This document shows, in pieces, positions 1-64,000 of a DNA stretch of 64,000 nt (positions are counted from its first letter, which is position 1; every line of letters starts with the position of its first letter). The notes below the pieces were generated by a model. It saw nothing but the letters and a program-made list of their open reading frames with translations, was not told where the DNA came from and made no database searches. Origin of the DNA: Oceaniferula marina (GTDB taxonomy: Bacteria; Verrucomicrobiota; Verrucomicrobiia; Verrucomicrobiales; Akkermansiaceae); assembly GCF_013391475.1 (NCBI RefSeq), contig NZ_JACBAZ010000003.1, positions 186,001-250,000 on the forward strand, written 5' to 3'. The translations under genes and the position numbers were made by a program.

Positions 1-2676
1 GGCAAGAAATGCCTGCCAAGCTTCAACCGATGTCGAGTTCACATTGAAAGCGCCTTCGCAAACGAGGTGCGAGCTGATTTTTTTATACCCATCCTCGTCC
101 AGCAGTTCCGTCATCAATTCCTGGGCCTGGTCCCCTTGCCGGATCTGCATAAACCGGTAGCGGCTATTGGGTAAAGAAGTGCCATCTTCCAGAGCCTCCT
201 GCAAGACCTGCAGCCTGTCGCGTTGCTGCGGCGAGGCAACAAGCTCCTGATCCTGGGGCGACACACTCGAAAAACACCAGGCATCCCAAAGCGCCTCATT
301 CGCTTTCCAGCACTTGTCATGCAGCAAGCGGGATCCACCATTGTCGGGAGCCGGAGCACTCTCTTCAATCTCACTTGCTCCCAAATAAGGTAAAGCCCAG
401 GAATTTCCGAAGGCATTCGCCACATAAGGGAATGAAACATACGGAACCGGACCATCCGGGTCATTGGGCGACTGCACATGATTCGGGTCGGGCCACGGAT
501 GACCAAGACCGGCATGCTGCAACTGGGCCAAAGAAATCATCGGTTGATATGGAATTTCCTGAATCGGCACATGATTTTGCCCATTCAAAGGTTCCAATGC
601 CCCCCGGCTGGTCCCAAGGTAGCCTTTATTGTCAGCCGTCACCTCAACAAATGGGTAATCGTTGAGACTGTTCACGCGCTGAATGAAAAACTCATATCCA
701 CCGTGGCGCAGGGTCAGCGGATTATTATTACGCACATCCGTGTTCAATTGCCATGGGTCATTGAGGAGATAGTGCTTCACCTTGGCTTTCTCCGATTCAG
801 AAATCGGACTTTCAGACGAGGGCTCGATCCGGTGCTCCGTTCGCATCCTCATGCCCATCAAGGCCAGTGGCTTTTTATTGCCCACCCCGGCAATCTGGCC
901 AGCTGTAAAATTCGCATCGCTGGTCCGCTCCAAATCATTGGTCACCGTATCAAAAGAATCCTTGGTGATGACCCCCTTGAAATATCCATATTCGTTTGGA
1001 TAGCCGTTCGGCCCGGTAAAATAAATGTCAGTGAAGTGATCAAAACCAGCCCACGTAGGCGCCGAGCCATCTTTTTCGATCACCGCCTCAATCTCGTCTC
1101 CGCCGGACACAATCAGCGGGTGCCCCCCATGTCCCAGTTTATAGGAATACAATCCGCCACTCATCTGCCACCCCGGCTCGAGACGAAACAGGTGATTGGG
1201 AGGCTGCGGGCTGTCAGAGTTATCGGAATACACCCGCACCTCACCAGGCATCAACGGAGTATCCAACCTCAGCATCGCATTGTGTAACTGCCAGTGCGTA
1301 CTTTCCGGCATGTCTTGGATAATCCACCACAATGGCTTTTTGCTAGGTGTCCGGTTCCACCGCTGACCTCCAACGTAATAGCTGATACCATACGGAATAT
1401 TCCATAGTTTGAAGTCAATCTGGCTGTCCGAAGGAATCGACATCGGGATGGTATACGGGTTCCACAGCTCCATGATGTTATCGAACACCATATTCACCTG
1501 AAACTTGCCAGGGCCATGCACATCAGGGTCAGCCGGCACACTGTAATGGGAAACCAACCACTGCCATTTGGTAGGAATTGGCAAATGCCGCCGCCAATTC
1601 GCCTTGCCAACATACTCCGACCAGGTATCGCCAGCGGCAAAATGAGGCACCCCGCCGACCCACTTGACCATGCCTCCTTCATCGACCGGCTTGTAGCTCC
1701 GGTAGTATCCATACAAATCGTCCCATGCCGGTCCCCCCTCATAGATTTCCTGCTTGGCAAAGTCCATGGGCAGACCGTCCAACTCGAACAACAAACTGAG
1801 ATCCTTTCGCATCCCTGCCGATTTCGTATCGGTTAACAAGCCAAGGGAGTCCACCGTCACATCATGAAACCGATACTTCGCCGATTCCGGTAAATCCGCA
1901 CCACCATCGCCCAGAAAATCCAAGGTTCCACGGGTCACTCCCCGCAGCACGGTTTCATCCTGAACCAGAGTGTTCATTTCCTCAATCTCCCGCACGGCAA
2001 GCACGGGTGCTGCCACCGATTCGTTGGCACGACTTGCCAACCCCTGGGCATCAGCCTGATACAAATTCACCCTTGCCTTGCTGTTCTCACCCGTGATCCA
2101 CCAGCTGTAGGACCCTTTGCGTTGGCCATTTTCCTCCAGGGCGACTTTGGGCACCCGAACCATCAACTTGGGATCGCCCCCCTGCCCCAAGCTTCCCAAG
2201 CCCACCATTTCCACCGAGTCCGTCGCCAGATCACTTTGAGGAAACTGAAAATCATCGGCATTCGCACCCGATACCAACCACTTCCTGAAACGAGTCGGCC
2301 TGCCGACATCATAACTTGAAGCCACATTGGCCTCCGTCAATTGCTCACCATCTTCCATCCCTTCCCCCCAACTATCCCAGACCCCCAGCAAATGCGGCTG
2401 GGTAATCTCATCCCCCAAAATATCGGCGCGCGCCGTGACCCTGCGGTCCGGCCCGGTCTGCTTCTGCAATTCACCCAAGGCAATCATCAATGCCATCCGG
2501 GCATTGGCCCTGGCGTCCTGCATCGCCTGCCCCTGTTGGGAAGACCTCAATTCCACCGTACTCAGACTCAACATCGCCAGAGCAATCATCACCAGCAGCA
2601 CCATCACACTGATGGTTGCCACCAAAGCAAATCCTTGTCGCCTGCCAATTGCTTGTTTTTGTCTGCGATTTTGCAT
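1..2676 (-). CDS. Verru_Chthon cassette protein A (3' end beyond window)
   Basis: The minus strand is open from an ATG at 2676 to the window edge (892 codons, no stop reached). The N-terminus is a short basic leader, then RRQG|FALVATISVMVLL and a hydrophobic helix (about residues 16-36), as in type IV pilin/pseudopilin precursors cut after Gly15. It then reads ARMALMIALGELQKQ, which I recognise as typical of Verru_Chthon cassette protein A, a large lineage-specific exported protein encoded with smaller pseudopilin-like partners. The rest is a long Trp/Tyr-rich exported region with no motif I know. The Glu normally found five residues after the cleavage point is absent. The start is bounded by an in-frame TAG eight codons upstream. 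No partner genes lie upstream, so the cassette presumably continues past position 1. Family assignment is fairly sure; function (secretion or surface assembly) is not known to me. Confidence 0.85.
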   Translation of the reverse strand, partial: MQNRRQKQAIGRRQGFALVATISVMVLLVMIALAMLSLSTVELRSSQQGQAMQDARANARMALMIALGELQKQTGPDRRVTARADILGDEITQPHLLGVWDSWGEGMEDGEQLTEANVASSYDVGRPTRFRKWLVSGANADDFQFPQSDLATDSVEMVGLGSLGQGGDPKLMVRVPKVALEENGQRKGSYSWWITGENSKARVNLYQADAQGLASRANESVAAPVLAVREIEEMNTLVQDETVLRGVTRGTLDFLGDGGADLPESAKYRFHDVTVDSLGLLTDTKSAGMRKDLSLLFELDGLPMDFAKQEIYEGGPAWDDLYGYYRSYKPVDEGGMVKWVGGVPHFAAGDTWSEYVGKANWRRHLPIPTKWQWLVSHYSVPADPDVHGPGKFQVNMVFDNIMELWNPYTIPMSIPSDSQIDFKLWNIPYGISYYVGGQRWNRTPSKKPLWWIIQDMPESTHWQLHNAMLRLDTPLMPGEVRVYSDNSDSPQPPNHLFRLEPGWQMSGGLYSYKLGHGGHPLIVSGGDEIEAVIEKDGSAPTWAGFDHFTDIYFTGPNGYPNEYGYFKGVITKDSFDTVTNDLERTSDANFTAGQIAGVGNKKPLALMGMRMRTEHRIEPSSESPISESEKAKVKHYLLNDPWQLNTDVRNNNPLTLRHGGYEFFIQRVNSLNDYPFVEVTADNKGYLGTSRGALEPLNGQNHVPIQEIPYQPMISLAQLQHAGLGHPWPDPNHVQSPNDPDGPVPYVSFPYVANAFGNSWALPYLGASEIEESAPAPDNGGSRLLHDKCWKANEALWDAWCFSSVSPQDQELVASPQQRDRLQVLQEALEDGTSLPNSRYRFMQIRQGDQAQELMTELLDEDGYKKISSHLVCEGAFNVNSTSVEAWQAFLA

Positions 2677-3199
2677 CTTGTTCAATCTGTATGATTCCTA
2701 GCCTCCATGTTCACGTTCTCGCCGTCATCTCATCTCTCACAACCATCATTTTTCGACAATTGACAGTCAGAAGCCGGGATCCATTCATCCACTTCCTCTG
2801 ACTGAACAGCGAAAACCTAATCGTTCTTATCATAGATACAGCGAAAAGAGCATCTAGGTAACTCCATTCCTTGTTCTCACGTTTCATTGCTTTTTTTTTG
2901 ATGATTCACGACAAGGATCGAATTCCACCTCATCATTGAAGTCTGAGTATACCCCTTCCCATACGACCATACAATTTATATTCAAATGTAACCGCAGGGT
3001 ACAAGACACATCCAAGCCTTACAGCCACCTGTTCCACAGCTAACCACCCCAAACTAGTAACCTAAGTAGACAGGTTGATTATTGAAATCCTTCGATTAAG
3101 ATCACGTAGTTTCATCAGCCAGCATTGAGGCCCGACAGCTCAACTGCGCCTTCCTCATTTACCATAGCTATTTCATACTCATTTCAATCTCACCACATC
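2677..3199. other. Intergenic region between divergent genes, no gene seen
   Basis: About 520 bases separate the cassette gene (minus) and the metallopeptidase gene (plus). It is more AT-rich than the flanks, with short T runs, and must hold both promoters. I see no convincing -35/-10 pair, RNA gene or repeat. The reading frame of the right-hand gene extends back to a TTG at 3125, but the residues before 3200 are not signal-peptide-like, so I leave them out of the gene. Confidence 0.5.
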
Positions 3200-4354
3200 A
3201 TGCATTCGTCCACACCCCTACTTTCCGCCAGCCTCATCCCCGTTCTTGCCAGCTGCTTTTCACTCACCGCCAACGCTGCTGAAACCGATGCGTCAGCGAG
3301 CACGCCATCGTCCGGTCAAAATGAAATTCAGGAAACCCAATTCCAAGAGAGATACACCATTAGCACGCCACTTCCCACTTGGAAAAACCACAAGCCCCGA
3401 CTCTGTTTGGACGGCAATGCCGAGACCCATTACTGGTCTTCCCGCCCGATGAAAAAAGACGAAACGTTCACCGTCACCCTCGCCAAGCCGGTCAAGGGCC
3501 TCACTCTCACCGTCAAAACTGGCAAAGAGGACGGCAAAGATATACTCAAGAATGGCGTGCTCGAGATGAGTCAGGACGGAACATCTTGGAAACCCGCTGG
3601 AAAATTCTTCAAGGGCAAAGCTGAAACCACACTCACCCGGGCGACCAAAGCCATCCGCTTGCGAGCCACCAAGGACCAAAACGCATGGCTTGCCATCCAG
3701 AGCATCACCCTGGGAGATCACGAGCGAACCCAACTATCCACCACCCGAAACGTCAAAATCGGGGAACAAAACCTCGATTTAACCATCACCGTCGAAACCG
3801 AAGGGTTTGAAGACCTGAAACCCCGGGTCGAGGAAATGACCAACCTTTACTTCAGCAGTTGGCAGAAAATTGCCAAAGCTCTCAGCGCCCCGATCGACCG
3901 CACCCCCACCCACCTGTTTCTGAGCTTTCGTGACGACATCAATTTCCCGGCCTATGTGCTCGGAACCAGCATGGTGCTCAAGGGAGACCATCTACGTAAC
4001 AACCCGGAAGATACCTTCGGTGTGTTCACCCACGAACTCTGCCACTTTGTTCAGAATTACCCGGGAGGTGCCCCCGCTTGGTTCGTCGAAGGAACGGCTG
4101 ACTACATCCGTTACAAAGCCTACCCCGACTCCCTCTGGGCCAAGAAAAACAAGAAGCGCACGGACAAATCCAAGCCGCTCGGCCAGTACTGGAACTCCAC
4201 GGCCTTCCTGTTGTGGATTGAAAAAGAACACAAACCCGGCGCCGTCGCCATCGTTTCCCGAGCCTGCAAAGAAGGGAAATACAACGATAAGATTTGGATG
4301 GAACTCACCGGCCATACGCTCGACCAACTCGTCAAGGCCTACGGCAAATCCTAA
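3200..4354 (+). CDS. Secreted basic secretory protein family metallopeptidase with discoidin-like domain
   Basis: A 384-residue protein from ATG 3200, chosen because it begins a clear signal peptide ending near ANA-AET. Residues about 45-170 resemble an F5/8 type C (discoidin) carbohydrate-binding sandwich (LDGNAETHYWSS near its start). The C-terminal half holds the zinc motif HELCH (H278, E279, H282) followed by AWFVEGTADY, the arrangement of the basic secretory protein peptidases (PF04450). His278 and His282 would bind zinc and Glu279 would be the base. The protein is probably exported and may act on glycoproteins or polysaccharide-bound proteins, but the substrate is unknown. The next gene starts 59 bases later on the same strand, so co-transcription is possible though functions do not obviously match. 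Confidence 0.8.
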   Translation: MHSSTPLLSASLIPVLASCFSLTANAAETDASASTPSSGQNEIQETQFQERYTISTPLPTWKNHKPRLCLDGNAETHYWSSRPMKKDETFTVTLAKPVKGLTLTVKTGKEDGKDILKNGVLEMSQDGTSWKPAGKFFKGKAETTLTRATKAIRLRATKDQNAWLAIQSITLGDHERTQLSTTRNVKIGEQNLDLTITVETEGFEDLKPRVEEMTNLYFSSWQKIAKALSAPIDRTPTHLFLSFRDDINFPAYVLGTSMVLKGDHLRNNPEDTFGVFTHELCHFVQNYPGGAPAWFVEGTADYIRYKAYPDSLWAKKNKKRTDKSKPLGQYWNSTAFLLWIEKEHKPGAVAIVSRACKEGKYNDKIWMELTGHTLDQLVKAYGKS

Positions 4355-4413
4355 ACCCTCAGCAGAACCCAATAAGCACTCGAGAGAACCATCCTGACGC
4401 TTCCCTTGCCACC

Positions 4414-6522
4414 ATGCCTTTCCCAACAACCTCCGCGGCTTCGTTGATTTGCCGTTGCCTGCAACTGGCAACCGCCGTGCTGCTGCTCGGAGCCTGCTCG
4501 GAATCCGATGAGCCCCCGAGCCATCGCCTGGATCTCAAATCCTTCACCCCGATCTACAACCAGTACATCCAACGCTGGCTGGCTGAAGAACACCAAAGAA
4601 TCAGCAAGCAAATCCAAGAATTGGAGCGCTCGGGCAAAGCTCAACAACCCATCGATTCCAAGCTCCTCCAATCCCGCCGCGAGATGGAACGCATCACCTA
4701 CCGGCAATCGCTGGGTGATTACTTCCAGTTCAAACAAATCGACGACCTACCCGAAGACTTGGTCTGGGAAGACGGCATGGACCAACCTGAAATCGGAGAC
4801 CCGCGGGCAAAAAAAGGAGGCGTCTTTCGCTACTACATCACTGAGTTCCCCCCCACGGTTCGTCCCTTCGGCAAGGAATCCAACAACAGCTTCCGAGGCC
4901 GGCTTTACGATGAACTGGAAATACACCTCACCGGCGTTCATCCGCTCACCGGAAAACCCATTCCCGGAATCGCCAAACGATGGGCGATCAGCCACGATCA
5001 ACGCACCGTCTACTACGAACTTGACCCCGAAGCCCGATACAACAACGGCAACCCGATCAAGGCCAGCGACTACATGACCGGCATCTACATCCGGGTCTCC
5101 GACAACGTCGCGTCCCCCTTCGAAAAACAATACTACCGCGAACAATTCGCCCAAATCACCAGCTTCGGAGAGTCCCATCTCGCCGTTACCCTGCCGGAAC
5201 CGAAGCCCATGATGACCTATCACACGCGGCTGTCCCCGGCCGACCCCGACTTCTATCAAAACTACGGGCCGGACTTCGCTGAGCGCTATCAATGGAAGGT
5301 CGCCCCCCATAGTGGAGCCTATTTCGTCCAAGACAAAGACATCCGTAAAGGAGTCTCAATCAAACTCACCCGCAACCCGGACTGGTGGGCCAAAGACCAC
5401 AAGTACTACCGCCACCTCTACAACCCGGATCAAATCATCTACACCACCATCCGGGACGCATCCAAAGCCTTCGAACTCTTCCGAGCCGGAGAACTCGACG
5501 CCTTCCAGCTCAACGAACCCAAACTCTGGTACGAAAAATCAGAAATTGATCCGGTGTTCAACGGCTACATCGAACGCTACATGTTCTACACCCAGTTCCC
5601 GCGCTCCCCCAGAGGGATGTACTACAACCTCGACCGACCTCTACTCCAGGACCTCAACATCCGACTCGGCATCAACCATGCACTGCATTGGCAAAAAGTC
5701 ATCGATATCATCTATCGTGGCGATTACGCCCGACTGCAACAATTCAGCGAAGGCTTCAACGAGATCACCCGTTCCGACATCCGGGCCCGACCCTTTTCGG
5801 TCATTGAGGCCCGGCGTCATTTTCATGCCGCCGGTTTCTCCGAAGAGTCCCCGGATGGCATCCTCCGCCGCCCCAACGGGCAACGGCTCGCATTCGACAT
5901 TACCTACCCGACATCGGGAAATTACAACCGCATCATCGCCATCCTGAAAGAAGAAGCCAGAAAGGCGGGGCTGGAACTCAGGGCCGATGGACAGGAACCC
6001 ACCGTTTCCTACAAAAAAGTCATGAAAAAAGAACACGACATGACCTTCTGGGGATGGGGGTGCCGTCCGCCATTTCCCTCCTACCACCAATTCTTCCACT
6101 CATCCAATGCCTACTCGGACAATGGTGAAGTGAAACCTCAAACTAACAACATCAACAGCTTCAGCAATGAACAGATGGATGTCCTCTGCGAGCAAATCCG
6201 CAACGCCCGCACACGGGAAGAAGTCAAATCCACCTCACACGCCATCCAACAACTGATCCACGACGAAGCCATTTTCTCTCCCGCCTGGGTTGCCAATTTC
6301 GTTAGAATCGGCTCCTGGCGCTGGGTTCGCTGGCCAAATACCAAAGCAACCCCCTTCAACAATCCCGTCATCTCAGACCCACTCGAAAGCTACGTGTTCT
6401 GGATCGACCAAGACATTCAGAAGCAAACCCAACAAGCGGTCCAACAAGGGAAACCATTTCCCGAAGTTCAACGTATCATCGATCAATTCAAAGAAGGCAT
6501 CCCCGATCAACCCAAACCCTGA
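4414..6522 (+). CDS. Lipoprotein extracellular solute-binding protein, family 5 (oligopeptide/dipeptide type)
   Basis: A 702-residue protein. ATG 4414 is preferred to the longer frame because it gives a signal peptide with lipobox LLGAC (lipidated Cys28). The body reads like the SBP_bac_5 (DppA/OppA) fold: a GGVFRYY entry strand near residue 130, NNGNPIKASDYMTG, a long middle lobe, and a C-terminal segment with WGWGC and aromatic-rich loops. Residues about 35-125 before the domain are charged and helical, an extension not usual in DppA. Binding proteins of this family deliver peptides, nickel or sugars to ABC permeases, but no permease or ATPase gene is nearby, so it is an orphan. A regulator follows after 105 bases on the same strand and may control it. 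The ligand cannot be told from the sequence. Confidence 0.85.
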   Translation: MPFPTTSAASLICRCLQLATAVLLLGACSESDEPPSHRLDLKSFTPIYNQYIQRWLAEEHQRISKQIQELERSGKAQQPIDSKLLQSRREMERITYRQSLGDYFQFKQIDDLPEDLVWEDGMDQPEIGDPRAKKGGVFRYYITEFPPTVRPFGKESNNSFRGRLYDELEIHLTGVHPLTGKPIPGIAKRWAISHDQRTVYYELDPEARYNNGNPIKASDYMTGIYIRVSDNVASPFEKQYYREQFAQITSFGESHLAVTLPEPKPMMTYHTRLSPADPDFYQNYGPDFAERYQWKVAPHSGAYFVQDKDIRKGVSIKLTRNPDWWAKDHKYYRHLYNPDQIIYTTIRDASKAFELFRAGELDAFQLNEPKLWYEKSEIDPVFNGYIERYMFYTQFPRSPRGMYYNLDRPLLQDLNIRLGINHALHWQKVIDIIYRGDYARLQQFSEGFNEITRSDIRARPFSVIEARRHFHAAGFSEESPDGILRRPNGQRLAFDITYPTSGNYNRIIAILKEEARKAGLELRADGQEPTVSYKKVMKKEHDMTFWGWGCRPPFPSYHQFFHSSNAYSDNGEVKPQTNNINSFSNEQMDVLCEQIRNARTREEVKSTSHAIQQLIHDEAIFSPAWVANFVRIGSWRWVRWPNTKATPFNNPVISDPLESYVFWIDQDIQKQTQQAVQQGKPFPEVQRIIDQFKEGIPDQPKP

Positions 6523-6627
6523 CCTCGATCAATAAAAACCCTGACCTCATCACACCGGGCGCTTTTCCTCCTTTTCTCTTTGTCGAATCCAGCTAACTTT
6601 ATCCCTGATATCTACTCTGAATCCTCT

Positions 6628-7698
6628 ATGAAAACACCTCAAAAAATAAGCTTGGTCACCCAAACCGCCAACATCCTGAGGGATCAGATCGCCACCGGAA
6701 AAATCCTGCACATGCTCCCCGGCGAAAATAAAATGTCGGAAGACCTCCAGGTCTCCAGAAAAACCCTGCGCGCCGCCCTGCTCATCCTCACCAGCGAAGA
6801 AATCATCTCAGAACCCACTCCAGGAGCCCGCCGACGCATCCTCAGTAAACCACAAAAAGTTAATCAACAACGCAGCGTCGGTATTCTCCTGCCCCGCCCG
6901 CTGGACGAATTACACGCATCCTCTCAGGACCTCTTCCGCGCCTTACGCAAAAACCTGAACCGGCTCGGAGTCTCCATCCACTACCACGACTATCCGTTCC
7001 TCACCACTCGCCAAAACCCGAACCAAATCAAAGGCATCTTCAAATCCCACCATGCGGATGTCTGGGTGGTCCTCGAAATCACGACCACCATCGTTGAAAT
7101 CGCCGAAGAACTGAACATTCCCGTTGTTGCCTGCGGCGGCCGGACCCATAACAAATTTCACAACGTCGCCTACGATGCCGTCTCAGCGTTGGAGCACGCC
7201 TTCCACAACCTGATCAATCACGGCCACCAACGCATCTGTTACCCAAGTGACAAACAAGGATCAAGTATTCCCAGTCTGGCAAGCATCCTCGAACAGCAAG
7301 GCATCGAAGTCATCCCGGAACTCCACTTCCCGGCCTGTGATCAGTCCACCACCGACTTCGTCTGCATGCTGGAGCGGCTCTTCAAACGTCCCAATCCACC
7401 GACAGCCTTCATCACCGGCGGACCACGCAACCTGATCACCTTGATCACTTGGCTCGCCAAACAAAAACTCTGTGTGCCTGAAGATGTCTCCATCCTGCAT
7501 ATCGGTTCCGACCCCATGATCAGCCCCATCATCCCGAAGATCAGCTACTACAGCACCTCCTACGCACCACTCGCCAAACAACTCGGCCGGATTATTTCAG
7601 CCCTGCTCGAGAACCCAAACGCCAAGCTCGAACAAAAAACCTTCTTTATGGACTACATCCCCGGCGCCAGCCTGGCCCCACCCCAATCACAGCCATGA
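6628..7698 (+). CDS. GntR-type HTH regulator with LacI-like sugar-binding domain
   Basis: A 356-residue protein from ATG 6628; an in-frame TTG at 6580 is less likely. Residues 5-70 form a GntR-type winged helix (ILRDQIATGKIL, then VSRKTLRAALLILTSEEII). Residues about 75-350 look like a periplasmic-binding-protein-like effector domain of the LacI/GalR type (VGILLPRP, HHADVWVV, PPTAFITGG, VPEDVSILHIG). This GntR-plus-Peripla_BP_3 design is common in Verrucomicrobia and Planctomycetes and usually senses sugars, so repression or activation of carbohydrate genes is inferred. The immediate upstream neighbour is the orphan solute-binding lipoprotein. The stop codon lies inside a 16-bp direct repeat that recurs at 7903-7918 and flanks a dispersed repeat, so an element has settled exactly at the 3' end of this gene. 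Confidence 0.85.
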   Translation: MKTPQKISLVTQTANILRDQIATGKILHMLPGENKMSEDLQVSRKTLRAALLILTSEEIISEPTPGARRRILSKPQKVNQQRSVGILLPRPLDELHASSQDLFRALRKNLNRLGVSIHYHDYPFLTTRQNPNQIKGIFKSHHADVWVVLEITTTIVEIAEELNIPVVACGGRTHNKFHNVAYDAVSALEHAFHNLINHGHQRICYPSDKQGSSIPSLASILEQQGIEVIPELHFPACDQSTTDFVCMLERLFKRPNPPTAFITGGPRNLITLITWLAKQKLCVPEDVSILHIGSDPMISPIIPKISYYSTSYAPLAKQLGRIISALLENPNAKLEQKTFFMDYIPGASLAPPQSQP

Positions 7699-7918
7699 CC
7701 CGAGAACCAAGGCGAATACACTAGGGGCTAACAGCCTGCGGCGCTGACAGGATTCACATGATTGAAGAGGATCTACAGAATTCTTTTAAGAAGTAAGCGA
7801 TAAGTTTTGGGCACACCTTGATCTTTGAGAATTAAAAATCCTGACCATCCTGTCAGCGCCGCAGGCATCACCGATGATCATCTCCCTAATGTAGGAGGCA
7901 TGCATGACCCGAGAACCA
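7694..7918. repeat. Dispersed repeat with long internal inverted repeat (uninterrupted copy)
   Basis: The sequence CATGACCCGAGAACCA occurs at 7694-7709 and again at 7903-7918. Between them CCTGCGGCGCTGACAGGAT (7735-7753) is repeated as its exact reverse complement at 7847-7865. A second copy in the opposite orientation lies at about 60757-61170, with high identity over the arms and the intervening AT-rich part, but interrupted by a 201-bp element at the point equivalent to 7773-7775. No ORF is present. The nature of the repeat is unknown; it could be a miniature mobile element or a structured RNA cassette. Confidence 0.75.
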
Positions 7919-7967
7919 CGCTTTTTGACTTGTGCTCTCTGACTCAGCCTATCAGGATGAGCCAATC

Positions 7968-8942
7968 ATGATCAGAAAACGACCCGTCCGCCTCCTGGCA
8001 GCCCTCACCCTGGCTGCAGCAGCCAGCCTGAGCGTCAACTCCTGCGCCCCGTCCACCTCCACCCAAAGCAAACTTGCCCCGGGACAATACGAATGGCACC
8101 CGGAACGATCACCCAAAGGCCCCGTCCTGATGGTGGTCAGTATCGATGACCAAATGACCTACGTTTACCGCAACGGCGTGCAAATCGCACGTTCCACGGT
8201 CAGCACCGGCCGCCCGGGCAAAGAAACGCCCACCGGCGTGTTCACCGTCCTGCAACGTAAGGTCGAACACGAATCCAGTATCTACAAAGGAGCCCAGATG
8301 CCCTACATGCAGCGCCTGACCTGGAGCGGCATCGCCATGCACGCCGGCGACCTGCCAGGTTACCCCGCCTCCGGAGGCTGCATCCGTCTTCCCTATGCAT
8401 TCTCGCAAAAACTTTACGGTATCATGCACAACGGAGCCACCGTTGCCATCACCAAGAAAAACGCCCAACCTTCCCAGTCCAGCCGCCCAGCCGGCATCCT
8501 GCTCGCCAGCAAAGGGGCCAGCAGCGAACGCGCCATCCCCAATCCCTCGGGTGAGATTGTCTGGAACCCCGGCAAAAGCCGCAGTGGCCCATTTTCCATC
8601 CTCATCAGTTACGCCGACCAGACCGTCTATGTCTGGAGAAATGGTGTTCAAATCGGCCAATCCCCGATCGCGATCCGTCCGGGTGCCCGCCCACCTGAAG
8701 GTGTTTTCATGATGCTCGAAAACAAAGACTCCAGCGGTCTGCCTGCCTGGAGCGCCCTCAGCCTAAGCGGAGGATCCAGTCGAGGCAACGCCGTTGCCGC
8801 CATGCGCTCGGACCTCCGTATGCCCGATGAGTTTGCCCGCAAAATTCGCCCACTGGTCACCCCGGGAACCATCCTCGTTTCCACCAGCAAATCGAGCAAC
8901 AAGAGCACCCGCTCAAACCGCAACTTCGATATTATTCGTTAA
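7968..8942 (+). CDS. L,D-transpeptidase (YkuD) with a second, catalytically dead YkuD-like domain
   Basis: A 324-residue exported protein; ATG 7968 follows an AGGATGAG ribosome site and begins a signal peptide ending near SVNSC, possibly a lipoprotein. The first YkuD domain (about residues 50-165) has the Ser-Thr-Gly-Arg-Pro turn, His125 in MHAGD and the nucleophile Cys138 in SGGCIR, the family's HxGxxx..S(H/G)GC arrangement. Such enzymes form 3-3 crosslinks in peptidoglycan or attach proteins to it. The second half (about 185-320) repeats the opening strands (VWRNGVQIGQS parallels VYRNGVQIARS, and PPEGVF parallels PTGVF), but its catalytic segment has no Cys or His. It is therefore an internal duplication with one dead copy, perhaps for substrate or wall binding. 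A hairpin and terminator follow. Confidence 0.9.
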   Translation: MIRKRPVRLLAALTLAAAASLSVNSCAPSTSTQSKLAPGQYEWHPERSPKGPVLMVVSIDDQMTYVYRNGVQIARSTVSTGRPGKETPTGVFTVLQRKVEHESSIYKGAQMPYMQRLTWSGIAMHAGDLPGYPASGGCIRLPYAFSQKLYGIMHNGATVAITKKNAQPSQSSRPAGILLASKGASSERAIPNPSGEIVWNPGKSRSGPFSILISYADQTVYVWRNGVQIGQSPIAIRPGARPPEGVFMMLENKDSSGLPAWSALSLSGGSSRGNAVAAMRSDLRMPDEFARKIRPLVTPGTILVSTSKSSNKSTRSNRNFDIIR

Positions 8943-9048
8943 CCACTCAAGCTTGCCCCTTTTCATCAAGTGGCGGGTACCCCGCCACGGCTACTGCGAA
9001 GAGCCCTTGGCTCGAGCAGCATGACTCTCGTCCTCACCCCTCTCGGTC

Positions 9049-9070
9049 TCACCGGGCGGGGTGATTTTTT
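9049..9070 (+). terminator. Rho-independent terminator after the L,D-transpeptidase gene
   Basis: TCACC (9049-9053) pairs with GGTGA (9060-9064), followed by six Ts. A separate GC-rich hairpin, GTGGCGGG/CCCGCCAC, lies upstream at 8970-8988. Confidence 0.6.
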
Positions 9071-9154
9071 GAAAAAAATGACCCCACGCTGCTAAGAATC
9101 TCGAAATCCGGCTGTGATCAGGTAGACTGTATCCTTCTGTCATCATATCGATTC

Positions 9155-9706
9155 ATGCTCAGCACCTCCTCCAGCCCGCCGTCTACGGAATTTGTCAGCC
9201 TGCTCACCGAGCATCAGGCTGACCTCTGGGCATTTATCATCTCCCAACTCCCCGGCAACCCGGAGGTCGGAGATATCCTGCAAAAAACCAATCTCACGCT
9301 CTGGACCAAGCGGGAGCAATTCGCTCCGGGTAGCAACTTCCGGGCATGGGCATTCTCTGTCGCCCGCTTCGAAGTCCTCGCCCACCTCAAAAAACACAAA
9401 CGAGGCAACTGGCTCATCTTTAACGACGAACTACTCGAAACCATTTCCATGGAAGCACCTGCTGCCATCCCCGAGTCCTCACTACGCCTGAAGCTGCTCG
9501 AATCCTGTACCGCCAAACTCCAACCTCAACACCGCGACCTACTCAACCACCGCTACCAAAGTAAAGACGGTTTGGCCAGCTACGCCAAACAATGTGGCCG
9601 CAGTGTCTCTTCTCTCTCCGTCACCCTGCACCGGGTGCGAGCCACCCTCCGCAAATGCATTGAAACCGGACTCGCCAAACACCTCGAGAAAGGAGACGTG
9701 GTATGA
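9155..9706 (+). CDS. ECF sigma-70 factor, Rhodopirellula/Verrucomicrobium family
   Basis: A 183-residue protein. Region 2 spans about residues 10-85: a DLWAFIISQLPGNPEVGDILQKTN segment in which GDILQ replaces the usual DLVQ, then FRAWAFSVARFEVL. Region 4 spans about 125-175 (LQPQHRDLLNHRYQ, then an HTH ending SVTLHRVRATLRKCI). This spacing is typical of the Planctomycetes/Verrucomicrobia ECF group (TIGR02989-like). The stop overlaps the start of the next gene by four bases (ATGA), so sigma and anti-sigma are translationally coupled. It is inferred to direct RNA polymerase to envelope or surface genes once released by its partner; the PEP-CTERM gene just downstream is a candidate target. Confidence 0.9.
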   Translation: MLSTSSSPPSTEFVSLLTEHQADLWAFIISQLPGNPEVGDILQKTNLTLWTKREQFAPGSNFRAWAFSVARFEVLAHLKKHKRGNWLIFNDELLETISMEAPAAIPESSLRLKLLESCTAKLQPQHRDLLNHRYQSKDGLASYAKQCGRSVSSLSVTLHRVRATLRKCIETGLAKHLEKGDVV

Positions 9707-11319
9707 TCCAAACGCTTGAATCCCGCATCCAGACAATGCTTGACGGCACCATCAGCGAGGAGGAATTCCGACACCTCGAGGACGAGCTGATCGCCAACCC
9801 GGAAGCTCGGCAAATCTATTACAGCTATATCTCGCTTCATCAGGGATTGGAATTTCGTCTCTCGCGATCCTCATCCACCTCCTCGGCATCCGGGACCCAT
9901 GCCATTCAGGGACTGGCCGAATCCCGCTTGAAGCGTCAACGCGCCCGTGCCCGTAAACTGGCAGTAATCAGTGCCGCAGCCCTGATCCTGATCTCTCTGG
10001 TCAGCATGCGCTTCTTTCTGATTCAGGAGCAAGCATCCAGCAATCCTCTCGATTTCAAAACCTCCCCCGGCACCCTCTTCACCCTCACCCACAGCTCCCC
10101 GGAAGCTGCAGAGCAAGGTTTCATCCTGGAAAAAGAATCCAGACTCCAAATCTCCCAGGGAAGCGTGGAACTCAATTTCCCCTCCGGCGTGAGGGCGATC
10201 GTTCAAGCCCCTGCAGATCTCACCCTGCATAATGACAACCAACTCTACCTCGGCACCGGCACCGGTTGGTTCCACGTGCCCGAACAGGCCCGCGGATTCA
10301 CCGTCATTACCCGGGAGATGAAAATCATCGACCTCGGCACCAAATTCGGCGTCGTCTCCACCCCACAAACAGATGATGAAATTCACGTCTTCAAAGGCAT
10401 GGTCGAAGCCATTGCCCTTCACGGGGTGAAAAAGAAAACCACCCTCACAGCAGGTCAGGCAGCCCTCGTCCGCCCTTACGGACGCTTCCACACCATTGAA
10501 CCCAACACCTCAGCATTCCCTACTGAACTTCCCCGTACGCTGCCCCATCTCCACTTCTCATTCGATCAGCGGGATGTCAATCCGCTCCCCACCAGCGCCA
10601 ATCAACTCAAACAACAACCGGACGTGCAGGCTGTCGTGCATACCGCCGCCAACCCATCATCCACCCCCGAACACAGCAGCGGTAAATTCGGCCAGGCTCT
10701 GAAACTCGACGGCGTCAGCAATTACCTCGAAACCAATTGGGACGGCATCCTCGGAAACCAACCTCGATCCGTCGCCTTCTGGATCAAAATGCCTGAAATG
10801 CGGCTCGGCGACTCCTTGAGCAATGGACGCACCATCATCGGCTGGGGAATGCAACAGGAACGACAGGACTCCGTCAACGTCAACAGCAAGTGGACCATCC
10901 ATCTCGACCCCGCCACCAACCGCTACCCGATGCTTAACATCAGCTTCGGCGGCTTCTGGTATTACGCTCCTGAAACCGTCCTCGATGACGACCAATGGCA
11001 TCACCTCACCGTCGTCTACACCGGCGAAGCCGATGACAAAGGTCAACCCATCACCCAACTCTACCTCGACGGTCAACGCCGCCCGATTTCCAAAGCCGCC
11101 CATAACCCGGTCCAGAGAGATGTCGAAGACAACATCGCCATCAACACCACCGCACACACCCCGCTTGTCGTCGGAGCAGCCCTGCACCCGGATGCCCGTA
11201 AACTCATTCACCATAACCGCTTCCTCAAGGCCGAGATCGATGAACTCTACATCATCGAAGGCGCGATCACCGAGGAAAGCGTGCTCAAGCTGATGCATCA
11301 GAACCAGCTTAGCCATTAA
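9703..11319 (+). CDS. FecR-like transmembrane anti-sigma protein with C-terminal LamG domain
   Basis: A 538-residue protein starting in the ATGA overlap with the sigma gene. Residues 1-60 form the cytoplasmic anti-sigma part (SRIQTMLDGTISEEEFRHLEDEL). One membrane segment spans about 87-107. A FecR-like domain follows to about residue 265 (GSVELNFPSGVRAIVQAPADL, then VITREMKIIDLGTKFGV and VFKGMVEA). Residues about 290-535 look like a LamG/concanavalin jellyroll (LDGVSNYLETNWDG, SVAFWIKMP, DDQWHHLTVVYTG, LYLDGQRR, IDELYII). The layout suggests that the external jellyroll binds a carbohydrate or surface protein and signals across the membrane to release the sigma factor; the ligand is not known. 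A GCCATT/AATGGC palindrome spans the stop codon. Confidence 0.88.
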   Translation: MIQTLESRIQTMLDGTISEEEFRHLEDELIANPEARQIYYSYISLHQGLEFRLSRSSSTSSASGTHAIQGLAESRLKRQRARARKLAVISAAALILISLVSMRFFLIQEQASSNPLDFKTSPGTLFTLTHSSPEAAEQGFILEKESRLQISQGSVELNFPSGVRAIVQAPADLTLHNDNQLYLGTGTGWFHVPEQARGFTVITREMKIIDLGTKFGVVSTPQTDDEIHVFKGMVEAIALHGVKKKTTLTAGQAALVRPYGRFHTIEPNTSAFPTELPRTLPHLHFSFDQRDVNPLPTSANQLKQQPDVQAVVHTAANPSSTPEHSSGKFGQALKLDGVSNYLETNWDGILGNQPRSVAFWIKMPEMRLGDSLSNGRTIIGWGMQQERQDSVNVNSKWTIHLDPATNRYPMLNISFGGFWYYAPETVLDDDQWHHLTVVYTGEADDKGQPITQLYLDGQRRPISKAAHNPVQRDVEDNIAINTTAHTPLVVGAALHPDARKLIHHNRFLKAEIDELYIIEGAITEESVLKLMHQNQLSH

Positions 11320-11441
11320 ATGGCAGACCTCGGCTGAAAACCTATAAAAAGAGGACAATTTCATTTTTTTGAAATTTCTCGTTAAGATCTGTAACCTTCA
11401 GGCTGTTTTCCATTAGCACGACTTCATTCGTGCATGAATCA

Positions 11442-11472
11442 CCTGCATTTTTCATGGGTTTGAAAATGCAGG
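11442..11472 (+). promoter_or_regulatory. Perfect 10-bp hairpin in the leader of the PEP-CTERM gene
   Basis: CCTGCATTTT (11442-11451) pairs perfectly with AAAATGCAGG (11463-11472) across an 11-base loop, 32 bases before the ATG at 11505. Smaller hairpins lie upstream (AATTTC/GAAATT at 11357-11376, GCACG/CGTGC at 11416-11433). There is no T run after the large stem, so it is more likely a leader mRNA structure or operator than a terminator. Confidence 0.5.
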
Positions 11473-11504
11473 TAAAACAAACCCAAATAATAATACGTAA
11501 CAAA

Positions 11505-12266
11505 ATGAATACAAAAAAAACTGCAGCCACACTGGCCATGGCCAGTCTCGGTATCGCGGCAGCACAAGCTGCAATCATTAGCGTCAACCTTACTGATGGA
11601 GGGGGAGGATTCGGCAATGCCGACATCACCGAAAAAGCAGGTGTCATTGAAGCAGGAGGGTGGGAAACTGCCTCTGCTAGCGGAGCCAAAAATGATACCA
11701 ACCTCTCTGCCCTACGAGCTGATGACGATGGATCTCTGGTCACCACAACCGCCACCATGACAATTAGTTCTGGCTTTGGTGGCTACTACAATGGTGCAAG
11801 CGGATTCAACACTGCAACGGCACTGTACAGCAACAACATGATGACGAACTTCATGGAAACTGGTACAAACACGGGAGGCACGATAGGCTTCACCAACCTA
11901 AATGCCAGTGTAGGAACTACTTACGACGTCTATGTCTATATGCGTAGACCATTTGGCAATACGGGAGCTATCTCGGTTACTGTCGATGGCACAACCAAAT
12001 GGATTGAACCTCAACACAGTGCTGGGCCATTCTTAGAAGCCGACTACGCAACTCAAGCTGAAGCTCAAGTCGACCCCAATAATGGGGGACACTACATCCT
12101 CTTCAGCGGAGTAACCTCAGATTCGATCGACATCGTTTTGGGCGACAATGCCGGGGGACGGGTAGGAATCAACGGTATCCAAATCGTCGAAGCTGTTCCT
12201 GAGCCATCTGCAGCAGCATTACTTGGATTAGGAGGAGTCGCTCTCATCTTACGCCGCCGCAAATAA
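11505..12266 (+). CDS. PEP-CTERM sorting domain protein
   Basis: A 253-residue exported protein. ATG 11505 begins a signal peptide (MNTKKTAATLAMASLGIAAAQA). The mature part is Gly/Thr/Asn-rich and beta-like, with no catalytic motif I recognise. The C-terminus is a PEP-CTERM signal: VPEPS, a hydrophobic helix, then RRRK and stop. Such signals are processed by exosortase-type systems and direct proteins to the surface or extracellular matrix. Its position right after a sigma/FecR-LamG pair suggests it may be a target of that pair. A strong terminator follows and is shared with the convergent sulfotransferase gene. Confidence 0.85.
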   Translation: MNTKKTAATLAMASLGIAAAQAAIISVNLTDGGGGFGNADITEKAGVIEAGGWETASASGAKNDTNLSALRADDDGSLVTTTATMTISSGFGGYYNGASGFNTATALYSNNMMTNFMETGTNTGGTIGFTNLNASVGTTYDVYVYMRRPFGNTGAISVTVDGTTKWIEPQHSAGPFLEADYATQAEAQVDPNNGGHYILFSGVTSDSIDIVLGDNAGGRVGINGIQIVEAVPEPSAAALLGLGGVALILRRRK

Positions 12267-12293
12267 CTCAATCAATCGATTCTTTAGTCTTCA

Positions 12294-12331
12294 AATCCCA
12301 CTTGGTTCATTCCAAGTGGGATTTTTATTTT
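12294..12331. terminator. Bidirectional terminator between PEP-CTERM and sulfotransferase genes
   Basis: AATCCCACTTGG (12294-12305) pairs perfectly with CCAAGTGGGATT (12312-12323), followed on the plus strand by a T-rich tract. It lies between convergent genes; the T tract makes it strongest for the plus-strand gene. Confidence 0.85.
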
Positions 12332-13881
12332 CAATACCCTAAATTAGCCAGTAATGGCTCTAGTTTATCCAAGTGTGGAGCCATGTGCTTTTCGTAATTG
12401 CGCCATCTTTCCACCGCTCCGCGATAGACAGGTTTACTGACAGCCTCGTACGTAGGAGAAGTCACACCCTTGTTTCTTATCTGGCTCCGATAGTTTTCCA
12501 CGCCCTTTTCCCAAGTCAAACCCATCCATTCTATGACATTCTGAGACTCACCCATAAGATCATCCACGGCATTCTCATACTTTGTTTCACGCCACCGATC
12601 TTCCGGTAACAACTCCTTGATTTGTTGCCACCATTGCAATTCACAGATCGTCCTTTGTACAGTTTTTTCGATATCATTGAAACACACACTGACGGAATTT
12701 TGTTCCATCCAGCAAAAATAGCAGCTGATGATGATATCACGAGGATCCCTCAAGGCATACAACACTCTGGTTGAAGGGATCATCCTCACCATCAATGGGA
12801 TCATCATCGTATTTGAGGGAATCTTGTCCACAAGCACCCTGCCCCCTATTCTTTCACCGATTCCAGCTTCGATGTAGCGATAATAATTACGCACCTCACG
12901 CCTAATGAGCGGTCGAGTCCAGGCGCTCACCGAATCAGCGTGCAAATGCTCGCTCTCCATGCCTCTCAGCACGCTTGAAAGCGTGTAAGTTGGAAAGGCG
13001 CCAAGCTCCTCAGCGGATACAATACCTGTATGGGCATCCAGCACCTTTTCGATCAAGGTTGTTCCGGATCTGGGACAACCCGTCAGTATGACCTGATTGT
13101 GGGGACAATCCACACCTAATGAAACCCATTCTTCTATATGCCCCGGCGTCAAGGTCCCAAGAAATCGATCAAACCAATGTCTTTCTTGCCTCTCTCTCGC
13201 AAGTAAAGCTTCCATGCCTGAATGACGCTGGAGAATAAGTTTGCTCTCCGCTAGAGTCGTCATCGCAGTCTCATAGTCCTGTTCCTTATCATGGATCTGA
13301 GCCAGGTCATTCAACCCTTGAGCCAAAACCATTTGATCCTTCGGACCGCAGCACTCCCGCAAGGACTGATAAATTACCTTCGCCTGCTCAACTTCTCCTT
13401 GCCGACGCAAAATCAACGCCTGTAGGCGCAGGCCATCTGGAGCATTCGGTCGCGCAAACAAATAGCGATTGACCAAACCCATGGCATTCTCCAAGCGATG
13501 AGACCTCTCTTCCATCATGGCCATACTTAAATAGGTCTCGGCGCGGGCATTACCCGTTTCTATCGCACGTTCCAGAGACCTCATGGCTTTTTGAGGCCTA
13601 TAGGCCGAAGTCCACGCATCGGCCACCACATGCAAAGCACCTGGATCATTACCCACCAAATGCTCCATCCGCTTGATATAACGTGTTGCCTTATCAATTT
13701 CAAAGTGCTGTCCAAACGCATAAGCTGTATCTTGCAGAGCTTTCAAATTATAGGGCTCTCTCTTCGAGATACGCTCAAATAAACGAAGTGCACGAGTGTA
13801 ATCACCTGCATTCCACATTTCACGTGCCTCTTGCAAACCCACTCCATCTTGATAGTAGGGATCCTTTCGTTTCGAACGCAT
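12331..13881 (-). CDS. TPR-containing sulfotransferase family protein
   Basis: A 516-residue protein. The N-terminal about 220 residues are helical with tetratricopeptide-like repeats (AREMWNAGDYTRALRLFE, then four or five similar units). The sulfotransferase domain follows: the phosphosulfate loop GCPRSGTT at 268-275 and the 3'-phosphate loop YALRDPRDIIIS at 375-386 (with Ser386) are both intact. TPR-sulfotransferases of this kind use PAPS and probably sulfate a carbohydrate or protein; no signal peptide is seen, so it acts in the cytoplasm or at the inner face of the membrane. No glycan-synthesis genes are adjacent. Product family is sure, substrate unknown. Confidence 0.9.
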   Translation of the reverse strand: MRSKRKDPYYQDGVGLQEAREMWNAGDYTRALRLFERISKREPYNLKALQDTAYAFGQHFEIDKATRYIKRMEHLVGNDPGALHVVADAWTSAYRPQKAMRSLERAIETGNARAETYLSMAMMEERSHRLENAMGLVNRYLFARPNAPDGLRLQALILRRQGEVEQAKVIYQSLRECCGPKDQMVLAQGLNDLAQIHDKEQDYETAMTTLAESKLILQRHSGMEALLARERQERHWFDRFLGTLTPGHIEEWVSLGVDCPHNQVILTGCPRSGTTLIEKVLDAHTGIVSAEELGAFPTYTLSSVLRGMESEHLHADSVSAWTRPLIRREVRNYYRYIEAGIGERIGGRVLVDKIPSNTMMIPLMVRMIPSTRVLYALRDPRDIIISCYFCWMEQNSVSVCFNDIEKTVQRTICELQWWQQIKELLPEDRWRETKYENAVDDLMGESQNVIEWMGLTWEKGVENYRSQIRNKGVTSPTYEAVSKPVYRGAVERWRNYEKHMAPHLDKLEPLLANLGY

Positions 13882-13983
13882 GCGCGATTATACAATCACT
13901 CATTCTAAGGTAAAACCTTATTCATCGTAAAGCCGGCTTCACTACTGCGGAACCCAATGCCACCACATCCCCTCCACCCAGAC

Positions 13984-14053
13984 GTTACCCGTAAACTTTC
14001 ATCAACAGCCCTAATCTAACTTCGTCGCTCTGATCCTGCGTCGACGCAAGTAA
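13984..14053 (+). pseudogene. Vestigial 3' end of a PEP-CTERM gene
   Basis: Positions 14024-14053 encode VALILRRRK and a stop, identical in protein to the last nine residues of the PEP-CTERM gene ending at 12266, yet differing at several third or synonymous codon positions. Just upstream in another frame (13996-14013) the bases still read as LSSTALI, resembling the SSxALL part of the signal, so a frameshift and stop separate the halves. A strong terminator follows 22 bases after the stop. Nothing else of the gene can be recognised upstream. It is best explained as the remnant of a third PEP-CTERM gene whose body was lost. Confidence 0.6.
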
Positions 14054-14075
14054 TCGAAAACTCTCGAATCTTTCC

Positions 14076-14111
14076 AAGCCGTGGCCCATCTGGGGCCACG
14101 GCTTTTTATTT
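14076..14111 (+). terminator. Strong terminator of the vanished PEP-CTERM gene
   Basis: AAGCCGTGGCCC (14076-14087) pairs with the GGGCCACGGCTT arm ending near 14104, followed by TTTTATTTT. No intact upstream plus-strand gene needs it; it follows the VALILRRRK remnant. It lies about 100 bases before the next start codon, so the next gene must have a promoter in between. Confidence 0.8.
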
Positions 14112-14209
14112 TCTGGTTCAAGATTCAACTCGACACCGACAAAGCAAAATGCTTATATCAACACGCTCTTTTTTTATCTGAAAAAATATTCCACCCCAAT
14201 CATCGAATC

Positions 14210-15073
14210 ATGAAACCCACACGCTTAACTCAGATGTCAGCCATTGCGGCATCTGCTACACTTTGTATTGGAGCCACCCATGCTGCCGTCGTCTGGCAAG
14301 GTGCCGACCTCGCAGACTATTATACCGGCTCCAACTGGGTGGGTGGTAGTGCCCCCACCAATGGAAGCACCGAGGACATTGTCATCAACAATGGCACCCG
14401 TGCCGACTATGAACCAGGGGGAATAGGAGACATTGTCAGTAACGGAACCTTCACGGTGAGTGGAACTAACTCCGGCTGGGTGACGGACAACACGAACTGG
14501 TCCCGTTTTAACGGCACCACCCATGTCCTCAACGGAGGCTTCATTGATCGCAATGCGGGAGGCAACCTGGTCTTCGGCTCCGACAATGTCGGAAGTGGAG
14601 CTGGGCAAACCATCACCCTCAATGTGCACGGTGGCAGCATCGAAACCGGTGGAGAACTGTGGTTCGGCTGGACCAACGCGGGAACGCACAATATCACGGT
14701 GAATATCTCCGATGGTGGATCGATCACCTCACTCGGTGGCGGCGGAGCCAGCATCTTCTCGTGGGACGCCGCAACCTTCAACTTTACCGGAGCAGGCACT
14801 GTCACAGCGGCATCCCAAGGGGTCAAAGTGGGCGCCAACTCGGCCGCCGGCCTGACAGCGGGTATCTGGGAAAACCAGTGGGCTGCCGGAACCCTTCAGT
14901 TCAACGGACAGAGCGGACTTAACGGAGCAACATTTTCAGACTACTTCAGCACCACTGGCACAAACGGAAGCTCGACCTACACCCTGACAGCCGTCCCTGA
15001 ACCTTCCTCTGCCGCCCTACTGGCATGCGGTGGCCTCGCACTGACCCTACGCAGACGAAAGCAAAAGTCATAA
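14210..15073 (+). CDS. PEP-CTERM sorting domain protein with beta-helix-like repeats
   Basis: A 287-residue exported protein from ATG 14210, which starts the signal peptide (ends near THA-AVV). The mature region is rich in Gly, Asn and Thr with repeating short strands (VHGGSIETGGELWFG, ISDGGSITSLGG), like the autotransporter/passenger-type beta-helix repeats common in Verrucomicrobia. The C-terminus is VPEPS, a hydrophobic stretch and LRRRKQKS, a PEP-CTERM signal. It is likely surface or matrix associated after exosortase processing. The upstream frame could extend to 14081, but that part overlaps the terminator and is not a signal peptide. Confidence 0.82.
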   Translation: MKPTRLTQMSAIAASATLCIGATHAAVVWQGADLADYYTGSNWVGGSAPTNGSTEDIVINNGTRADYEPGGIGDIVSNGTFTVSGTNSGWVTDNTNWSRFNGTTHVLNGGFIDRNAGGNLVFGSDNVGSGAGQTITLNVHGGSIETGGELWFGWTNAGTHNITVNISDGGSITSLGGGGASIFSWDAATFNFTGAGTVTAASQGVKVGANSAAGLTAGIWENQWAAGTLQFNGQSGLNGATFSDYFSTTGTNGSSTYTLTAVPEPSSAALLACGGLALTLRRRKQKS

Positions 15074-15103
15074 AGCGTTAGACCACACCGCGCACGCTAT
15101 ACC

Positions 15104-15262
15104 ACCGTAGGACAGATTTTTAATCTGTCGACAGGCTTGGGAACGCAGAGCTCACAACCGGATCATTCCACGGGAGGCCGGCAGGAGCCAATCCTGCCCT
15201 ACCATCACGCATCCACCGTAGGACAGATTTTCAATCTGTCGGCAGGCTTGGAAACGCGGAGC
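15104..15262. repeat. Cluster of three GTAG-headed palindromic (REP-like) units
   Basis: A unit of about 48 bases, GTAGGACAGATTTT(T/C) with its mirror arm AATCTGTC and then AGGCTTGG, occurs at 15104-15151 and again at 15214-15262 with few changes. Between them, on the opposite strand (about 15185-15206), lies GTAGGGCAGGATTGGCTCC with a mirror arm. All three start with GTAG before an imperfect palindrome, the layout of REP elements. No transposase gene is in the window. Confidence 0.7.
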
Positions 15263-15307
15263 CGCACCGATCTTTTATCGCTTCATCGATTTGAGATAGG
15301 GTTCCAT

Positions 15308-18300
15308 TTATGCTGACTCCACCTTGCGGGTCATGGATGCCGCACCCACCAGACCGAACCCAAATAACAGCATCAAAACCCAACTGCTTTTCACTCCGGA
15401 TGTTGATTCGATATCCAGCTCCAGCCCGAGAGAGCTGTCTCCTTCCACTTGTATCCCCCGGGTAAACCTGAGAACTTCTCCACGACCGCGAACAATCGTG
15501 CTGATGGTTTGCGGGGCAGGCTCGGTTGCCAATTGCTGGCCGATCAGGCGTTTAGCAATATTCTTGAGCGCCTGCTTTTCCTCCAGACTGTTGCCACGAA
15601 GGAAGTCGTCAACCTGGCGCACATCGAACTCCTGCTTCCCTTGGAACAGAGGGTTGCTGTTGGCGGCGTCTTCGAGCGCGTCGTTCGCCTTGACGCCATT
15701 CCCGGCAGCCTTGTTATCCAGATACATCCGCTGTCGGCGCGAGTTCAACCCCCACACCGCCTGCTGGGTTTGAAGCTGGAACAACTGCACCCGTGCATCT
15801 TCATTCGATGCGGCATCCACCGAACGGTTTTTGGTGACCTTCTCTAACTCCTTCGCAGCTTCCTTGCGTTTACCCACCTTCATGTAGTCACTGGCTTTCT
15901 GCAGCGATACCACTCCTTGGCGAGCCTCCTCACTCTGCTTGCTGGAAATCATCGAGAGATAATCATCGAGGTGGTAGTCCTGCACCCCCTGGCTTCCCCG
16001 AAGGTCAAACCCACCGACATAGGAATCCAAACGGTATCCCTCGGGAACCAATACATCCCAGGCCATGGATTCCAAAGGAACGTTGAAACTTGGAGCGGAT
16101 AAACGAATATCCCCTTGCCCAGAAGGAGTGGAATACACCAGGGAAACGGATGCCTGATCCGAGTCCGGAGAGCTTGGCGCCACATGAAACAGATGCGTTT
16201 CTCCCTCACGAACCACATTCACCGAGGCCTCGTTAACCAGAACATTGTAGAGCACAGCCTGCTGTGGCAAGGTCACTTTGAGTTTGGTTTTTTCTAGGAC
16301 CCGGGCGTCGAGGTGCACCGATGTCAACGACTCGCCACCTGGCGAAAAGACCGTCATCATCCGTCCGCCCGTCACCCGAAGCTTCAGGGTGTTCGCCATT
16401 TCGTGACGCTTCAGGGTCACCTTCAATGGTCCTTCCGGATCGTTCAAACGATAGCAAAGGTCCGGCATGCTGGTGTCCGCCGGGTTGCGTAATTTGGCAG
16501 CTACCGCCGCCCAATCACTACGCCTCCAACCGTGGCCGGGGCGGTCCGCCTGCATATCAAGCCGCCCTGTTGTCCGCACCGCTACAAAGTAGGTCGAACG
16601 CTTTGTTTTTTCGAGAACCGCCGGAAGGATCGATTCCTCACCTCCTTTACCCCGGTCCGCACTACGCTGGTATTCGATCTGCACCGGCACCTGTCCTAAC
16701 ACCCCACGGCGGAACACAATCTCCCAACGCTCTCCGTCAAGCCGTGAGATTCCTTTCACCGCCGCGCCACTCGCCCGGACCGTGCGGGCCTCATCATCGC
16801 TCAACCCAGGAAGCACGACCTGTATGGATTTAACCGCAGCGTGATCAATCTGATAGATTGTCGATAGTCGGGTCCGGGTCTGACCTTCCCGCAAGGTCAC
16901 CTCATGCAAGACCGAAGCTGTAATCCAAGCTTCCAGCTGCTCAATCCCCAGACTCAATGACCAGTCGGATTGTAATATCCGAAATGCCAACCCGCCACTT
17001 TGTTTAACCCGCACATTGATCGATTGATTTAACTGCGCATTGAGTCGGGAGACTTTATTGCGATTCACGGCCCTCACCCGGATTCCTTTTTCAGGGATCA
17101 CAATCAACTGCCCACTCTGCCTTACAGCATCATCCAGCAAGAGGCGCGGCACCTGCCACTCGGACTGCTCACCCACCGGTGTCCCTGTCAGGGTGAGGGC
17201 AAACTGCTGCTGACCAATCGTGCGACCATTCAAGTGCATCGTCACCTGACGTTTACCCTTGGAATCGTTTTCCGTCCAATGACTGAGGGCAGGGCCACTC
17301 AACGACTCCATCTCCATGCCCTCCGGCACTACAAAGCTTAGTTGGAAAATACCGGCACGGGTGATATTTGCCTGGATCACCGCCGACAGCAGAGTGCGCT
17401 CACTTCCCAAAGTCAGCTCCTGGCTGGTCACCACTCGCAGTTCCGGCATCACCGGAGCTACCTGTAAGTTCACCGATCCCACACCCGAGGCACTCCGATA
17501 CACCTTGTGTAAAATACCGCGCGCCTGCTTTTTATTTCCCGCAACCGTCGGGATCAGGCTCCGATCGAAATCGTCCACATTCACAGCTGACATTTCGTCC
17601 ACCGTGATTTTTCCAGGTTGCGCTTCCGAACCGAAAGCCAGACCTAACATGTTTGTCTCTCCGGCATCACCGTCGACAGTCATGGATGCCAGGCGGGTAT
17701 CTGCCGGTAGAGCTTTCAAGCCACGTTGGGTTTCCACCCGGATGGAAAAGGCTCGCGACTGGGCGGGAAGCACTTCCACCGTCAAAGAGCGCGATCCCGG
17801 GTCAAAACGCCAGTTAGCCACCTCTTTTGCCAGAACTTCTCCCACAGTGAACCCCTCGGGAACCTTCATCGTCAGAGAGCCAACCTTACCGCTCGATGGC
17901 CGAATCGTCACCTGATGAATGCCATCAACCACCCCGGGTGATGGAAGGTAAAGGTTGGCAACCTCGGCATAAAACTTGGTCTCCTCGGCATCGATATCAC
18001 GACCTCGAGCCCTGACGCCAATGGCAATCTGCGGCAGTGGAGCCAACACCAACTCCACCGACCGCTTTGTATCCTCACCACGAACCGTCTGAACGGCAGC
18101 GGACGAATAAAGTTCGAGCCCCGGCTCATCGATCACCGCCTTGAGCTTCTGCACTGATGCCATACCGGTGGGCAACATAAAGTCCCCCCGGTTCTTTGGC
18201 AGAGCCATTTCGTAGGTGGCCCGACCCGTGATCAGGCCATCGCGCTCCACGGCAAGCATCCAAACATGCACCTTACCTTGCTTGAGCTTGCTCACTCGTA

Positions 18301-21300
18301 AGCCGTCGCCTTCAAAAGAGGTCAACACTGCGGGTTCTCTGAGAAGCAGATGGCTGCCACCCACTTTCCCTTGAAGACTGATATCCACTTGGGCAAACAG
18401 GCGCCCTTTTTCGATCCTCCACGTCTGCTCCATGGTATCGATCGAACGCACCTCATCGGCCGCTTTGAGTGAAGCGCCAGACAGCATACCAGCCAATCCA
18501 AGGCCGAGAACCAAAAGCTTCATCACCCCATCAGCCGCACCCAACGACAGAGCTTCCTCTTCTTCAGCCTGTTGTGTCCGTCGAGCCTCTTGACGCTCGC
18601 CATTCCACTTCGACCAATGACCGAAACCACGGATCAGAACCCACAATAACAGGATAACTGCCAGAACCCCGACCAAAATCAACAAACCAACAGCTCCACC
18701 GCGCTGGGCCAACATGCCGCCGGCAAGCATGGCTACCCCCAGCACCCGCAGCCAAAACACAGGCAAGGATTTAAAGAGAAGAGAAGCTAACAGGGTGATC
18801 ACACCGACCACCCCCGCAGCCACGCCCATCCAGGAAACCATGGCCTGCCACGGTGCGATGTTTTTCAACATCACCTGAACCGGAGCATCCGGGCTTACCA
18901 CTTGGGCTGTGATTTCAATCGCCGACTGATTTACCCGACGTTCAAGCCAAACCTCCTTCGCCAAGGTCCACGACAAGCAAATACTCAGGAACAAGCCGAC
19001 GGCCGCCAACGCATACAACCAGCCCGCCCGCTTTCCTCGGCGCAAACCAATCACACCAACAAGAAAACAAATACCGATCAAAAGCAAACGTAAGCTGCGC
19101 CCCTGCAAGCTTTCAAAGCCGGTTTCGGTCAAGGGCTCCTTGCGAACCCCGGCATCCGCATCCTCAGGGACCAGCAACCTGCCTTGCTCGGCCGAAACCT
19201 TCCAGCCGGCAATAATCACGGGAGCTGTCAAAACGGGTGCTCCAAGACTTACCTTTTTGCCCGAAGCCCCTTGCTCAGGCCGACTCCCGTAACGAACCTG
19301 CACTCTCACCGGTTGATTCGGATTATCACCCACCGGTAATGGCAGCAGGTACTGTTCACCATCCCTACGAGCGGCAATGCGCGAACCGTCAGCCCGTGCA
19401 TCCCATAGTTTGCTTGCCGAGGGTAAAGTCATACGCAATGCCTGACGGCCACGCGTGCGCACATAAAATTCAGCCACCGTTGTGACCTGACCGTCACGAG
19501 AAACCTTACTGGAGAGTTCGGCGAAATCCACCACCTGCTCCAAGGTTTCCCCCCGCTTGAACCAGGCAATATCAATCGCCAACTCAAATGGCCGGGCTGC
19601 ATACTGCCACGCCACCTGTGAGGGTGCAGTGGTCAACATTCGAAACTCCGCTGGCAACTCCTGGGCACTCACTTTAAGCAGCCCTGGACTAGTTTTACTC
19701 ACTTGATGATTCACCAACACCGGGCTCACCACTTCGATAAATCCACTCTCACTCTGCACATTCACCGGCCTCACTTCGCCCAGCGCCAAGGTTCCGCCTC
19801 GTGCACTCATGGCATTTTCATAGGTTACTAACAATGTTGCCGATCCACTCACTGGGGACTCGAGCTGCACCAGCACCTTGTCACCTTCGACACGTCGCCA
19901 CTGGCGCACATTCTGCCCTTCAATATTCACGTTGCCATAGCTTTCCGGGATCGACAGCTCCCACTGATTCACAGGAGCACCCACCACAAAATAGTTCAGG
20001 ACAACAGATCCGTAGGCCATGCCTTCCTTCAGGGAGTAAAGATGGAACACATCCGCCTGCACACTCTGCCCGCGGGCTTCAATTTTGATTTCTGAACGCC
20101 AGTCACTTTCTCTGAAACGATAACTTTGCTGCAGGTCCGTCATCTTGATCGGGAAGTAAGAAAGGGGCGTCTCACTCAGCTTCTCACTGGTTTCAGAGGT
20201 CACCCGCCACCCGGCAGCCGCAGCCACGCCCACATGCCCCCGGGCATTTTTCACATTGGGAAATTCCAAGACCGGCAATGACCACAGCCCCTCGGCAGGC
20301 GGTGCATTTTTTTCCAAGCGCAATTGAATGAGCTGCCGACCGGATACCGCCTTCTTAAACAAGACCTTGATATCCCGCAGCCCCTTTTCCACCGTGGTCC
20401 CCACCACATAGTCCGCGACCTCGGCACCATTCAACGCCGCCACCGCGTAGCCGTCCGGCACCCGCAGTTCCCACTCACGAAGCGGTGCCTCGCGAATATC
20501 CAACTCCATATTGGAATGAATCAATCGATCACTCTCGGTTTGCTGATAAACGACAACCTGGTTCAACGATACCTCAGGAAGGATTTGATCCGCACTTACC
20601 TTCCAATCATAATCTGCCGATGGATAACGGAAAGCAAACACCTGACGGGCATTGATTTTTCCTGACGGATACTTGTCCGGCGAAAGCTGCATCAATCCCT
20701 GCACCCCCGAAGTTCCAAGCCGGACCGCACCGGCATTCCTCAAGCGCAAAAAACCCGAATGACGAAGCACCCCGACCGGAGTCAAGCGCATGGGCGAAGC
20801 CGTCACGGGAAACGGTTGCAGTGCCTGCTGAGTGCGAATTTGAACCACTCCCGCATCTTTCAAGGGCAGACTTAACTGCACCTTCAGCACACGATCACCT
20901 GCCGCGCCCTCAGGTGACGGCTCGACTTTCCACCCGGCAATGTGAGTACCTTCGACATCCAACACCTCGCCAGCCCCCTGCATCCGCAAACTCAGGGTAT
21001 TGAGCTTCCCTTGTAGAATTTTCAATTGGAACTCACTCGTTTGCCGCATCAATCCGGCGCCCACACTCACATCCGTAAGCCCTCGGCAGGTGAAGGCCAA
21101 CTTGCCATCGCCCCCTTTTCTCCCTTTTTTCCAAGCTAGAAAACAATGACCACTGGCAGGTAAAAATGTCCGCCATTCATCAGCGCCATCACGATCCTCA
21201 TGACGCGGCATCAGAGCCTGGCCTTCCGCAAACAAGAGATCCTTGGCGAGCCCCTTGAACACCACCGGAACCACGGCACCTTGTGGCGTTGTAAAATCCA

Positions 21301-22267
21301 ACACATTCCACCCCTGCCATGAACCATGCCGGTCATCGATCCGTGCAATCATCTCCAAATTCACAGGGAACTCTCCCGCCCGGTCAAAAACCAATCGATA
21401 TCCATTCCCGTCCGGCCGCACATGCAAAGAATACGCCGCACCTTCCTGAATCCGGCTCACCGCAGCCCGGCCACTCAAAAAATCAATCCCACCTCCGTCT
21501 GCATCCGATACATATGCCGTGGCCGTGTATCTAAAAAGAGCACTGCCCAGGGCATCATCGATCGAACCTGTTAGTCGGGCGTTGCGCAACTCCACCGCCC
21601 CTGGTGCTCCACCCGACGGGTAAACCTGAAGATCCAATCCATGTTCTCCGGCCGAGGTAAACGTCCATTCTTTTTCCAGGGGAGAAAGTCCGCGCACCTT
21701 CGCGACCCGCGCATCCACACCACGAACCTGCACCTCTAACCTCGAACGATATCCCACGGCCTCACCCGGGTTGATCACCAACATGGACATCTTTGCAGGT
21801 AATGATTTCAGCTCATGTTTCGACTTCACGGTCAAGGTCATGGATTTCGGCCCCTGACTTCCTTTCACCAGCACAGGCTTGAGATCGAGAAAGCGTCGTT
21901 TGCCATCGGCCGACCTCCGCACCGCCCAATCAGCCAGCCCCTTGCCTGTCACGGAGACCACCTCACCATCACCAGCCAAGGCCAGGGTCATCAACTCCGG
22001 CCGTCCCTGAAGCACCTTGATACTGAGTGCCGACTCTTGCTCGACCCGACGCGCCGTCACCGTTGCCAAGGACTGCACCCCTGCCGTAAAAAACAATGCC
22101 GGTTTCGGCAATACCCCCTTGGCTGTCAGGGTCACCGCCCCCGCTCCGTTTTCATCCACCGATGCTTGCACACCTGCAGATGGTTGATTCTGGGCGCTCG
22201 CAAATCCTAACAGCGAAAACAAAAAGAATAAGGTTCGAATCATCATTTTCATAGCTTTTGATATCAT
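15308..22267 (-). CDS. Giant exported multi-domain membrane protein of unknown function
   Basis: A 2319-residue protein from ATG 22267 (22252 is an alternative; the longer frame to 22327 would overlap the upstream gene). It has a signal peptide ending near FASA. The N-terminal 1050 residues are beta-rich and contain repeated units: a pattern of IKxLQG, then GEVxxVxG and AxWxV occurs near residues 75-110 and again near 430-465. Several hydrophobic helices follow at about 1055-1260 (two separate membrane regions plus a signal-like segment before KAADE). A second beta-rich half follows, then a charged helical stretch near 2130-2250 and one C-terminal helix. I recognise no enzyme motif. It lies directly after a VWA protein gene and ECF sigma gene in the same orientation. 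It is probably an envelope-spanning or structural protein; function is unknown. Confidence 0.85.
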   Translation of the reverse strand: MISKAMKMMIRTLFFLFSLLGFASAQNQPSAGVQASVDENGAGAVTLTAKGVLPKPALFFTAGVQSLATVTARRVEQESALSIKVLQGRPELMTLALAGDGEVVSVTGKGLADWAVRRSADGKRRFLDLKPVLVKGSQGPKSMTLTVKSKHELKSLPAKMSMLVINPGEAVGYRSRLEVQVRGVDARVAKVRGLSPLEKEWTFTSAGEHGLDLQVYPSGGAPGAVELRNARLTGSIDDALGSALFRYTATAYVSDADGGGIDFLSGRAAVSRIQEGAAYSLHVRPDGNGYRLVFDRAGEFPVNLEMIARIDDRHGSWQGWNVLDFTTPQGAVVPVVFKGLAKDLLFAEGQALMPRHEDRDGADEWRTFLPASGHCFLAWKKGRKGGDGKLAFTCRGLTDVSVGAGLMRQTSEFQLKILQGKLNTLSLRMQGAGEVLDVEGTHIAGWKVEPSPEGAAGDRVLKVQLSLPLKDAGVVQIRTQQALQPFPVTASPMRLTPVGVLRHSGFLRLRNAGAVRLGTSGVQGLMQLSPDKYPSGKINARQVFAFRYPSADYDWKVSADQILPEVSLNQVVVYQQTESDRLIHSNMELDIREAPLREWELRVPDGYAVAALNGAEVADYVVGTTVEKGLRDIKVLFKKAVSGRQLIQLRLEKNAPPAEGLWSLPVLEFPNVKNARGHVGVAAAAGWRVTSETSEKLSETPLSYFPIKMTDLQQSYRFRESDWRSEIKIEARGQSVQADVFHLYSLKEGMAYGSVVLNYFVVGAPVNQWELSIPESYGNVNIEGQNVRQWRRVEGDKVLVQLESPVSGSATLLVTYENAMSARGGTLALGEVRPVNVQSESGFIEVVSPVLVNHQVSKTSPGLLKVSAQELPAEFRMLTTAPSQVAWQYAARPFELAIDIAWFKRGETLEQVVDFAELSSKVSRDGQVTTVAEFYVRTRGRQALRMTLPSASKLWDARADGSRIAARRDGEQYLLPLPVGDNPNQPVRVQVRYGSRPEQGASGKKVSLGAPVLTAPVIIAGWKVSAEQGRLLVPEDADAGVRKEPLTETGFESLQGRSLRLLLIGICFLVGVIGLRRGKRAGWLYALAAVGLFLSICLSWTLAKEVWLERRVNQSAIEITAQVVSPDAPVQVMLKNIAPWQAMVSWMGVAAGVVGVITLLASLLFKSLPVFWLRVLGVAMLAGGMLAQRGGAVGLLILVGVLAVILLLWVLIRGFGHWSKWNGERQEARRTQQAEEEEALSLGAADGVMKLLVLGLGLAGMLSGASLKAADEVRSIDTMEQTWRIEKGRLFAQVDISLQGKVGGSHLLLREPAVLTSFEGDGLRVSKLKQGKVHVWMLAVERDGLITGRATYEMALPKNRGDFMLPTGMASVQKLKAVIDEPGLELYSSAAVQTVRGEDTKRSVELVLAPLPQIAIGVRARGRDIDAEETKFYAEVANLYLPSPGVVDGIHQVTIRPSSGKVGSLTMKVPEGFTVGEVLAKEVANWRFDPGSRSLTVEVLPAQSRAFSIRVETQRGLKALPADTRLASMTVDGDAGETNMLGLAFGSEAQPGKITVDEMSAVNVDDFDRSLIPTVAGNKKQARGILHKVYRSASGVGSVNLQVAPVMPELRVVTSQELTLGSERTLLSAVIQANITRAGIFQLSFVVPEGMEMESLSGPALSHWTENDSKGKRQVTMHLNGRTIGQQQFALTLTGTPVGEQSEWQVPRLLLDDAVRQSGQLIVIPEKGIRVRAVNRNKVSRLNAQLNQSINVRVKQSGGLAFRILQSDWSLSLGIEQLEAWITASVLHEVTLREGQTRTRLSTIYQIDHAAVKSIQVVLPGLSDDEARTVRASGAAVKGISRLDGERWEIVFRRGVLGQVPVQIEYQRSADRGKGGEESILPAVLEKTKRSTYFVAVRTTGRLDMQADRPGHGWRRSDWAAVAAKLRNPADTSMPDLCYRLNDPEGPLKVTLKRHEMANTLKLRVTGGRMMTVFSPGGESLTSVHLDARVLEKTKLKVTLPQQAVLYNVLVNEASVNVVREGETHLFHVAPSSPDSDQASVSLVYSTPSGQGDIRLSAPSFNVPLESMAWDVLVPEGYRLDSYVGGFDLRGSQGVQDYHLDDYLSMISSKQSEEARQGVVSLQKASDYMKVGKRKEAAKELEKVTKNRSVDAASNEDARVQLFQLQTQQAVWGLNSRRQRMYLDNKAAGNGVKANDALEDAANSNPLFQGKQEFDVRQVDDFLRGNSLEEKQALKNIAKRLIGQQLATEPAPQTISTIVRGRGEVLRFTRGIQVEGDSSLGLELDIESTSGVKSSWVLMLLFGFGLVGAASMTRKVESA

Positions 22268-22304
22268 GGTTTCGTTTGAAATTGGGTAAAGGGATTGTAA
22301 ACAT

Positions 22305-25300
22305 TCACTCACTACCGACCTTTTCACACATACGGATCAGGTCCTGCACCTTGCGGTCGGAATGGTAATGGGCACGGAGCTTGCCAAGTGCTTCCGAAAT
22401 CATCTCAAAGCGAACCGAGCCGGCATCGGTCCCGTGTAGTTTTTCTCCCAACATCGCAGCCGTTCCAGCGAGCTGCATGGAGGCGGTGCTTTGATTAAAT
22501 GCTTTTGCCTGTGGCTCGTAACTCAATGGCCAGGATCGTTCCACCATGGCGCCGGTATTGGCATCGCGGAAGCGCACAAAGACTTCTCCCAGATCTCCTT
22601 CACCTCCGGGCATGACCTGTATCTGGTAGACCGCATTGCCAGCCTCCTCGGATGCCATTTCGGCAGCATCCACTTGATCGTTACGAAAGTCCTCCTTTTT
22701 CAAGCGATGCTTTTCAAAGCCCAACAACCGATACTTTGCCACCCGCTTCGGGTTGAACACCACCTGCACCTTCACATTTTTAGCTGCCGGACTCAGGGCT
22801 CCGGCCAACTGACGGGCAAACCCGCTGTCCGCATCCTCAGGCCGGTTGAGAAAATAATACCGCCCGTCCCCTTTGCGGGTCATGGCCTCAAGAATCTCAT
22901 CGTTCAGTCCTTCGGCCCCCACGCCACAGGCATCAAAGGCGATCCCCTCCTGACGCATCGTCTCAATTTCCCGAGCCAACTCCTCCGGCACGGTATTGCC
23001 GAGATTGGCTACACCATCGGTGATCAAAACCACACGGTCCTGCGCCCCGGCATGTCGTTGCCGTTTCGCCAGTGATCTGGCAAGCCGAAGCGCCTCCTCA
23101 ATATTCGTCCCCCCTTCACTCGGGGTATTCGCTACGATGTTTACCAACTTCTCCGCCTGATCCCCGGGGACGCGATCGGCCAGCAAGCGGGGCTGACGGG
23201 CAAAGCCAACCAAGGTAATTTTATCCTGTGGCCCCAACTGGGATGCCAACACCCGGATCGCAGCCAGGACCGAGGCCTCACGATCCGCCCTCTCCATCGA
23301 GCCCGAGTTATCCAACAGAACCGTGAGTCGCAAAGGCGTCGACCTCCCCAAAGCGGCCGTTTTCATACCAATCCGGACCAAGTTCCGCTGCTGTAAAAAC
23401 GGATGAGCCGATTGCTCAAGCGCACAAGCGACCGGCTCCCCACGACGCGGTGACGGGTCGCCGTAATCAAAGGCATTCACAAACTCCTCAGTGCGCACCT
23501 TCGACGCCTCAGGCCAGGTTCCTTTCTCCAATAAGGCCACTCTGGCCAGCTTGAACGAGACATCCGCAACATTCAGGGAGAAGGTCGAAAACGGCTGCAC
23601 CGATGTGCTGGTTTCCTCGGGCAGCGGGGCCGACGGAACAGACGATTCCTTTTTAGGTTCTTTCGATGCCTTTCCGGACTGTTTGGCTTTTGCCTTTTCA
23701 AATTCAGCCAAGGCTTGCTGATGTTGCTGGACAAAAGCAACCTTCGCATCTCGCAGGTGCCCCTCATACAGCTTTTTCCTATCTTCCATCACTGGCCCAG
23801 GAGGCAACATCCTCTGAGCCAGCTGATACTGCTCCACTGCTTTTTCATAATCCCCACTGGCATACGCATCCCGACCTAACAATAAAGCTTGATCCGCTTG
23901 TTTGACCAAGCTTGCACGCCTGGGGTTTTCTTTCTGAGCTAGCGATGAGGGATCTGTGGGAGCATTCAAAATCGAATCAATTGAATTCCTCGTTGTGGCA
24001 TAATTTCCACTGCGAATGCCACGAGTCGACTCCCTTCCTTCGGCATCTTTCCCCAATGGCCTCCAGGCAAGGCCATCGTCTGAATTGAGACTCAAAATTT
24101 CTCCATCCGCAACATACCCAACAGCATGCCAGCTTAAATCGTTTTTCATCTCCCCACTCCGCTCATTCGCAAACTCAATTTTCTTTGAAGCGTCCTGATA
24201 GTGATAGGCCGTATCCGACAGCGACAAGGTTCCCAACTGACCATTCAGATCCATTTCCAAAACCACGCCTGTTTTCCGTGATTCAAAATCAGTAGGGGTT
24301 GCCGGGGTCACGGGCATCGGGGCTTTTTGCATCGGCTTGGACTTGGCAAGCTGGTTCTGAAGCTCCGGCGGGTCATATTCGGTCGGAAATACCAATCCTT
24401 TCCCATCTTCTGCCCCGGGCTGTAACCCCTCATCCTCCTCACCTTCCACCGCAATCACACTTCCCCTGAATGCAATGCTCCCGTCCAACGACTTCTTTTT
24501 ACTCTCCAGGCCCAAACGTTTCTCCGCTTTCTGCAACTCACGCCGCACCACGCGGTCCCGGTCCGTATCGTCAAAACCTCCCCCACCACCATCACCCCAA
24601 CCGTCGCCAAAAGTGTCGCCATCACCAAAATCAGCCGATGGATCAGGCACGACCACCTCGGGAACCGGTATGGCCAATCCACTCGACGAGTTTGCCGCTA
24701 TCACTTTGGCCATCGACGAACTCGGGGCCGATGGCTTGCGCTCCACGGCCCGGCCCAAACTCTTTTTACTATAACTCTTTTTACTATAATGCACGGTAGC
24801 ATCTACCGGGGCTTCTGCTTCCTCCATCACCAACGCCTCCGATGCCAGGGCGGGAAGCGGCTCAGATAACGACTTGGGAGCCATGGGCTTGGCTGCCGGT
24901 GCTGCGACTGAGGGAAGGATCGGGGCCCGACCACCGTAATCCTCACGACCTTTGGATGCTTCCTTTTTTCCTTTAAACTGGCCACGACCAAACCTTCTTT
25001 CACCTGAAGCTGGAGCCTCATCGGCAAGCACGGCTCCATCCCAACCTTCCGTATTTCCTTCCGGGGCCCAGACAATGTCGCCCTTCTCATCATCTTTACC
25101 GTTCAGGTTGTATTTATCCCGAGGCGACCGCTTGACTGAGGATGCAGCCACCATGCTTTCTTCTTCCGCAGACTCACTTTCAGCCGCCTGATAAGAAATG
25201 ATTTCCGGAGTAAACTGGTCGACTTTCCGCAAGGTCGTTCCGAGGGGTGTCATCGTCCCGTAGATCACCAGACAGAAAAGCACACAGGCCGCAATGCTGG

Positions 25301-25616
25301 CCACCGCCCGCCAATGCGCCCGGGAGACCACCGCCGTCCTAACCTTCTGACGCTCCTGTTTCCGACTAAACGTCTGCCGCAAAACCGTCCGCCGCTCGTC
25401 GGAAAGCTGCCAATGCTCATCGGGTGCCGGTTTGACCACCTCGCCGAGCAGTTCATGCATCGCCTCAATCCGTCGCCGAAAGATTTGCAACTCCGGCTTC
25501 TCTGCGATGATTTGTTCTAGCTCCTCGACGTCAAACTCGCTGACTTCGCCGAGGACCAGCGCCGTGATCCTGGCTTCCAGCTCAGGCTCAATATAGGTAT
25601 GAAGGTCGTCAGACAT
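22305..25616 (-). CDS. VWA domain (YfbK-like) protein with anti-sigma-like N-terminus
   Basis: A 1103-residue protein. Residues 1-90 are acidic and helical (LVLGEVSEFDVEELEQII), like the cytoplasmic part of an anti-sigma factor, followed by one membrane helix at about 95-120. A long Pro/Ser/Gly-rich region follows, then a TPR-like stretch near 600-660 (ALLLGRDAYASGDYEKAVEQY). The C-terminal 400 residues are the VWA N-terminal segment, the VWA fold with intact MIDAS DNSGS near residue 768 and a TDG strand, and a C-terminal domain as in YfbK. It sits between the ECF sigma gene and the giant protein gene; the 37-base gap to the latter implies co-transcription. The arrangement suggests it senses or binds something outside and holds the sigma factor inside. 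An exact 15-bp tandem duplication (24760-24789) encodes SYSKK twice. Confidence 0.87.
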   Translation of the reverse strand: MSDDLHTYIEPELEARITALVLGEVSEFDVEELEQIIAEKPELQIFRRRIEAMHELLGEVVKPAPDEHWQLSDERRTVLRQTFSRKQERQKVRTAVVSRAHWRAVASIAACVLFCLVIYGTMTPLGTTLRKVDQFTPEIISYQAAESESAEEESMVAASSVKRSPRDKYNLNGKDDEKGDIVWAPEGNTEGWDGAVLADEAPASGERRFGRGQFKGKKEASKGREDYGGRAPILPSVAAPAAKPMAPKSLSEPLPALASEALVMEEAEAPVDATVHYSKKSYSKKSLGRAVERKPSAPSSSMAKVIAANSSSGLAIPVPEVVVPDPSADFGDGDTFGDGWGDGGGGGFDDTDRDRVVRRELQKAEKRLGLESKKKSLDGSIAFRGSVIAVEGEEDEGLQPGAEDGKGLVFPTEYDPPELQNQLAKSKPMQKAPMPVTPATPTDFESRKTGVVLEMDLNGQLGTLSLSDTAYHYQDASKKIEFANERSGEMKNDLSWHAVGYVADGEILSLNSDDGLAWRPLGKDAEGRESTRGIRSGNYATTRNSIDSILNAPTDPSSLAQKENPRRASLVKQADQALLLGRDAYASGDYEKAVEQYQLAQRMLPPGPVMEDRKKLYEGHLRDAKVAFVQQHQQALAEFEKAKAKQSGKASKEPKKESSVPSAPLPEETSTSVQPFSTFSLNVADVSFKLARVALLEKGTWPEASKVRTEEFVNAFDYGDPSPRRGEPVACALEQSAHPFLQQRNLVRIGMKTAALGRSTPLRLTVLLDNSGSMERADREASVLAAIRVLASQLGPQDKITLVGFARQPRLLADRVPGDQAEKLVNIVANTPSEGGTNIEEALRLARSLAKRQRHAGAQDRVVLITDGVANLGNTVPEELAREIETMRQEGIAFDACGVGAEGLNDEILEAMTRKGDGRYYFLNRPEDADSGFARQLAGALSPAAKNVKVQVVFNPKRVAKYRLLGFEKHRLKKEDFRNDQVDAAEMASEEAGNAVYQIQVMPGGEGDLGEVFVRFRDANTGAMVERSWPLSYEPQAKAFNQSTASMQLAGTAAMLGEKLHGTDAGSVRFEMISEALGKLRAHYHSDRKVQDLIRMCEKVGSE

Positions 25617-25744
25617 GGTTTCTTGGACTTAGGGGTTGGTAAAAAGGGAGTTAAAAAAAGGGTCGTTTAATCATGGTAAGGCATTCGCGTATCGTGAGAC
25701 ATTGCTTGTATTCGCTTTATCACGGCTATCAGTCGCTGGATGCC

Positions 25745-26329
25745 TCAGCCCCGACTCGAGCTGACACCGTATTTTTTCAAGGATTCGGACAGTTGTTTCA
25801 GTAAATGGTGTAATTTGTAGCCTACGGTTCCGGCACTGAGTTTCAGTTGTTCCCCGATATTTCCGTAACTCAGTTCATCATGGTATTTTAGTTGGATCAG
25901 TTCGCGGTCGGCCGCGGGGAGTTCTTCAATCAATATCTTGAGAGTTCCCATCGCCTCCATCCGGCCAAGCTGTTCATCCGGCTTGTCGCTCGGACTTTCA
26001 TTTTCGTCGGATGTTTCACTCAGGGATTCGCGTTGATGCTTTCGCAGGTGGTTCAGGCAGAGGTTTCGGGTCGCTCGATAGAGCCAGGCCCTCGGGGTTT
26101 CGATCGCCTGCCAGTGCTGATGCAGCTTGAGGAAGGCGTCCTGGACGATCTCCTCGGCCACTTCACGCCGAGCCACCATGCCATACGCGTAGCGCAACAA
26201 CGGCGACTCCTCGGCATCAAACAACTGCTCAATGCTGGGTTTTACGGCTCTGGATGGGGTCGGTCTCACATCTGGGGCTGATGGTTCAAGCTCACGACGG
26301 AGGACCTTGATGGATGGGCGGGCTGGCAT
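25745..26329 (-). CDS. ECF sigma-70 family RNA polymerase sigma factor
   Basis: A 194-residue protein. Region 2 lies at about residues 35-100 (LLRYAYGMVARREVAEEIVQDAFLKL, then PRAWLYRATRNLCLNHLR); region 4 lies at about 130-185 (LPAADRELIQLKYHDELSYGNIGEQL, then GTVGYKLHHLLKQL). The order sigma, VWA protein with anti-sigma-like N-terminus, giant exported protein on one strand suggests a dedicated signalling cassette. The gap to the VWA gene is 128 bases. The N-terminal 30 residues are Pro/Arg-rich and may be unstructured, or the start may lie further in. Confidence 0.9.
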   Translation of the reverse strand: MPARPSIKVLRRELEPSAPDVRPTPSRAVKPSIEQLFDAEESPLLRYAYGMVARREVAEEIVQDAFLKLHQHWQAIETPRAWLYRATRNLCLNHLRKHQRESLSETSDENESPSDKPDEQLGRMEAMGTLKILIEELPAADRELIQLKYHDELSYGNIGEQLKLSAGTVGYKLHHLLKQLSESLKKYGVSSSRG

Positions 26330-26448
26330 TCTCTGACATCATGCTTCTATCCCTATGACACTCCAGCCGCAAATTTCTTGGAAAAAAAATGATTCTTTTT
26401 TCAAGAAGCATGGATCCACCCACTCACGGGTCAGAGCAGGCATGTTCG

Positions 26449-26496
26449 AATACCTCATCCAATCATCAGCGTCTCGTCTGTTTTGCGGAGTAGCAT
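26449..26496. repeat. Decayed end of the 201-bp inverted-repeat element
   Basis: Positions 26470-26491 match the right terminal repeat of the element at 58746-58946 at all 22 bases (CGTCTCGTCTGTTTTG plus six more), and AATACCTCA at 26449-26457 matches the element at the same distance inward. The terminal bases are changed (TAGCAT instead of TGGTAT). Similarity fades to the left. It looks like an old, truncated insertion between the sigma and lpxC promoters. Confidence 0.5.
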
Positions 26497-26547
26497 GACC
26501 CCCTATCCTCCACACCCCATTCCCAATTACCCCATGGGGCAATTCGC

Positions 26548-26576
26548 TTGTCATCGGCGGGTTGGTAGCCTATGAC
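26548..26576 (+). promoter_or_regulatory. Candidate promoter of lpxC-fabZ, consistent with a leaderless transcript
   Basis: TTGTCA (26548-26553), 17 bases, TATGAC (26571-26576). The expected transcription start about seven bases after the -10 box falls on or next to the ATG at 26584. The longer frame's ATG at 26572 lies inside the -10 box and is therefore unlikely to be used. Confidence 0.5.
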
Positions 26577-26583
26577 ACCCCTC

Positions 26584-27897
26584 ATGTCAGCCGAGATGGA
26601 ACATACAGTCGCCTCCGCAGCCTCGCTGGAGGGAACCTCATTACACACAGGAGAAAAAGTCACTCTGACGGTCAAACCCGCCCCAGCCGGGCACGGGTTC
26701 AAGTTCAGGCGCATCGACCTACCCGACCAGCCATTTATCAAGGCAGACGTGGACAAGGTGCAAACCGTCGAACGGGCGACCACTCTGGCAGAAGGCTCGG
26801 TCAAAGTGCACACCGTCGAGCATATCCTCTCGGCACTCTGCGGTATGGGCGTTGACAACGCCATCATTGAAATGGACTCCAACGAGCCTCCCATCGGCGA
26901 CGGTTCCTCCCGTCCCTACGTCGAGCTCATCAAAAAAGCCGGCATCGAGCCCCAGGACAAACCAAGAAAAGTTTACGAAATCCGGGAGCCCATCCACATG
27001 GAAACCAAAAATGGCTCCTTTATCACCATCGTCCCCGATAAAAAGTTCCGGGTTTCGGTCACCAATGTCGGCCCCGACGGCCGCTTCACCCAGTTTTTCA
27101 CCAGCGAAGTCACCCCCGAGCTCTACGAAAAGGAAATCGCTCCAGCCCGAACCTTCGTTTATTACGAAGATGTCAAACCTCTGCTCGACAAAGGCCTGAT
27201 CAAAGGAGGCAGCCTGGAAAACGCCGTGGTCGTCCGAGGAGAAGAGGTTCTCAGTAAAGAACCGATGCGCTTCAACAATGAATTCGCCCGCCACAAGGCG
27301 CTCGACGTCATCGGCGACCTCATGCTCAGCGGTAAACGCATCATGGGCCACGTCATCTGCGTCAAACCGGGCCACAACCCAAACACCCAGATGGCCTCCA
27401 TCCTCAAGCGCGAATACACCCGGATGCGCACCATGGTTCCACCCGTCCAGATTCCAAGCGGCGAAGCCATCCTCGACATCAACGAGCTGATGAAGATCCT
27501 TCCGCACCGCTACCCCTTCCTCATGGTCGACCGCATCGTCGACTTCGAAGGAGACAACAAGTGCACCGGGATCAAAAATGTCACCATCAACGAGCCCTTT
27601 TTCCAGGGCCACTTCCCGGGGCACCCGATCATGCCCGGCGTGCTTCAGGTCGAAGCCATGGCCCAAGTCGCCTCCATCTGCGTCCTACGCATGCCCGAAT
27701 ACCAAGGGAAAATCGGTTACTTCATGAGTGTCGACAAAGTAAAATGGCGCCGCCCGGTCCTGCCCGGCGACACCCTCTTCATCGAGGCCGAGGTCATCAG
27801 CGTCCGCCGCAGCATCGTCACCGCCAAATGCCGCTGCCTGGTCAATGGCGAAGTGGCCTCCACAGGAGAACTTAAAATCGCCCTCGCGGACAAGTAA
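26584..27897 (+). CDS. lpxC-fabZ: Bifunctional LpxC-FabZ: UDP-3-O-acyl-GlcNAc deacetylase / 3-hydroxyacyl-ACP dehydratase
   Basis: A 437-residue fusion. Residues about 1-285 are LpxC, the zinc enzyme that commits the cell to lipid A synthesis: HTVEH (zinc ligand His80, catalytic Glu79) and RHKALD (zinc ligands His237 and Asp241) are intact. Residues about 295-437 are FabZ, the dehydratase of fatty acid elongation: [13 protein letters not shown] with the active His, then [19 protein letters not shown] with the active Glu. The fusion is known in Bacteroidetes, Chlorobi and Verrucomicrobia and links lipid A and fatty acid flux, which compete for the same acyl-ACP. ATG 26584 is chosen from the promoter position; ATG 26596 is also possible. 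lpxA follows 54 bases later, so the two form an operon. Confidence 0.95.
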
Positions 27898-27951
27898 TTC
27901 AACCCGGCAGTCCGCGTATTCATCGCCGGACTGCCGCCCCCTCACCCCACC

Positions 27952-28725
27952 ATGATCCACCCCACTGCCATCATCGACCCCTCAGCGGAAATCGCTCCCG
28001 ACGTCGAAATCGGCCCCTATTGCGTGATCAATGCCAATGTCAGCATCGATTCGGGCTCCGTCTTGAAATCCCACGTTGCGATCGACGGCCACACCCGCAT
28101 CGGTAAAAACAACACCTTTTTCCCCTTCGCGGCGATTGGCCAACTCACCCAGGACATGAAATACGCCGGTGAGCCGACAGCCTTGGAGGTTGGAGATGGC
28201 AACACCTTTCGCGAAAATACCACCATCCACCGGGGCACGAGCGAGGAAATCCCAACCCGGATCGGCAACGACAACCTCTTTCTTTCTTACGCCCACGTCG
28301 CCCACGATTGCCAAGTGGGAAACAACTGCATCCTCTCCAACAACGCCACCCTCGGCGGCCACTGCACCGTTTACGACTATGCCATCATCTCGGGGCTCTC
28401 GGCGATCCACCAGTTCACCCGCATTGGAGAACACTGCATGATCGGAGGTATGTCTCGCATTCCACAAGACATCCCCCCCTTTATGATCATTGCCGGCAAC
28501 CCGGCTGCCGTCCGCGGCGTCAATCTCATTGGACTCCAACGACGCGGGTTCTCTGAAGAAACTCGACGCGCACTCAAAAACGCCTACAAAAAACTCTTCC
28601 TTAACAAGAGCAACAACCTAGCGACCGCCACCGAAAACTTTTTGGAAAATGAACAGGCCAAAGATGAAAATGTTAGTCGCTTGATCGAATTCATCCAAAG
28701 CAGTGAACGCGGTATCACTCGATAG
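27952..28725 (+). CDS. lpxA: LpxA, UDP-N-acetylglucosamine O-acyltransferase
   Basis: A 257-residue protein, close to the family's usual 260. Left-handed beta-helix hexapeptide repeats fill residues 1-185 (IHPTAIIDPSAEIAPDVEIGPYCVI onward). The catalytic His is His118 in AHVAHDCQVGN. The C-terminal helical part (GFSEETRRALKNAYKKLF) is typical. It transfers a 3-hydroxyacyl chain from ACP to UDP-GlcNAc in the cytoplasm, the first step of lipid A synthesis; the product is the substrate of LpxC, encoded just upstream. No terminator is visible before the outer-membrane gene 100 bases later. Confidence 0.96.
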   Translation: MIHPTAIIDPSAEIAPDVEIGPYCVINANVSIDSGSVLKSHVAIDGHTRIGKNNTFFPFAAIGQLTQDMKYAGEPTALEVGDGNTFRENTTIHRGTSEEIPTRIGNDNLFLSYAHVAHDCQVGNNCILSNNATLGGHCTVYDYAIISGLSAIHQFTRIGEHCMIGGMSRIPQDIPPFMIIAGNPAAVRGVNLIGLQRRGFSEETRRALKNAYKKLFLNKSNNLATATENFLENEQAKDENVSRLIEFIQSSERGITR

Positions 28726-28786
28726 ATAAAGCCTCGTGGTCGATTTCTATTTAGTTTGTAAAGCTTAAAAAAAATCAATCTAATCA

Positions 28787-28814
28787 TTGCCAAGGCCTGA
28801 TTTTTGATTAGAAT
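28787..28814 (+). promoter_or_regulatory. Promoter of first outer-membrane barrel gene
   Basis: TTGCCA (28787-28792), 16 bases, TAGAAT (28809-28814), then 10 bases to the ATG. The predicted 5' leader is only about 4 nt. The geometry is the same as at the two downstream paralogs. Confidence 0.65.
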
Positions 28815-28824
28815 GCGAGGCGTT

Positions 28825-29490
28825 ATGAAAAATACATTAGTAACAATGATGACAGGTCTCGCCCTTGCCGCTACGGCACAGGCGGGAGAAGATTATTCAG
28901 CCAAGGCTCCTCCAGTTCCGGTTGCCGAGCCATGCCTCTGGTCATGGTTTGCAGGTGGATCCGGCGGATATGTAGACGATATCGATAACGACATGTGGAC
29001 TCTCCACATCGGTAAAGAATACAAATGCCCGGGCTCAAACTGCTCACATGCCATCTTCCTTGAAGTCGGCTGGACCAGCTGGGACGAAGGTGATTCCGTT
29101 TATGACTACGGTGACACTTCCAACCCTTATCCAAACTACGATCTGGACTACGACTTCGACGTCATCCCTATCACTCTGAACTACAAGTACGAGTGCCAGC
29201 TGACCAACAACCTGAACTGGTACATCGGTGCCGGTGCCGGTATCGCCATCAGCGAGATCGATGTCAGCGTTTCCAATGGCAACGGCAACTTCAGCGACGA
29301 CGACAGTGAGACCAACTTCTACGGTCATATCTTCGCAGGCCTCGTCTACAACTTCACCGAGAGCTTTGAAATGTTCGGTGGTGTTCGTTACCTCTACATG
29401 GACGGAACCGACGACCTGCTTGGCGTTGACGTCCCAGGCGTTCTGGACGACGACTTCTTCTACGAGCTCGGTGCCCGCTGGAACTTCTAA
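28825..29490 (+). CDS. Outer-membrane beta-barrel protein, paralog 1 of 3
   Basis: A 221-residue exported protein. ATG 28825 is chosen because MKN plus signal peptide (ends AQA-GED) matches the two paralogs and the common AGxCGxTATGAAA context. Mature residues show alternating aromatic strands and acidic loops, a conserved GGSGGYVDDIDNDMW block, and a final strand ending RWNF, the usual terminal Phe of outer-membrane barrels. It resembles small OmpA/OmpW-type eight-stranded barrels without a peptidoglycan-binding domain. The extracellular loops are rich in Asp, so cation or surface interactions are possible. It shares most of its sequence with paralog 2 and less with paralog 3. It has its own promoter and terminator. 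Confidence 0.85.
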   Translation: MKNTLVTMMTGLALAATAQAGEDYSAKAPPVPVAEPCLWSWFAGGSGGYVDDIDNDMWTLHIGKEYKCPGSNCSHAIFLEVGWTSWDEGDSVYDYGDTSNPYPNYDLDYDFDVIPITLNYKYECQLTNNLNWYIGAGAGIAISEIDVSVSNGNGNFSDDDSETNFYGHIFAGLVYNFTESFEMFGGVRYLYMDGTDDLLGVDVPGVLDDDFFYELGARWNF

Positions 29491-29517
29491 TCATTGATTG
29501 GATATTCATCTTATTCC

Positions 29518-29554
29518 GACCCGGTCAGGCAACAGCTTGACCGGGTCTTTTTTT
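29518..29554 (+). terminator. Terminator of outer-membrane paralog 1
   Basis: GACCCGGTCA (29518-29527) pairs with TGACCGGGTC (29538-29547), followed by seven Ts. The 27 bases between the stop codon and the stem are identical to those after paralog 2. Confidence 0.9.
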
Positions 29555-29582
29555 CACCTTTCTTTGGCGACTAAGAGATATC

Positions 29583-29610
29583 TTGACTTCCATTTGATTT
29601 TGATTAGAAT
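29583..29610 (+). promoter_or_regulatory. Promoter of second outer-membrane barrel gene
   Basis: TTGACT (29583-29588), 16 bases, TAGAAT (29605-29610), then 10 bases to ATG 29621. It is a near-consensus sigma-70 promoter sitting directly against the coding region. Confidence 0.75.
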
Positions 29611-29620
29611 GGCAGACGCT

Positions 29621-30280
29621 ATGAAAAATACATTAGTAACAATGATGACAGGTCTTGCCCTAGCCGCTACGGCTCAGGCAGGAGAAGATTACTCAGCCAA
29701 GGCTCCGCCCGTTCCTGTTCCAGAACCATGCCTCTGGACATGGTTTGCAGGTGGTTCCGGTGGTTACGTGGACGATATCGACAACGATATGTGGACGCTC
29801 CACATCGGTAAAGAGTACAAGTGCCCAGGATCTAACTCCTCGCACGCTCTCTATCTCGAAGTCGGCTGGACCAGTTGGGATGAAGGTGACTCCCTCTACT
29901 TCGATGTCGGTGACAACGACCCCAATTTCAACCTCGACTATGATTTCGATGTCATTCCCATCACTCTGAACTATAAGTATGAGAGCCAGCTGACCAACAA
30001 CCTGAACTGGTACATCGGTGCCGGTGCCGGTGTCGCCATCAGCGAAATCGACATCAGCATCACCAACGGAGGCAACAAGTTCAGCGACGATGATAGTGAA
30101 ACCAATTTCTATGGTCACATCTTCGCAGGCCTCGTCTACAACTTCACCGAAAGTTTCGAAATGTTTGGTGGTGTCCGCTACCTCTACATGGACGGAACCG
30201 ACGACTATGAAGATCTCGACATCCCAGGAGTTCTGGACGACGACTTCTTCTATGAGCTCGGTGCCCGCTGGAACTTCTAA
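29621..30280 (+). CDS. Outer-membrane beta-barrel protein, paralog 2 of 3
   Basis: A 219-residue protein nearly collinear with paralog 1: the same signal peptide, the same GGSGGYVDDIDNDMW block, LNYKYESQLTNNLNWYIGAG and the terminal RWNF strand. Differences concentrate in two acidic loops (after SWDEGDS and near the C-terminus), as expected for surface-exposed loops. Start ATG 29621 is fixed by the adjacent promoter and the shared context; the upstream frame to 29498 is only the 3' region of the previous gene. The near-identical coding and downstream sequence point to a recent tandem duplication of the whole transcription unit. Confidence 0.85.
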   Translation: MKNTLVTMMTGLALAATAQAGEDYSAKAPPVPVPEPCLWTWFAGGSGGYVDDIDNDMWTLHIGKEYKCPGSNSSHALYLEVGWTSWDEGDSLYFDVGDNDPNFNLDYDFDVIPITLNYKYESQLTNNLNWYIGAGAGVAISEIDISITNGGNKFSDDDSETNFYGHIFAGLVYNFTESFEMFGGVRYLYMDGTDDYEDLDIPGVLDDDFFYELGARWNF

Positions 30281-30307
30281 TCATTGATTGGATATTCATC
30301 TTATTCC

Positions 30308-30343
30308 GACCCGGCCAAGCCTCTGCTTGGCCGGGTCTTTTTT
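30308..30343 (+). terminator. Terminator of outer-membrane paralog 2
   Basis: GACCCGGCCAAGC (30308-30320) pairs with GCTTGGCCGGGTC (30325-30337), followed by six Ts. The stem is longer than that of paralog 1 but the base of the stem is the same. Confidence 0.9.
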
Positions 30344-30405
30344 GCGTCATGGTCTCAAACGCATCTTGCTCCAATCGGAGCCTTTTTTCGCCATCGAGAG
30401 AAATC

Positions 30406-30433
30406 TTGACTCAACTCTCATTTTTGATATGAT
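30406..30433 (+). promoter_or_regulatory. Promoter of third outer-membrane barrel gene
   Basis: TTGACT (30406-30411), 16 bases, TATGAT (30428-30433), then 10 bases to ATG 30444. Spacing is identical to the other two copies although the spacer sequence has diverged. Confidence 0.75.
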
Positions 30434-30443
30434 CCCAGACGCT

Positions 30444-31136
30444 ATGAAAAAGATACCCCTCAGCATACTAACTGGCATCTGCCTCGCCAGCATGGCCCAG
30501 GCAGGTGAAGATTACTCCGCTAAAGCAGCGCCCGCTGTCGCCCCCGCACCCTGCCTCTGGTCATGGTTCGCAGGTGGTTCCGGTGGTTATGTCGACGACT
30601 GGGATGAGGACATGTGGACCCTCCATCTCGGTAAAGAATACAAGTGCCCGGACAAGGGAAGCTCACATGCCATCTTCCTCGAAGTCGGTTATACTGACAA
30701 AGATTGGAGCGGCGACTATTATTACGATCTCGGCTCAGGCCCCATCCCTCCTGATTACCAGACATCGGATGTGCGTAAATTCGCCAGAAATGCCCGTTTC
30801 GAATACAGCATGGAAGTGATTCCAATCACGCTCAACTACAAGTATGAACGCCCACTCTGGCGCTCTCTGAACTGGTATGTCGGCGGCGGTCTGGGTATCG
30901 CGATTACTGAAATCGATGTCGAGTTAGGAAACCTCAAGGAATCCGACGATGAAACCGCATTCTACGGGCAACTCTTTGCCGGCCTGGTATGGAACCTCTC
31001 CGACGCCTTTGAAATCTTCGGTGGTGCTCGTTGGATTTACATGGACAGCGGCCTCGATGACGTCAACGGCATGGACATCCCAGGTGTTCTTGACGACGAT
31101 ATTTTCTACGAATTAGGTGGAAGGTTTAACTTCTAA
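30444..31136 (+). CDS. Outer-membrane beta-barrel protein, paralog 3 of 3
   Basis: A 230-residue protein, the most diverged of the three. It keeps the signal peptide, GEDYSAKA start, GGSGGYVDDWDEDMW block, LNYKYE strand and a terminal aromatic strand ending RFNF. It carries a longer loop around residues 85-115 (YYYDLGSGPIPPDY to RNARFEYS) that the others lack. The divergence suggests an older duplication than that between copies 1 and 2. Its own terminator follows, and the next gene is convergent. Confidence 0.85.
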   Translation: MKKIPLSILTGICLASMAQAGEDYSAKAAPAVAPAPCLWSWFAGGSGGYVDDWDEDMWTLHLGKEYKCPDKGSSHAIFLEVGYTDKDWSGDYYYDLGSGPIPPDYQTSDVRKFARNARFEYSMEVIPITLNYKYERPLWRSLNWYVGGGLGIAITEIDVELGNLKESDDETAFYGQLFAGLVWNLSDAFEIFGGARWIYMDSGLDDVNGMDIPGVLDDDIFYELGGRFNF

Positions 31137-31169
31137 CTTATTACCTACCCTTCTATCATCATTGTTATG

Positions 31170-31205
31170 CCCACCCGGTCATCTGCACCGGGTGGGTTTC
31201 TTTTT
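31170..31205 (+). terminator. Terminator of outer-membrane paralog 3
   Basis: CCCACCCGGT (31170-31179) pairs with ACCGGGTGGG, followed by TTTCTTTTT. It lies just before the stop of the convergent lnt gene. Confidence 0.85.
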
Positions 31206-31211
31206 GAACAG

Positions 31212-33044
31212 CTATCGAGCGGCTACAAACCAAGCTCGGATAGCCATCATCAAGACAATCAGGGCACACAAGCCGGAAAACCAGTCACCCAAGATCGCAT
31301 AGACCGTCAAAGGTCCCGATGTTGGTAAATACGCATGTCCGTACAAGGTGTCCCGAACAAAGTGCGAGTTCTCATTTTCGATTACCTGACGGTCTCCACT
31401 GACAGAATCATTCAAACTGCCGGTAACCGACACAATCCCGCTCACTCCCGTATTGGCAGCACGAATCATCGGACGACGCAATTCGATCGACCGGAATCGG
31501 GCATTGGCCATATGTTGCGCAGCTGCCTCACTTTGTTTAAACCAGCCGTCGTTCGTAACATTAACGATGAGCTGAGGTTCAGCTCTTACGAATTTTCGAG
31601 TCAGCCTACCCACCGTATCTTCAAAACAAACGCTGGGGATCAACTGCACATCACGGTCTTGAACCGGAACAGGCAATGGGTCGGTTGATTGACCAGCTTG
31701 AAAGTTACCGGAAAAAGAAGCCCCGGCGGAAAATTCAAACAGCTTTTTAAGCATCGGTATCTGATCCACGAAAGGGATGTATTCACCAAAAATCACCAAA
31801 TGCTTTTTCCGGTAGGTATAAAGGCTCGTTTCCAATTCTCCTTCTGAAGGAACCACCACCACGCTATTGTAAACCTGCCCCCCTTCCATCGGGCTCCCCC
31901 GTTTTCCATCCCACACGGCCTCCACTTCGTTCATGCCGGCAACCAAGGTAAAGCCTCCAAGGGGTCGAACCTCTTCATTGATCATGTGCCTAACTCCACC
32001 ATAGGCAAGATAGCCCTCCAGGTTATCTGCAAACAACAAGGGGGTCGGCATCGCACTTTCGGGCCATACCACCAAATCCGGAATCTTCATCTCGTAGCTC
32101 TCATCCGGATTGGACATCATTTGCTCCTGGGCTTCCTGCTCCAAGGCCTCAATCGCACCAGTCGTGGCATCCGCATAGCCTTGGATGATTTCCGCACCTT
32201 GTTTCGGGTCCCATTTGACATCCTGGGGGATGTTTTCCTGGACTAACAAAACCCGAACCCGCTCGGTTTTCCAGGCTTGAACGTCATGGATCCTCCACAC
32301 TCCGTAACAAAAATGTACGGCTAACAATAAAGCCGCCACACCGAAATCGAGTCGAGGCCTGATCTTACCTTCACGCACTTCCTGCATCAATCGGCAGCCG
32401 GTTTGAACCAGCACCGCACTCATAAAAACCGGAAGAAAGGCAAGACCCGAAACCCCCAGACAATCCGCAGCCTGAGCTAATACAGGTGTATCATGAAAGG
32501 TCACCCCCAGCCCATTCCAGCCAAAACCGGTAAACAACCAACCACGCAAGCACTCGATCGCAACCCATGCGGAGGCATTCACCAACGCAAACTTCAATGA
32601 CTGGATCGAATCCTTCACTGCCAGCCCAAGTGGGCTCACCCGCTTGCTTTTTGCGAGCTTTTGATCAATCGCCTGTTGGATCTTATTTCCCCCATGGGCA
32701 TCTCGCGCCGCCTTGTGCTCCCGCTTTCTCCACGGGTTCCCCAGTCGGACGGCAATCACACCCCATAGGCCGAAATAAAGAGCCAAAAAGAAGGCTAAGG
32801 CAATCGCCCCCAATCCACTCACCGTCCACAACCACTTCAGGTTGATCAACCAAAATGTCAAGCCGGCCAAATACGCCACCGCAAAGCCGTAACGCTTTTT
32901 CTGTCCGCTCCAAATGGCAGGCAACAAGGGCAGCATCCACACCCACACCAGGCCGGGAAGATCCCAACCCGGAAAGCACATCGCCAATACCCCCCCACTC
33001 AACACCGCAGCCAGCCACGGCCAATATTTTGCATTCCTTATCAT
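31212..33044 (-). CDS. lnt: Apolipoprotein N-acyltransferase
   Basis: A 610-residue inner-membrane enzyme from ATG 33044. About six hydrophobic helices occupy the first 230 residues, with a long charged insert (RKREHKAARDAHGGNKIQQ) between two of them. The C-terminal nitrilase (CN-hydrolase) domain, which faces the periplasm, shows the catalytic triad: Glu in VVWPESAMP, Lys in YRKKHLVIFGEY, Cys in PSVCFEDT. A last membrane helix closes the protein. It adds the third acyl chain to the N-terminal Cys of lipoproteins, so the lipobox proteins in this window are likely substrates. The frame extends to 33071 but that part is built from a REP-like palindrome. Confidence 0.93.
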   Translation of the reverse strand: MIRNAKYWPWLAAVLSGGVLAMCFPGWDLPGLVWVWMLPLLPAIWSGQKKRYGFAVAYLAGLTFWLINLKWLWTVSGLGAIALAFFLALYFGLWGVIAVRLGNPWRKREHKAARDAHGGNKIQQAIDQKLAKSKRVSPLGLAVKDSIQSLKFALVNASAWVAIECLRGWLFTGFGWNGLGVTFHDTPVLAQAADCLGVSGLAFLPVFMSAVLVQTGCRLMQEVREGKIRPRLDFGVAALLLAVHFCYGVWRIHDVQAWKTERVRVLLVQENIPQDVKWDPKQGAEIIQGYADATTGAIEALEQEAQEQMMSNPDESYEMKIPDLVVWPESAMPTPLLFADNLEGYLAYGGVRHMINEEVRPLGGFTLVAGMNEVEAVWDGKRGSPMEGGQVYNSVVVVPSEGELETSLYTYRKKHLVIFGEYIPFVDQIPMLKKLFEFSAGASFSGNFQAGQSTDPLPVPVQDRDVQLIPSVCFEDTVGRLTRKFVRAEPQLIVNVTNDGWFKQSEAAAQHMANARFRSIELRRPMIRAANTGVSGIVSVTGSLNDSVSGDRQVIENENSHFVRDTLYGHAYLPTSGPLTVYAILGDWFSGLCALIVLMMAIRAWFVAAR

Positions 33045-33050
33045 GGCATG

Positions 33051-33117
33051 GGTAGGGCGGCACGGCCTCATGCCGCCAAATCAAAAGAAAAAAACTCAAG
33101 CGGGCTGAGGCCAGCCC
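33051..33117 (-). terminator. Terminator of the phosphosugar mutase gene plus a GTAG-headed palindrome
   Basis: On the minus strand GGGCTG/CAGCCC (33102-33117) is followed a few bases later by a T-rich run (33084-33094), a plausible terminator for the gene ending at 33131. Closer to lnt, GGCGGCA (33056-33062) pairs with TGCCGCC (33071-33077) and on the plus strand is preceded by GGGTA/GTAG, like the REP-like units near 15104-15262. Confidence 0.6.
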
Positions 33118-33130
33118 ACCTTGATCGATC

Positions 33131-35071
33131 CTAGCCCATCCTCACTTTGGCGTCCGCCTCCAGGGCGCCCCAAAGCGATTCCAGACCTGCAGCTACCTTG
33201 TCCTTGCTTGCTTGCAAATCCGCAGCTCCAGCCGCATCCTTGCCAAAGAGGTAGTATTTGATCTTAGGTTCGGTTCCCGAAGGTCTCACCGCACAGGACC
33301 GACCGTCAGCAAGGTCAATGATCAGCATGCCTTCTTTCGGCAGGGAGTCGCCCTCGGCGTCTTCAAAATCATCAACCGCAAAATCACGCACGCGCGTGAC
33401 CGCCGCACCATCGATTTCAGTCGGAGGATTCTCGGAATACGATGCCGCAAGCGCTTTGATGTTGGCGGCCCCATCAGCCCCCTCCATCACCAGTGCTTTA
33501 CCTATTTCCAAATGATACCCGAACTCTTGATAGAGGCCATCCAGCAGGGCTAACAAACTCTTACCCTCACTTTTTGCATAAGCTGCAAGCTCGGCAAACA
33601 TCACGGCAGCTCCATTACCATCTTTGTCGCGAATGGTATCCGTTCCGAGGTATCCGTAGCTTTCCTCACCGCCAAAGATAAAGTAACGGGAATACTCCAG
33701 ACGCAGAGCCCGGCTTTCTTCCTGGCTGAGCGAGCGGTAGTCGCCCTTCTTGTCTGCTGGAATGGCGTCTTCATACTTCTGCAATTTAGCAGAAATGTAT
33801 TTAAACCCGGTAAGGGTATCGACCAAACCAACGCCGTATTTTTCAGCAATCGCTGCCTGCAGCTCGGTGGTCACAAAGGTCTTGATCAACACCGCACGGC
33901 TACGATTCGAGTCGGTGATGACTCCTTGCTCGAACAAGGTCTTTGTCCGGTACCACGCCATCAGGGAGCCAATTTGGTTACCTGTGAGAAGCTGCATACC
34001 TCCATCGTCATTTCTGACAGCAATACCCATCCGGTCACAATCAGGGTCGGTGGCAATCACGATTTCAGCATCCTCTTTTTCAGCCAGGGCAATTCCCATT
34101 GCCAAGGCTGGCGCATTTTCTGGGTTGGGTGATTCCACGGTAGGGAACCGGCCATCCTGAACATCCTGCTCAGGCACTGTCGACACCTCGAAGCCAAGTT
34201 CGGTAAGCAACGGCACAATACAGTGGCCTCCGGTTCCGTGCAGGTTGGTGAAGACCACCTTGGTTCCACCACTTTCCAACAAATCAGGTCGCAAAAGCTG
34301 GGTTTTGGCATCATCCATGTACTGACGATCCATTGCGTCCCCAAGTAGATACATCGTTCCTTGCTCAGATTCGGGCAAGGCTTCGTAAGACTCACTGACA
34401 ATGGCATTTACCTCCTCGATCACACCGGTAGCGTGAGGTTCAACCAACTGCGCACCTTGGTTAAAGTAAGCTTTGAATCCGTTGTCGTGGGCTGGGTTGT
34501 GACTCGCCGTCAGGACAACACCGGCATCCGCATTCAAGGCTCGGATCGCATAAGAAATCTGTGGCGTGGCACGGGCACCATCAAAAAGATGCACATCACA
34601 ACCCAGATCCGTGCACACCTTGGCACAAAATTCGGCAAAATCCCGTGAGAAATGACGGGTGTCATGGCCCAGCACAACGGCCGGCTTGCGGGCCTCACCT
34701 TGCTCTGCAAGATAGCGCTTCATATACACCACCATCCCCCGAATCGCGCGGCCAACGTTGTAAAAGTTCATCGACGCCGTACCGACACAGGGGTGTTCAG
34801 GCCGCTCGTTGGGGCCTCCGGCTCCTTGTTCGGCCTGAGTCACCACTTTACCGATTGTCCGGCCACGCAAACCACCGGTTCCAAAAGCCAGTGTCTTAAA
34901 AAACCGGTCATTCAGCTCATCCCAGGCCCCCTGGTCAAGCAGTTCAGTAATCGCAGCCTCCGCTACCGGACTGGTGGATCCAGCGAGCAAGGCCAACACA
35001 TTATCACGCGAAGAGGCAAGCAGATGACCTTCAGCCACTGCACTATCGAGAGAAGATTGAATAGCAGACAT
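33131..35071 (-). CDS. Phosphoglucomutase/phosphomannomutase family enzyme
   Basis: A 646-residue protein from ATG 35071 (the frame runs on to 35227 but those residues are not family-like and would overlap the divergent gene). All four domains of the alpha-D-phosphohexomutase family are seen: active serine in VVLTASHNP, metal loop DPDCDRMG, sugar loop GGEESYGYLG, and phosphate loop RPSGTEPKIKYY. Length and the FGTGGLRGRTIG start put it with the longer PGM2/phosphopentomutase-like branch. It interconverts hexose 1- and 6-phosphates in the cytoplasm for glycogen, cell-wall or exopolysaccharide precursors. Substrate preference cannot be told from motifs. Confidence 0.93.
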   Translation of the reverse strand: MSAIQSSLDSAVAEGHLLASSRDNVLALLAGSTSPVAEAAITELLDQGAWDELNDRFFKTLAFGTGGLRGRTIGKVVTQAEQGAGGPNERPEHPCVGTASMNFYNVGRAIRGMVVYMKRYLAEQGEARKPAVVLGHDTRHFSRDFAEFCAKVCTDLGCDVHLFDGARATPQISYAIRALNADAGVVLTASHNPAHDNGFKAYFNQGAQLVEPHATGVIEEVNAIVSESYEALPESEQGTMYLLGDAMDRQYMDDAKTQLLRPDLLESGGTKVVFTNLHGTGGHCIVPLLTELGFEVSTVPEQDVQDGRFPTVESPNPENAPALAMGIALAEKEDAEIVIATDPDCDRMGIAVRNDDGGMQLLTGNQIGSLMAWYRTKTLFEQGVITDSNRSRAVLIKTFVTTELQAAIAEKYGVGLVDTLTGFKYISAKLQKYEDAIPADKKGDYRSLSQEESRALRLEYSRYFIFGGEESYGYLGTDTIRDKDGNGAAVMFAELAAYAKSEGKSLLALLDGLYQEFGYHLEIGKALVMEGADGAANIKALAASYSENPPTEIDGAAVTRVRDFAVDDFEDAEGDSLPKEGMLIIDLADGRSCAVRPSGTEPKIKYYLFGKDAAGAADLQASKDKVAAGLESLWGALEADAKVRMG

Positions 35072-35191
35072 TTCGGCTGGATGATAAGCGTGAAACATGA
35101 GATTGCAATACCTGTTCATGCCATTGACAGAAACGGCACAGGCCAATCTGCAAATCACCCTGCCGTTCATTTCAGCCCATCCAGCCATCCC

Positions 35192-36097
35192 ATGTCCGCA
35201 AACCTTCTCGAACAAGCGCTCCAACAACGCTCATCCCTCCTCAGCCCGGACACCAACGCCCTACGCTTGATCGACGGCGATGGCGATGGACTATCCGGTA
35301 TTTTCCTCGAAACATTCGCCGACCGCTGGGTCGTCTCCACCCGAAGCAACCACCTACCCGACGACATTCGCAAGTGGCTCACAGCTCAGAACCACAGCAC
35401 CTATTGGAAACGTCTCGACCAACACGAGAAAGAAAGTCCGAGCCACATCGGAGGACCGGAACAAAACGAAGCATTCACCGCCACCGAGTCCGGCGTCCGT
35501 TACCAAATCGACTTTCAGGCCGGTTACTCCCAGGGGATCTTTCTCGACCAGCGCCTCAACCGCCAGCGGGTTCGCCAATCTTCCACCACTGGCGACGGTC
35601 AAACCAAAACCGTGCTCAACACCTTCGCCTACACCGGAGCCTTCTCCGTCTGCGCCGCGCTCGGCGGAGCCACCACCACCACCCTGGATCTCTCCCAGGT
35701 TTACCTCGACTGGGCCCGGGACAATTTCCGCCTCAACCAGCTCGACCCCGCCGACCACTATTTCTGTAAAGGTGACACCTTCCACTGGCTCAAACGCTTT
35801 GCCCGCCAAGGCCGCAGCTTCGACGGCATCATCCTCGACCCCCCGACCTTTTCCCGCGACGACAAAGGCAAAGTCTTCCGGGTCGAAAAAGACTACCACC
35901 GGCTCGTCCAACTCGCCCATGCCTGCCTCGCCCCCGGAGGCTGGATCCTCTGCTGCACCAACTGCCGCAAACTTCATCCACGCGAGTTCGCCCGCATGGT
36001 CCGCCGTGGAGCCCCCGGCTGCACGGTCACCCCACTCCCCATGCCCCCTGAATACACCGGCGAAAACTACCTCAAGTCACTCTGGGTGAATAAATAA
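35192..36097 (+). CDS. Class I SAM-dependent rRNA methyltransferase (RlmI-like)
   Basis: A 301-residue protein from ATG 35192. N-terminal part: LRLIDGDGDGLSGIFLETFADRWVV, like the linker after a PUA domain in RlmI/YccW enzymes. The Rossmann core shows the SAM motif NTFAYTGAFSVCAALGGA, the acidic end DLSQVYLDWARDN, and catalytic motif IILDPPTFSR. It resembles 23S rRNA (cytosine-5) methyltransferases, but the N-terminal PUA domain is shortened. It lies divergently from the mutase gene with 120 bases between starts. The family is sure, the exact target base is not. Confidence 0.88.
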   Translation: MSANLLEQALQQRSSLLSPDTNALRLIDGDGDGLSGIFLETFADRWVVSTRSNHLPDDIRKWLTAQNHSTYWKRLDQHEKESPSHIGGPEQNEAFTATESGVRYQIDFQAGYSQGIFLDQRLNRQRVRQSSTTGDGQTKTVLNTFAYTGAFSVCAALGGATTTTLDLSQVYLDWARDNFRLNQLDPADHYFCKGDTFHWLKRFARQGRSFDGIILDPPTFSRDDKGKVFRVEKDYHRLVQLAHACLAPGGWILCCTNCRKLHPREFARMVRRGAPGCTVTPLPMPPEYTGENYLKSLWVNK

Positions 36098-36146
36098 ACT
36101 TGCCCTACCCTAGCAACAAATACCATCATGGCATACGTATTTTGTT

Positions 36147-37382
36147 ATGATGCAAACCATCCCGATTGTCATAATCGCTACTCTGGTCGCGATGCTTGTA
36201 TGGACCGTCCACCAACGTGGCGACATCACAACCCTGACTCGGCAAAACCAAGAACTTGAGCAGATCATTCACACTCACCAGAGAGCAGATTCCAAGCAAG
36301 CCAAACACACGGAGATCAGGACATCGCTGGATGATACCCCTATCAACTGGACAAAAGTCGTCAAAGATCTTCGAAGCAATCTTGGTGGCTACGGCTATTT
36401 AAAAACAACAAGGCGCCTAGACGAAGCCTTTGAATCGATGAGTTATGACGGCTTAATCACAGCCCTCGACGAGATCCACGCCACGGACTTATCCAAAGGG
36501 GACCGGCAAATGCTCATCCGGATCATGTGCTCCCAACTGTTTTCCAGGTTCACGGAACAAAGCCTCGCCCGATTTATCGATCGCTACCGCGAACCCATCT
36601 GGCAACATTCCATCGCCCAAGGGTTTGCGAAATGGATACGTCAACATCCTGAAAAAGCCACCACATGGTATGAATCAGAGCTTTTAACAGGAACCTTTAA
36701 CACCGACTCGCCAGAAAATCAGCTTAACACCCCCGAAACTTTACTAGAGTATGGCATCTACTCGATTCTTTCCTCATCCCCTGATCATGCACAACGTCTG
36801 CTAGCCTCCGTCCCTCAATCTAGCCAACTCAGAGCACTCTCGAGCATTAGACTAACCAATCTCACCCCCGAGGATCATATCAACTGGGCCACATTGGTTC
36901 GTAACACATTATGCCAAAAAGACCAACTCAAAGCTATCACGTGGCCCACCCAGAACTGGAGTGATGGTGATGGTGCCCCAATGCACATCTCCGAAGTAGA
37001 CGCCTACCTTAGACGCATCCAACCTAACAACGACGAGCTCGAAGCCTGCATCATGACCGTCGCAGCACAACCAACTTCATGGCAACAAGACCGGAGAAAA
37101 ATAAAAACAGACGATATCGACAGACTCCGCCAATGGGTCAACACTCATCAGCCGGAACTCCTCGATACCGCCACGGCCAAGGCCGTTCGTAGTGCTCATA
37201 TCCCCTACCAAGAACTGGAACGCATCATATCCCGATACCATGCAACCAGCCACAACGATGAACTCCTCATTGCCCTGCTGAAAAACAGGCAGGCAAGCCA
37301 CCACCGCGAATTGTCACGCGATATCGCATCCCGACTAACGGACGAAGCGCAGCGAAACCACTATCTTGACGAGTTTGAATAA
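36147..37382 (+). CDS. Membrane-anchored helical protein of unknown function, paralog 1
   Basis: A 411-residue protein. An N-terminal membrane helix (residues about 3-20) is followed by a short coiled coil (LTRQNQELEQIIHTH) and then a fully helical, solenoid-like body with Trp-containing units such as GFAKWIRQHPEKATTWYESEL. The next gene encodes a protein of the same size, architecture and Trp-unit pattern. It is probably anchored in the inner membrane and faces the periplasm. Such alpha-solenoid proteins are frequent in Verrucomicrobia but I know no function. The neighbouring genes give no hint. Confidence 0.75.
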   Translation: MMQTIPIVIIATLVAMLVWTVHQRGDITTLTRQNQELEQIIHTHQRADSKQAKHTEIRTSLDDTPINWTKVVKDLRSNLGGYGYLKTTRRLDEAFESMSYDGLITALDEIHATDLSKGDRQMLIRIMCSQLFSRFTEQSLARFIDRYREPIWQHSIAQGFAKWIRQHPEKATTWYESELLTGTFNTDSPENQLNTPETLLEYGIYSILSSSPDHAQRLLASVPQSSQLRALSSIRLTNLTPEDHINWATLVRNTLCQKDQLKAITWPTQNWSDGDGAPMHISEVDAYLRRIQPNNDELEACIMTVAAQPTSWQQDRRKIKTDDIDRLRQWVNTHQPELLDTATAKAVRSAHIPYQELERIISRYHATSHNDELLIALLKNRQASHHRELSRDIASRLTDEAQRNHYLDEFE

Positions 37383-37392
37383 GCCTCTAGCC

Positions 37393-38577
37393 ATGAAAAG
37401 AATCACGAACATCACGGCGGCTTTGCTGATTGCTACGACAGGTTTCGCTTGGTTCAACCACCACCAAATCACCGTCTTAGAAGCCAAACAAGAGGCTCTG
37501 AATGAACAGGCAAGATCTCGAGGCATCCACCCTGAGGCCACAACCGGCACACCCTTCCGAAACCACAGGGGCAACCGAGCCAGACACTTTCCGACCCTCA
37601 CCCACTCTGAAACCGTCTCACTGGGCCATGCATTCATCGCCTATGCCGAGGAAATGGAATTGCTAGATCGCAACACCCCAGTCGATCAGGCCACCCGACA
37701 GCGAATGATCGACCAGATGGATCAAATTCTGGCCTTAAATAAAAAGCAGATCCTCACCCTGATCCAGGAAATCCAGGCCGCCGACTACACCACTCCGATC
37801 ATCCGCGACCGCCTGCTCTCGTTTCTCATCCGCCAACTGGGAAACAATCATCCTCCCGATGCACTCAAAGTACTCACAGAATCCCCTGGCATCCTTGAGC
37901 AGGTCAAGCGTCACAACAGCTTGATCGGCGGATCAATTCGAGCCTGGGCAAGTGAAAATCCCGGCCAAGCGCTCGCATGGTTTGACCAACACATCCAAGC
38001 ACTCCCCGCAAACGCCGCCGACCAATTCGAGTACGACCTAATCTGCGGGACCGCGTCCAGTGATATCAAGCAAGCATTCTCATTATTCAATCGATTCGGA
38101 AAATCACCGGACCGTGCCGCGGGAATGCTCCGTTACATCGATCCCTCCAAGGAATCCAGAATCGCCGCCCTGGCTCCACTCCGCGAATGGATCAAAACAT
38201 TGCCAGCAAACTCCAAAATATCAGATCGATGCTACAGTAAATGCATCATCACACTCACTCTGGGCCAAGGTGGCAAGTCCGCACCGTTTGATTCAACCAC
38301 TCAATGGATCAATCAAGCCCATCTTACTCTGGAAGAGAGCCGATTTCTCACTCGCAGGGACCTCCTCGATATCACCTACTACATCCGCCCAAATGAGGCC
38401 GGGCAATGGGCCGAATGGTTTGGAGCACAATTCCCTGCTGAGATAGCACAAAGAACCATCCAACACCTCGCATCCAACCGTCGCACGGCTGAGCACATCA
38501 AAGACTGGCTGGAGTCAGCGCCTAATGGACCAGGCAAGAGCATGGTGCTGGATTCCATCGAGTCCACTAAGCCATGA
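37393..38577 (+). CDS. Membrane-anchored helical protein of unknown function, paralog 2
   Basis: A 394-residue protein from ATG 37393, 10 bases after the previous stop, so co-transcribed. It has a signal-anchor (KRITNITAALLIATTGFAWF), a short coiled coil (ITVLEAKQEALNEQ), an Arg-rich linker and then helices with the unit GSIRAWASENPGQALAWFDQHI, matching paralog 1. The two likely form a complex or act in the same process. No catalytic residues can be proposed. Confidence 0.75.
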   Translation: MKRITNITAALLIATTGFAWFNHHQITVLEAKQEALNEQARSRGIHPEATTGTPFRNHRGNRARHFPTLTHSETVSLGHAFIAYAEEMELLDRNTPVDQATRQRMIDQMDQILALNKKQILTLIQEIQAADYTTPIIRDRLLSFLIRQLGNNHPPDALKVLTESPGILEQVKRHNSLIGGSIRAWASENPGQALAWFDQHIQALPANAADQFEYDLICGTASSDIKQAFSLFNRFGKSPDRAAGMLRYIDPSKESRIAALAPLREWIKTLPANSKISDRCYSKCIITLTLGQGGKSAPFDSTTQWINQAHLTLEESRFLTRRDLLDITYYIRPNEAGQWAEWFGAQFPAEIAQRTIQHLASNRRTAEHIKDWLESAPNGPGKSMVLDSIESTKP

Positions 38578-38652
38578 GCCCGACACCGAAGATGTGACGA
38601 TTGTGAGGACCTATCATTGCACCCATTGGCAAAGAATTCCATTATGATTCCC

Positions 38653-38682
38653 TTGTCACCAGAAGCCATCTCTCATTAGGTT
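38653..38682 (+). promoter_or_regulatory. Weak candidate promoter close to the SDR start codon
   Basis: TTGTCA (38653-38658), 18 bases, TAGGTT (38677-38682), then seven bases to ATG 38690. The distance between -10 box and ATG equals that at lpxC, so the transcript could be leaderless; the boxes are weaker. Confidence 0.3.
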
Positions 38683-38689
38683 ATGCTCC

Positions 38690-39394
38690 ATGATATCCAT
38701 GCATCACAAAACCGCCCTTGTCACCGGTGCCTCCTCGGGCATCGGCCGCGCCATTGCCAGCCAACTCGTCGACGCCGGGGCCAAGGTGATCGGCCTCTGC
38801 CGAGACAGCTCGAAGCTTCCTGCGGGCGTACAAGCCCTCCCCTGTGATCTCACAGACATCCAGCAGATCGATGCCGCCTTTGCCTCAATCAAGCATCTCG
38901 ACATCCTCGTCAACAACGCGGGCCTCGCCCTGCTGTCCCGAATTTCCGACGGGAACCCCGCCGACTGGGAAACAATGTGGCGGCTCAATGTCCAGGCGCT
39001 GACCATCTGCAGCCAGAAAGCGCTCGCCCTCTTTCCTGAATCGGGAGGCCAAATCGTCAACACCTCCAGCATGAGCGGGCATCGCGTCCCGGCCACGGGC
39101 GGTTTTTATTCACCTACGAAGTTTGCCGTGCGCGCCATCAGCGACGCCCTGCGCAGCGAACTCCGGGCCGATGACAACCCGACCCGGGTCGCCACCGTGT
39201 CTCCCGGATACGTCGACACCCCGCTACTCGATCACTACTTCAAAGGACGAGAAGAACAACTCGCCCAAACCCGCCAATCGATCCGCATGCTCCAGCCAGA
39301 TGATGTCGCTTCGGCTGTGCTTCACATCCTCAACACGCCCCTTCATGTCGAAATCACCGATATCCAAATGCGCAGCGTGGATCAGAAAAGCTGA
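38690..39394 (+). CDS. Short-chain dehydrogenase/reductase
   Basis: A 234-residue classical SDR. The NADP(H)-binding motif TGASSGIG lies at residues 13-20, NNAG near 74, catalytic Ser in VNTSSMSG, and the YSPTK (YxxxK) pair near 142. The sequence resembles the YdfG-like group acting on hydroxy acids or carbonyls. It is cytoplasmic. A second ATG at 38699 is possible as start. Neighbours do not reveal a pathway; the substrate is unknown. Confidence 0.9.
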   Translation: MISMHHKTALVTGASSGIGRAIASQLVDAGAKVIGLCRDSSKLPAGVQALPCDLTDIQQIDAAFASIKHLDILVNNAGLALLSRISDGNPADWETMWRLNVQALTICSQKALALFPESGGQIVNTSSMSGHRVPATGGFYSPTKFAVRAISDALRSELRADDNPTRVATVSPGYVDTPLLDHYFKGREEQLAQTRQSIRMLQPDDVASAVLHILNTPLHVEITDIQMRSVDQKS

Positions 39395-39551
39395 TTGTAT
39401 CACCTATGATAATATTCGTATGATTCGTGAGATTCGTGGTTCCATCAATTGCTGATTTTTCCCTCGAATTTTTCTTCCTACTACGTAGGAAAGACGTCAT
39501 CGATGAAAAATGTGCTTTCCAAATCGGTTTTGGCTGTCTAGTCCCCCTCCC

Positions 39552-42149
39552 ATGCCGAAAACTCTGATCATTGCGGAAAAACCCTCCGTTGCCACCGATT
39601 TGTCCCGTGCACTCGCCAAAGCACCCGGGATCGAAAAATTCGGAAAAAAGGGCCAGGGAAGAAATACCTACTTTGAAAACGACACCCACGTGATCACTTC
39701 GGCCGTTGGTCACTTGGTGGAACTCAAAATGCCCCAGGGGCCGATCGGCAAAAATGGCAAAGCCCGTAACCTTCCATGGAATTTCGAGGTCCTGCCCGCC
39801 ATCCCCCAATCTTTCCAACTCCAACCCATCGAACAATCCGAGTCCCGACTCAAGCTCGTTCTCCGGCTCGCCCGCCGCAAGGATGTCGATACCATCGTCA
39901 ACGCCTGTGACGCCGGTCGCGAGGGGGAACTGATCTTCCGCTATATTCTCGAACTCGGCAAAGTGGATAAACCGGTCAAGCGGCTCTGGATGCAGTCGAT
40001 GACCCAAAATGCTATTCTCGAAGCTTGGGCCAGCCTGCGCAGCGACGAAGACATGCACAATCTGCGCGACGCCGCCAAATGCCGGTCTGAATCCGACTGG
40101 TTGGTCGGGCTCAACGCAACCCGCGCCCTGACATGCTTCCGCTCCCGGCACGGTGGATTCAACATCACCGCCGCCGGCCGGGTCCAGACGCCCACCCTTG
40201 CTATTTTGGCCAAACGCGAGATGGAAATCCGCGAATTCATCCCAGAAGCCTACGCCGAGGTCCACGCCGACTTCGCTGTGGAAAAAGGAAGCTACGCCGG
40301 CCGCTGGTTTAATGAATCCTGGAAAAAAGACCCGGCCCACCCCCACTCCAAGGCCGAGCGCATCTGGGATAAGGAAAATGCCGAAACCATCCGCAGTCGC
40401 TGTGAAGGAAAAACCGGCACCGTCAGTGAAACCCAGAAACCCACCAAACAAGCGTCCCCCCAACTCTATGACCTGACCACCCTGCAACGCGAAGCATCCT
40501 CCCGCTATGGCTTCTCGGCCCGCCGCACCCTGCAACTGGCCCAGTCACTTTACGAGAAATACAAAATGCTGACCTACCCGCGGACCGACTCCCGCTACCT
40601 GCCGGAAGACTACCTCGGCACCGTGCATGGCACCATCCAATCGATCTCCGAACAAGGTGGCGATCTCGGCCGCTATGCCAAACAAGCAATCGACCAAGAC
40701 CTGGTCAAACCGAGCAAGCGGATCTTTAACAACGCCAAGATCTCCGACCACTTCGCCATCATCCCCACCGGCCGCTTTGTCAAACTCGATGAGGCAGCCC
40801 AGAAAATTTTTGATTTGGTCGCCAAGCGCTTCCTTGCCGTGTTCTACCCTCATGCCGAGTTCCTCAACACCCGGCGCATTACCCGCATTTCCCACCCGGA
40901 TGCCACCGATGCCTTTCTGACCACCGGCAAAATCCTCGTCACTCCTGGCTGGCTCGCCATCTATGGCCGCCAACCCGGTGTCGCAGCCGGCAAAGACGAC
41001 CTTTGCGCCGTCTCTGAAGGTGAGTCGGCCCAAGTTACAGACATCGAGGTCAAACATGACGAAACCAAACCGCCGGCACGATTCAACGAAGCCACCCTAC
41101 TCTCCGCCATGGAGGGCGCTGGCAAACTCATCGACGACGACGAACTGCGCGAGGCCATGGCTGACCGTGGACTCGGCACCCCCGCCACCCGCGCCGCCAC
41201 CATTGAGGGCCTGATCCGTCAAAAATACATCGAACGTGACGGCCGCGAAATCCACGTGACCCGCAAGGGTCTCAGCTTGATTGACCTCACCCAGGAGCTC
41301 GGAATCGACGCCCTGGCCTCCCCATCCATGACCGGAGACTGGGAAAGCAAGCTTCACCAAATGGAACATGGCCAACTCACCCGCCCTGAGTTCATGCAGG
41401 AAATCATCGGTTTCACCAGTGACATCGTCAACAAAGCCAAAACCTACACCGCCGAGCTCAAGAACAAGGTCTTTCCGGACCTGCTCTGCCCCTGCCCGGT
41501 CTGTCAGACCGAGCCGATGAAAACCACCGATGCCACCTATCAGTGCTCCAACCCGGAGTGCGGGTTCCAAAGCAACAAGTATATCGCCTCCCGCGAGCTC
41601 AAGCCGGAAGAAGCCATTCAACTCTTCACCACCAAACTCGTCGGCCCCTTCGACGACTTCAAATCCCGCTTCAACCGCCCGTTCGAAGCCGTGCTCGAAC
41701 TCAAACAGGAAACCACCAAATCCGGCAAACCCGGAAAGTGGAAAGTCAACTTCGTCTTCGATGACGGCGAAGATGAAAAAGACGAACTGAGCGATGAGCA
41801 CATTGTCGCCACCGTAACCACCCCGGATGGCAGTGAAGTCCAGATCTATGAGATGAACAAAGCCTGGCACGTCCCCGCGATCACGACCAAAAACGACCCC
41901 GACGGCATCCGCATCTCACGCACCATCCTGAAACACGAAATCCCACGCGATCAAGCGATCAAACTCATCCAACTAGGAAAGACCGATCTCATCCCGGGCT
42001 TCATTTCGCGTAAGACCCGCCGACCGTTCTCAGCCTACCTCACCTTCGACCACAGCAGCGGCAAAGTGGGATTTGAATTCGAACCCCGAAAGAAAGCAGC
42101 CAAGAAGGCGGCAAAAAAATCAGCAAAAAAGAATGAAGAAAAAAAATGA
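39552..42149 (+). CDS. topB: DNA topoisomerase III (type IA) with lysine/alanine-rich tail
   Basis: An 865-residue protein from ATG 39552, where [14 protein letters not shown] opens the Toprim domain. Acidic motif [27 protein letters not shown] and the active-site strand [17 protein letters not shown] (nucleophile Tyr before PRTDSRY) are intact. A four-Cys zinc ribbon lies near residue 645 (CPCPVC to CSNPEC), then two repeats of the topoisomerase C-terminal type. The last about 20 residues alternate KK and AA ([10 protein letters not shown]) like histone H1 or other DNA-binding tails. It relaxes negatively supercoiled DNA and decatenates. A terminator follows. The family is certain; topB versus a chromosomal TopA paralog rests on the Toprim start and lack of extra zinc fingers. 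Confidence 0.92.
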
Positions 42150-42185
42150 TTTTTTTCTTCTCTCACGAGCTCTCGTGAAACTAAC

Positions 42186-42207
42186 AAACCCCTGTTTTAC
42201 GGGGTTT
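42186..42207 (+). terminator. Terminator after topB
   Basis: AAACCCC (42186-42192) pairs with GGGGTTT (42201-42207). A second small hairpin, TCACGAG/CTCGTGA, lies just upstream near 42163-42178. The T tract is short. Confidence 0.55.
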
Positions 42208-42366
42208 CCAGAGCACTCGGAAATCGAAGCAAAACGGTGATACTACCAAGGGAAATCTGAAAGGCAAGCGAAATCGTTTTTCCCCTTAATCATATTTTGT
42301 CGGAGATCGCGCATATAATCGATTCCCGTTGTCAAAAAGAAAAAGTTGGGGTTATGTGAAACCGCC

Positions 42367-44196
42367 ATGAGCACAACACATGAACCATTGAAACAGTGGG
42401 TCGAAGAAATGACCCAACTTTGCCAGCCGGACAACGTCCGCTGGTGTGACGGATCGCAAGCCGAGTGGGACGAACTCACTCAACTGCTTGTTGACAAAGG
42501 TGTCTTCACTCGCCTCAACCCGGAAAAACGCCCCAACAGCTTCTTGGCTCGTTCGGCACCATCCGACGTCGCCCGTGTTGAAGACCGCACTTACATCTGC
42601 TCCGAAGACGAAGCCGACTGCGGCCCTACCAACAACTGGTATGACCCAGCAGCAATGAAAGAGCTTCTCAAGGGCAAATTTGACGGCTGCATGAAAGGCC
42701 GCACCATGTATGTTATCCCATTCTGCATGGGACCTCTTGACAGCCCGCTCGCCAAGATCGGTGTCGAGGTGACCGACAGCGCCTACGTTGTCGTCAACAT
42801 GCGCATTATGGCCAAGATCGGCGCCAACGTGCTGCAACGTCTCGAAGACGAAGCCGCTGGCAAAGTCGACTTCGGTCGTGACGGTCACGGATCATTCGTT
42901 CCTTGCCTGCACTCTGTTGCCTGCCCACTTGAGCCAGGCCAAGAAGACAGCGCATGGCCATGCAACGAAGAGAAATACATCTCCCACTTCCCTGAGACCC
43001 AGGAAATCTGGTCCTACGGATCTGGATACGGCGGAAACGCCCTGCTTGGTAAGAAGTGCCTTGCTCTCCGCATTGCCTCCACCATCGCACGCAAAAACGG
43101 CTGGATGGCTGAGCACATGCTCATCCTCGGCATTGAAAACCCAGAAGGTGAGAAGCGCTTCATTTCCTGCGCCTTCCCATCCGCCTGCGGAAAGACCAAC
43201 CTCGCCATGCTCGTTCCTCCCAAGGAGCTCGCTGACAAGGGCTGGAAAGTCACCACCATCGGTGATGACATCGCATGGCTCTGGCCACACGCCGACGGCA
43301 CCCTGCACGCCATCAACCCTGAGTGCGGATGGTTCGGTGTGGCACCTGGAACCTCTTACGAGACCAACCCGAACGCCATGGAATCCATGCTCGAGAACTC
43401 CATCTTCACCAACGTGGCCCTCACTGACGACGGCGATGTGTGGTGGGAAGGAATGACCGACGAGACTCCTGAGCACCTCATCGACTGGAAAGGCAACGAC
43501 TGGACACCTGAGTCCGAGACACCTTCCTCGCACCCGAATGCCCGCTTCACCGCACCAGCATCCCAATGCCCATGCATCGATCCTGAGTGGACCAACCCGG
43601 ACGGTGTTTCCATCGACGCATTCGTCTTCGGCGGCCGCCGCGCAGACACCATGCCTCTGGTCTTCCAATCCAAGAGCTGGGAACACGGCACCTTCATCGG
43701 TTCCGTTATGGGCTCCGAGGTCACTGCAGCTGCTATCGGCCTGAAAGCCGGTGTGCGCCGCGACCCAATGGCCATGCTTCCGTTCATCGGATACCACGTC
43801 GGAGACTACCTCCAGAACTGGCTCGATGTCGCAGCCAAGACCGAGAACCCACCGAAAATCTTCAACACCAACTGGTTCCGCAAGGACGAAGACGGTGCTT
43901 GGCTCTGGCCAGGATTCGGTGAGAACACCCGTGTTCTTGAGTGGATCATCAACCGTGCAAATGGCAAAGTAGGCGGCGAAGAAACCTTCGTTGGCACCGT
44001 GCCTAAGTTTGAAGACTTCAACACTGAGGGACTCGACTTCTCCGAGGAAGACTTCAACAAAGTCATGACCCTCGACAAAGAAGAGTGGGCTGAAGAGCTC
44101 GCAACTCAGCAAGAGTTCCTCGATAAAGTTGGTGACAAGCTTCCACAAGCTATCTCTGACGAGCGAGCCGCTCTTATCGAGCGTGTGAACGGCTAA
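42367..44196 (+). CDS. pckG: Phosphoenolpyruvate carboxykinase (GTP)
   Basis: A 609-residue protein from ATG 42367. GTP-type motifs: [13 protein letters not shown] with the catalytic Cys in the P-loop, GDDIAWL for metal and nucleotide binding, and [13 protein letters not shown]. It interconverts oxaloacetate and PEP for gluconeogenesis in the cytoplasm. Codon use is strongly biased (for example Gly GGT/GGA and Arg CGT preferred, in contrast to the neighbours' CGG/GGG), which suggests high expression. TATAAT at 42314-42319 is a possible -10 box. It is bounded by terminators on both sides, so it is monocistronic. Confidence 0.97.
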
Positions 44197-44250
44197 CTGC
44201 CAACACCACTTTTACATACATCGTTGTTTTGTATGTTTTCATAAACTGGG

Positions 44251-44287
44251 CCGCCCCGCACGTTGATCGTGCGGGGCGGTTTTGTTT
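44251..44287 (+). terminator. Strong terminator after pckG
   Basis: CCGCCCCGCAC (44251-44261) pairs with GTGCGGGGCGG (44269-44279), followed by TTTTGTTTT. A smaller ACATAC/GTATGT hairpin precedes it. Confidence 0.92.
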
Positions 44288-44410
44288 TCAGCCATCACCG
44301 CCATCGTGTTGCGATTGAATCGGTAGCTCGCCGATTTCGATCAAAACCACATTCGCGGAATGCGCTGTTCATATCTGGGAGGATCGTCCGTTGATGAAAG
44401 ATGGGGATCG

Positions 44411-47400
44411 ATGAGCTCGTTTCCAATAAGTATGTCCTCACCGTTCAGATGGCCGTGCCTATGGTTGATTGCCCATTGTTTCACCGCCAGTCTGCAAGCC
44501 GAAGAGCGTGATTTGCTCAACGAATCTCCCTACGCAAGCGAGGTTCGGACTCGAGCCGCTCACTTAGCCGCGCCCTCCCCCTTAACTCGTTCGAAAGCCA
44601 TCGAGCGATTATCCATGATGCGGGAGCGCAGCGTCTGCCATCAGGTTTCCACCTTGCTAGGAGACCCCGACGCCCGCGTCCGGCGGGAAGCCGTCATGTA
44701 TCTGGCCATCAATGGCAATCGAGAGACGCTCAACCATTTGATCGAAACGCTGAACGATGCGGACTGGACCGTCAGACAAGCCGGCATCATCGCCTTACGG
44801 ACGGCAACACATTTGAAATTACCCTACCGTGCAGAAGCCCGGGCAAGCGTTCGCACACCTCAGATAGAAGAAATCAAATCCACACTTTCGAAGCTTGATT
44901 GGGACACCCACATTTCAACCTTGATCAAAACCGCCGAGGATACCCAACTCGAATACGCCGAGCGATGCGACGCCATCCGTGCCATTTGCCGGACCGGTGA
45001 AGCCAATGATGAGCTAGTCCGCAGAATCATCAAACTCGTCAAACCTCACGAAACGAAATCCTATTACCTGACAGGTAAATCGGCGCAAAAAGTCATGTAT
45101 CAAAGTGGAGGTGCCAACGCCACAACGCGCCCACCAAAACAATTTGTCGGCGCCTGCATCCGCGCGATCGGACGGCTGAGCCAAGCGGGCAAACAGGGGG
45201 AATCCTATCTTATTTCACTCCTCGATTACCCACATTGGGCAGATCAAGCACTAGATGCCATGCTGGATTGCGGCGGACCGGCGAGCATCGATGCGGTGAT
45301 CCGTCATCTACCGGACTACGGGTTCAATCCAAGCACCCGCCACGAGCAACACACAAGCTACCAGCACATCGTCAAAAGCTATCCCGCATCGGACAACCCT
45401 CAACTCTGCATGTCGGACAGGCTACCCAAACTGTATTATCAAGGCCTCAGGGTTCTTTGCCAACGACCCTTACTCGAACGGCATCGAACCGCGATACGGG
45501 CCATTGCCCCAACCATTCTGGCAACCATCCCGAACCACTTTGATTCCACAGTCGTTTATTCACGGGAACCCCTCCATGACATGACAGCTTATCTCTTGGA
45601 ATTCTCCGGAACACGAAAACACGCCCTCGACGCAGCCTGGGCAGTCATTCGTAAAGACCGGCATCTCCCCGAATCGTTTGAACACAAGGACAGCTTTATG
45701 AAGCTGGCCAGCGACTACTTCAACACAAACAAAACAACCCACCCACCCTACGCCAGCCAAATTCTAGCAGCCCTGGCGAGAGAGAGCGATCAGATCCCCC
45801 ACCTGATCGAACTACTCGATCATCCCAACGGATGGCTGCGGATCGATGCCTGCAGAGCCTTGATTTTTCTTAATGCCAAACAAGCGGCCCCCAAGCTCAG
45901 ATCACTACTCACCCACTCACCCGATGATGCCACCTTCGGCGTGCGTGTGGATCTTGACCGATTCAAATTAAAGCCGATCGAAAAGCAGGGATACGATGAA
46001 TTCTGCGACCCCTCGCCACGTTTTAAATACGCATGGATCATCGCACTCGAAAAATTGGGAGATGATCGTGACATCCCCCTGCTGCAACACTTGTCGACAA
46101 ACGACCAAAATGTCCTGGAGGTGCAGCACGCCGCGGTCCGGGCTCTTGCATCAAAAAGCAACAGCGGAGCTCATCGCTTCCTCCAAACCATCGAACGAGA
46201 CCATCCCTATTATTCGATCCGGCTGCTGGCAAGAGAAGCGTTATACCGTTCCGGCACTCCCCGATTACGCCCTACCGCCACAAAAAAAGCATCCAACCCT
46301 CATAACAAACCATCCTCTCACGCTTCGGATCAAGCCGGATTGAGTTATGCTTTTATCAAAGGACCACACGACACTGGAAACCACTTTCAAATTTCCAAAG
46401 ATCAAACCGCCTACTCAACGACAGATTCCGGCCCCACCTACCGGTTTGGGCACAATGTGTATATCTATGACACTCACGGTCAGCATGGCAAACTCAAACA
46501 ATTGACCCATTTCAATAACGCCTATGTTGCCGATCTCGAGGTCAGCTACGATGGCCAGTGGCTTCTCTTCTGTAAACGAAACATCGATAGCCCGGACCCA
46601 TGGTGGCACTTGTTTGAAATACACACGGATGGCAGCAAACTCCGACAAATCACACACGGCCCCTACCACGATGTTCAGCCGGTCTATTTGCCTGATGATT
46701 CCATTGCCTTCAGCTCAACACGCTTGGGATACAGAGACGAATACCATGGCTACCCGTCAACCGGCCTAACGACAGTCAATCGAGATGGAACGAACATCCA
46801 AGTCGTCGGCTTCAACTTTGGACGAGACTCTGAACCGTCCGTCGGCAAAGATGGCAAGATCCTCTTCACTCGTCTCGAGCTATTCTACTCACGGGTTAAA
46901 ACCGAGTGGACCCTGATGTCTGCCTTCCCTGATGGAAGCAAAGCCCAAACCCTCTATGGCCCCGAACGTAGGGAACTTTTCTATTCGATCAAGGGAGCCC
47001 AGGCACTCAGCCCACCACGGCACCGGGTTCTCCGTATCACTCAACCGCAACCTTTTGGAAACAACCAATACATCATCAACAGCTTTCGCGGCCCGATGCT
47101 CGTCGGCCCCGGAAGGGAGCAGGAACGTTTCCTCCTTCCGAATAACCACTGGGCCGTTACCTGCCCTTACCCGCTGGACGATCAAACGCTCCTGGTATCA
47201 GCAGGAAAACGACCCAACCCGAAAAATCTCATGCAAGCGGTCAATCACGGCATCTATCACATGAATGTCGATGATGGTTCGCTGAAGTTGATCTATGACG
47301 ACCCGGCAACCTCAGAACTGGATGCCAGGCCACTGCGCTCACGCCCACGGGAAAATATTCTGACGGCAAACCCAACTCAGCAGGCCTCCACTCCTTACAC

Positions 47401-47920
47401 CGGCGTTATGATCTGCAACTCGGTGTTCAATAGCCGCCAACAACAAATAAGCGATCGGACAAAGTATATTCGAATCAACGAAGGCATCCCTGTCGTCGAA
47501 AGACACCAGACACATACCAACCACGGGGCGGCATGGAGAAACCACGGGGGGCCTATCGGACGCATTCTCGGAACCATTCCCGTCGCTCGCGACGGCAGTT
47601 TCTCAATTGAAATTCCGGCTGACCGGTTAGTTCACTTCCAAGCACTCGACAGCGACCGGCAAGTGATTGGCAATGAAATCAATTGGCAGTATGTGCGCCC
47701 GGGCGACAACCTGAGCTGCATCGGTTGCCACGAAAAACCTGACACCACACCGGTCGTGCAGCACTTCCCACTGGCACTGCGAAATAAACCCGTCCGACTG
47801 CTCCCCAGCGACGACGACATCCTCTACCGGGCAAAAATGTGGTTCAAAGGCTGGGCTCCCGACGAACGTGAAGCCCGCATGCGCTCGGTCAACGCAATCA
47901 ATACCTACGGCCGGGAATAA
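44411..47920 (+). CDS. Exported HEAT-repeat / beta-propeller protein with HZS-alpha-like c-heme domain
   Basis: A 1169-residue protein (ATG 44411; 44432 is an alternative) with a signal peptide ending SLQA-EER. Residues about 30-620 are HEAT-like helical repeats (LLGDPDARVRREAVMYLA; LNDADWTVRQAGIIALR). Residues about 640-960 form a WD40/PD40 propeller (VSYDGQWLLFCKRN; PDDSIAFSSTRLG). The C-terminal part reads GRILGTIPVARDGSFSIEIPAD, then FQALDSDRQV and CIGCH (Cys1103 to His1107), a c-type heme site in the context of the domain shared with hydrazine synthase alpha subunit (PF18582-like). It is probably periplasmic. Verrucomicrobia carry many such proteins outside anammox; a redox or binding role in polymer use is inferred from the glycosidase neighbours. 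Confidence 0.82.
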   Translation: MSSFPISMSSPFRWPCLWLIAHCFTASLQAEERDLLNESPYASEVRTRAAHLAAPSPLTRSKAIERLSMMRERSVCHQVSTLLGDPDARVRREAVMYLAINGNRETLNHLIETLNDADWTVRQAGIIALRTATHLKLPYRAEARASVRTPQIEEIKSTLSKLDWDTHISTLIKTAEDTQLEYAERCDAIRAICRTGEANDELVRRIIKLVKPHETKSYYLTGKSAQKVMYQSGGANATTRPPKQFVGACIRAIGRLSQAGKQGESYLISLLDYPHWADQALDAMLDCGGPASIDAVIRHLPDYGFNPSTRHEQHTSYQHIVKSYPASDNPQLCMSDRLPKLYYQGLRVLCQRPLLERHRTAIRAIAPTILATIPNHFDSTVVYSREPLHDMTAYLLEFSGTRKHALDAAWAVIRKDRHLPESFEHKDSFMKLASDYFNTNKTTHPPYASQILAALARESDQIPHLIELLDHPNGWLRIDACRALIFLNAKQAAPKLRSLLTHSPDDATFGVRVDLDRFKLKPIEKQGYDEFCDPSPRFKYAWIIALEKLGDDRDIPLLQHLSTNDQNVLEVQHAAVRALASKSNSGAHRFLQTIERDHPYYSIRLLAREALYRSGTPRLRPTATKKASNPHNKPSSHASDQAGLSYAFIKGPHDTGNHFQISKDQTAYSTTDSGPTYRFGHNVYIYDTHGQHGKLKQLTHFNNAYVADLEVSYDGQWLLFCKRNIDSPDPWWHLFEIHTDGSKLRQITHGPYHDVQPVYLPDDSIAFSSTRLGYRDEYHGYPSTGLTTVNRDGTNIQVVGFNFGRDSEPSVGKDGKILFTRLELFYSRVKTEWTLMSAFPDGSKAQTLYGPERRELFYSIKGAQALSPPRHRVLRITQPQPFGNNQYIINSFRGPMLVGPGREQERFLLPNNHWAVTCPYPLDDQTLLVSAGKRPNPKNLMQAVNHGIYHMNVDDGSLKLIYDDPATSELDARPLRSRPRENILTANPTQQASTPYTGVMICNSVFNSRQQQISDRTKYIRINEGIPVVERHQTHTNHGAAWRNHGGPIGRILGTIPVARDGSFSIEIPADRLVHFQALDSDRQVIGNEINWQYVRPGDNLSCIGCHEKPDTTPVVQHFPLALRNKPVRLLPSDDDILYRAKMWFKGWAPDEREARMRSVNAINTYGRE

Positions 47921-47958
47921 TACCATTCTCCCAGTTAAATGGTATCAGACGGCCATTT

Positions 47959-49002
47959 CTATGGTTTCTTCAGCCCGATCCACTCCAAACATTCGGGAAG
48001 TCGCTCCGCTGATGGAGGGAAATGCCCCATCCCGGGGACATCGAGAAATTTGTAATCCAGGCGCGCCTTTTCCCAGTCCTTGCTGGTTTTCAAGATCTCC
48101 GGATGGTTTCTGTCTTTCTCTCCGGAAATCACTAACCACTTGTTCTTTTTACGCTCTCCCCGCTTGAAATCTCCAACATCAAGCCCAGGGAAATGACCGG
48201 GCAAATAACTCTGCGCAGCAGAACTGATGGCACCTAAAAACATTTCAGGAAACAAAGCCGCGGTGAGCATCGCCATATGACCACCACCAGAGGTTCCGGC
48301 GACCACACGCCTATTGGGATCAATGTTGTAATCCTTCTCCACACTGGCGAGGGCATCCATGGAAAGACAAACCCTGCGCGCATAAGACACGTCATTGCCC
48401 ACTTTGTTCGCCGAGACGGCAATCATTTTGAACTCATCAAAGATCGGATACCACGCCTTATTGATATGCGCATTGGGAGAGTGATTGATATAGAGAAATA
48501 TTCCGTAGGCTTCGGTAGCATCATAAGAGCTTGGCACATAAATCGAACAGGTATCATTCACCAGGTCCCGGGCCATCCATTCTTCCTGGCTGCCATTATT
48601 CACATCACCCCCGTGATTGCCACTACCTACCGCTCGGATAAACTTTTTACGCTCCGAATCTTTGAAGTAGCCTTTTGCATCCGTGAATAAGCGGGAGTGA
48701 ATGGGCTTGTTATCAAATCGGCCAGTCATCGATTTGGCTTTCGCCGCGCGTTTAACCGCCGACTCCGCATCTTCCTTCTTTTTTTGCTCCAACCACTCGA
48801 GGTCCGTCTGGGAAAGTTTGCTGAAAGGCACCGTAAACTCCTTCCCATTCATTTCGATCACCACCTTGTCACCGCCCTCGTAACGGACAAACTCGGCTTC
48901 TATCGCTTTCCCGTCACTGCTGGTCCAGGTCCGGGCATCCATTTGCTCTGAAGCGAGCAACACCATGATCCCTGCAAGCAAGGAAGAGCTTTTTATTTTC
49001 AT
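47959..49002 (-). CDS. Exported alpha/beta-hydrolase (esterase) with SHD1 domain
   Basis: A 347-residue protein with a signal peptide (ends near MDA-RTW). Residues about 24-75 match the SHD1 (SLA1 homology 1) domain often found in Planctomycetes and Verrucomicrobia (RTWTSSDGKAIEAEFVRYEGG, then VPFSKLSQTDLEWL). Residues about 130-347 form an alpha/beta-hydrolase: nucleophile Ser in GTSGGG, an Asp in GEKDRNHPE, and a His in GMGHFPPS. It resembles feruloyl/acetyl esterase or PHB-depolymerase-like enzymes, so removing ester groups from polysaccharides is plausible next to glycosidase genes. It is convergent with the HEAT/heme protein gene; an ATACCATT/AATGGTAT hairpin lies between them (about 47926-47951). 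Confidence 0.85.
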   Translation of the reverse strand: MKIKSSSLLAGIMVLLASEQMDARTWTSSDGKAIEAEFVRYEGGDKVVIEMNGKEFTVPFSKLSQTDLEWLEQKKKEDAESAVKRAAKAKSMTGRFDNKPIHSRLFTDAKGYFKDSERKKFIRAVGSGNHGGDVNNGSQEEWMARDLVNDTCSIYVPSSYDATEAYGIFLYINHSPNAHINKAWYPIFDEFKMIAVSANKVGNDVSYARRVCLSMDALASVEKDYNIDPNRRVVAGTSGGGHMAMLTAALFPEMFLGAISSAAQSYLPGHFPGLDVGDFKRGERKKNKWLVISGEKDRNHPEILKTSKDWEKARLDYKFLDVPGMGHFPPSAERLPECLEWIGLKKP

Positions 49003-49115
49003 ATCAAATTTATTGAATCACTAACATTCGTATCAAAGCCCATCCAATCCTCAAGCTTTCATTTTTTAAATCGCCTTCGTGTTCCTATTCTCTATGCTCA
49101 AGTTTCTATCGAAAA

Positions 49116-50246
49116 ATGAACACACGGACACTCACGCTGATCAGCACTCTGGCTCTACTTTCTTCCACTTGGGGGAAAGAGGAAACAAGCATCACCATGC
49201 CAGCTTCCGCTAAGCTCGCCTTCGTGGAAGACTGGTCGAGCGGACAAATCGATCCCACCAAGTGGTATATGCTCAGAAAAAAATGGGGCGCGGGCAACCA
49301 TGGTGTTGTCCCCGAAAATGTCTTTCTCGCCAAGGACACCGTCGACGGCAAGGAGCAGCACGTCCTGGTCTGCCGAGGCCATGGTGACCAGTACCAAGGG
49401 GCCATTGTTGGTCTGCATGGGAATGCCCAACGCGTTGGTGGTGTCATCGTCTCCAAACCATACTTCGCATCCGGTCGATTTGAGGTCGTGATGAAAATTG
49501 GCAAGACAAGCCATACAGCAGGCAACCCGAAAGATCCGAGGCGGCCAATCGGGATGATTCCCGCCATATGGACTTACGCCTACCGATGGGTCCAAGCTGG
49601 AAAACAATCCGACCCCCATGCCTTTTCCAAAGACAATCCGATGTACAACCCACACCTCAACCATCGGGGGTGGAAGAGCAATGAGTATTGGTCCGAAATC
49701 GATTTCCCTGAATTCGGTAAAAACCAGGACCTCGAAACCGGACTCTACAATGGTTTTGTCAACAAAAGCCATCAGAGTCTAACCTTCGACACCAAGGCCG
49801 CCATCGACGGTCAGTTCCATACCTTTACGACCATCTGGCGAACCCACCTCGTTCCCATCCCGGGCGTCACGGACCAACAAGTCACCTCCTACAACGGCTA
49901 CTGGTGGATTCAGGACAAGCGTATCCCGTTCAAGCAATATCTCGGCAACCCTCTCAAGCGGCTAGGCAAAGACCAATACTCCATCTACTCAGGGAAAGTG
50001 GCCACCCATTTCATCGATGGACAATATGTCGGGTCCAATCACAAATTCGTTCCCTCCATGGCTGCCCAACTCAATATCGGTGTGTGGTTTCCTAAATGGG
50101 CCGGTGCCGCCCCATGGAAGCAATCGACCATCTCCGTCGCCTCGGTCAAGATCTGGCAGTTTGACGACCCCGGAGACGTTCGGGGGATTCTCACCGAGGA
50201 CATCACCAACAATATGGATAAACAAGGAAAGCCACTGCAGCCCTGA
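49116..50246 (+). CDS. Exported glycoside hydrolase family 16 protein
   Basis: A 376-residue protein with a signal peptide (ends near WGK-EET). The GH16 signature SEIDFPE gives the catalytic nucleophile Glu194, Asp196 and acid/base Glu199 in the usual ExDxxE pattern. Flanking strands (GRFEVVMKIGK, FHTFTTIW, LNIGVWFPKWAG) fit the jellyroll. The family cleaves beta-1,3 or beta-1,4 links in agar, carrageenan, porphyran, laminarin and similar glycans. Long Trp/Tyr-rich loops hint at a marine galactan, but this is inference. It leads a group with two propeller glycosidases and lies divergently from an esterase gene. Confidence 0.88.
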   Translation: MNTRTLTLISTLALLSSTWGKEETSITMPASAKLAFVEDWSSGQIDPTKWYMLRKKWGAGNHGVVPENVFLAKDTVDGKEQHVLVCRGHGDQYQGAIVGLHGNAQRVGGVIVSKPYFASGRFEVVMKIGKTSHTAGNPKDPRRPIGMIPAIWTYAYRWVQAGKQSDPHAFSKDNPMYNPHLNHRGWKSNEYWSEIDFPEFGKNQDLETGLYNGFVNKSHQSLTFDTKAAIDGQFHTFTTIWRTHLVPIPGVTDQQVTSYNGYWWIQDKRIPFKQYLGNPLKRLGKDQYSIYSGKVATHFIDGQYVGSNHKFVPSMAAQLNIGVWFPKWAGAAPWKQSTISVASVKIWQFDDPGDVRGILTEDITNNMDKQGKPLQP

Positions 50247-50328
50247 ACCAGGGTATCACCGCTGAGGCCTCATGCACATCGCGGCACCTGATCGCCGCAC
50301 AACACACAAACAAGCGCTTGAGCAAAGA

Positions 50329-50997
50329 TCATTCAGCGCCCCCGCGGTGCATCACTGGCTCAGACAAGCACCTGCGTTGACGTCTCAGCAAAAGTGCGAC
50401 TCCCGCCAATCCAAACAAACTCGCGGTCGAAGGCTCAGGAATCAGAGTCAACCTAACAGCATTTAATCGGGTTTTATTACCCGAACTATTTTCCCGGAGA
50501 AACACATCATAAGCACCCACGCCATCAGAGCTGAAGGTAAAGGAGGCTGCCGGGCCGGATGCGCTTACTTCCACATCCGTATGAACGATCGTCTCCGTCC
50601 CATTCCTCCGGTATCCCACCATCTGAGTTCCCACCGAAGAGCCCGAATCATAACTCCAAACCTCCACCAGCCAATCACCCGCAACCAAACTACCCGCCTG
50701 GCCAAAGTGCAAGATGATCGCAGAATTGGCCGCGCCTTCATCAAAGGCAAAATCACCGACCAGAGAGTCGGGAGCAGGATTGGAAGGACTTCCCCTGAGC
50801 CGGGAGCCGTCAGAGCTGCTGATCCGGAATTCCACACCATCGACCGTCACCGCTCCACCATCAGCGCTGTGAGGGGAATTAAGCCCAGTCCAGCCTGATG
50901 TTGTCAGAGGCGCATCGGCATCGTTGATATCAATGGAATAAACCGTAGCACCATAACAGGCGCCCATGGATAAAAGCAAACAGCTAAGAGTTTTCAT
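50329..50997 (-). CDS. PEP-CTERM sorting domain protein with extra C-terminal tail
   Basis: A 222-residue exported protein from ATG 50997 (signal peptide ends near CYG-ATV). The mature part is a beta-like domain (DINDADAPLTTSGWTGL; SYDSGSSVGTQMVGYR) without a known catalytic motif. The sorting signal IPEPS, hydrophobic helix and RRQRR is present, but 13 further residues (CLSEPVMHRGGAE) follow the Arg cluster, whereas the other PEP-CTERM genes here stop within a few residues of it. Loss of an original stop codon is a possible cause. It is the only minus-strand gene inside the glycosidase group. Confidence 0.82.
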   Translation of the reverse strand: MKTLSCLLLSMGACYGATVYSIDINDADAPLTTSGWTGLNSPHSADGGAVTVDGVEFRISSSDGSRLRGSPSNPAPDSLVGDFAFDEGAANSAIILHFGQAGSLVAGDWLVEVWSYDSGSSVGTQMVGYRRNGTETIVHTDVEVSASGPAASFTFSSDGVGAYDVFLRENSSGNKTRLNAVRLTLIPEPSTASLFGLAGVALLLRRQRRCLSEPVMHRGGAE

Positions 50998-51181
50998 AAC
51001 AAGCATCGCAACACAAACTGATGAGGGCTGTCAAAAACCAAGGGAACAAAAAAACCATATATGGACAAAGCGAGCCGATTTCACCAAGAAATGGAGTAGA
51101 TCCGCAGGAGCGCAAAAGAACGTCGATGTCAGGCACGTATTGATGAAGCTAAAACCTAGCATCAGCTGGAGCTCTGGTCTG

Positions 51182-52285
51182 ATGATTCATTACCCGTATT
51201 TGATGATGTTCAAAGCCACCCTTCTCACATCCCTCATTCTGACGAGCCTCCTCGCCACGCTTATTGCAGGTTCTGAACCCAAGTTCCCCTTGCAAGCCAT
51301 ACCTGAGAGTTCCAAGTCACAGTTCCTCAAGCGGCAAGCAGCGCCCCATGTCTTTGTTGACCCCGGCTACCGAATCTGGGGAATGGCCGTCATCAAGTGG
51401 AGCGATGGAAAGTACCACGGTTATTATGCCCGTTGGCCAGAAAAACTTGGCCACAACGCATGGATGACCCACTGTGAAATTGCCCACGCCGTTGCAGACA
51501 AGCCCGAGGGTCCCTTCACTCATGTCAACACCGTGCTCAGCAGCAAACATCTGGAGGGATGGGATGTCAACAACGCCCATAACCCCGCCATCTGTATCGC
51601 CGATGGAAAGATCTGCTTGTATTACATCTCTAACGATCTTAAAAAGATCTACGATAAGGATCCGGCAAAGTTTTACCCGGACAATCAATGGTTCGTTAAA
51701 AATCGAAAAGCTCTCCGCAACAGCCAGCGGATCGGAGTCGCCATCGCCAGTTCACCTGAAGGCCCGTTTGAGCGACACCCCTCCCCCGTGGTGGAGCCTC
51801 ACGGCAGATTCAAAAACATCGCCGTCAATCCGGCCGTCACCTATCAGAATGGAACTTTCACCATGATCATGAAGGGAGACGACATTCGTAAAGACGGTTG
51901 GTTCCGTATCCAGCTCGTTGGGCATTCCTCGTCTCCCACAGGCCCATTCACTTTCCAGCCGACCCCGGTCTACGACCGGGCCCAGACCGAAGATGCAGGC
52001 ATCTGGTATGACCAAAAAGACAAAACCTACTACATGGCATGTCATGTCATGGGGAAACGGGACCTCGCCTTATTCCACTCCACTGACGGCAATGCGTGGA
52101 GCATGACTGCCATCCCTCTGTTCATGAAAAAACAATTTCGCCTTGGCGATGGAACCATCTGGAATCCTGCGCGCGTAGAACGCCCATTCATTCTGACTGA
52201 CGACCAGGGCTCACCTATCATGCTTTACCTCGCCGTGGCCGATAAAAACGCCAATGGCAATATTGCTGTGCCATTCAAAAAATAA
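51182..52285 (+). CDS. Exported five-bladed beta-propeller glycosidase (GH43/GH117-like)
   Basis: A 367-residue protein. ATG 51182 is preferred because of an upstream GGAG and a following signal sequence; ATGs at 51203 and 51206 are alternatives. Five repeats of strand-turn motifs typical of GH43/GH32/GH117 propellers are seen: FVDPGYRIWGMAVIKWSDGKYHGYY, NPAICIADGKICLYYIS, VNPAVTYQNGTFTMIMKG, EDAGIWYDQKDKTYYMACH and a last blade near ERPFILTDDQGSPIMLYLA. It is exported, presumably to the periplasm or surface, and would release sugars from oligosaccharides made by the GH16 enzyme. The exact family and catalytic acids cannot be fixed by eye. Confidence 0.75.
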   Translation: MIHYPYLMMFKATLLTSLILTSLLATLIAGSEPKFPLQAIPESSKSQFLKRQAAPHVFVDPGYRIWGMAVIKWSDGKYHGYYARWPEKLGHNAWMTHCEIAHAVADKPEGPFTHVNTVLSSKHLEGWDVNNAHNPAICIADGKICLYYISNDLKKIYDKDPAKFYPDNQWFVKNRKALRNSQRIGVAIASSPEGPFERHPSPVVEPHGRFKNIAVNPAVTYQNGTFTMIMKGDDIRKDGWFRIQLVGHSSSPTGPFTFQPTPVYDRAQTEDAGIWYDQKDKTYYMACHVMGKRDLALFHSTDGNAWSMTAIPLFMKKQFRLGDGTIWNPARVERPFILTDDQGSPIMLYLAVADKNANGNIAVPFKK

Positions 52286-52296
52286 TCCACTCAATC

Positions 52297-53961
52297 ATGC
52301 CATCCATGAAAACGACCAGTGCCATCCTCTTGTGCTCCCTGCTCTACTCCTGCGCAGTAAACGCCCAGGACACCCAGCGATCACGGCCAAAACAGTGGGA
52401 ACAGCTCGTTCCAGGCGCCCGCTTTATGGATCGATTTCTCCCTAACCCAGTAAGAGGAAAACTCAGTTCCGACACCTGGGGCGTTGACGCGGTCAAACCG
52501 CGTGATACCCAGCTCGGCATCGAAGACCCGGCCTGGTCGTACTGGGGTGGCAATATCCGCCATGTTGACGGCACCTACCACCTCTTTGTCTGCCGCTGGC
52601 CTGAAAACCATCCGAAAGGGCACATGGCATGGCACGGCTCTACCGTCGTCCGTGCTACCGCGCCCCATCCATGGGGTCCCTATCAAGTAGCCGAAGAAAT
52701 CGGCAAGGGGCACAACCCGGAAATCTTCCCAACCAAAGACGGAAGCTACGCCCTCTACGTCATCAATGGCTACTACCATGCGCCTGATATGTCCGGCCCG
52801 TGGACACGGAAAAAATTCACTTTCAACACCCGCGATCGGCGTGTCATCGAAGGCTACACCAACATGAGCTTCGCCCCACGTGAAGATGGCTCCGTGCTGA
52901 TGGTTTGCCGGGGAGGTGGCATCTGGATCAGTGAGGACGGACTCTCACCCTACCAACAAATCTCGGTCAAACGCGCCTACCCACCCGTGCCCGGTAATTT
53001 TGAAGATCCTGTCATCTGGAAAACCAACATCCAGTACCACATGATTGTCAACGACTGGAAGGGGCGCATCGCCTACCACCTCCGGTCCAAAGACGGGCTC
53101 AGCTGGGTCACCGAAGATGGTGAAGCCTACTTACCCGGGATCGACCGCTATGAAGACGGAACCCATGTTGATTGGTATAAATACGAACGCATCAAAGTGC
53201 TGCAAGATGACTTGGGCCGAGCCTATCAAGCCAACTTCGCCGTCATCGATTTCTCCAAATGGAAAGATAAAGCAAACGATCAGCACAGCTCGAAAAACAT
53301 CCCCATCCCGCTCACTGTGGGCCGCCAACTCAGCATCCTCAATCCAGAGACCATCGATGCAGGCACGTCAAAAATTCAGCTTAAAATCCACGCGGAAGAA
53401 GGCTTCGACCCTCATCAGGATATGGACCTGCCGTCCCTGCGCTTCGGCCCCAGCGCCGAAGTCAACTACGGCCGGGGCGGCAAGGTGATCGCATCAGAAA
53501 AGGACGGCAAAGACCTGATTGTAAGCATCGACGCCTCCAACCATGCGTTCAACAGCGAGCACTTCGCCGGTAAACTGCTAGGCAAAACCAAACAGGGAAA
53601 ACTTCTCTTCGGATACTCACGACTGCCGGGAGTCCAATACGCGGCTCCCATGCTCTCAAGCCGACTCCCCACCGTCAAACAAGCTGATAAAGGCCAGTCT
53701 CTCCGTGTTGAAACCACCAACTATGGGTTGAACCGTTCTCCCCAACAACAAGCCAAGATCGAAATCTCCAACGGAACATTCAAAGAAAGCCTCAAGATGA
53801 GTCTTCCGGAGCTTCAGCCCTATGAATCGGTTACTCTGGAGATCCCCCTGCCGCAATCGCTGAAGCCAAAAGAGACCCACCAAATCAACATCATGGTGGA
53901 AACTCAATCCACCCCATTGTTTACCAGCCAACACCGCAACCCCAAACTCATCGCGCCATAA
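52297..53961 (+). CDS. Exported propeller glycosidase-like protein with C-terminal beta-sandwich
   Basis: A 554-residue protein 11 bases after the previous gene, hence co-transcribed. Start ATG 52297 or 52306; both give a signal peptide with YSCAVNAQ, possibly a lipoprotein. Residues about 60-330 show propeller blades like the neighbour (EDPAWSYWGGNIRHVDGTYHLFVCRWPE; NPEIFPTKDGSYALYVINGYY; FEDPVIWKTNIQYHMIVNDW). Residues about 350-554 form a beta-rich accessory region ending in an Ig-like fold (LRVETTNYGLNRSPQQQAKI). It belongs broadly with GH43/GH117-type enzymes. The tandem with the preceding gene suggests they attack different bonds of one glycan. Confidence 0.72.
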   Translation: MPSMKTTSAILLCSLLYSCAVNAQDTQRSRPKQWEQLVPGARFMDRFLPNPVRGKLSSDTWGVDAVKPRDTQLGIEDPAWSYWGGNIRHVDGTYHLFVCRWPENHPKGHMAWHGSTVVRATAPHPWGPYQVAEEIGKGHNPEIFPTKDGSYALYVINGYYHAPDMSGPWTRKKFTFNTRDRRVIEGYTNMSFAPREDGSVLMVCRGGGIWISEDGLSPYQQISVKRAYPPVPGNFEDPVIWKTNIQYHMIVNDWKGRIAYHLRSKDGLSWVTEDGEAYLPGIDRYEDGTHVDWYKYERIKVLQDDLGRAYQANFAVIDFSKWKDKANDQHSSKNIPIPLTVGRQLSILNPETIDAGTSKIQLKIHAEEGFDPHQDMDLPSLRFGPSAEVNYGRGGKVIASEKDGKDLIVSIDASNHAFNSEHFAGKLLGKTKQGKLLFGYSRLPGVQYAAPMLSSRLPTVKQADKGQSLRVETTNYGLNRSPQQQAKIEISNGTFKESLKMSLPELQPYESVTLEIPLPQSLKPKETHQINIMVETQSTPLFTSQHRNPKLIAP

Positions 53962-54066
53962 GCGTATGCGACTCACCAACTCCCCACATTAACGAATATT
54001 TATTATTTAATATCATGCCAATCCGGCTATAGCTTGGTTGTGCCCTTGAATCAACGATCCATAAAA

Positions 54067-55326
54067 ATGCTGGCGGACGAGCCCTACCGGCTCTTTTTCC
54101 CCGTAGCTCTGCTGGCCGGAGTTTTCGGCGTCATGCTCTGGCCCATGTTTTATGCCGGACAACTTTTCTGGATCCCGGACGCTCTCCAGCTTTCCTACTA
54201 CCCCAATCTGGCCCACGCCCACCTCATGATCCAGGGCTACGTCGGCGGCTTTGCCATCGGCTTTATCGGCACCGCCATGCCCAAACTGCTGAAGGCTACA
54301 CCGCTCAAAGCCCCCCTCGTTGCGCTTCTCTTTCTTCTCCACCTCGGCCTGACGCTACTCCACCTCTGCAACCACACCCGGATTGCAGACGGACTCTTTG
54401 CCGCGATGCTTCTGCTGATGCTCAGTCAGGTGCTGATTCGACTCCAATCCGGTAAACTCGCTCCGCCTCCAGGGATGGTGCTCGCCGGCATGGGACTTCT
54501 CAGTGGTGCCCTTGGCGCTGGCTGGCTGGCTGCGGTAGGACTGCAAGGTGACATAAGCATGTACCGTTTTGCCCAGCGCTTGCTCTACCAGGCATTTATC
54601 CTTCTCCCCCTGATGGGGATCGGAGCCTACATCTTTCCGATGATCCTCAACACGGCAAACAAACATGCCGCTCTGAACCAAGAAAAACGATCACGCGCCT
54701 GGAAGCTCAAGTTTACAGAAGCCCTGATCCTCGGTTGTTTGATTCTCGCCAGCTACTGGGTAGACTCCCGTCACCCTGGCCAGACCAGTATGCCCTGGGT
54801 CCGATTCCTCTTATGCGCTGTCTGGCTCAGTAAAGAATGTGGGTGGCTGCAATGGAAATCAGCCCGCGGCATCATGCCCTGGGCACTTCGCTCCGGCATC
54901 CTCTGCCTACTCTGCGGCCTGATCGCCGTAGCGTTGATCCAGCGACACCCAATCGCCCTCGACCACAGCCTCTACATCGGAGGATTCGGACTGATCACCA
55001 TGATCGTCGCCACCCGGGTGATTTACGGTCACAGCGGCCAAGGCAAGATGTTTCAGCGCTGGGTCAAACCCCTCTGCTGGTGCACAGGCTTGCTGCTCTT
55101 CGACATGCTCACCCGGGTAAGTGCGGATTTTATGCCCTGGATCATGGTTTCCCACCACGTCTACGCCGCACTGCTCTGGGTGGTGGTCAGCATCATCTGG
55201 GGGATTGCCTTGCTGCCATCGGTGCGCAAGCGCCCCTTCGCAGGTATGGGGCTGTCCTCAAAGCCAACGCCCCCCAACCCCGCCACTCAAACGAAGTCGT
55301 TGATGGACATGGATTTCAGGAAATAA
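54067..55326 (+). CDS. nnrS: NnrS family membrane protein
   Basis: A 419-residue polytopic protein with about twelve hydrophobic segments. The start reads YRLFFPVALLAGVFGVMLWP, then HAHLMIQGYVGGFAIGFIGTAMPK, the NnrS signature; His residues in these helices bind heme and copper in the characterised protein. NnrS proteins protect against nitrosative stress or support denitrification. No nitrite or NO reductase gene is in the window, so here a stress role is more likely. It ends three bases before the convergent gene's stop. Confidence 0.88.
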   Translation: MLADEPYRLFFPVALLAGVFGVMLWPMFYAGQLFWIPDALQLSYYPNLAHAHLMIQGYVGGFAIGFIGTAMPKLLKATPLKAPLVALLFLLHLGLTLLHLCNHTRIADGLFAAMLLLMLSQVLIRLQSGKLAPPPGMVLAGMGLLSGALGAGWLAAVGLQGDISMYRFAQRLLYQAFILLPLMGIGAYIFPMILNTANKHAALNQEKRSRAWKLKFTEALILGCLILASYWVDSRHPGQTSMPWVRFLLCAVWLSKECGWLQWKSARGIMPWALRSGILCLLCGLIAVALIQRHPIALDHSLYIGGFGLITMIVATRVIYGHSGQGKMFQRWVKPLCWCTGLLLFDMLTRVSADFMPWIMVSHHVYAALLWVVVSIIWGIALLPSVRKRPFAGMGLSSKPTPPNPATQTKSLMDMDFRK

Positions 55327-55329
55327 AGA

Positions 55330-55848
55330 TCAAGTCATAGGTTCAATCCACCGTGCGTGTTCCCCTTTTTGGGTCAGAACCCAGGTGACGGCATAGGCAA
55401 AACTAGCATCTGCACCATCAAAACCAAAAATGATCTGCTTCCCGTCCTCAGTGATTTTGATGAAAGGTAACTCACCCGGCTCCATCATGGCAGGCTCCTT
55501 GTAAGGATGCAGGTGCAGGTTGAAACAATCTTTCCATAGGGCTTCTGGAACCGGGACCACCACACCGTCCCACTTGAGTTCAAAGGAAATGAGCTCTTTC
55601 TCCGGCAAGACTCCTTCAACACCCCAAGGACTCCGACCATCGATTTTCATCTTTCTCGTATCCGGATCATTGAGACCTACCACCTCATGACGGTCTTTCC
55701 GGTAGGAGGCCCCCACGATTTTTAATTCGATCGAGTGGCCCGCCTTACTTCCCTTCCAGTGAAACACCACCGGATCCTCCGCAGAGGCCGGAGAGCAAAA
55801 CAACACAAACAAAGGCAACAGGGTCAGTGAGAAGAATCGAAGCATCAC
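55330..55848 (-). CDS. Small exported protein of unknown function
   Basis: A 172-residue protein with a clear signal peptide (ends PASA-EDP). The mature part is one beta-rich domain (VFHWKGSKAGHSIELKIVGASYRK, then ISFELKWDGVVVPVPEALW, and a C-terminal VTWVLTQKG strand). It resembles no family I can name. It is presumably periplasmic. It has the same orientation as the peroxiredoxin gene upstream, but a terminator separates them. Confidence 0.7.
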   Translation of the reverse strand: MMLRFFSLTLLPLFVLFCSPASAEDPVVFHWKGSKAGHSIELKIVGASYRKDRHEVVGLNDPDTRKMKIDGRSPWGVEGVLPEKELISFELKWDGVVVPVPEALWKDCFNLHLHPYKEPAMMEPGELPFIKITEDGKQIIFGFDGADASFAYAVTWVLTQKGEHARWIEPMT

Positions 55849-55961
55849 CGATGGTTCTCCACAGGATACACAATGTCAACCAGACGGCGTGACTGCGTTG
55901 AAACAAACGCCAAGCCTCCGCCGAGCCAGTGGTGGCGTTTATAAAGCCCACCACCCAACGT

Positions 55962-55993
55962 AAAAACCCGCACACCGGTTAGGCATGCGGGTT
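55962..55993 (-). terminator. Terminator of the peroxiredoxin gene
   Basis: On the minus strand AACCCGCA pairs with TGCGGGTT (plus-strand arms 55966-55973 and 55986-55993 approximately), followed by a T run. Confidence 0.75.
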
Positions 55994-56017
55994 GGAAAAA
56001 ATACGCAAATGCATGAA

Positions 56018-56644
56018 TTACTTCGCGAGGTATCCGGAAACACCTTCGTGCGTCGCGGTCATCGCGTCTTCACCCTTCTGCCAGTCCATGGGGCAGACTT
56101 CGCCGTGCTCTTCAAAGTGCTGCAGAGCATCGATCACGCGAAGGCACTCGTTGATGGAACGGCCGAGAGGCATGTCGTTGACCACCTGGTGGCGGACGAT
56201 GCCATCCTTGTCGATCAGGAACAGGCCACGGTAGGCCACCATTTCTCCTTCGACCACGAGGTCGCCGTATTCATCTTCCACATACTCACCTGCGAGCACA
56301 TCGTAATCGTTGGCGATGGTTTTGTTGATGTCTGCGACGAGTGGGTAGCTGACATCCTGAATGCCACCCTTGTTTCGTGGTTGCTGCAACCAGGCAAAGT
56401 GAGAGAACTCGGAATCGGTTGAGCAACCGACCACCGCAACGTTACGCTTCTCAAACTCCGCGATTTCTTCTTGGAAACGGTGCAGTTCGGTCGGGCAGAC
56501 GAAAGTGAAGTCCTTAGGGTAAAAGAAAAAGACGACGTATTTTTCGCCCAGATACTGGTCGAGGCTGAAGTCTTCGATGATTTGAGCTCCTTGCACGGCC
56601 TTGGCTGTGAAGGACGGGGCTGATTTTCCTACGAGAACGGACAT
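56018..56644 (-). CDS. 2-Cys peroxiredoxin (AhpC/Prx1 type)
   Basis: A 208-residue protein. Peroxidatic Cys50 lies in FYPKDFTFVCPTEL and resolving Cys184 in EVCPMDW; the conserved Thr and Arg of the active site are present. It reduces hydrogen peroxide and organic hydroperoxides in the cytoplasm, recycled by thioredoxin or AhpF, neither of which is encoded nearby. The start codon ATG 56644 opens MSVLVGKSAPSF, the usual beginning. Codon use is biased as for an abundant protein. Single-gene unit with its own terminator. Confidence 0.95.
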   Translation of the reverse strand: MSVLVGKSAPSFTAKAVQGAQIIEDFSLDQYLGEKYVVFFFYPKDFTFVCPTELHRFQEEIAEFEKRNVAVVGCSTDSEFSHFAWLQQPRNKGGIQDVSYPLVADINKTIANDYDVLAGEYVEDEYGDLVVEGEMVAYRGLFLIDKDGIVRHQVVNDMPLGRSINECLRVIDALQHFEEHGEVCPMDWQKGEDAMTATHEGVSGYLAK

Positions 56645-56973
56645 ATTAGTAAGTTGATGTTAATAGTTTAAATCCAAGGATGCGTGTGTGCTGTGCCACC
56701 CGCAAACCGCGGCTTACATACGCCAGCTTTTGAATTCAGCAAATGATTTTTTCAGTCATGCATGGCTAACCTTTCAGCAAGCTGAAAATAAGACCTGAAA
56801 CCGATGGACTCCACACTTCAGCGACCTTAAACAAGAATGCTGGGGTGACACTCCATCAGGCACACGCTCCCGGTCAGCAGCACCTCATCATTGTTTTACG
56901 ACAGAAAAACGAAAAAAGGCCGAATAACACACCGTCTGGTTTACGTAATGAAACATCACCAACCATACCAACC
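56645..56973. other. Intergenic region between divergent peroxiredoxin and ThuA-like genes
   Basis: About 330 bases. One perfect small hairpin, TTTCAGC/GCTGAAA at 56772-56787, is seen. A frame extends from 56845 into the ThuA-like gene but its residues are not signal-like. No RNA gene or clear promoter boxes were recognised. Confidence 0.45.
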
Positions 56974-57852
56974 GTGAATAAAAACTTTTTAGCTCTCAGC
57001 CTAGCCTTGATGACCTCATTCACCCCAGGCACGCTTATGTCCGCAGAGAAAATCAAGGTCCTGATCACCGACGGCCCCCAGAAGGCCCACAATTACAAAG
57101 ACACAACCCCGGTTCTCATGCAACTCCTCGGCAAGACTGCCCGATTTGAAGTCGATCACTCTCGCTCCACAAAAAAGGGCTGCGAAGACGGAACTTACAA
57201 GCCGGATTTTAGCCTATACGATGTGGTTGTGATGAATGAAGGCTTCGGTGCTGCAGATTGGCCTGAGGCCACTCAAAAGGCCTTTGAAAAATACATGGCA
57301 AATGGTGGAGGCATGGTTTCCTTTCATGCCGCAAACAACTGCTGGCCGAACTGGAAGGAATATAACAAGATGACAGGCATTGGCGGATGGGGGAAACGCA
57401 ATGAAAGCAGCGGCCCCTATCTATACATCGATTCCGAAGGCGCGGTCGTCCGCGACACATCCAAGGGAAAAGGCGGCAGCCATGGCCCCCAACACGAATT
57501 CAAATTGATTGTTAGAGAGAAGGAGCACCCGATCATGAAAGGCCTTCCTCCCACCTTCGTGCACGGTCCGGATGAACTCTACGATAGGTTGAGAGGGCCG
57601 GCAGAAAACGTAACGATTCTGGCAACGGCCTTCTCATCGAAGAAGCAACGGGGAACTGACCGCAACGAACCCACCTTAATGACCATCACCTATGGCAAAG
57701 GGAGAATTTTTCACACTGTTCTGGGCCATGGCGTGAAGCAAATCAAGCAAGGCAGTTTTGTAACCACGTTTCTGCGTGGCACGGAATGGGCAGCCACAGG
57801 AAAGGTAAGCATTCCCGTCCCTAAGGATTTCCCCAACCAGAAAGTTGAATAG
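56974..57852 (+). CDS. Exported ThuA-like domain protein
   Basis: A 292-residue protein. GTG 56974 is chosen because it opens a good signal peptide (NKNFLALSLALMTSFTPGTLMSA). The mature part is a ThuA-like glutamine-amidotransferase fold (PF06283): VLITDGPQKAHNYKDTTPVL, YDVVVMNEGFGA, YMANGGGMVSFHAANNCW, and a C-terminal YGKGRIFHTVLGHG. Proteins of this family are linked with trehalose or other sugar use and are very common, exported, in Verrucomicrobia and Planctomycetes; the catalytic function is not established. The GDPD gene follows after 95 bases. Confidence 0.85.
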   Translation: MNKNFLALSLALMTSFTPGTLMSAEKIKVLITDGPQKAHNYKDTTPVLMQLLGKTARFEVDHSRSTKKGCEDGTYKPDFSLYDVVVMNEGFGAADWPEATQKAFEKYMANGGGMVSFHAANNCWPNWKEYNKMTGIGGWGKRNESSGPYLYIDSEGAVVRDTSKGKGGSHGPQHEFKLIVREKEHPIMKGLPPTFVHGPDELYDRLRGPAENVTILATAFSSKKQRGTDRNEPTLMTITYGKGRIFHTVLGHGVKQIKQGSFVTTFLRGTEWAATGKVSIPVPKDFPNQKVE

Positions 57853-57947
57853 GTTCACTTGGAGCCAGTAGCCTGACAAAGGCAAGGGATGAAGGCATGA
57901 GTATCGATATCAATGGAAGTCGAACCCGTTCTTTCCGAAATCATCAA

Positions 57948-58745
57948 ATGATAAAAATAGTAGCCACTCTGCTCCTCCTCAGTTTTTGGGTTGATGCCAA
58001 AACTCCCGCAATTGTAGCACACAGAGGAGCATCCCAAGATGCACCGGAGAACACCATACCGGCTTTTAAGCTGGCCTGGGAACAAGGGGCAGATGCCATT
58101 GAAGGCGATTTCTTTCTGACAAAAGACAATCACATCGTATGCATTCATGACCCTAACACGAAAAAGGTAGCGACCCGAAATCTGGAAATAAAAAAATCCA
58201 CATTGGCTGAACTACGCACGCTGGATGTAGGCGTTAAGTATGCTGACCACTTCAAAGGGACGAGCATCCCGCTCATCTCAGAAGTTTTTGCGACGGTCCC
58301 CGCACAAAAAAAGATGATTTATATCGAAATCAAATGCGGCACTGAAATCATACCTCCCTTACTTAAAGAAATCGGAAGATCAGGGCTCAAGCAAAAACAA
58401 ATCGTCATCATTAGCTTCAACCACAAAGTGATCGAAGCCATGAAGATCAAAGCCCCACAGTACAAAGCCTTCTGGCTTTCGGGCATGGAGAGGGATCGAT
58501 CGGGGAAACCAAATCCTTCGTTGGAGACCGTGCTCTCAACCTTGAAAAAAATCAACGCAGACGGCTTTAGCTCACACCACCGGCATATCGATAAAAAATT
58601 CATACGAGAGCTCATCGACAAGGGTTATGAATATCACGTATGGACCGTTGATGATGCCAAGACGGCAGCGCGTTTTCAGCAATGGGGAGCAACATCCATC
58701 ACAACCAATGTGCCCGCCCATATTCAAAAATCCATCGCCAAATAA
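57948..58745 (+). CDS. Exported glycerophosphodiester phosphodiesterase
   Basis: A 265-residue protein from ATG 57948 (signal peptide ends near VDA-KTP). GDPD motifs: IVAHRGASQDAPENT (His, Arg, Glu), GADAIEGDFFLTKD (Glu, Asp), and CIHDP (His). IEIKCG and WTVDDAKTA near the end complete the TIM barrel. It splits glycerophosphodiesters to glycerol 3-phosphate and an alcohol in the periplasm, for phosphate or glycerol scavenging. The stop codon TAA (58743-58745) is also the left target duplication of the 201-bp element that starts at the next base. Confidence 0.92.
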   Translation: MIKIVATLLLLSFWVDAKTPAIVAHRGASQDAPENTIPAFKLAWEQGADAIEGDFFLTKDNHIVCIHDPNTKKVATRNLEIKKSTLAELRTLDVGVKYADHFKGTSIPLISEVFATVPAQKKMIYIEIKCGTEIIPPLLKEIGRSGLKQKQIVIISFNHKVIEAMKIKAPQYKAFWLSGMERDRSGKPNPSLETVLSTLKKINADGFSSHHRHIDKKFIRELIDKGYEYHVWTVDDAKTAARFQQWGATSITTNVPAHIQKSIAK

Positions 58746-58946
58746 TACCAAGTAGTAAAACAGACGGGACGATCGCCGAGATGAATGAGTTCTTTGGTAA
58801 GGCGCGACGAAGGAATGGTGCGGGCACCATGACTAAGGAGAAACAAAGCCAAAGGAGTCATTCATCCGGAACTCTCATGCATCACGCAGTGCTTTTCCAA
58901 ATACCTCAACAACGATCAATCGTCTCGTCTGTTTTGCGGAGTGGTA
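58746..58946 (+). mobile_element. 201-bp miniature inverted-repeat element, copy 1
   Basis: The element runs from TACCA to TGGTA and is flanked by TAA on both sides (58743-58745, 58947-58949). Its ends form imperfect inverted repeats of about 30 bases: ATACCA, six unlike bases, then AAAACAGACGGGACGAT on the left against AAAACAGACGAGACGAT on the right. There is no coding capacity. Copy 2 at 60896-61096 is in reverse orientation with about five mismatches in 201 bases. This is the form of a non-autonomous transposable element (MITE); the transposase family is not known, though TA/TAA targets fit IS630/Tc1-like enzymes. Confidence 0.8.
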
Positions 58947-58949
58947 TAA

Positions 58950-59202
58950 ATCCGCAGGCAGGCAAGCCATATCAATAGGCTCATGCTCATGAAGCTGCAG
59001 CATCGCTCAAGCGTTCTCCATTGAAGCCCACGCTTCTACAAAGGACTCACACGCCCCCCGTGGGTCGATCGGAACCACACTGAGTCAACAGACCGAATCA
59101 AGATTCGAGGCCGGCAACACCGTCACCCTCCTGACCAGTCTGGTTTTGCCGCTGCTTCTGATCCAAATGAGAGCGGGTATCCATACCCGCGCCCAAGGGA
59201 TT
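58950..59202. other. Gene-free stretch with a lysS terminator-like hairpin
   Basis: No ORF is supported. GCGGGTAT (59173-59180) pairs with ATACCCGC (59183-59190), which on the minus strand follows the lysS stop by 12 bases and could end its transcript, although no T run follows. The rest shows no feature I recognise. Confidence 0.45.
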
Positions 59203-60687
59203 CTAGCTTTTTTTCTTCAGCAGAGGGAAAAGAACAACGTCACGGATGGTCGGGGCTCCGGTGAGCATCATGATCAAGCGGTCGATCCCGATGCCGATAC
59301 CACCGGCCGGCGGCATACCATTTTCAAGCGTTTCAACGAAGTCGTGGTCGATTTCCTGCTCTTCCTCTCCGCCAGCCTGATGCTCGAGGCGCTCACGTTG
59401 GACATCGGGGTCGTTGAGTTCGGAATATCCGGGTGAAATTTCCTGACCGTTGATGATCAGTTCATACACTTCCACGGTCTTGCCACCGGGGGTGACTTTT
59501 GCCAAAGGAATCAGCTCGCTCGCCACCCGGGTGACAAAACAAGGGTCAAAGGTGTGTTCTTCCACCTTTTTCTCGAAAACCTGCTGGACCACTTCATAGT
59601 CCTCCATTTCCGGTGAGATCTGCACGCCGAGTTCGTCACATTTGGCGCGACGTTGCTCCGGTGTGATATCGAAGAAATCGTCCCCGGCGACCTCTTTGAT
59701 CAAATCATGGTAATTCGCCCGCTTCCATGGACGCTGCAGGTTGATCGTGCGGAGCACATTCCCCTCCTCGTCCTTGTGCTCGATTTCAAGTCCACCACAG
59801 AACGTCTCTGCCAAATGACAGGTCATTTCCTCCACCATATTGGCCATGGTTTCAAAATCACCGTAGGCAGCATAAGCCTCAAGCATGGTGAACTCCGGGT
59901 TATGCCGACGGGAAATGCCCTCGTTACGGAAGTTGCGATTGAGTTCAAAGACCTTGGTGAATCCACCCACCAGCAGGCGCTTGAGGAACAGCTCCGGAGC
60001 AATCCGCAGCGTGAGATCCATGTTCAAGGCATTGTGATAGGTTTCAAACGGACGGGCGGCAGCTCCTCCGGCCACACTCTGCAGCATTGGCGTTTCCACC
60101 TCGAGAAAATCGCGCTCGTGCAGGAACTTCCGGATCTCGGCAATCATCTTCGAGCGGGTGATAAACACCTCGGCGCTCTCCTCGTTGCTCATCAGGTCGA
60201 GATGGCGCTTGCGGTACTTGGTTTCGCGGTCGGACACGCCGTGCCACTTGTCGGGCATCGGGCGAAGCGACTTCGAAAGCACGGTCAGGCTGTTGACTTT
60301 GACTGACGGTTCGCCCTTACCGGTGGTGAACGTCTCCCCCTCCACGCCGATCCAATCGCCGAGGTCAAGCAGCTTGTAGGCAGCCCAATCGGTTTCACTG
60401 ACGCCCTTTTTATTCAAATAAATCTGAATCCGGCCCTCGACGTCACCGAGCGTAGCAAAGACGGATTTACCCATATCACGGATCGCAAGCAAGCGACCGG
60501 CGATGGTCACCTGTTTTTCATCGGCAAAATCGGCCTTCAATTTACCCGGCGTGGTTGTGGTATCAAACCGGGCACCGTAGGGGTCGATCCCAAGCTCACG
60601 TAGCTGGGCCAACTTCTCGCGGCGAACAGCGATCAGTTCAGCTTCCGTGGATTGGGGTGTCTCTTGCTTTTGTTGCGGGTCGCTCAT
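59203..60687 (-). CDS. lysS: Lysyl-tRNA synthetase, class II
   Basis: A 494-residue protein from ATG 60687. The N-terminal OB fold (KQVTIAGRLLAIRDMGKSVFATL) binds the anticodon. Class II motif 1 lies near residue 190, motif 2 is FRNEGISRRHNPEFTMLE, and motif 3 is GIGIDRLIMMLTGAPTIRDVVLFP. The length and PPAGGIGIG context are typical of LysS. It charges tRNA-Lys in the cytoplasm. The frame extends nine codons upstream to 60714, but MSDPQQKQ is the likelier start. Confidence 0.96.
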   Translation of the reverse strand: MSDPQQKQETPQSTEAELIAVRREKLAQLRELGIDPYGARFDTTTTPGKLKADFADEKQVTIAGRLLAIRDMGKSVFATLGDVEGRIQIYLNKKGVSETDWAAYKLLDLGDWIGVEGETFTTGKGEPSVKVNSLTVLSKSLRPMPDKWHGVSDRETKYRKRHLDLMSNEESAEVFITRSKMIAEIRKFLHERDFLEVETPMLQSVAGGAAARPFETYHNALNMDLTLRIAPELFLKRLLVGGFTKVFELNRNFRNEGISRRHNPEFTMLEAYAAYGDFETMANMVEEMTCHLAETFCGGLEIEHKDEEGNVLRTINLQRPWKRANYHDLIKEVAGDDFFDITPEQRRAKCDELGVQISPEMEDYEVVQQVFEKKVEEHTFDPCFVTRVASELIPLAKVTPGGKTVEVYELIINGQEISPGYSELNDPDVQRERLEHQAGGEEEQEIDHDFVETLENGMPPAGGIGIGIDRLIMMLTGAPTIRDVVLFPLLKKKS

Positions 60688-60756
60688 GGCGCGCGGAGCA
60701 TAGGAGCGAAACAAAATATTTCAAGGGCGGAAATTCAGCGGTCTTTCTTGGGCTCC

Positions 60757-61170
60757 TCCATTAGGGAGATGATCTCGGTGATGCCTGCGGCGCTGACAGG
60801 ATGGTCAGGGTTTCTTTTAGATTTTACAGGATGTTTAATTTTCAAAGATCAAGGGTTGGCCAAAACCTATCGCTACCTTCTAAAAAATCATGTAATACCA
60901 CTCCGCAAAACAGACGAGACGATTGATCGTTATTGAGGTATGTGGAAAAGCACTGCGTGATCCATGAGAGTTCCGGATGAATGACCCCTTTGGCTTTGTT
61001 TCTCCTTAGTCATGGTGCCCGCACCATTCCTTCGTCGCGCCTTACCAAAGAACTCATTCATCTCGGCTATCGTCCCGTCTGTTTTACTACTTGGTATAAA
61101 TCCTCTTCAATCCTGTGAATCCTGTCAGCGCCGCAGGCTGTTAGCCCCTGCTGTATTCGCCCTGGCGGAC
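60757..61170. repeat. Second copy of the long-inverted-repeat element, interrupted
   Basis: In reverse orientation to the copy at 7694-7918. CCTGCGGCGCTGACAGGAT lies at 60784-60802 and its reverse complement at 61119-61137, and the outer flanks (CTCCTCCATTAGGGAGATGAT on one side, CTGTTAGCCCCTG on the other) also match. Between 60896 and 61096 it carries the 201-bp inverted-repeat element at the point corresponding to 7773-7775 of the other copy. Confidence 0.78.
60896..61096 (-). mobile_element. 201-bp miniature inverted-repeat element, copy 2 (nested)
   Basis: Reverse-oriented copy of the element at 58746-58946, differing at about five positions. It is flanked by TAA (60893-60895 and 61097-61099). 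Removing the element and one TAA restores the sequence of the related repeat near 7770 apart from one base, so this is a true insertion with target duplication. Confidence 0.82.
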
Positions 61171-61208
61171 TGTCGGGTCACCCAGCCACCTCTGCGCCCC
61201 CTCCATTC

Positions 61209-62492
61209 TTAAGGCTCGTTCAAGCAAGTCCGGAAACCCGTAAACACATCCGTTCGTCCAGGGAAATACGCCTGGCGGTAGGTGTTGCGAATCAAATTCG
61301 AACTTGTGGCACAAGAACCGCCACGTGTCGTTTTATGATCTCCAAACTGCAAAGTCGACATGTAGGGGTACCGATCCACACAAAAACCATCGTACGGCAG
61401 GTACTGGTTCGTCGTCCACTCCCAGGCCGTGCCCAGCATCTGCCGGCATCCTCCGGGGCTTGCACCATCAGCTAGAGCATCGACGGCCAGCTGTCCTAAG
61501 CAACGACCATCCATATCAACCAGCTCCGCATGCATGGTGTCCCCCCATGGATATAGCCGGGCGTCTCCGCCTCTGGCGGCGGCCTCCCATTCATACTCCG
61601 ATGGCAAGCGCCGTCCTGCCCATTGGCAATACGCCTCGGCCTCCCAGAAGCTCACCGCTATCACTGGGCAACGAGTCGGCAAGGGTTGCCAGACATTAAA
61701 CCTTCTCAAGTACCAGTCTCCGTGGTCTTTTTTCCAGTACGATGGCCGACGGCGCGCGCCTTCTCTGAGCCAATGCCGGCCACCAAAGCTCCACAACTCA
61801 GATCGTTCATAGCCACCATCCTCGACAAAGTCCCGGAACTCGCCACAACTCACCAAGGTTGGAGAGATGGCAAAGGCTTCCACATCCATCTCAAAACCCG
61901 GCTTTTCATGATCGAAACAAAACACCCCCTCGCCTGGAGGCTCGGCAGGCATCCCAATCCGGTACTTCCCCGTCGGGATTTCCACATCAGACAATGACAA
62001 CCTATCCGATTCATCCGGGCAATCAACATGCCCCATAAACGATGGCTGAGGATACGCCAAGATCTGCCGGCTATAAATCAACGACTCCACATGCATGTTC
62101 TGGTGGGCAATTCCATACCTCACCAAATACGCCTGATAGGGGGTGAGAACGCCGGAGGTCAACACCTCCCTCATCTCATCCAGAATCCGATGATAATACG
62201 TAAAGGTTGTCTTCCGATCCGGAACCAATCCATCGCGCCAACGTTCCCGGTGCTGAATTTCCAGTGAATCCCAAATCTCATCAAACCCCGGCATCCTCGC
62301 ATCCGGGTGGCGGAACTCGCGGAGAAAAAAGGATTCGTAAAAAAAGGCAGAATGCCCCACCTCCCAAATAGGTGGATTGATGCCACGGTGATAGGGGACA
62401 GCCAACTGATCATAACTCAGATCATCTATCAGCATCCGCATCTTCAGATCCGCCTCATCCAATGCTGCCAGCAAATCATTCGCACAATTCAT
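61209..62492 (-). CDS. EgtB/SenA-like non-heme iron C-S (or C-Se) bond-forming enzyme
   Basis: A 427-residue protein. Residues about 5-165 are a DinB-like helical domain with iron-ligand motifs WEVGHSAFFYESFFLR and AHQNMHVES. Residues about 180-425 are a formylglycine-generating-enzyme-like (SUMF1) domain (CGEFRDFVEDGGY; VSFWEAEAYCQWAGRRLPSEYEWEAAARGG; GTAWEWTTNQYLPYDGF; RGGSCATSSNLIRNTYR; FTGFRTCL). This is the layout of EgtB, OvoA and SenA. The run ESLIYSRQILAYPQP resembles what I recall of SenA (selenoneine synthase) more than mycobacterial EgtB. No egtD, senB or senC lies in the window. Product could be ergothioneine or selenoneine precursor. Confidence 0.8.
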   Translation of the reverse strand: MNCANDLLAALDEADLKMRMLIDDLSYDQLAVPYHRGINPPIWEVGHSAFFYESFFLREFRHPDARMPGFDEIWDSLEIQHRERWRDGLVPDRKTTFTYYHRILDEMREVLTSGVLTPYQAYLVRYGIAHQNMHVESLIYSRQILAYPQPSFMGHVDCPDESDRLSLSDVEIPTGKYRIGMPAEPPGEGVFCFDHEKPGFEMDVEAFAISPTLVSCGEFRDFVEDGGYERSELWSFGGRHWLREGARRRPSYWKKDHGDWYLRRFNVWQPLPTRCPVIAVSFWEAEAYCQWAGRRLPSEYEWEAAARGGDARLYPWGDTMHAELVDMDGRCLGQLAVDALADGASPGGCRQMLGTAWEWTTNQYLPYDGFCVDRYPYMSTLQFGDHKTTRGGSCATSSNLIRNTYRQAYFPGRTDVFTGFRTCLNEP

Positions 62493-62619
62493 ACCCGTAT
62501 CATATGCAGGAGGCTATCGCTTTGTCGAGACTACAAGCGACACGCCTCAATCTCCGGATTCAAGATCGAGGCTTCCTCCCTTGACAGCCACCTCTGGACG
62601 CTGCAGATCTGTCCCGACC

Positions 62620-63276
62620 ATGAACCCCAATCCTCCACTGCTCGAGATCCTGCATACCGACCCCTGTTTCGTGGTGGTGAACAAACAAAGCGGCATGCTC
62701 GCCGTCCCCGGCCGTGGGCCGGAAAAAATCGACAGCGTGGCCCACCGGGTCAAATTGATGTTTCCGGGATGTATCGAACAGCCAGCCGTGCACCGACTCG
62801 ACATGGATACCTCGGGGTTGATGGTGGTGGCTCGGACTGCCGAGGCACACCGCCATCTGTCCCGCCAGTTTCACGAACGCCAAACCAGCAAACGCTACAT
62901 TGCTCTGCTCGACGGCCTACTCGCGGATTCGCTCGGCGCTGAAGGAAGCATCGAGCTTCCCTTCCGACTCGACGTCGACAACCGACCAATCCAGATCTAC
63001 GATGAAGTACACGGTAAAATGGGAACAACCCACTGGTCGATTTTGGGAGTAGAAAGCGGACGCACCCGAGTATCCTTTACCCCGGTGACGGGTAGGACCC
63101 ACCAACTACGACTTCACGCGTCCCATGCCAAAGGCTTGGGCGTTCCGATTGTGGGTGACCCGTTTTACGGTCATGGCACGGGCCCCGGCCAGCTCCTGCT
63201 GCACGCTTGTGAACTTGGTTTCACCCATCCTGACACCGGAGAATCGCTGCATTTCCGGTCGGCACCGGCATTTTAG
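62620..63276 (+). CDS. RluA-family pseudouridine synthase
   Basis: A 218-residue protein from ATG 62620, about the size of RluA itself, with no S4 domain. Motif HRLDMDTSGLMVVAR holds the catalytic Asp; GRTHQLRLHASHAKGLGVPIVGDPFYG is the second family motif. It isomerises uridine in rRNA and/or tRNA; the length suggests the RluA branch but the target cannot be fixed. It is divergent from the EgtB-like gene (127 bases between starts) and followed by tRNA-Gly. Confidence 0.92.
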   Translation: MNPNPPLLEILHTDPCFVVVNKQSGMLAVPGRGPEKIDSVAHRVKLMFPGCIEQPAVHRLDMDTSGLMVVARTAEAHRHLSRQFHERQTSKRYIALLDGLLADSLGAEGSIELPFRLDVDNRPIQIYDEVHGKMGTTHWSILGVESGRTRVSFTPVTGRTHQLRLHASHAKGLGVPIVGDPFYGHGTGPGQLLLHACELGFTHPDTGESLHFRSAPAF

Positions 63277-63318
63277 CCTCTCTAATCGGGGACATGCCAA
63301 AAAAAAATAACATTGGTA

Positions 63319-63347
63319 TTGCCATTTTCTGGCGGGTGCATTAGCAA
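63319..63347 (+). promoter_or_regulatory. Candidate promoter of tRNA-Gly
   Basis: TTGCCA (63319-63324), 17 bases, TAGCAA (63342-63347), followed by a GC-rich stretch GTGCGCGCGC as in stringently controlled stable-RNA promoters. The tRNA begins about 33 bases later. Confidence 0.4.
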
Positions 63348-63379
63348 GTGCGCGCGCTACGGCGCAATCACAGATTCAA

Positions 63380-63453
63380 GCGGGTATAGCTTAGTGGTAA
63401 AGCTCCAGCCTTCCAAGCTGATTATGCGGGTTCGATTCCCGCTACCCGCTCCA
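63380..63453 (+). tRNA. tRNA-Gly (anticodon TCC)
   Basis: The cloverleaf is complete: acceptor GCGGGTA pairs with TACCCGC, D arm GCTT/AAGC, anticodon stem CAGC/GCTG with loop CTTCCAA (anticodon TCC), T arm GCGGG/CCCGC with loop TTCGATT, discriminator T and encoded CCA. The outermost anticodon-stem pair is C-A. It decodes GGA and GGG. Confidence 0.97.
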
Positions 63454-63458
63454 TCTGA

Positions 63459-63482
63459 ACACCCGCTCAAGGGTGTTTTTTT
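63459..63482 (+). terminator. Terminator of tRNA-Gly (repeated at 63769-63792)
   Basis: ACACCC (63459-63464) pairs with GGGTGT (63471-63476), followed by a T run. An almost identical terminator follows the duplicated tRNA 3' end in the next repeat unit. Confidence 0.85.
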
Positions 63483-63614
63483 ATGTCCAGAACACTCACC
63501 ATTCCCTTCCCCACACTGCGGGTAGTGGGATGAGAACCCTCCGAAGCGAACAAAGTGAGCGTAGGCCAAGGTTCGAGCGCACCATGTTCGTGCATCACGA
63601 ACTGACCTCCCCAT

Positions 63615-63712
63615 CAAAAATCCGGAGGAGGATTTTTGCACACTCGCACAGCCTGAGGGGCTCCGAAGGCAGCGCACATATCATCGATCAAACTTTCGGA
63701 GGAGAAAGTTTG
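63615..63712 (+). ncRNA. Pair of hairpins with identical GGAGGA loops and covarying stems
   Basis: CAAAAATCC (63615-63623) pairs with GGATTTTTG (63630-63638), and CAAACTTTC (63689-63697) pairs with GAAAGTTTG (63704-63712). Both loops are GGAGGA and both stems are followed by the same CACACTCGCACAGCC module. Three stem positions differ with pairing kept on both sides. This suggests a selected RNA (or single-stranded DNA) structure; whether it is transcribed is unknown. Confidence 0.45.
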
Positions 63713-64000
63713 CACACTCGCACAGCCTGAGGGGCTCCGAAGGCATTCCCGCTACCCGCTCCATCTGAACACCCGATCAAGGGTGTTTTTTTATGTCCAG
63801 AACACTCACCATTCCCTTCCCCACACTGCGGGTAGGGGGATGAGAACCCTCCGAAGCGAACAAAGTGAGCGTAGGCCAAGGTTCGAGCGCACCATGTTCG
63901 TGCATCACGAACCAACCTCCCCATCAAAAATCCGGAGGAGGATTTTTGCACACTCGCACAGCCTGAGGGGCTCCGAAGGCAGCGCACTTATCATCGATCA

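Follow-up and report, generated by a model that had tools for sequence, protein, structure and literature searches.

A 201-bp mobile element of Oceaniferula marina contains a core hairpin that recurs in MITEs with unrelated ends in two phyla

The window, a 64,000-nucleotide stretch of the Oceaniferula marina genome, contains two copies of a 201-bp element (hereafter named MITE family A) that begins with TACC and ends with GGTA. Copy 1 lies on the forward strand at positions 58746–58946 and copy 2 on the reverse strand at 60896–61096; they are identical at 196 of 201 positions, in agreement with the opposite orientation and the identity of about 97% given in an earlier note on this DNA. The imperfect terminal inverted repeats described there were also found in both copies, with a length of 29 nt and 79% complementarity, at 58745–58773 (including one target base) and 58919–58947 in copy 1 (+ strand) and at 60895–60923 and 61069–61097 in copy 2 (− strand). 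As had been claimed, each copy is flanked on both sides by TAA in the forward-strand reading, at 58743–58745 and 58947–58949 for copy 1 and at 60893–60895 (low side) and 61097–61099 (high side) for copy 2. A 21-mer from the left end matched twice in the window and not once in 100 shuffles. The longest ORF entirely within a copy encodes 43 aa, a short, non-coding content typical of MITEs, and the fold energy of the element gave z-scores of -6.66 (RNA) and -3.88 (DNA). The covariance model of a core hairpin with a G-A ladder matched the window exactly twice, once in each family A copy, on the purine-rich strand at 58788–58859 (+; 75.5 bits, E 1.9e-21) and 60983–61054 (−; 74.2 bits, E 4.8e-21).

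Copy 2 interrupts a dispersed repeat (60757–61170), of which an uninterrupted copy is present at 7694–7918. When the insert was removed and the triplet kept once, the alignment ran through to the uninterrupted copy, with small differences and gaps away from the insertion point, which bears out the location of copy 2 inside this repeat. The empty site proposed in the earlier note stands in so far as an uninterrupted copy is present, but its target at 7773–7775 is CTA, whereas the interrupted copy has TTA/TAA. The dispersed repeat bears inverted GCCTGCGGCGCTGACAGGAT ends and may be another non-autonomous element; further MITE copies in or beside it were seen by eye at loci L019, L065, L097 and L290.

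The O. marina genome, as searched, comprised 5.07 Mb in 88 contigs. Blastn of the 201 bp returned at least 48 matches, and at least 41 of them were near-full-length copies with 97–100% identity, distributed over many contigs (scores were computed for 40 of the 99 first-look candidates), as expected of the mobile element that had been proposed. With up to three mismatches, the left end had 62 matches in this genome and the right end 86, and the reversed control had none. Within the loci read, a script pattern matched 55 distinct copies, of which 44 carried an identical triplet on both sides and 11 did not. The matched triplets were TAA in 20 copies, TTA in 19, TCA in three and TGA in two. Hence, the flanking duplication foreseen for TAA was found as a TNA duplication in four versions, and not merely as TAA. 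A TNA duplication is a trait of IS5/IS1031. One tandem pair of copies has a common TTA. The first base of the left end was T in 47 of the 55 copies, G in three, A in three and C in two, perhaps as a result of imprecise left-end processing.

Mechanically called ORFs beside 37 of the copies in this genome were convergent in 15 cases, divergent in three, in the same direction in 18 and of unknown arrangement in one; 13 of the 37 copies overlapped an ORF at least 90 aa long, and no strand preference is claimed. In four of the 37, including window copy 1, the upstream ORF ended exactly at the triplet. At these places the insertion occurred exactly at a stop codon (TAA at 58743–58745 in the window) and the duplicated TNA restores the stop.

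Any family A match was found in 15 of 142 genomes, O. marina included, and the relatives carry few copies. The end pattern, searched in 107 genomes, gave at least 113 matches in O. marina and, among the matches listed, one or two in each of six others, and none in the reversed control. Plasmids had no match to the family A element or to one Akkermansiaceae core, and a core pattern searched in viral contigs did not match exactly anywhere. By the features tested (short, gene-less, inverted ends, target duplication, dispersed copies and an empty site) the element is a MITE. The near-identical dispersed copies, the TNA duplications and the differing flanks agree with the view, already put forward in the earlier note, of a non-autonomous and recently mobilised element; as read from these sequences, family A is real and has recently multiplied, presumably moved in trans.

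Outside its own genus, family A was matched mostly over element positions 49–106, and the ends there were often different. This region belongs to a 72-nt core that recurs in MITEs with unrelated ends in two phyla. A core pattern found 13 stretches in genome contigs, nine from Akkermansiaceae MAGs, two from Rubritalea profundi, one from Roseibacillus and one from an Acidobacteria MAG (G499). The named relatives point to Verrucomicrobiota as the phylum of O. marina. At E≤0.001, the covariance model matched 12 of 387 genomes of this phylum, O. marina among them, when 12 candidates were scored in each genome; in the G499 phylum, with 14 candidates scored in each, it matched 72 of 347 genomes, G499 among them. 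In 14 chosen genomes the core counts were 109 (G224), 47 (G079, Rubritalea profundi), 34 (G103), 27 (G499), 17 (G047) and 13 (G377), with 1–10 in each of the other eight.

The O. marina genome itself had 113 core matches at E≤0.01, and in 20 stretches fetched from it the core was located in at least three MITE families: A, present in the window, B (TACCATTTGAGTGG...) and C (TACCATTTGATCAG...). Family B, with TACCATTTGAGTGG ends, was read at L271–L277 and L288–L290 (L274–L277 at contig ends), and family C with the core at L278, L279, L281 and L283–L287. Family C was also found inside the family A core, at one identical point in L068 and L073; L077 combines parts of both families, with the join inside the core. 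Four elements of the G499 phylum, of about 275 bp, contain two inverted cores (L206, L212, L213 and L214), the second one being weak in L206 and L212. Conversely, five 99-bp copies of the element had no core match; three of them have a common junction, and the triplets match in four of the five. These core-less copies with matched triplets have probably moved too, and the core is thus probably dispensable for movement. The shared junctions suggest movement after deletion, recurrent deletion being the alternative.

Comparison of nine hand-picked end types revealed that the loop of the core was 79% identical (minimum 67%) and the helices 40%, and that the first 25 nt of the ends were 34% identical (maximum 60%). 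Inverted repeats bracketed 76 of 88 core matches with scores exceeding 14.6, which is the 99th percentile for 230 random places; the median was 20.8 against 9.6 for random places, where the largest value was 15.8. The lower hairpin stem may add to some of these scores, and in a few cases (e.g. L186, L188, L197 and L209) the brackets are unlike element ends. No bracket was detected for the other 12. This set excludes one of 89 matches, dropped for its short flanks, includes two places twice and counts each of the four double-core elements twice. Many clear core elements had TNA or YTAR-like flanks, some of them mismatched, and one layout.

The fold of the core was assessed in three alignments, in which rows from one genome are non-independent. 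In the sequence-only alignment (n=21), the outer and apical helices were paired in 93.3% of cells, compared with 66.5% after shuffling and at most 51.1% when slid. In 46 distinct sequences (alignment A2), 92.3% of helix cells were paired versus 58.3% shuffled, and covariation was 0.902 versus 0.265; A2 and the alignment of 39 distinct sequences from the G499 phylum (A3) were fitted to models that contain the outer and apical helices, which biases the pair counts in these helices towards the structure. What had been supposed to be an internal loop is a ladder in which Watson-Crick pairs separate three tandem G-A/A-G steps. Tandem steps of this kind form sheared G-A pairs. In A2 the ladder starts inward with G-C (45 of 46) and two positions that are mismatched, in most sequences as G-A and C-A. 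It proceeds with a pair for which 24 sequences have G-C, then a covarying Y-R pair (C-G in 30, U-A in 13) and G-A/A-G. A covarying pair in the middle (C-G 35, G-C 7, A-U 1) is followed by the next G-A/A-G step, and a covarying R-Y pair (A-U 23, G-C 15, G-U 3, U-A 1) by G-C (41), the last G-A/A-G step and the apical helix.

Six inner pairs of this ladder covary in the 46 sequences (0.435 versus 0.169 shuffled, and at most 0.065 when slid); in the 39 sequences they were paired in 94.8% of cells with a covariation of 0.374 versus 0.111, and the central G-A step was intact in 39/39 and 38/39. The ladder columns are unpaired in both models, and the alignment was therefore not fitted to pairs there. 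In both sets, the score, the paired cells and the cells changed on both sides were reached by none of 500 shuffles, and the further pair types by four of 500. A fifth measure, how many pairs had changes on both sides, was unexceptional and says little: shuffles reached it both in the helices (38 of 500 for the 21-sequence set and 325 of 500 for the 46) and in the inner pairs (51 of 500 for the 46 and 311 of 500 for the 39). The weakest inner pairs were 19-88 of A2, unpaired in 16 of 46 sequences, and 28-95 of A3, unpaired in eight.

Three counts of G-U and A-C pairs in the helices gave G-U:A-C ratios of 32:8, 86:8 and 40:6; for inner pairs, the ratio was 14:1 alongside the last of these, and only 7:5 in the six inner pairs of A2. 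The excess of G-U over A-C in most counts points to the folding of one strand, as RNA or as single-stranded DNA. Since a cruciform would treat both strands alike, a single folded strand is favoured, and the pair counts indicate that it would be the purine-rich one.

Several element types have another short hairpin, of the GCGAAGC kind, in their right half downstream of the core. Two other functions considered for the core were set aside. The ladder contains two facing Shine-Dalgarno-like GGAG stretches, and several families have a disrupted second stretch (columns 82, 83 and 87), for which reason ribosome binding was not taken further. A CTGANGA box like that of the hammerhead was also considered and dropped; neither the second stem nor the cleavage triplet of a hammerhead was seen.

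A full-length transposase element with family A ends, anticipated in the earlier note, was not seen in limited searches of draft genomes. In the O. marina genome PF01609 (DDE_Tnp_1), the sole transposase family sought there, was present in two places, neither with TACC ends, and reading of the unpaired family A ends revealed no autonomous TACC element. The end pattern likewise gave no such element among the matches listed for 107 genomes, no pair of ends at IS distance with a transposase in five relatives, and no TACC-ended autonomous element in 20 stretches read from G058 and G079. An IS of O. marina with a 430-aa transposase and CATTGGCGTCAAAATAAG ends (L223, G000:C1:392012-392737) adjoins a MITE copy, and its flank is also found beside L010 and L030; it was rejected as the partner of family A, as it carries its own different ends.

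For another end type a candidate partner was found. Genome G683, from the phylum of the Acidobacteria MAG, contains two copies of a complete IS, 1491 bp between the duplications and 99.9% identical over 1497 positions, with target duplications CTAT/CTAT and CTAC/CTAC and with CAGCCCGTGG ends, which are also the ends of core-bearing MITEs. Its 462-aa protein has the domains DUF772 and DDE_Tnp_1, and its best NCBIfam match was IS1182 (NF033551), with 175 bits, below the curated cut-off of 270. Five shorter CAGCCCGTGG-ended elements were read in G683; four had a core match at E≤0.001 (L217 weakly), and the fifth, L219, only at E 0.0025. The 1491-bp IS thus resembles IS1182/IS5 in its domains and shares its ends with core MITEs; unlike these, it has no core match (none at E≤1). 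These sequences support mobilisation of the CAGCCCGTGG end type in trans by an IS1182/IS5-like DDE element.

Eukaryotic CORE-SINEs, which are retroelements, have a conserved core with exchangeable ends. The MITEs studied here are like them in this arrangement and unlike them in that DNA transposition, and not retrotransposition, is involved. Among bacterial elements, Nezha, Correia/NEMIS, RUP and ERIC are short, gene-less and inverted-ended with robust folds, according to PMC3733652 (for Correia also PMC4853749), and family A resembles them in all these respects; its covarying module, common to MITEs of unrelated ends and extending to another phylum, may set it apart from them. TIRtron/TIRYT repeats, as treated in PMC3733652 and PMC6006769, are small hairpin repeats with a trans partner. 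REPIN/RAYT systems have GTAG-tagged REP hairpins and a Y1 gene nearby. The elements described here resemble both in probably being spread by a trans partner and in the double cores of some, but have inverted ends and a duplicated target, and the matched IS encodes a DDE and not an HUH transposase. Rfam 15 gave no match at E≤1 in window positions 58500–61500 and none at E≤0.1 in the cores of 16 loci; one element matched only miRNA models, far under gathering (best 35.1 bits versus 268). Acido-Lenti-1 RNA (RF01687), whose name points to related phyla, was rejected, as it had no match on the core and a single sub-gathering match about 680 bases away in one locus. No published description of the core and no match to the core and end strings were found in the literature searched, which misses most subscription papers.

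Taken together, the data make it probable that family A is a trans-mobilised MITE with an internal single-strand-folding module common to MITEs of unrelated ends. A transposase, which for the TACC ends we infer to be of the DDE kind, would recognise the inverted ends and cut and paste the gene-less element in trans, with insertion duplicating the 3-bp TNA target. The 72-nt module, with its outer helix of about 11 bp, three-step G-A ladder and apical hairpin, would be folded by one strand, and the same module would ride in MITEs of many unrelated ends in the O. marina phylum and in Acidobacteria. It would act in single-stranded form. The likeliest such form is an RNA made by transcription running through the element, to which we give somewhat better than even chances; action as single-stranded DNA is rather unlikely. 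A conserved host protein may bind the module RNA. The module would help MITEs to persist or spread whatever the transposase, for example through tolerable insertions or shielded transcripts.

Several other explanations have to be weighed. Long palindromes can covary through template switching without any function, and the core might be mere palindromic filler kept by descent in a plain MITE, a single lineage whose ends were exchanged or drifted when new transposases were taken up. The single layout, the TA-containing targets (TNA or YTAR-like) of many clear cases and the probable movement of core-less copies would fit this explanation. However, a filler loop should drift at least as fast as the helices, whereas an identity of 0.79 was seen for the loop and 0.40 for the helices; covariation is also seen at the single Watson-Crick pairs that lie between conserved G-A steps, and the mismatched steps should likewise have been repaired by template switching. 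We regard plain filler as unlikely. Slightly less credit is given to the possibility that the module is a single-stranded DNA hairpin recognised by a transposase of the HUH (Y1) type, comparable to REPIN/RAYT or TIRYT systems, with the terminal repeats being secondary. The strand-biased fold is consistent with it, the double inverted cores of the four G499-phylum elements recall REPINs, and TIRYTs are reported in Acidobacteria in PMC3733652, but DDE chemistry is indicated by the duplication of TNA/CTAN targets and by the long inverted ends, the CAGCCCGTGG ends are those of a DDE element resembling IS1182/IS5, and copies without the core probably moved.

A separately mobile hairpin that inserts into any MITE could also explain why families A, B and C of a single genome have the core in common, and why double-core elements exist; in the elements folded, however, the lower helix of the core is continuous with the element, and we consider this doubtful, a little more so than the HUH reading. 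It is very improbable that the core is a double-stranded protein binding site within the MITE, as the conserved ladder sequence might suggest, given that the helices vary freely yet stay complementary and that G-U exceeds A-C. Segmental duplication instead of transposition, to which the position of copy 2 in a repeat could have pointed, is for practical purposes ruled out: most copies have different flanks and their own duplicated triplet, and a segmental duplication would not yield identical TNA on both sides of 44 of 55 copies.

The recurrence of the core hairpin across end types and two phyla thus points to an undescribed function of this hairpin. A bolder proposal, which we hold tentatively and at less than even odds, is that the G-A ladder hairpin represents a new class of structured RNA or single-stranded DNA, present in at least two phyla and hundreds of copies, in MITEs that have switched transposases repeatedly. 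MITEs are usually taken as decayed ISs with an unimportant interior. The mismatched steps kept and the inner pairs covarying across two phyla, while the ends have changed beyond recognition, would mean that here the inside is selected. With such a module one can test what benefit a folded strand brings to an element that has no genes, and a large set of natural variants is available for this. If the proposal is true, these MITEs would be a bacterial counterpart of the CORE-SINEs, in which a conserved passenger, and not the ends, defines the selfish lineage.
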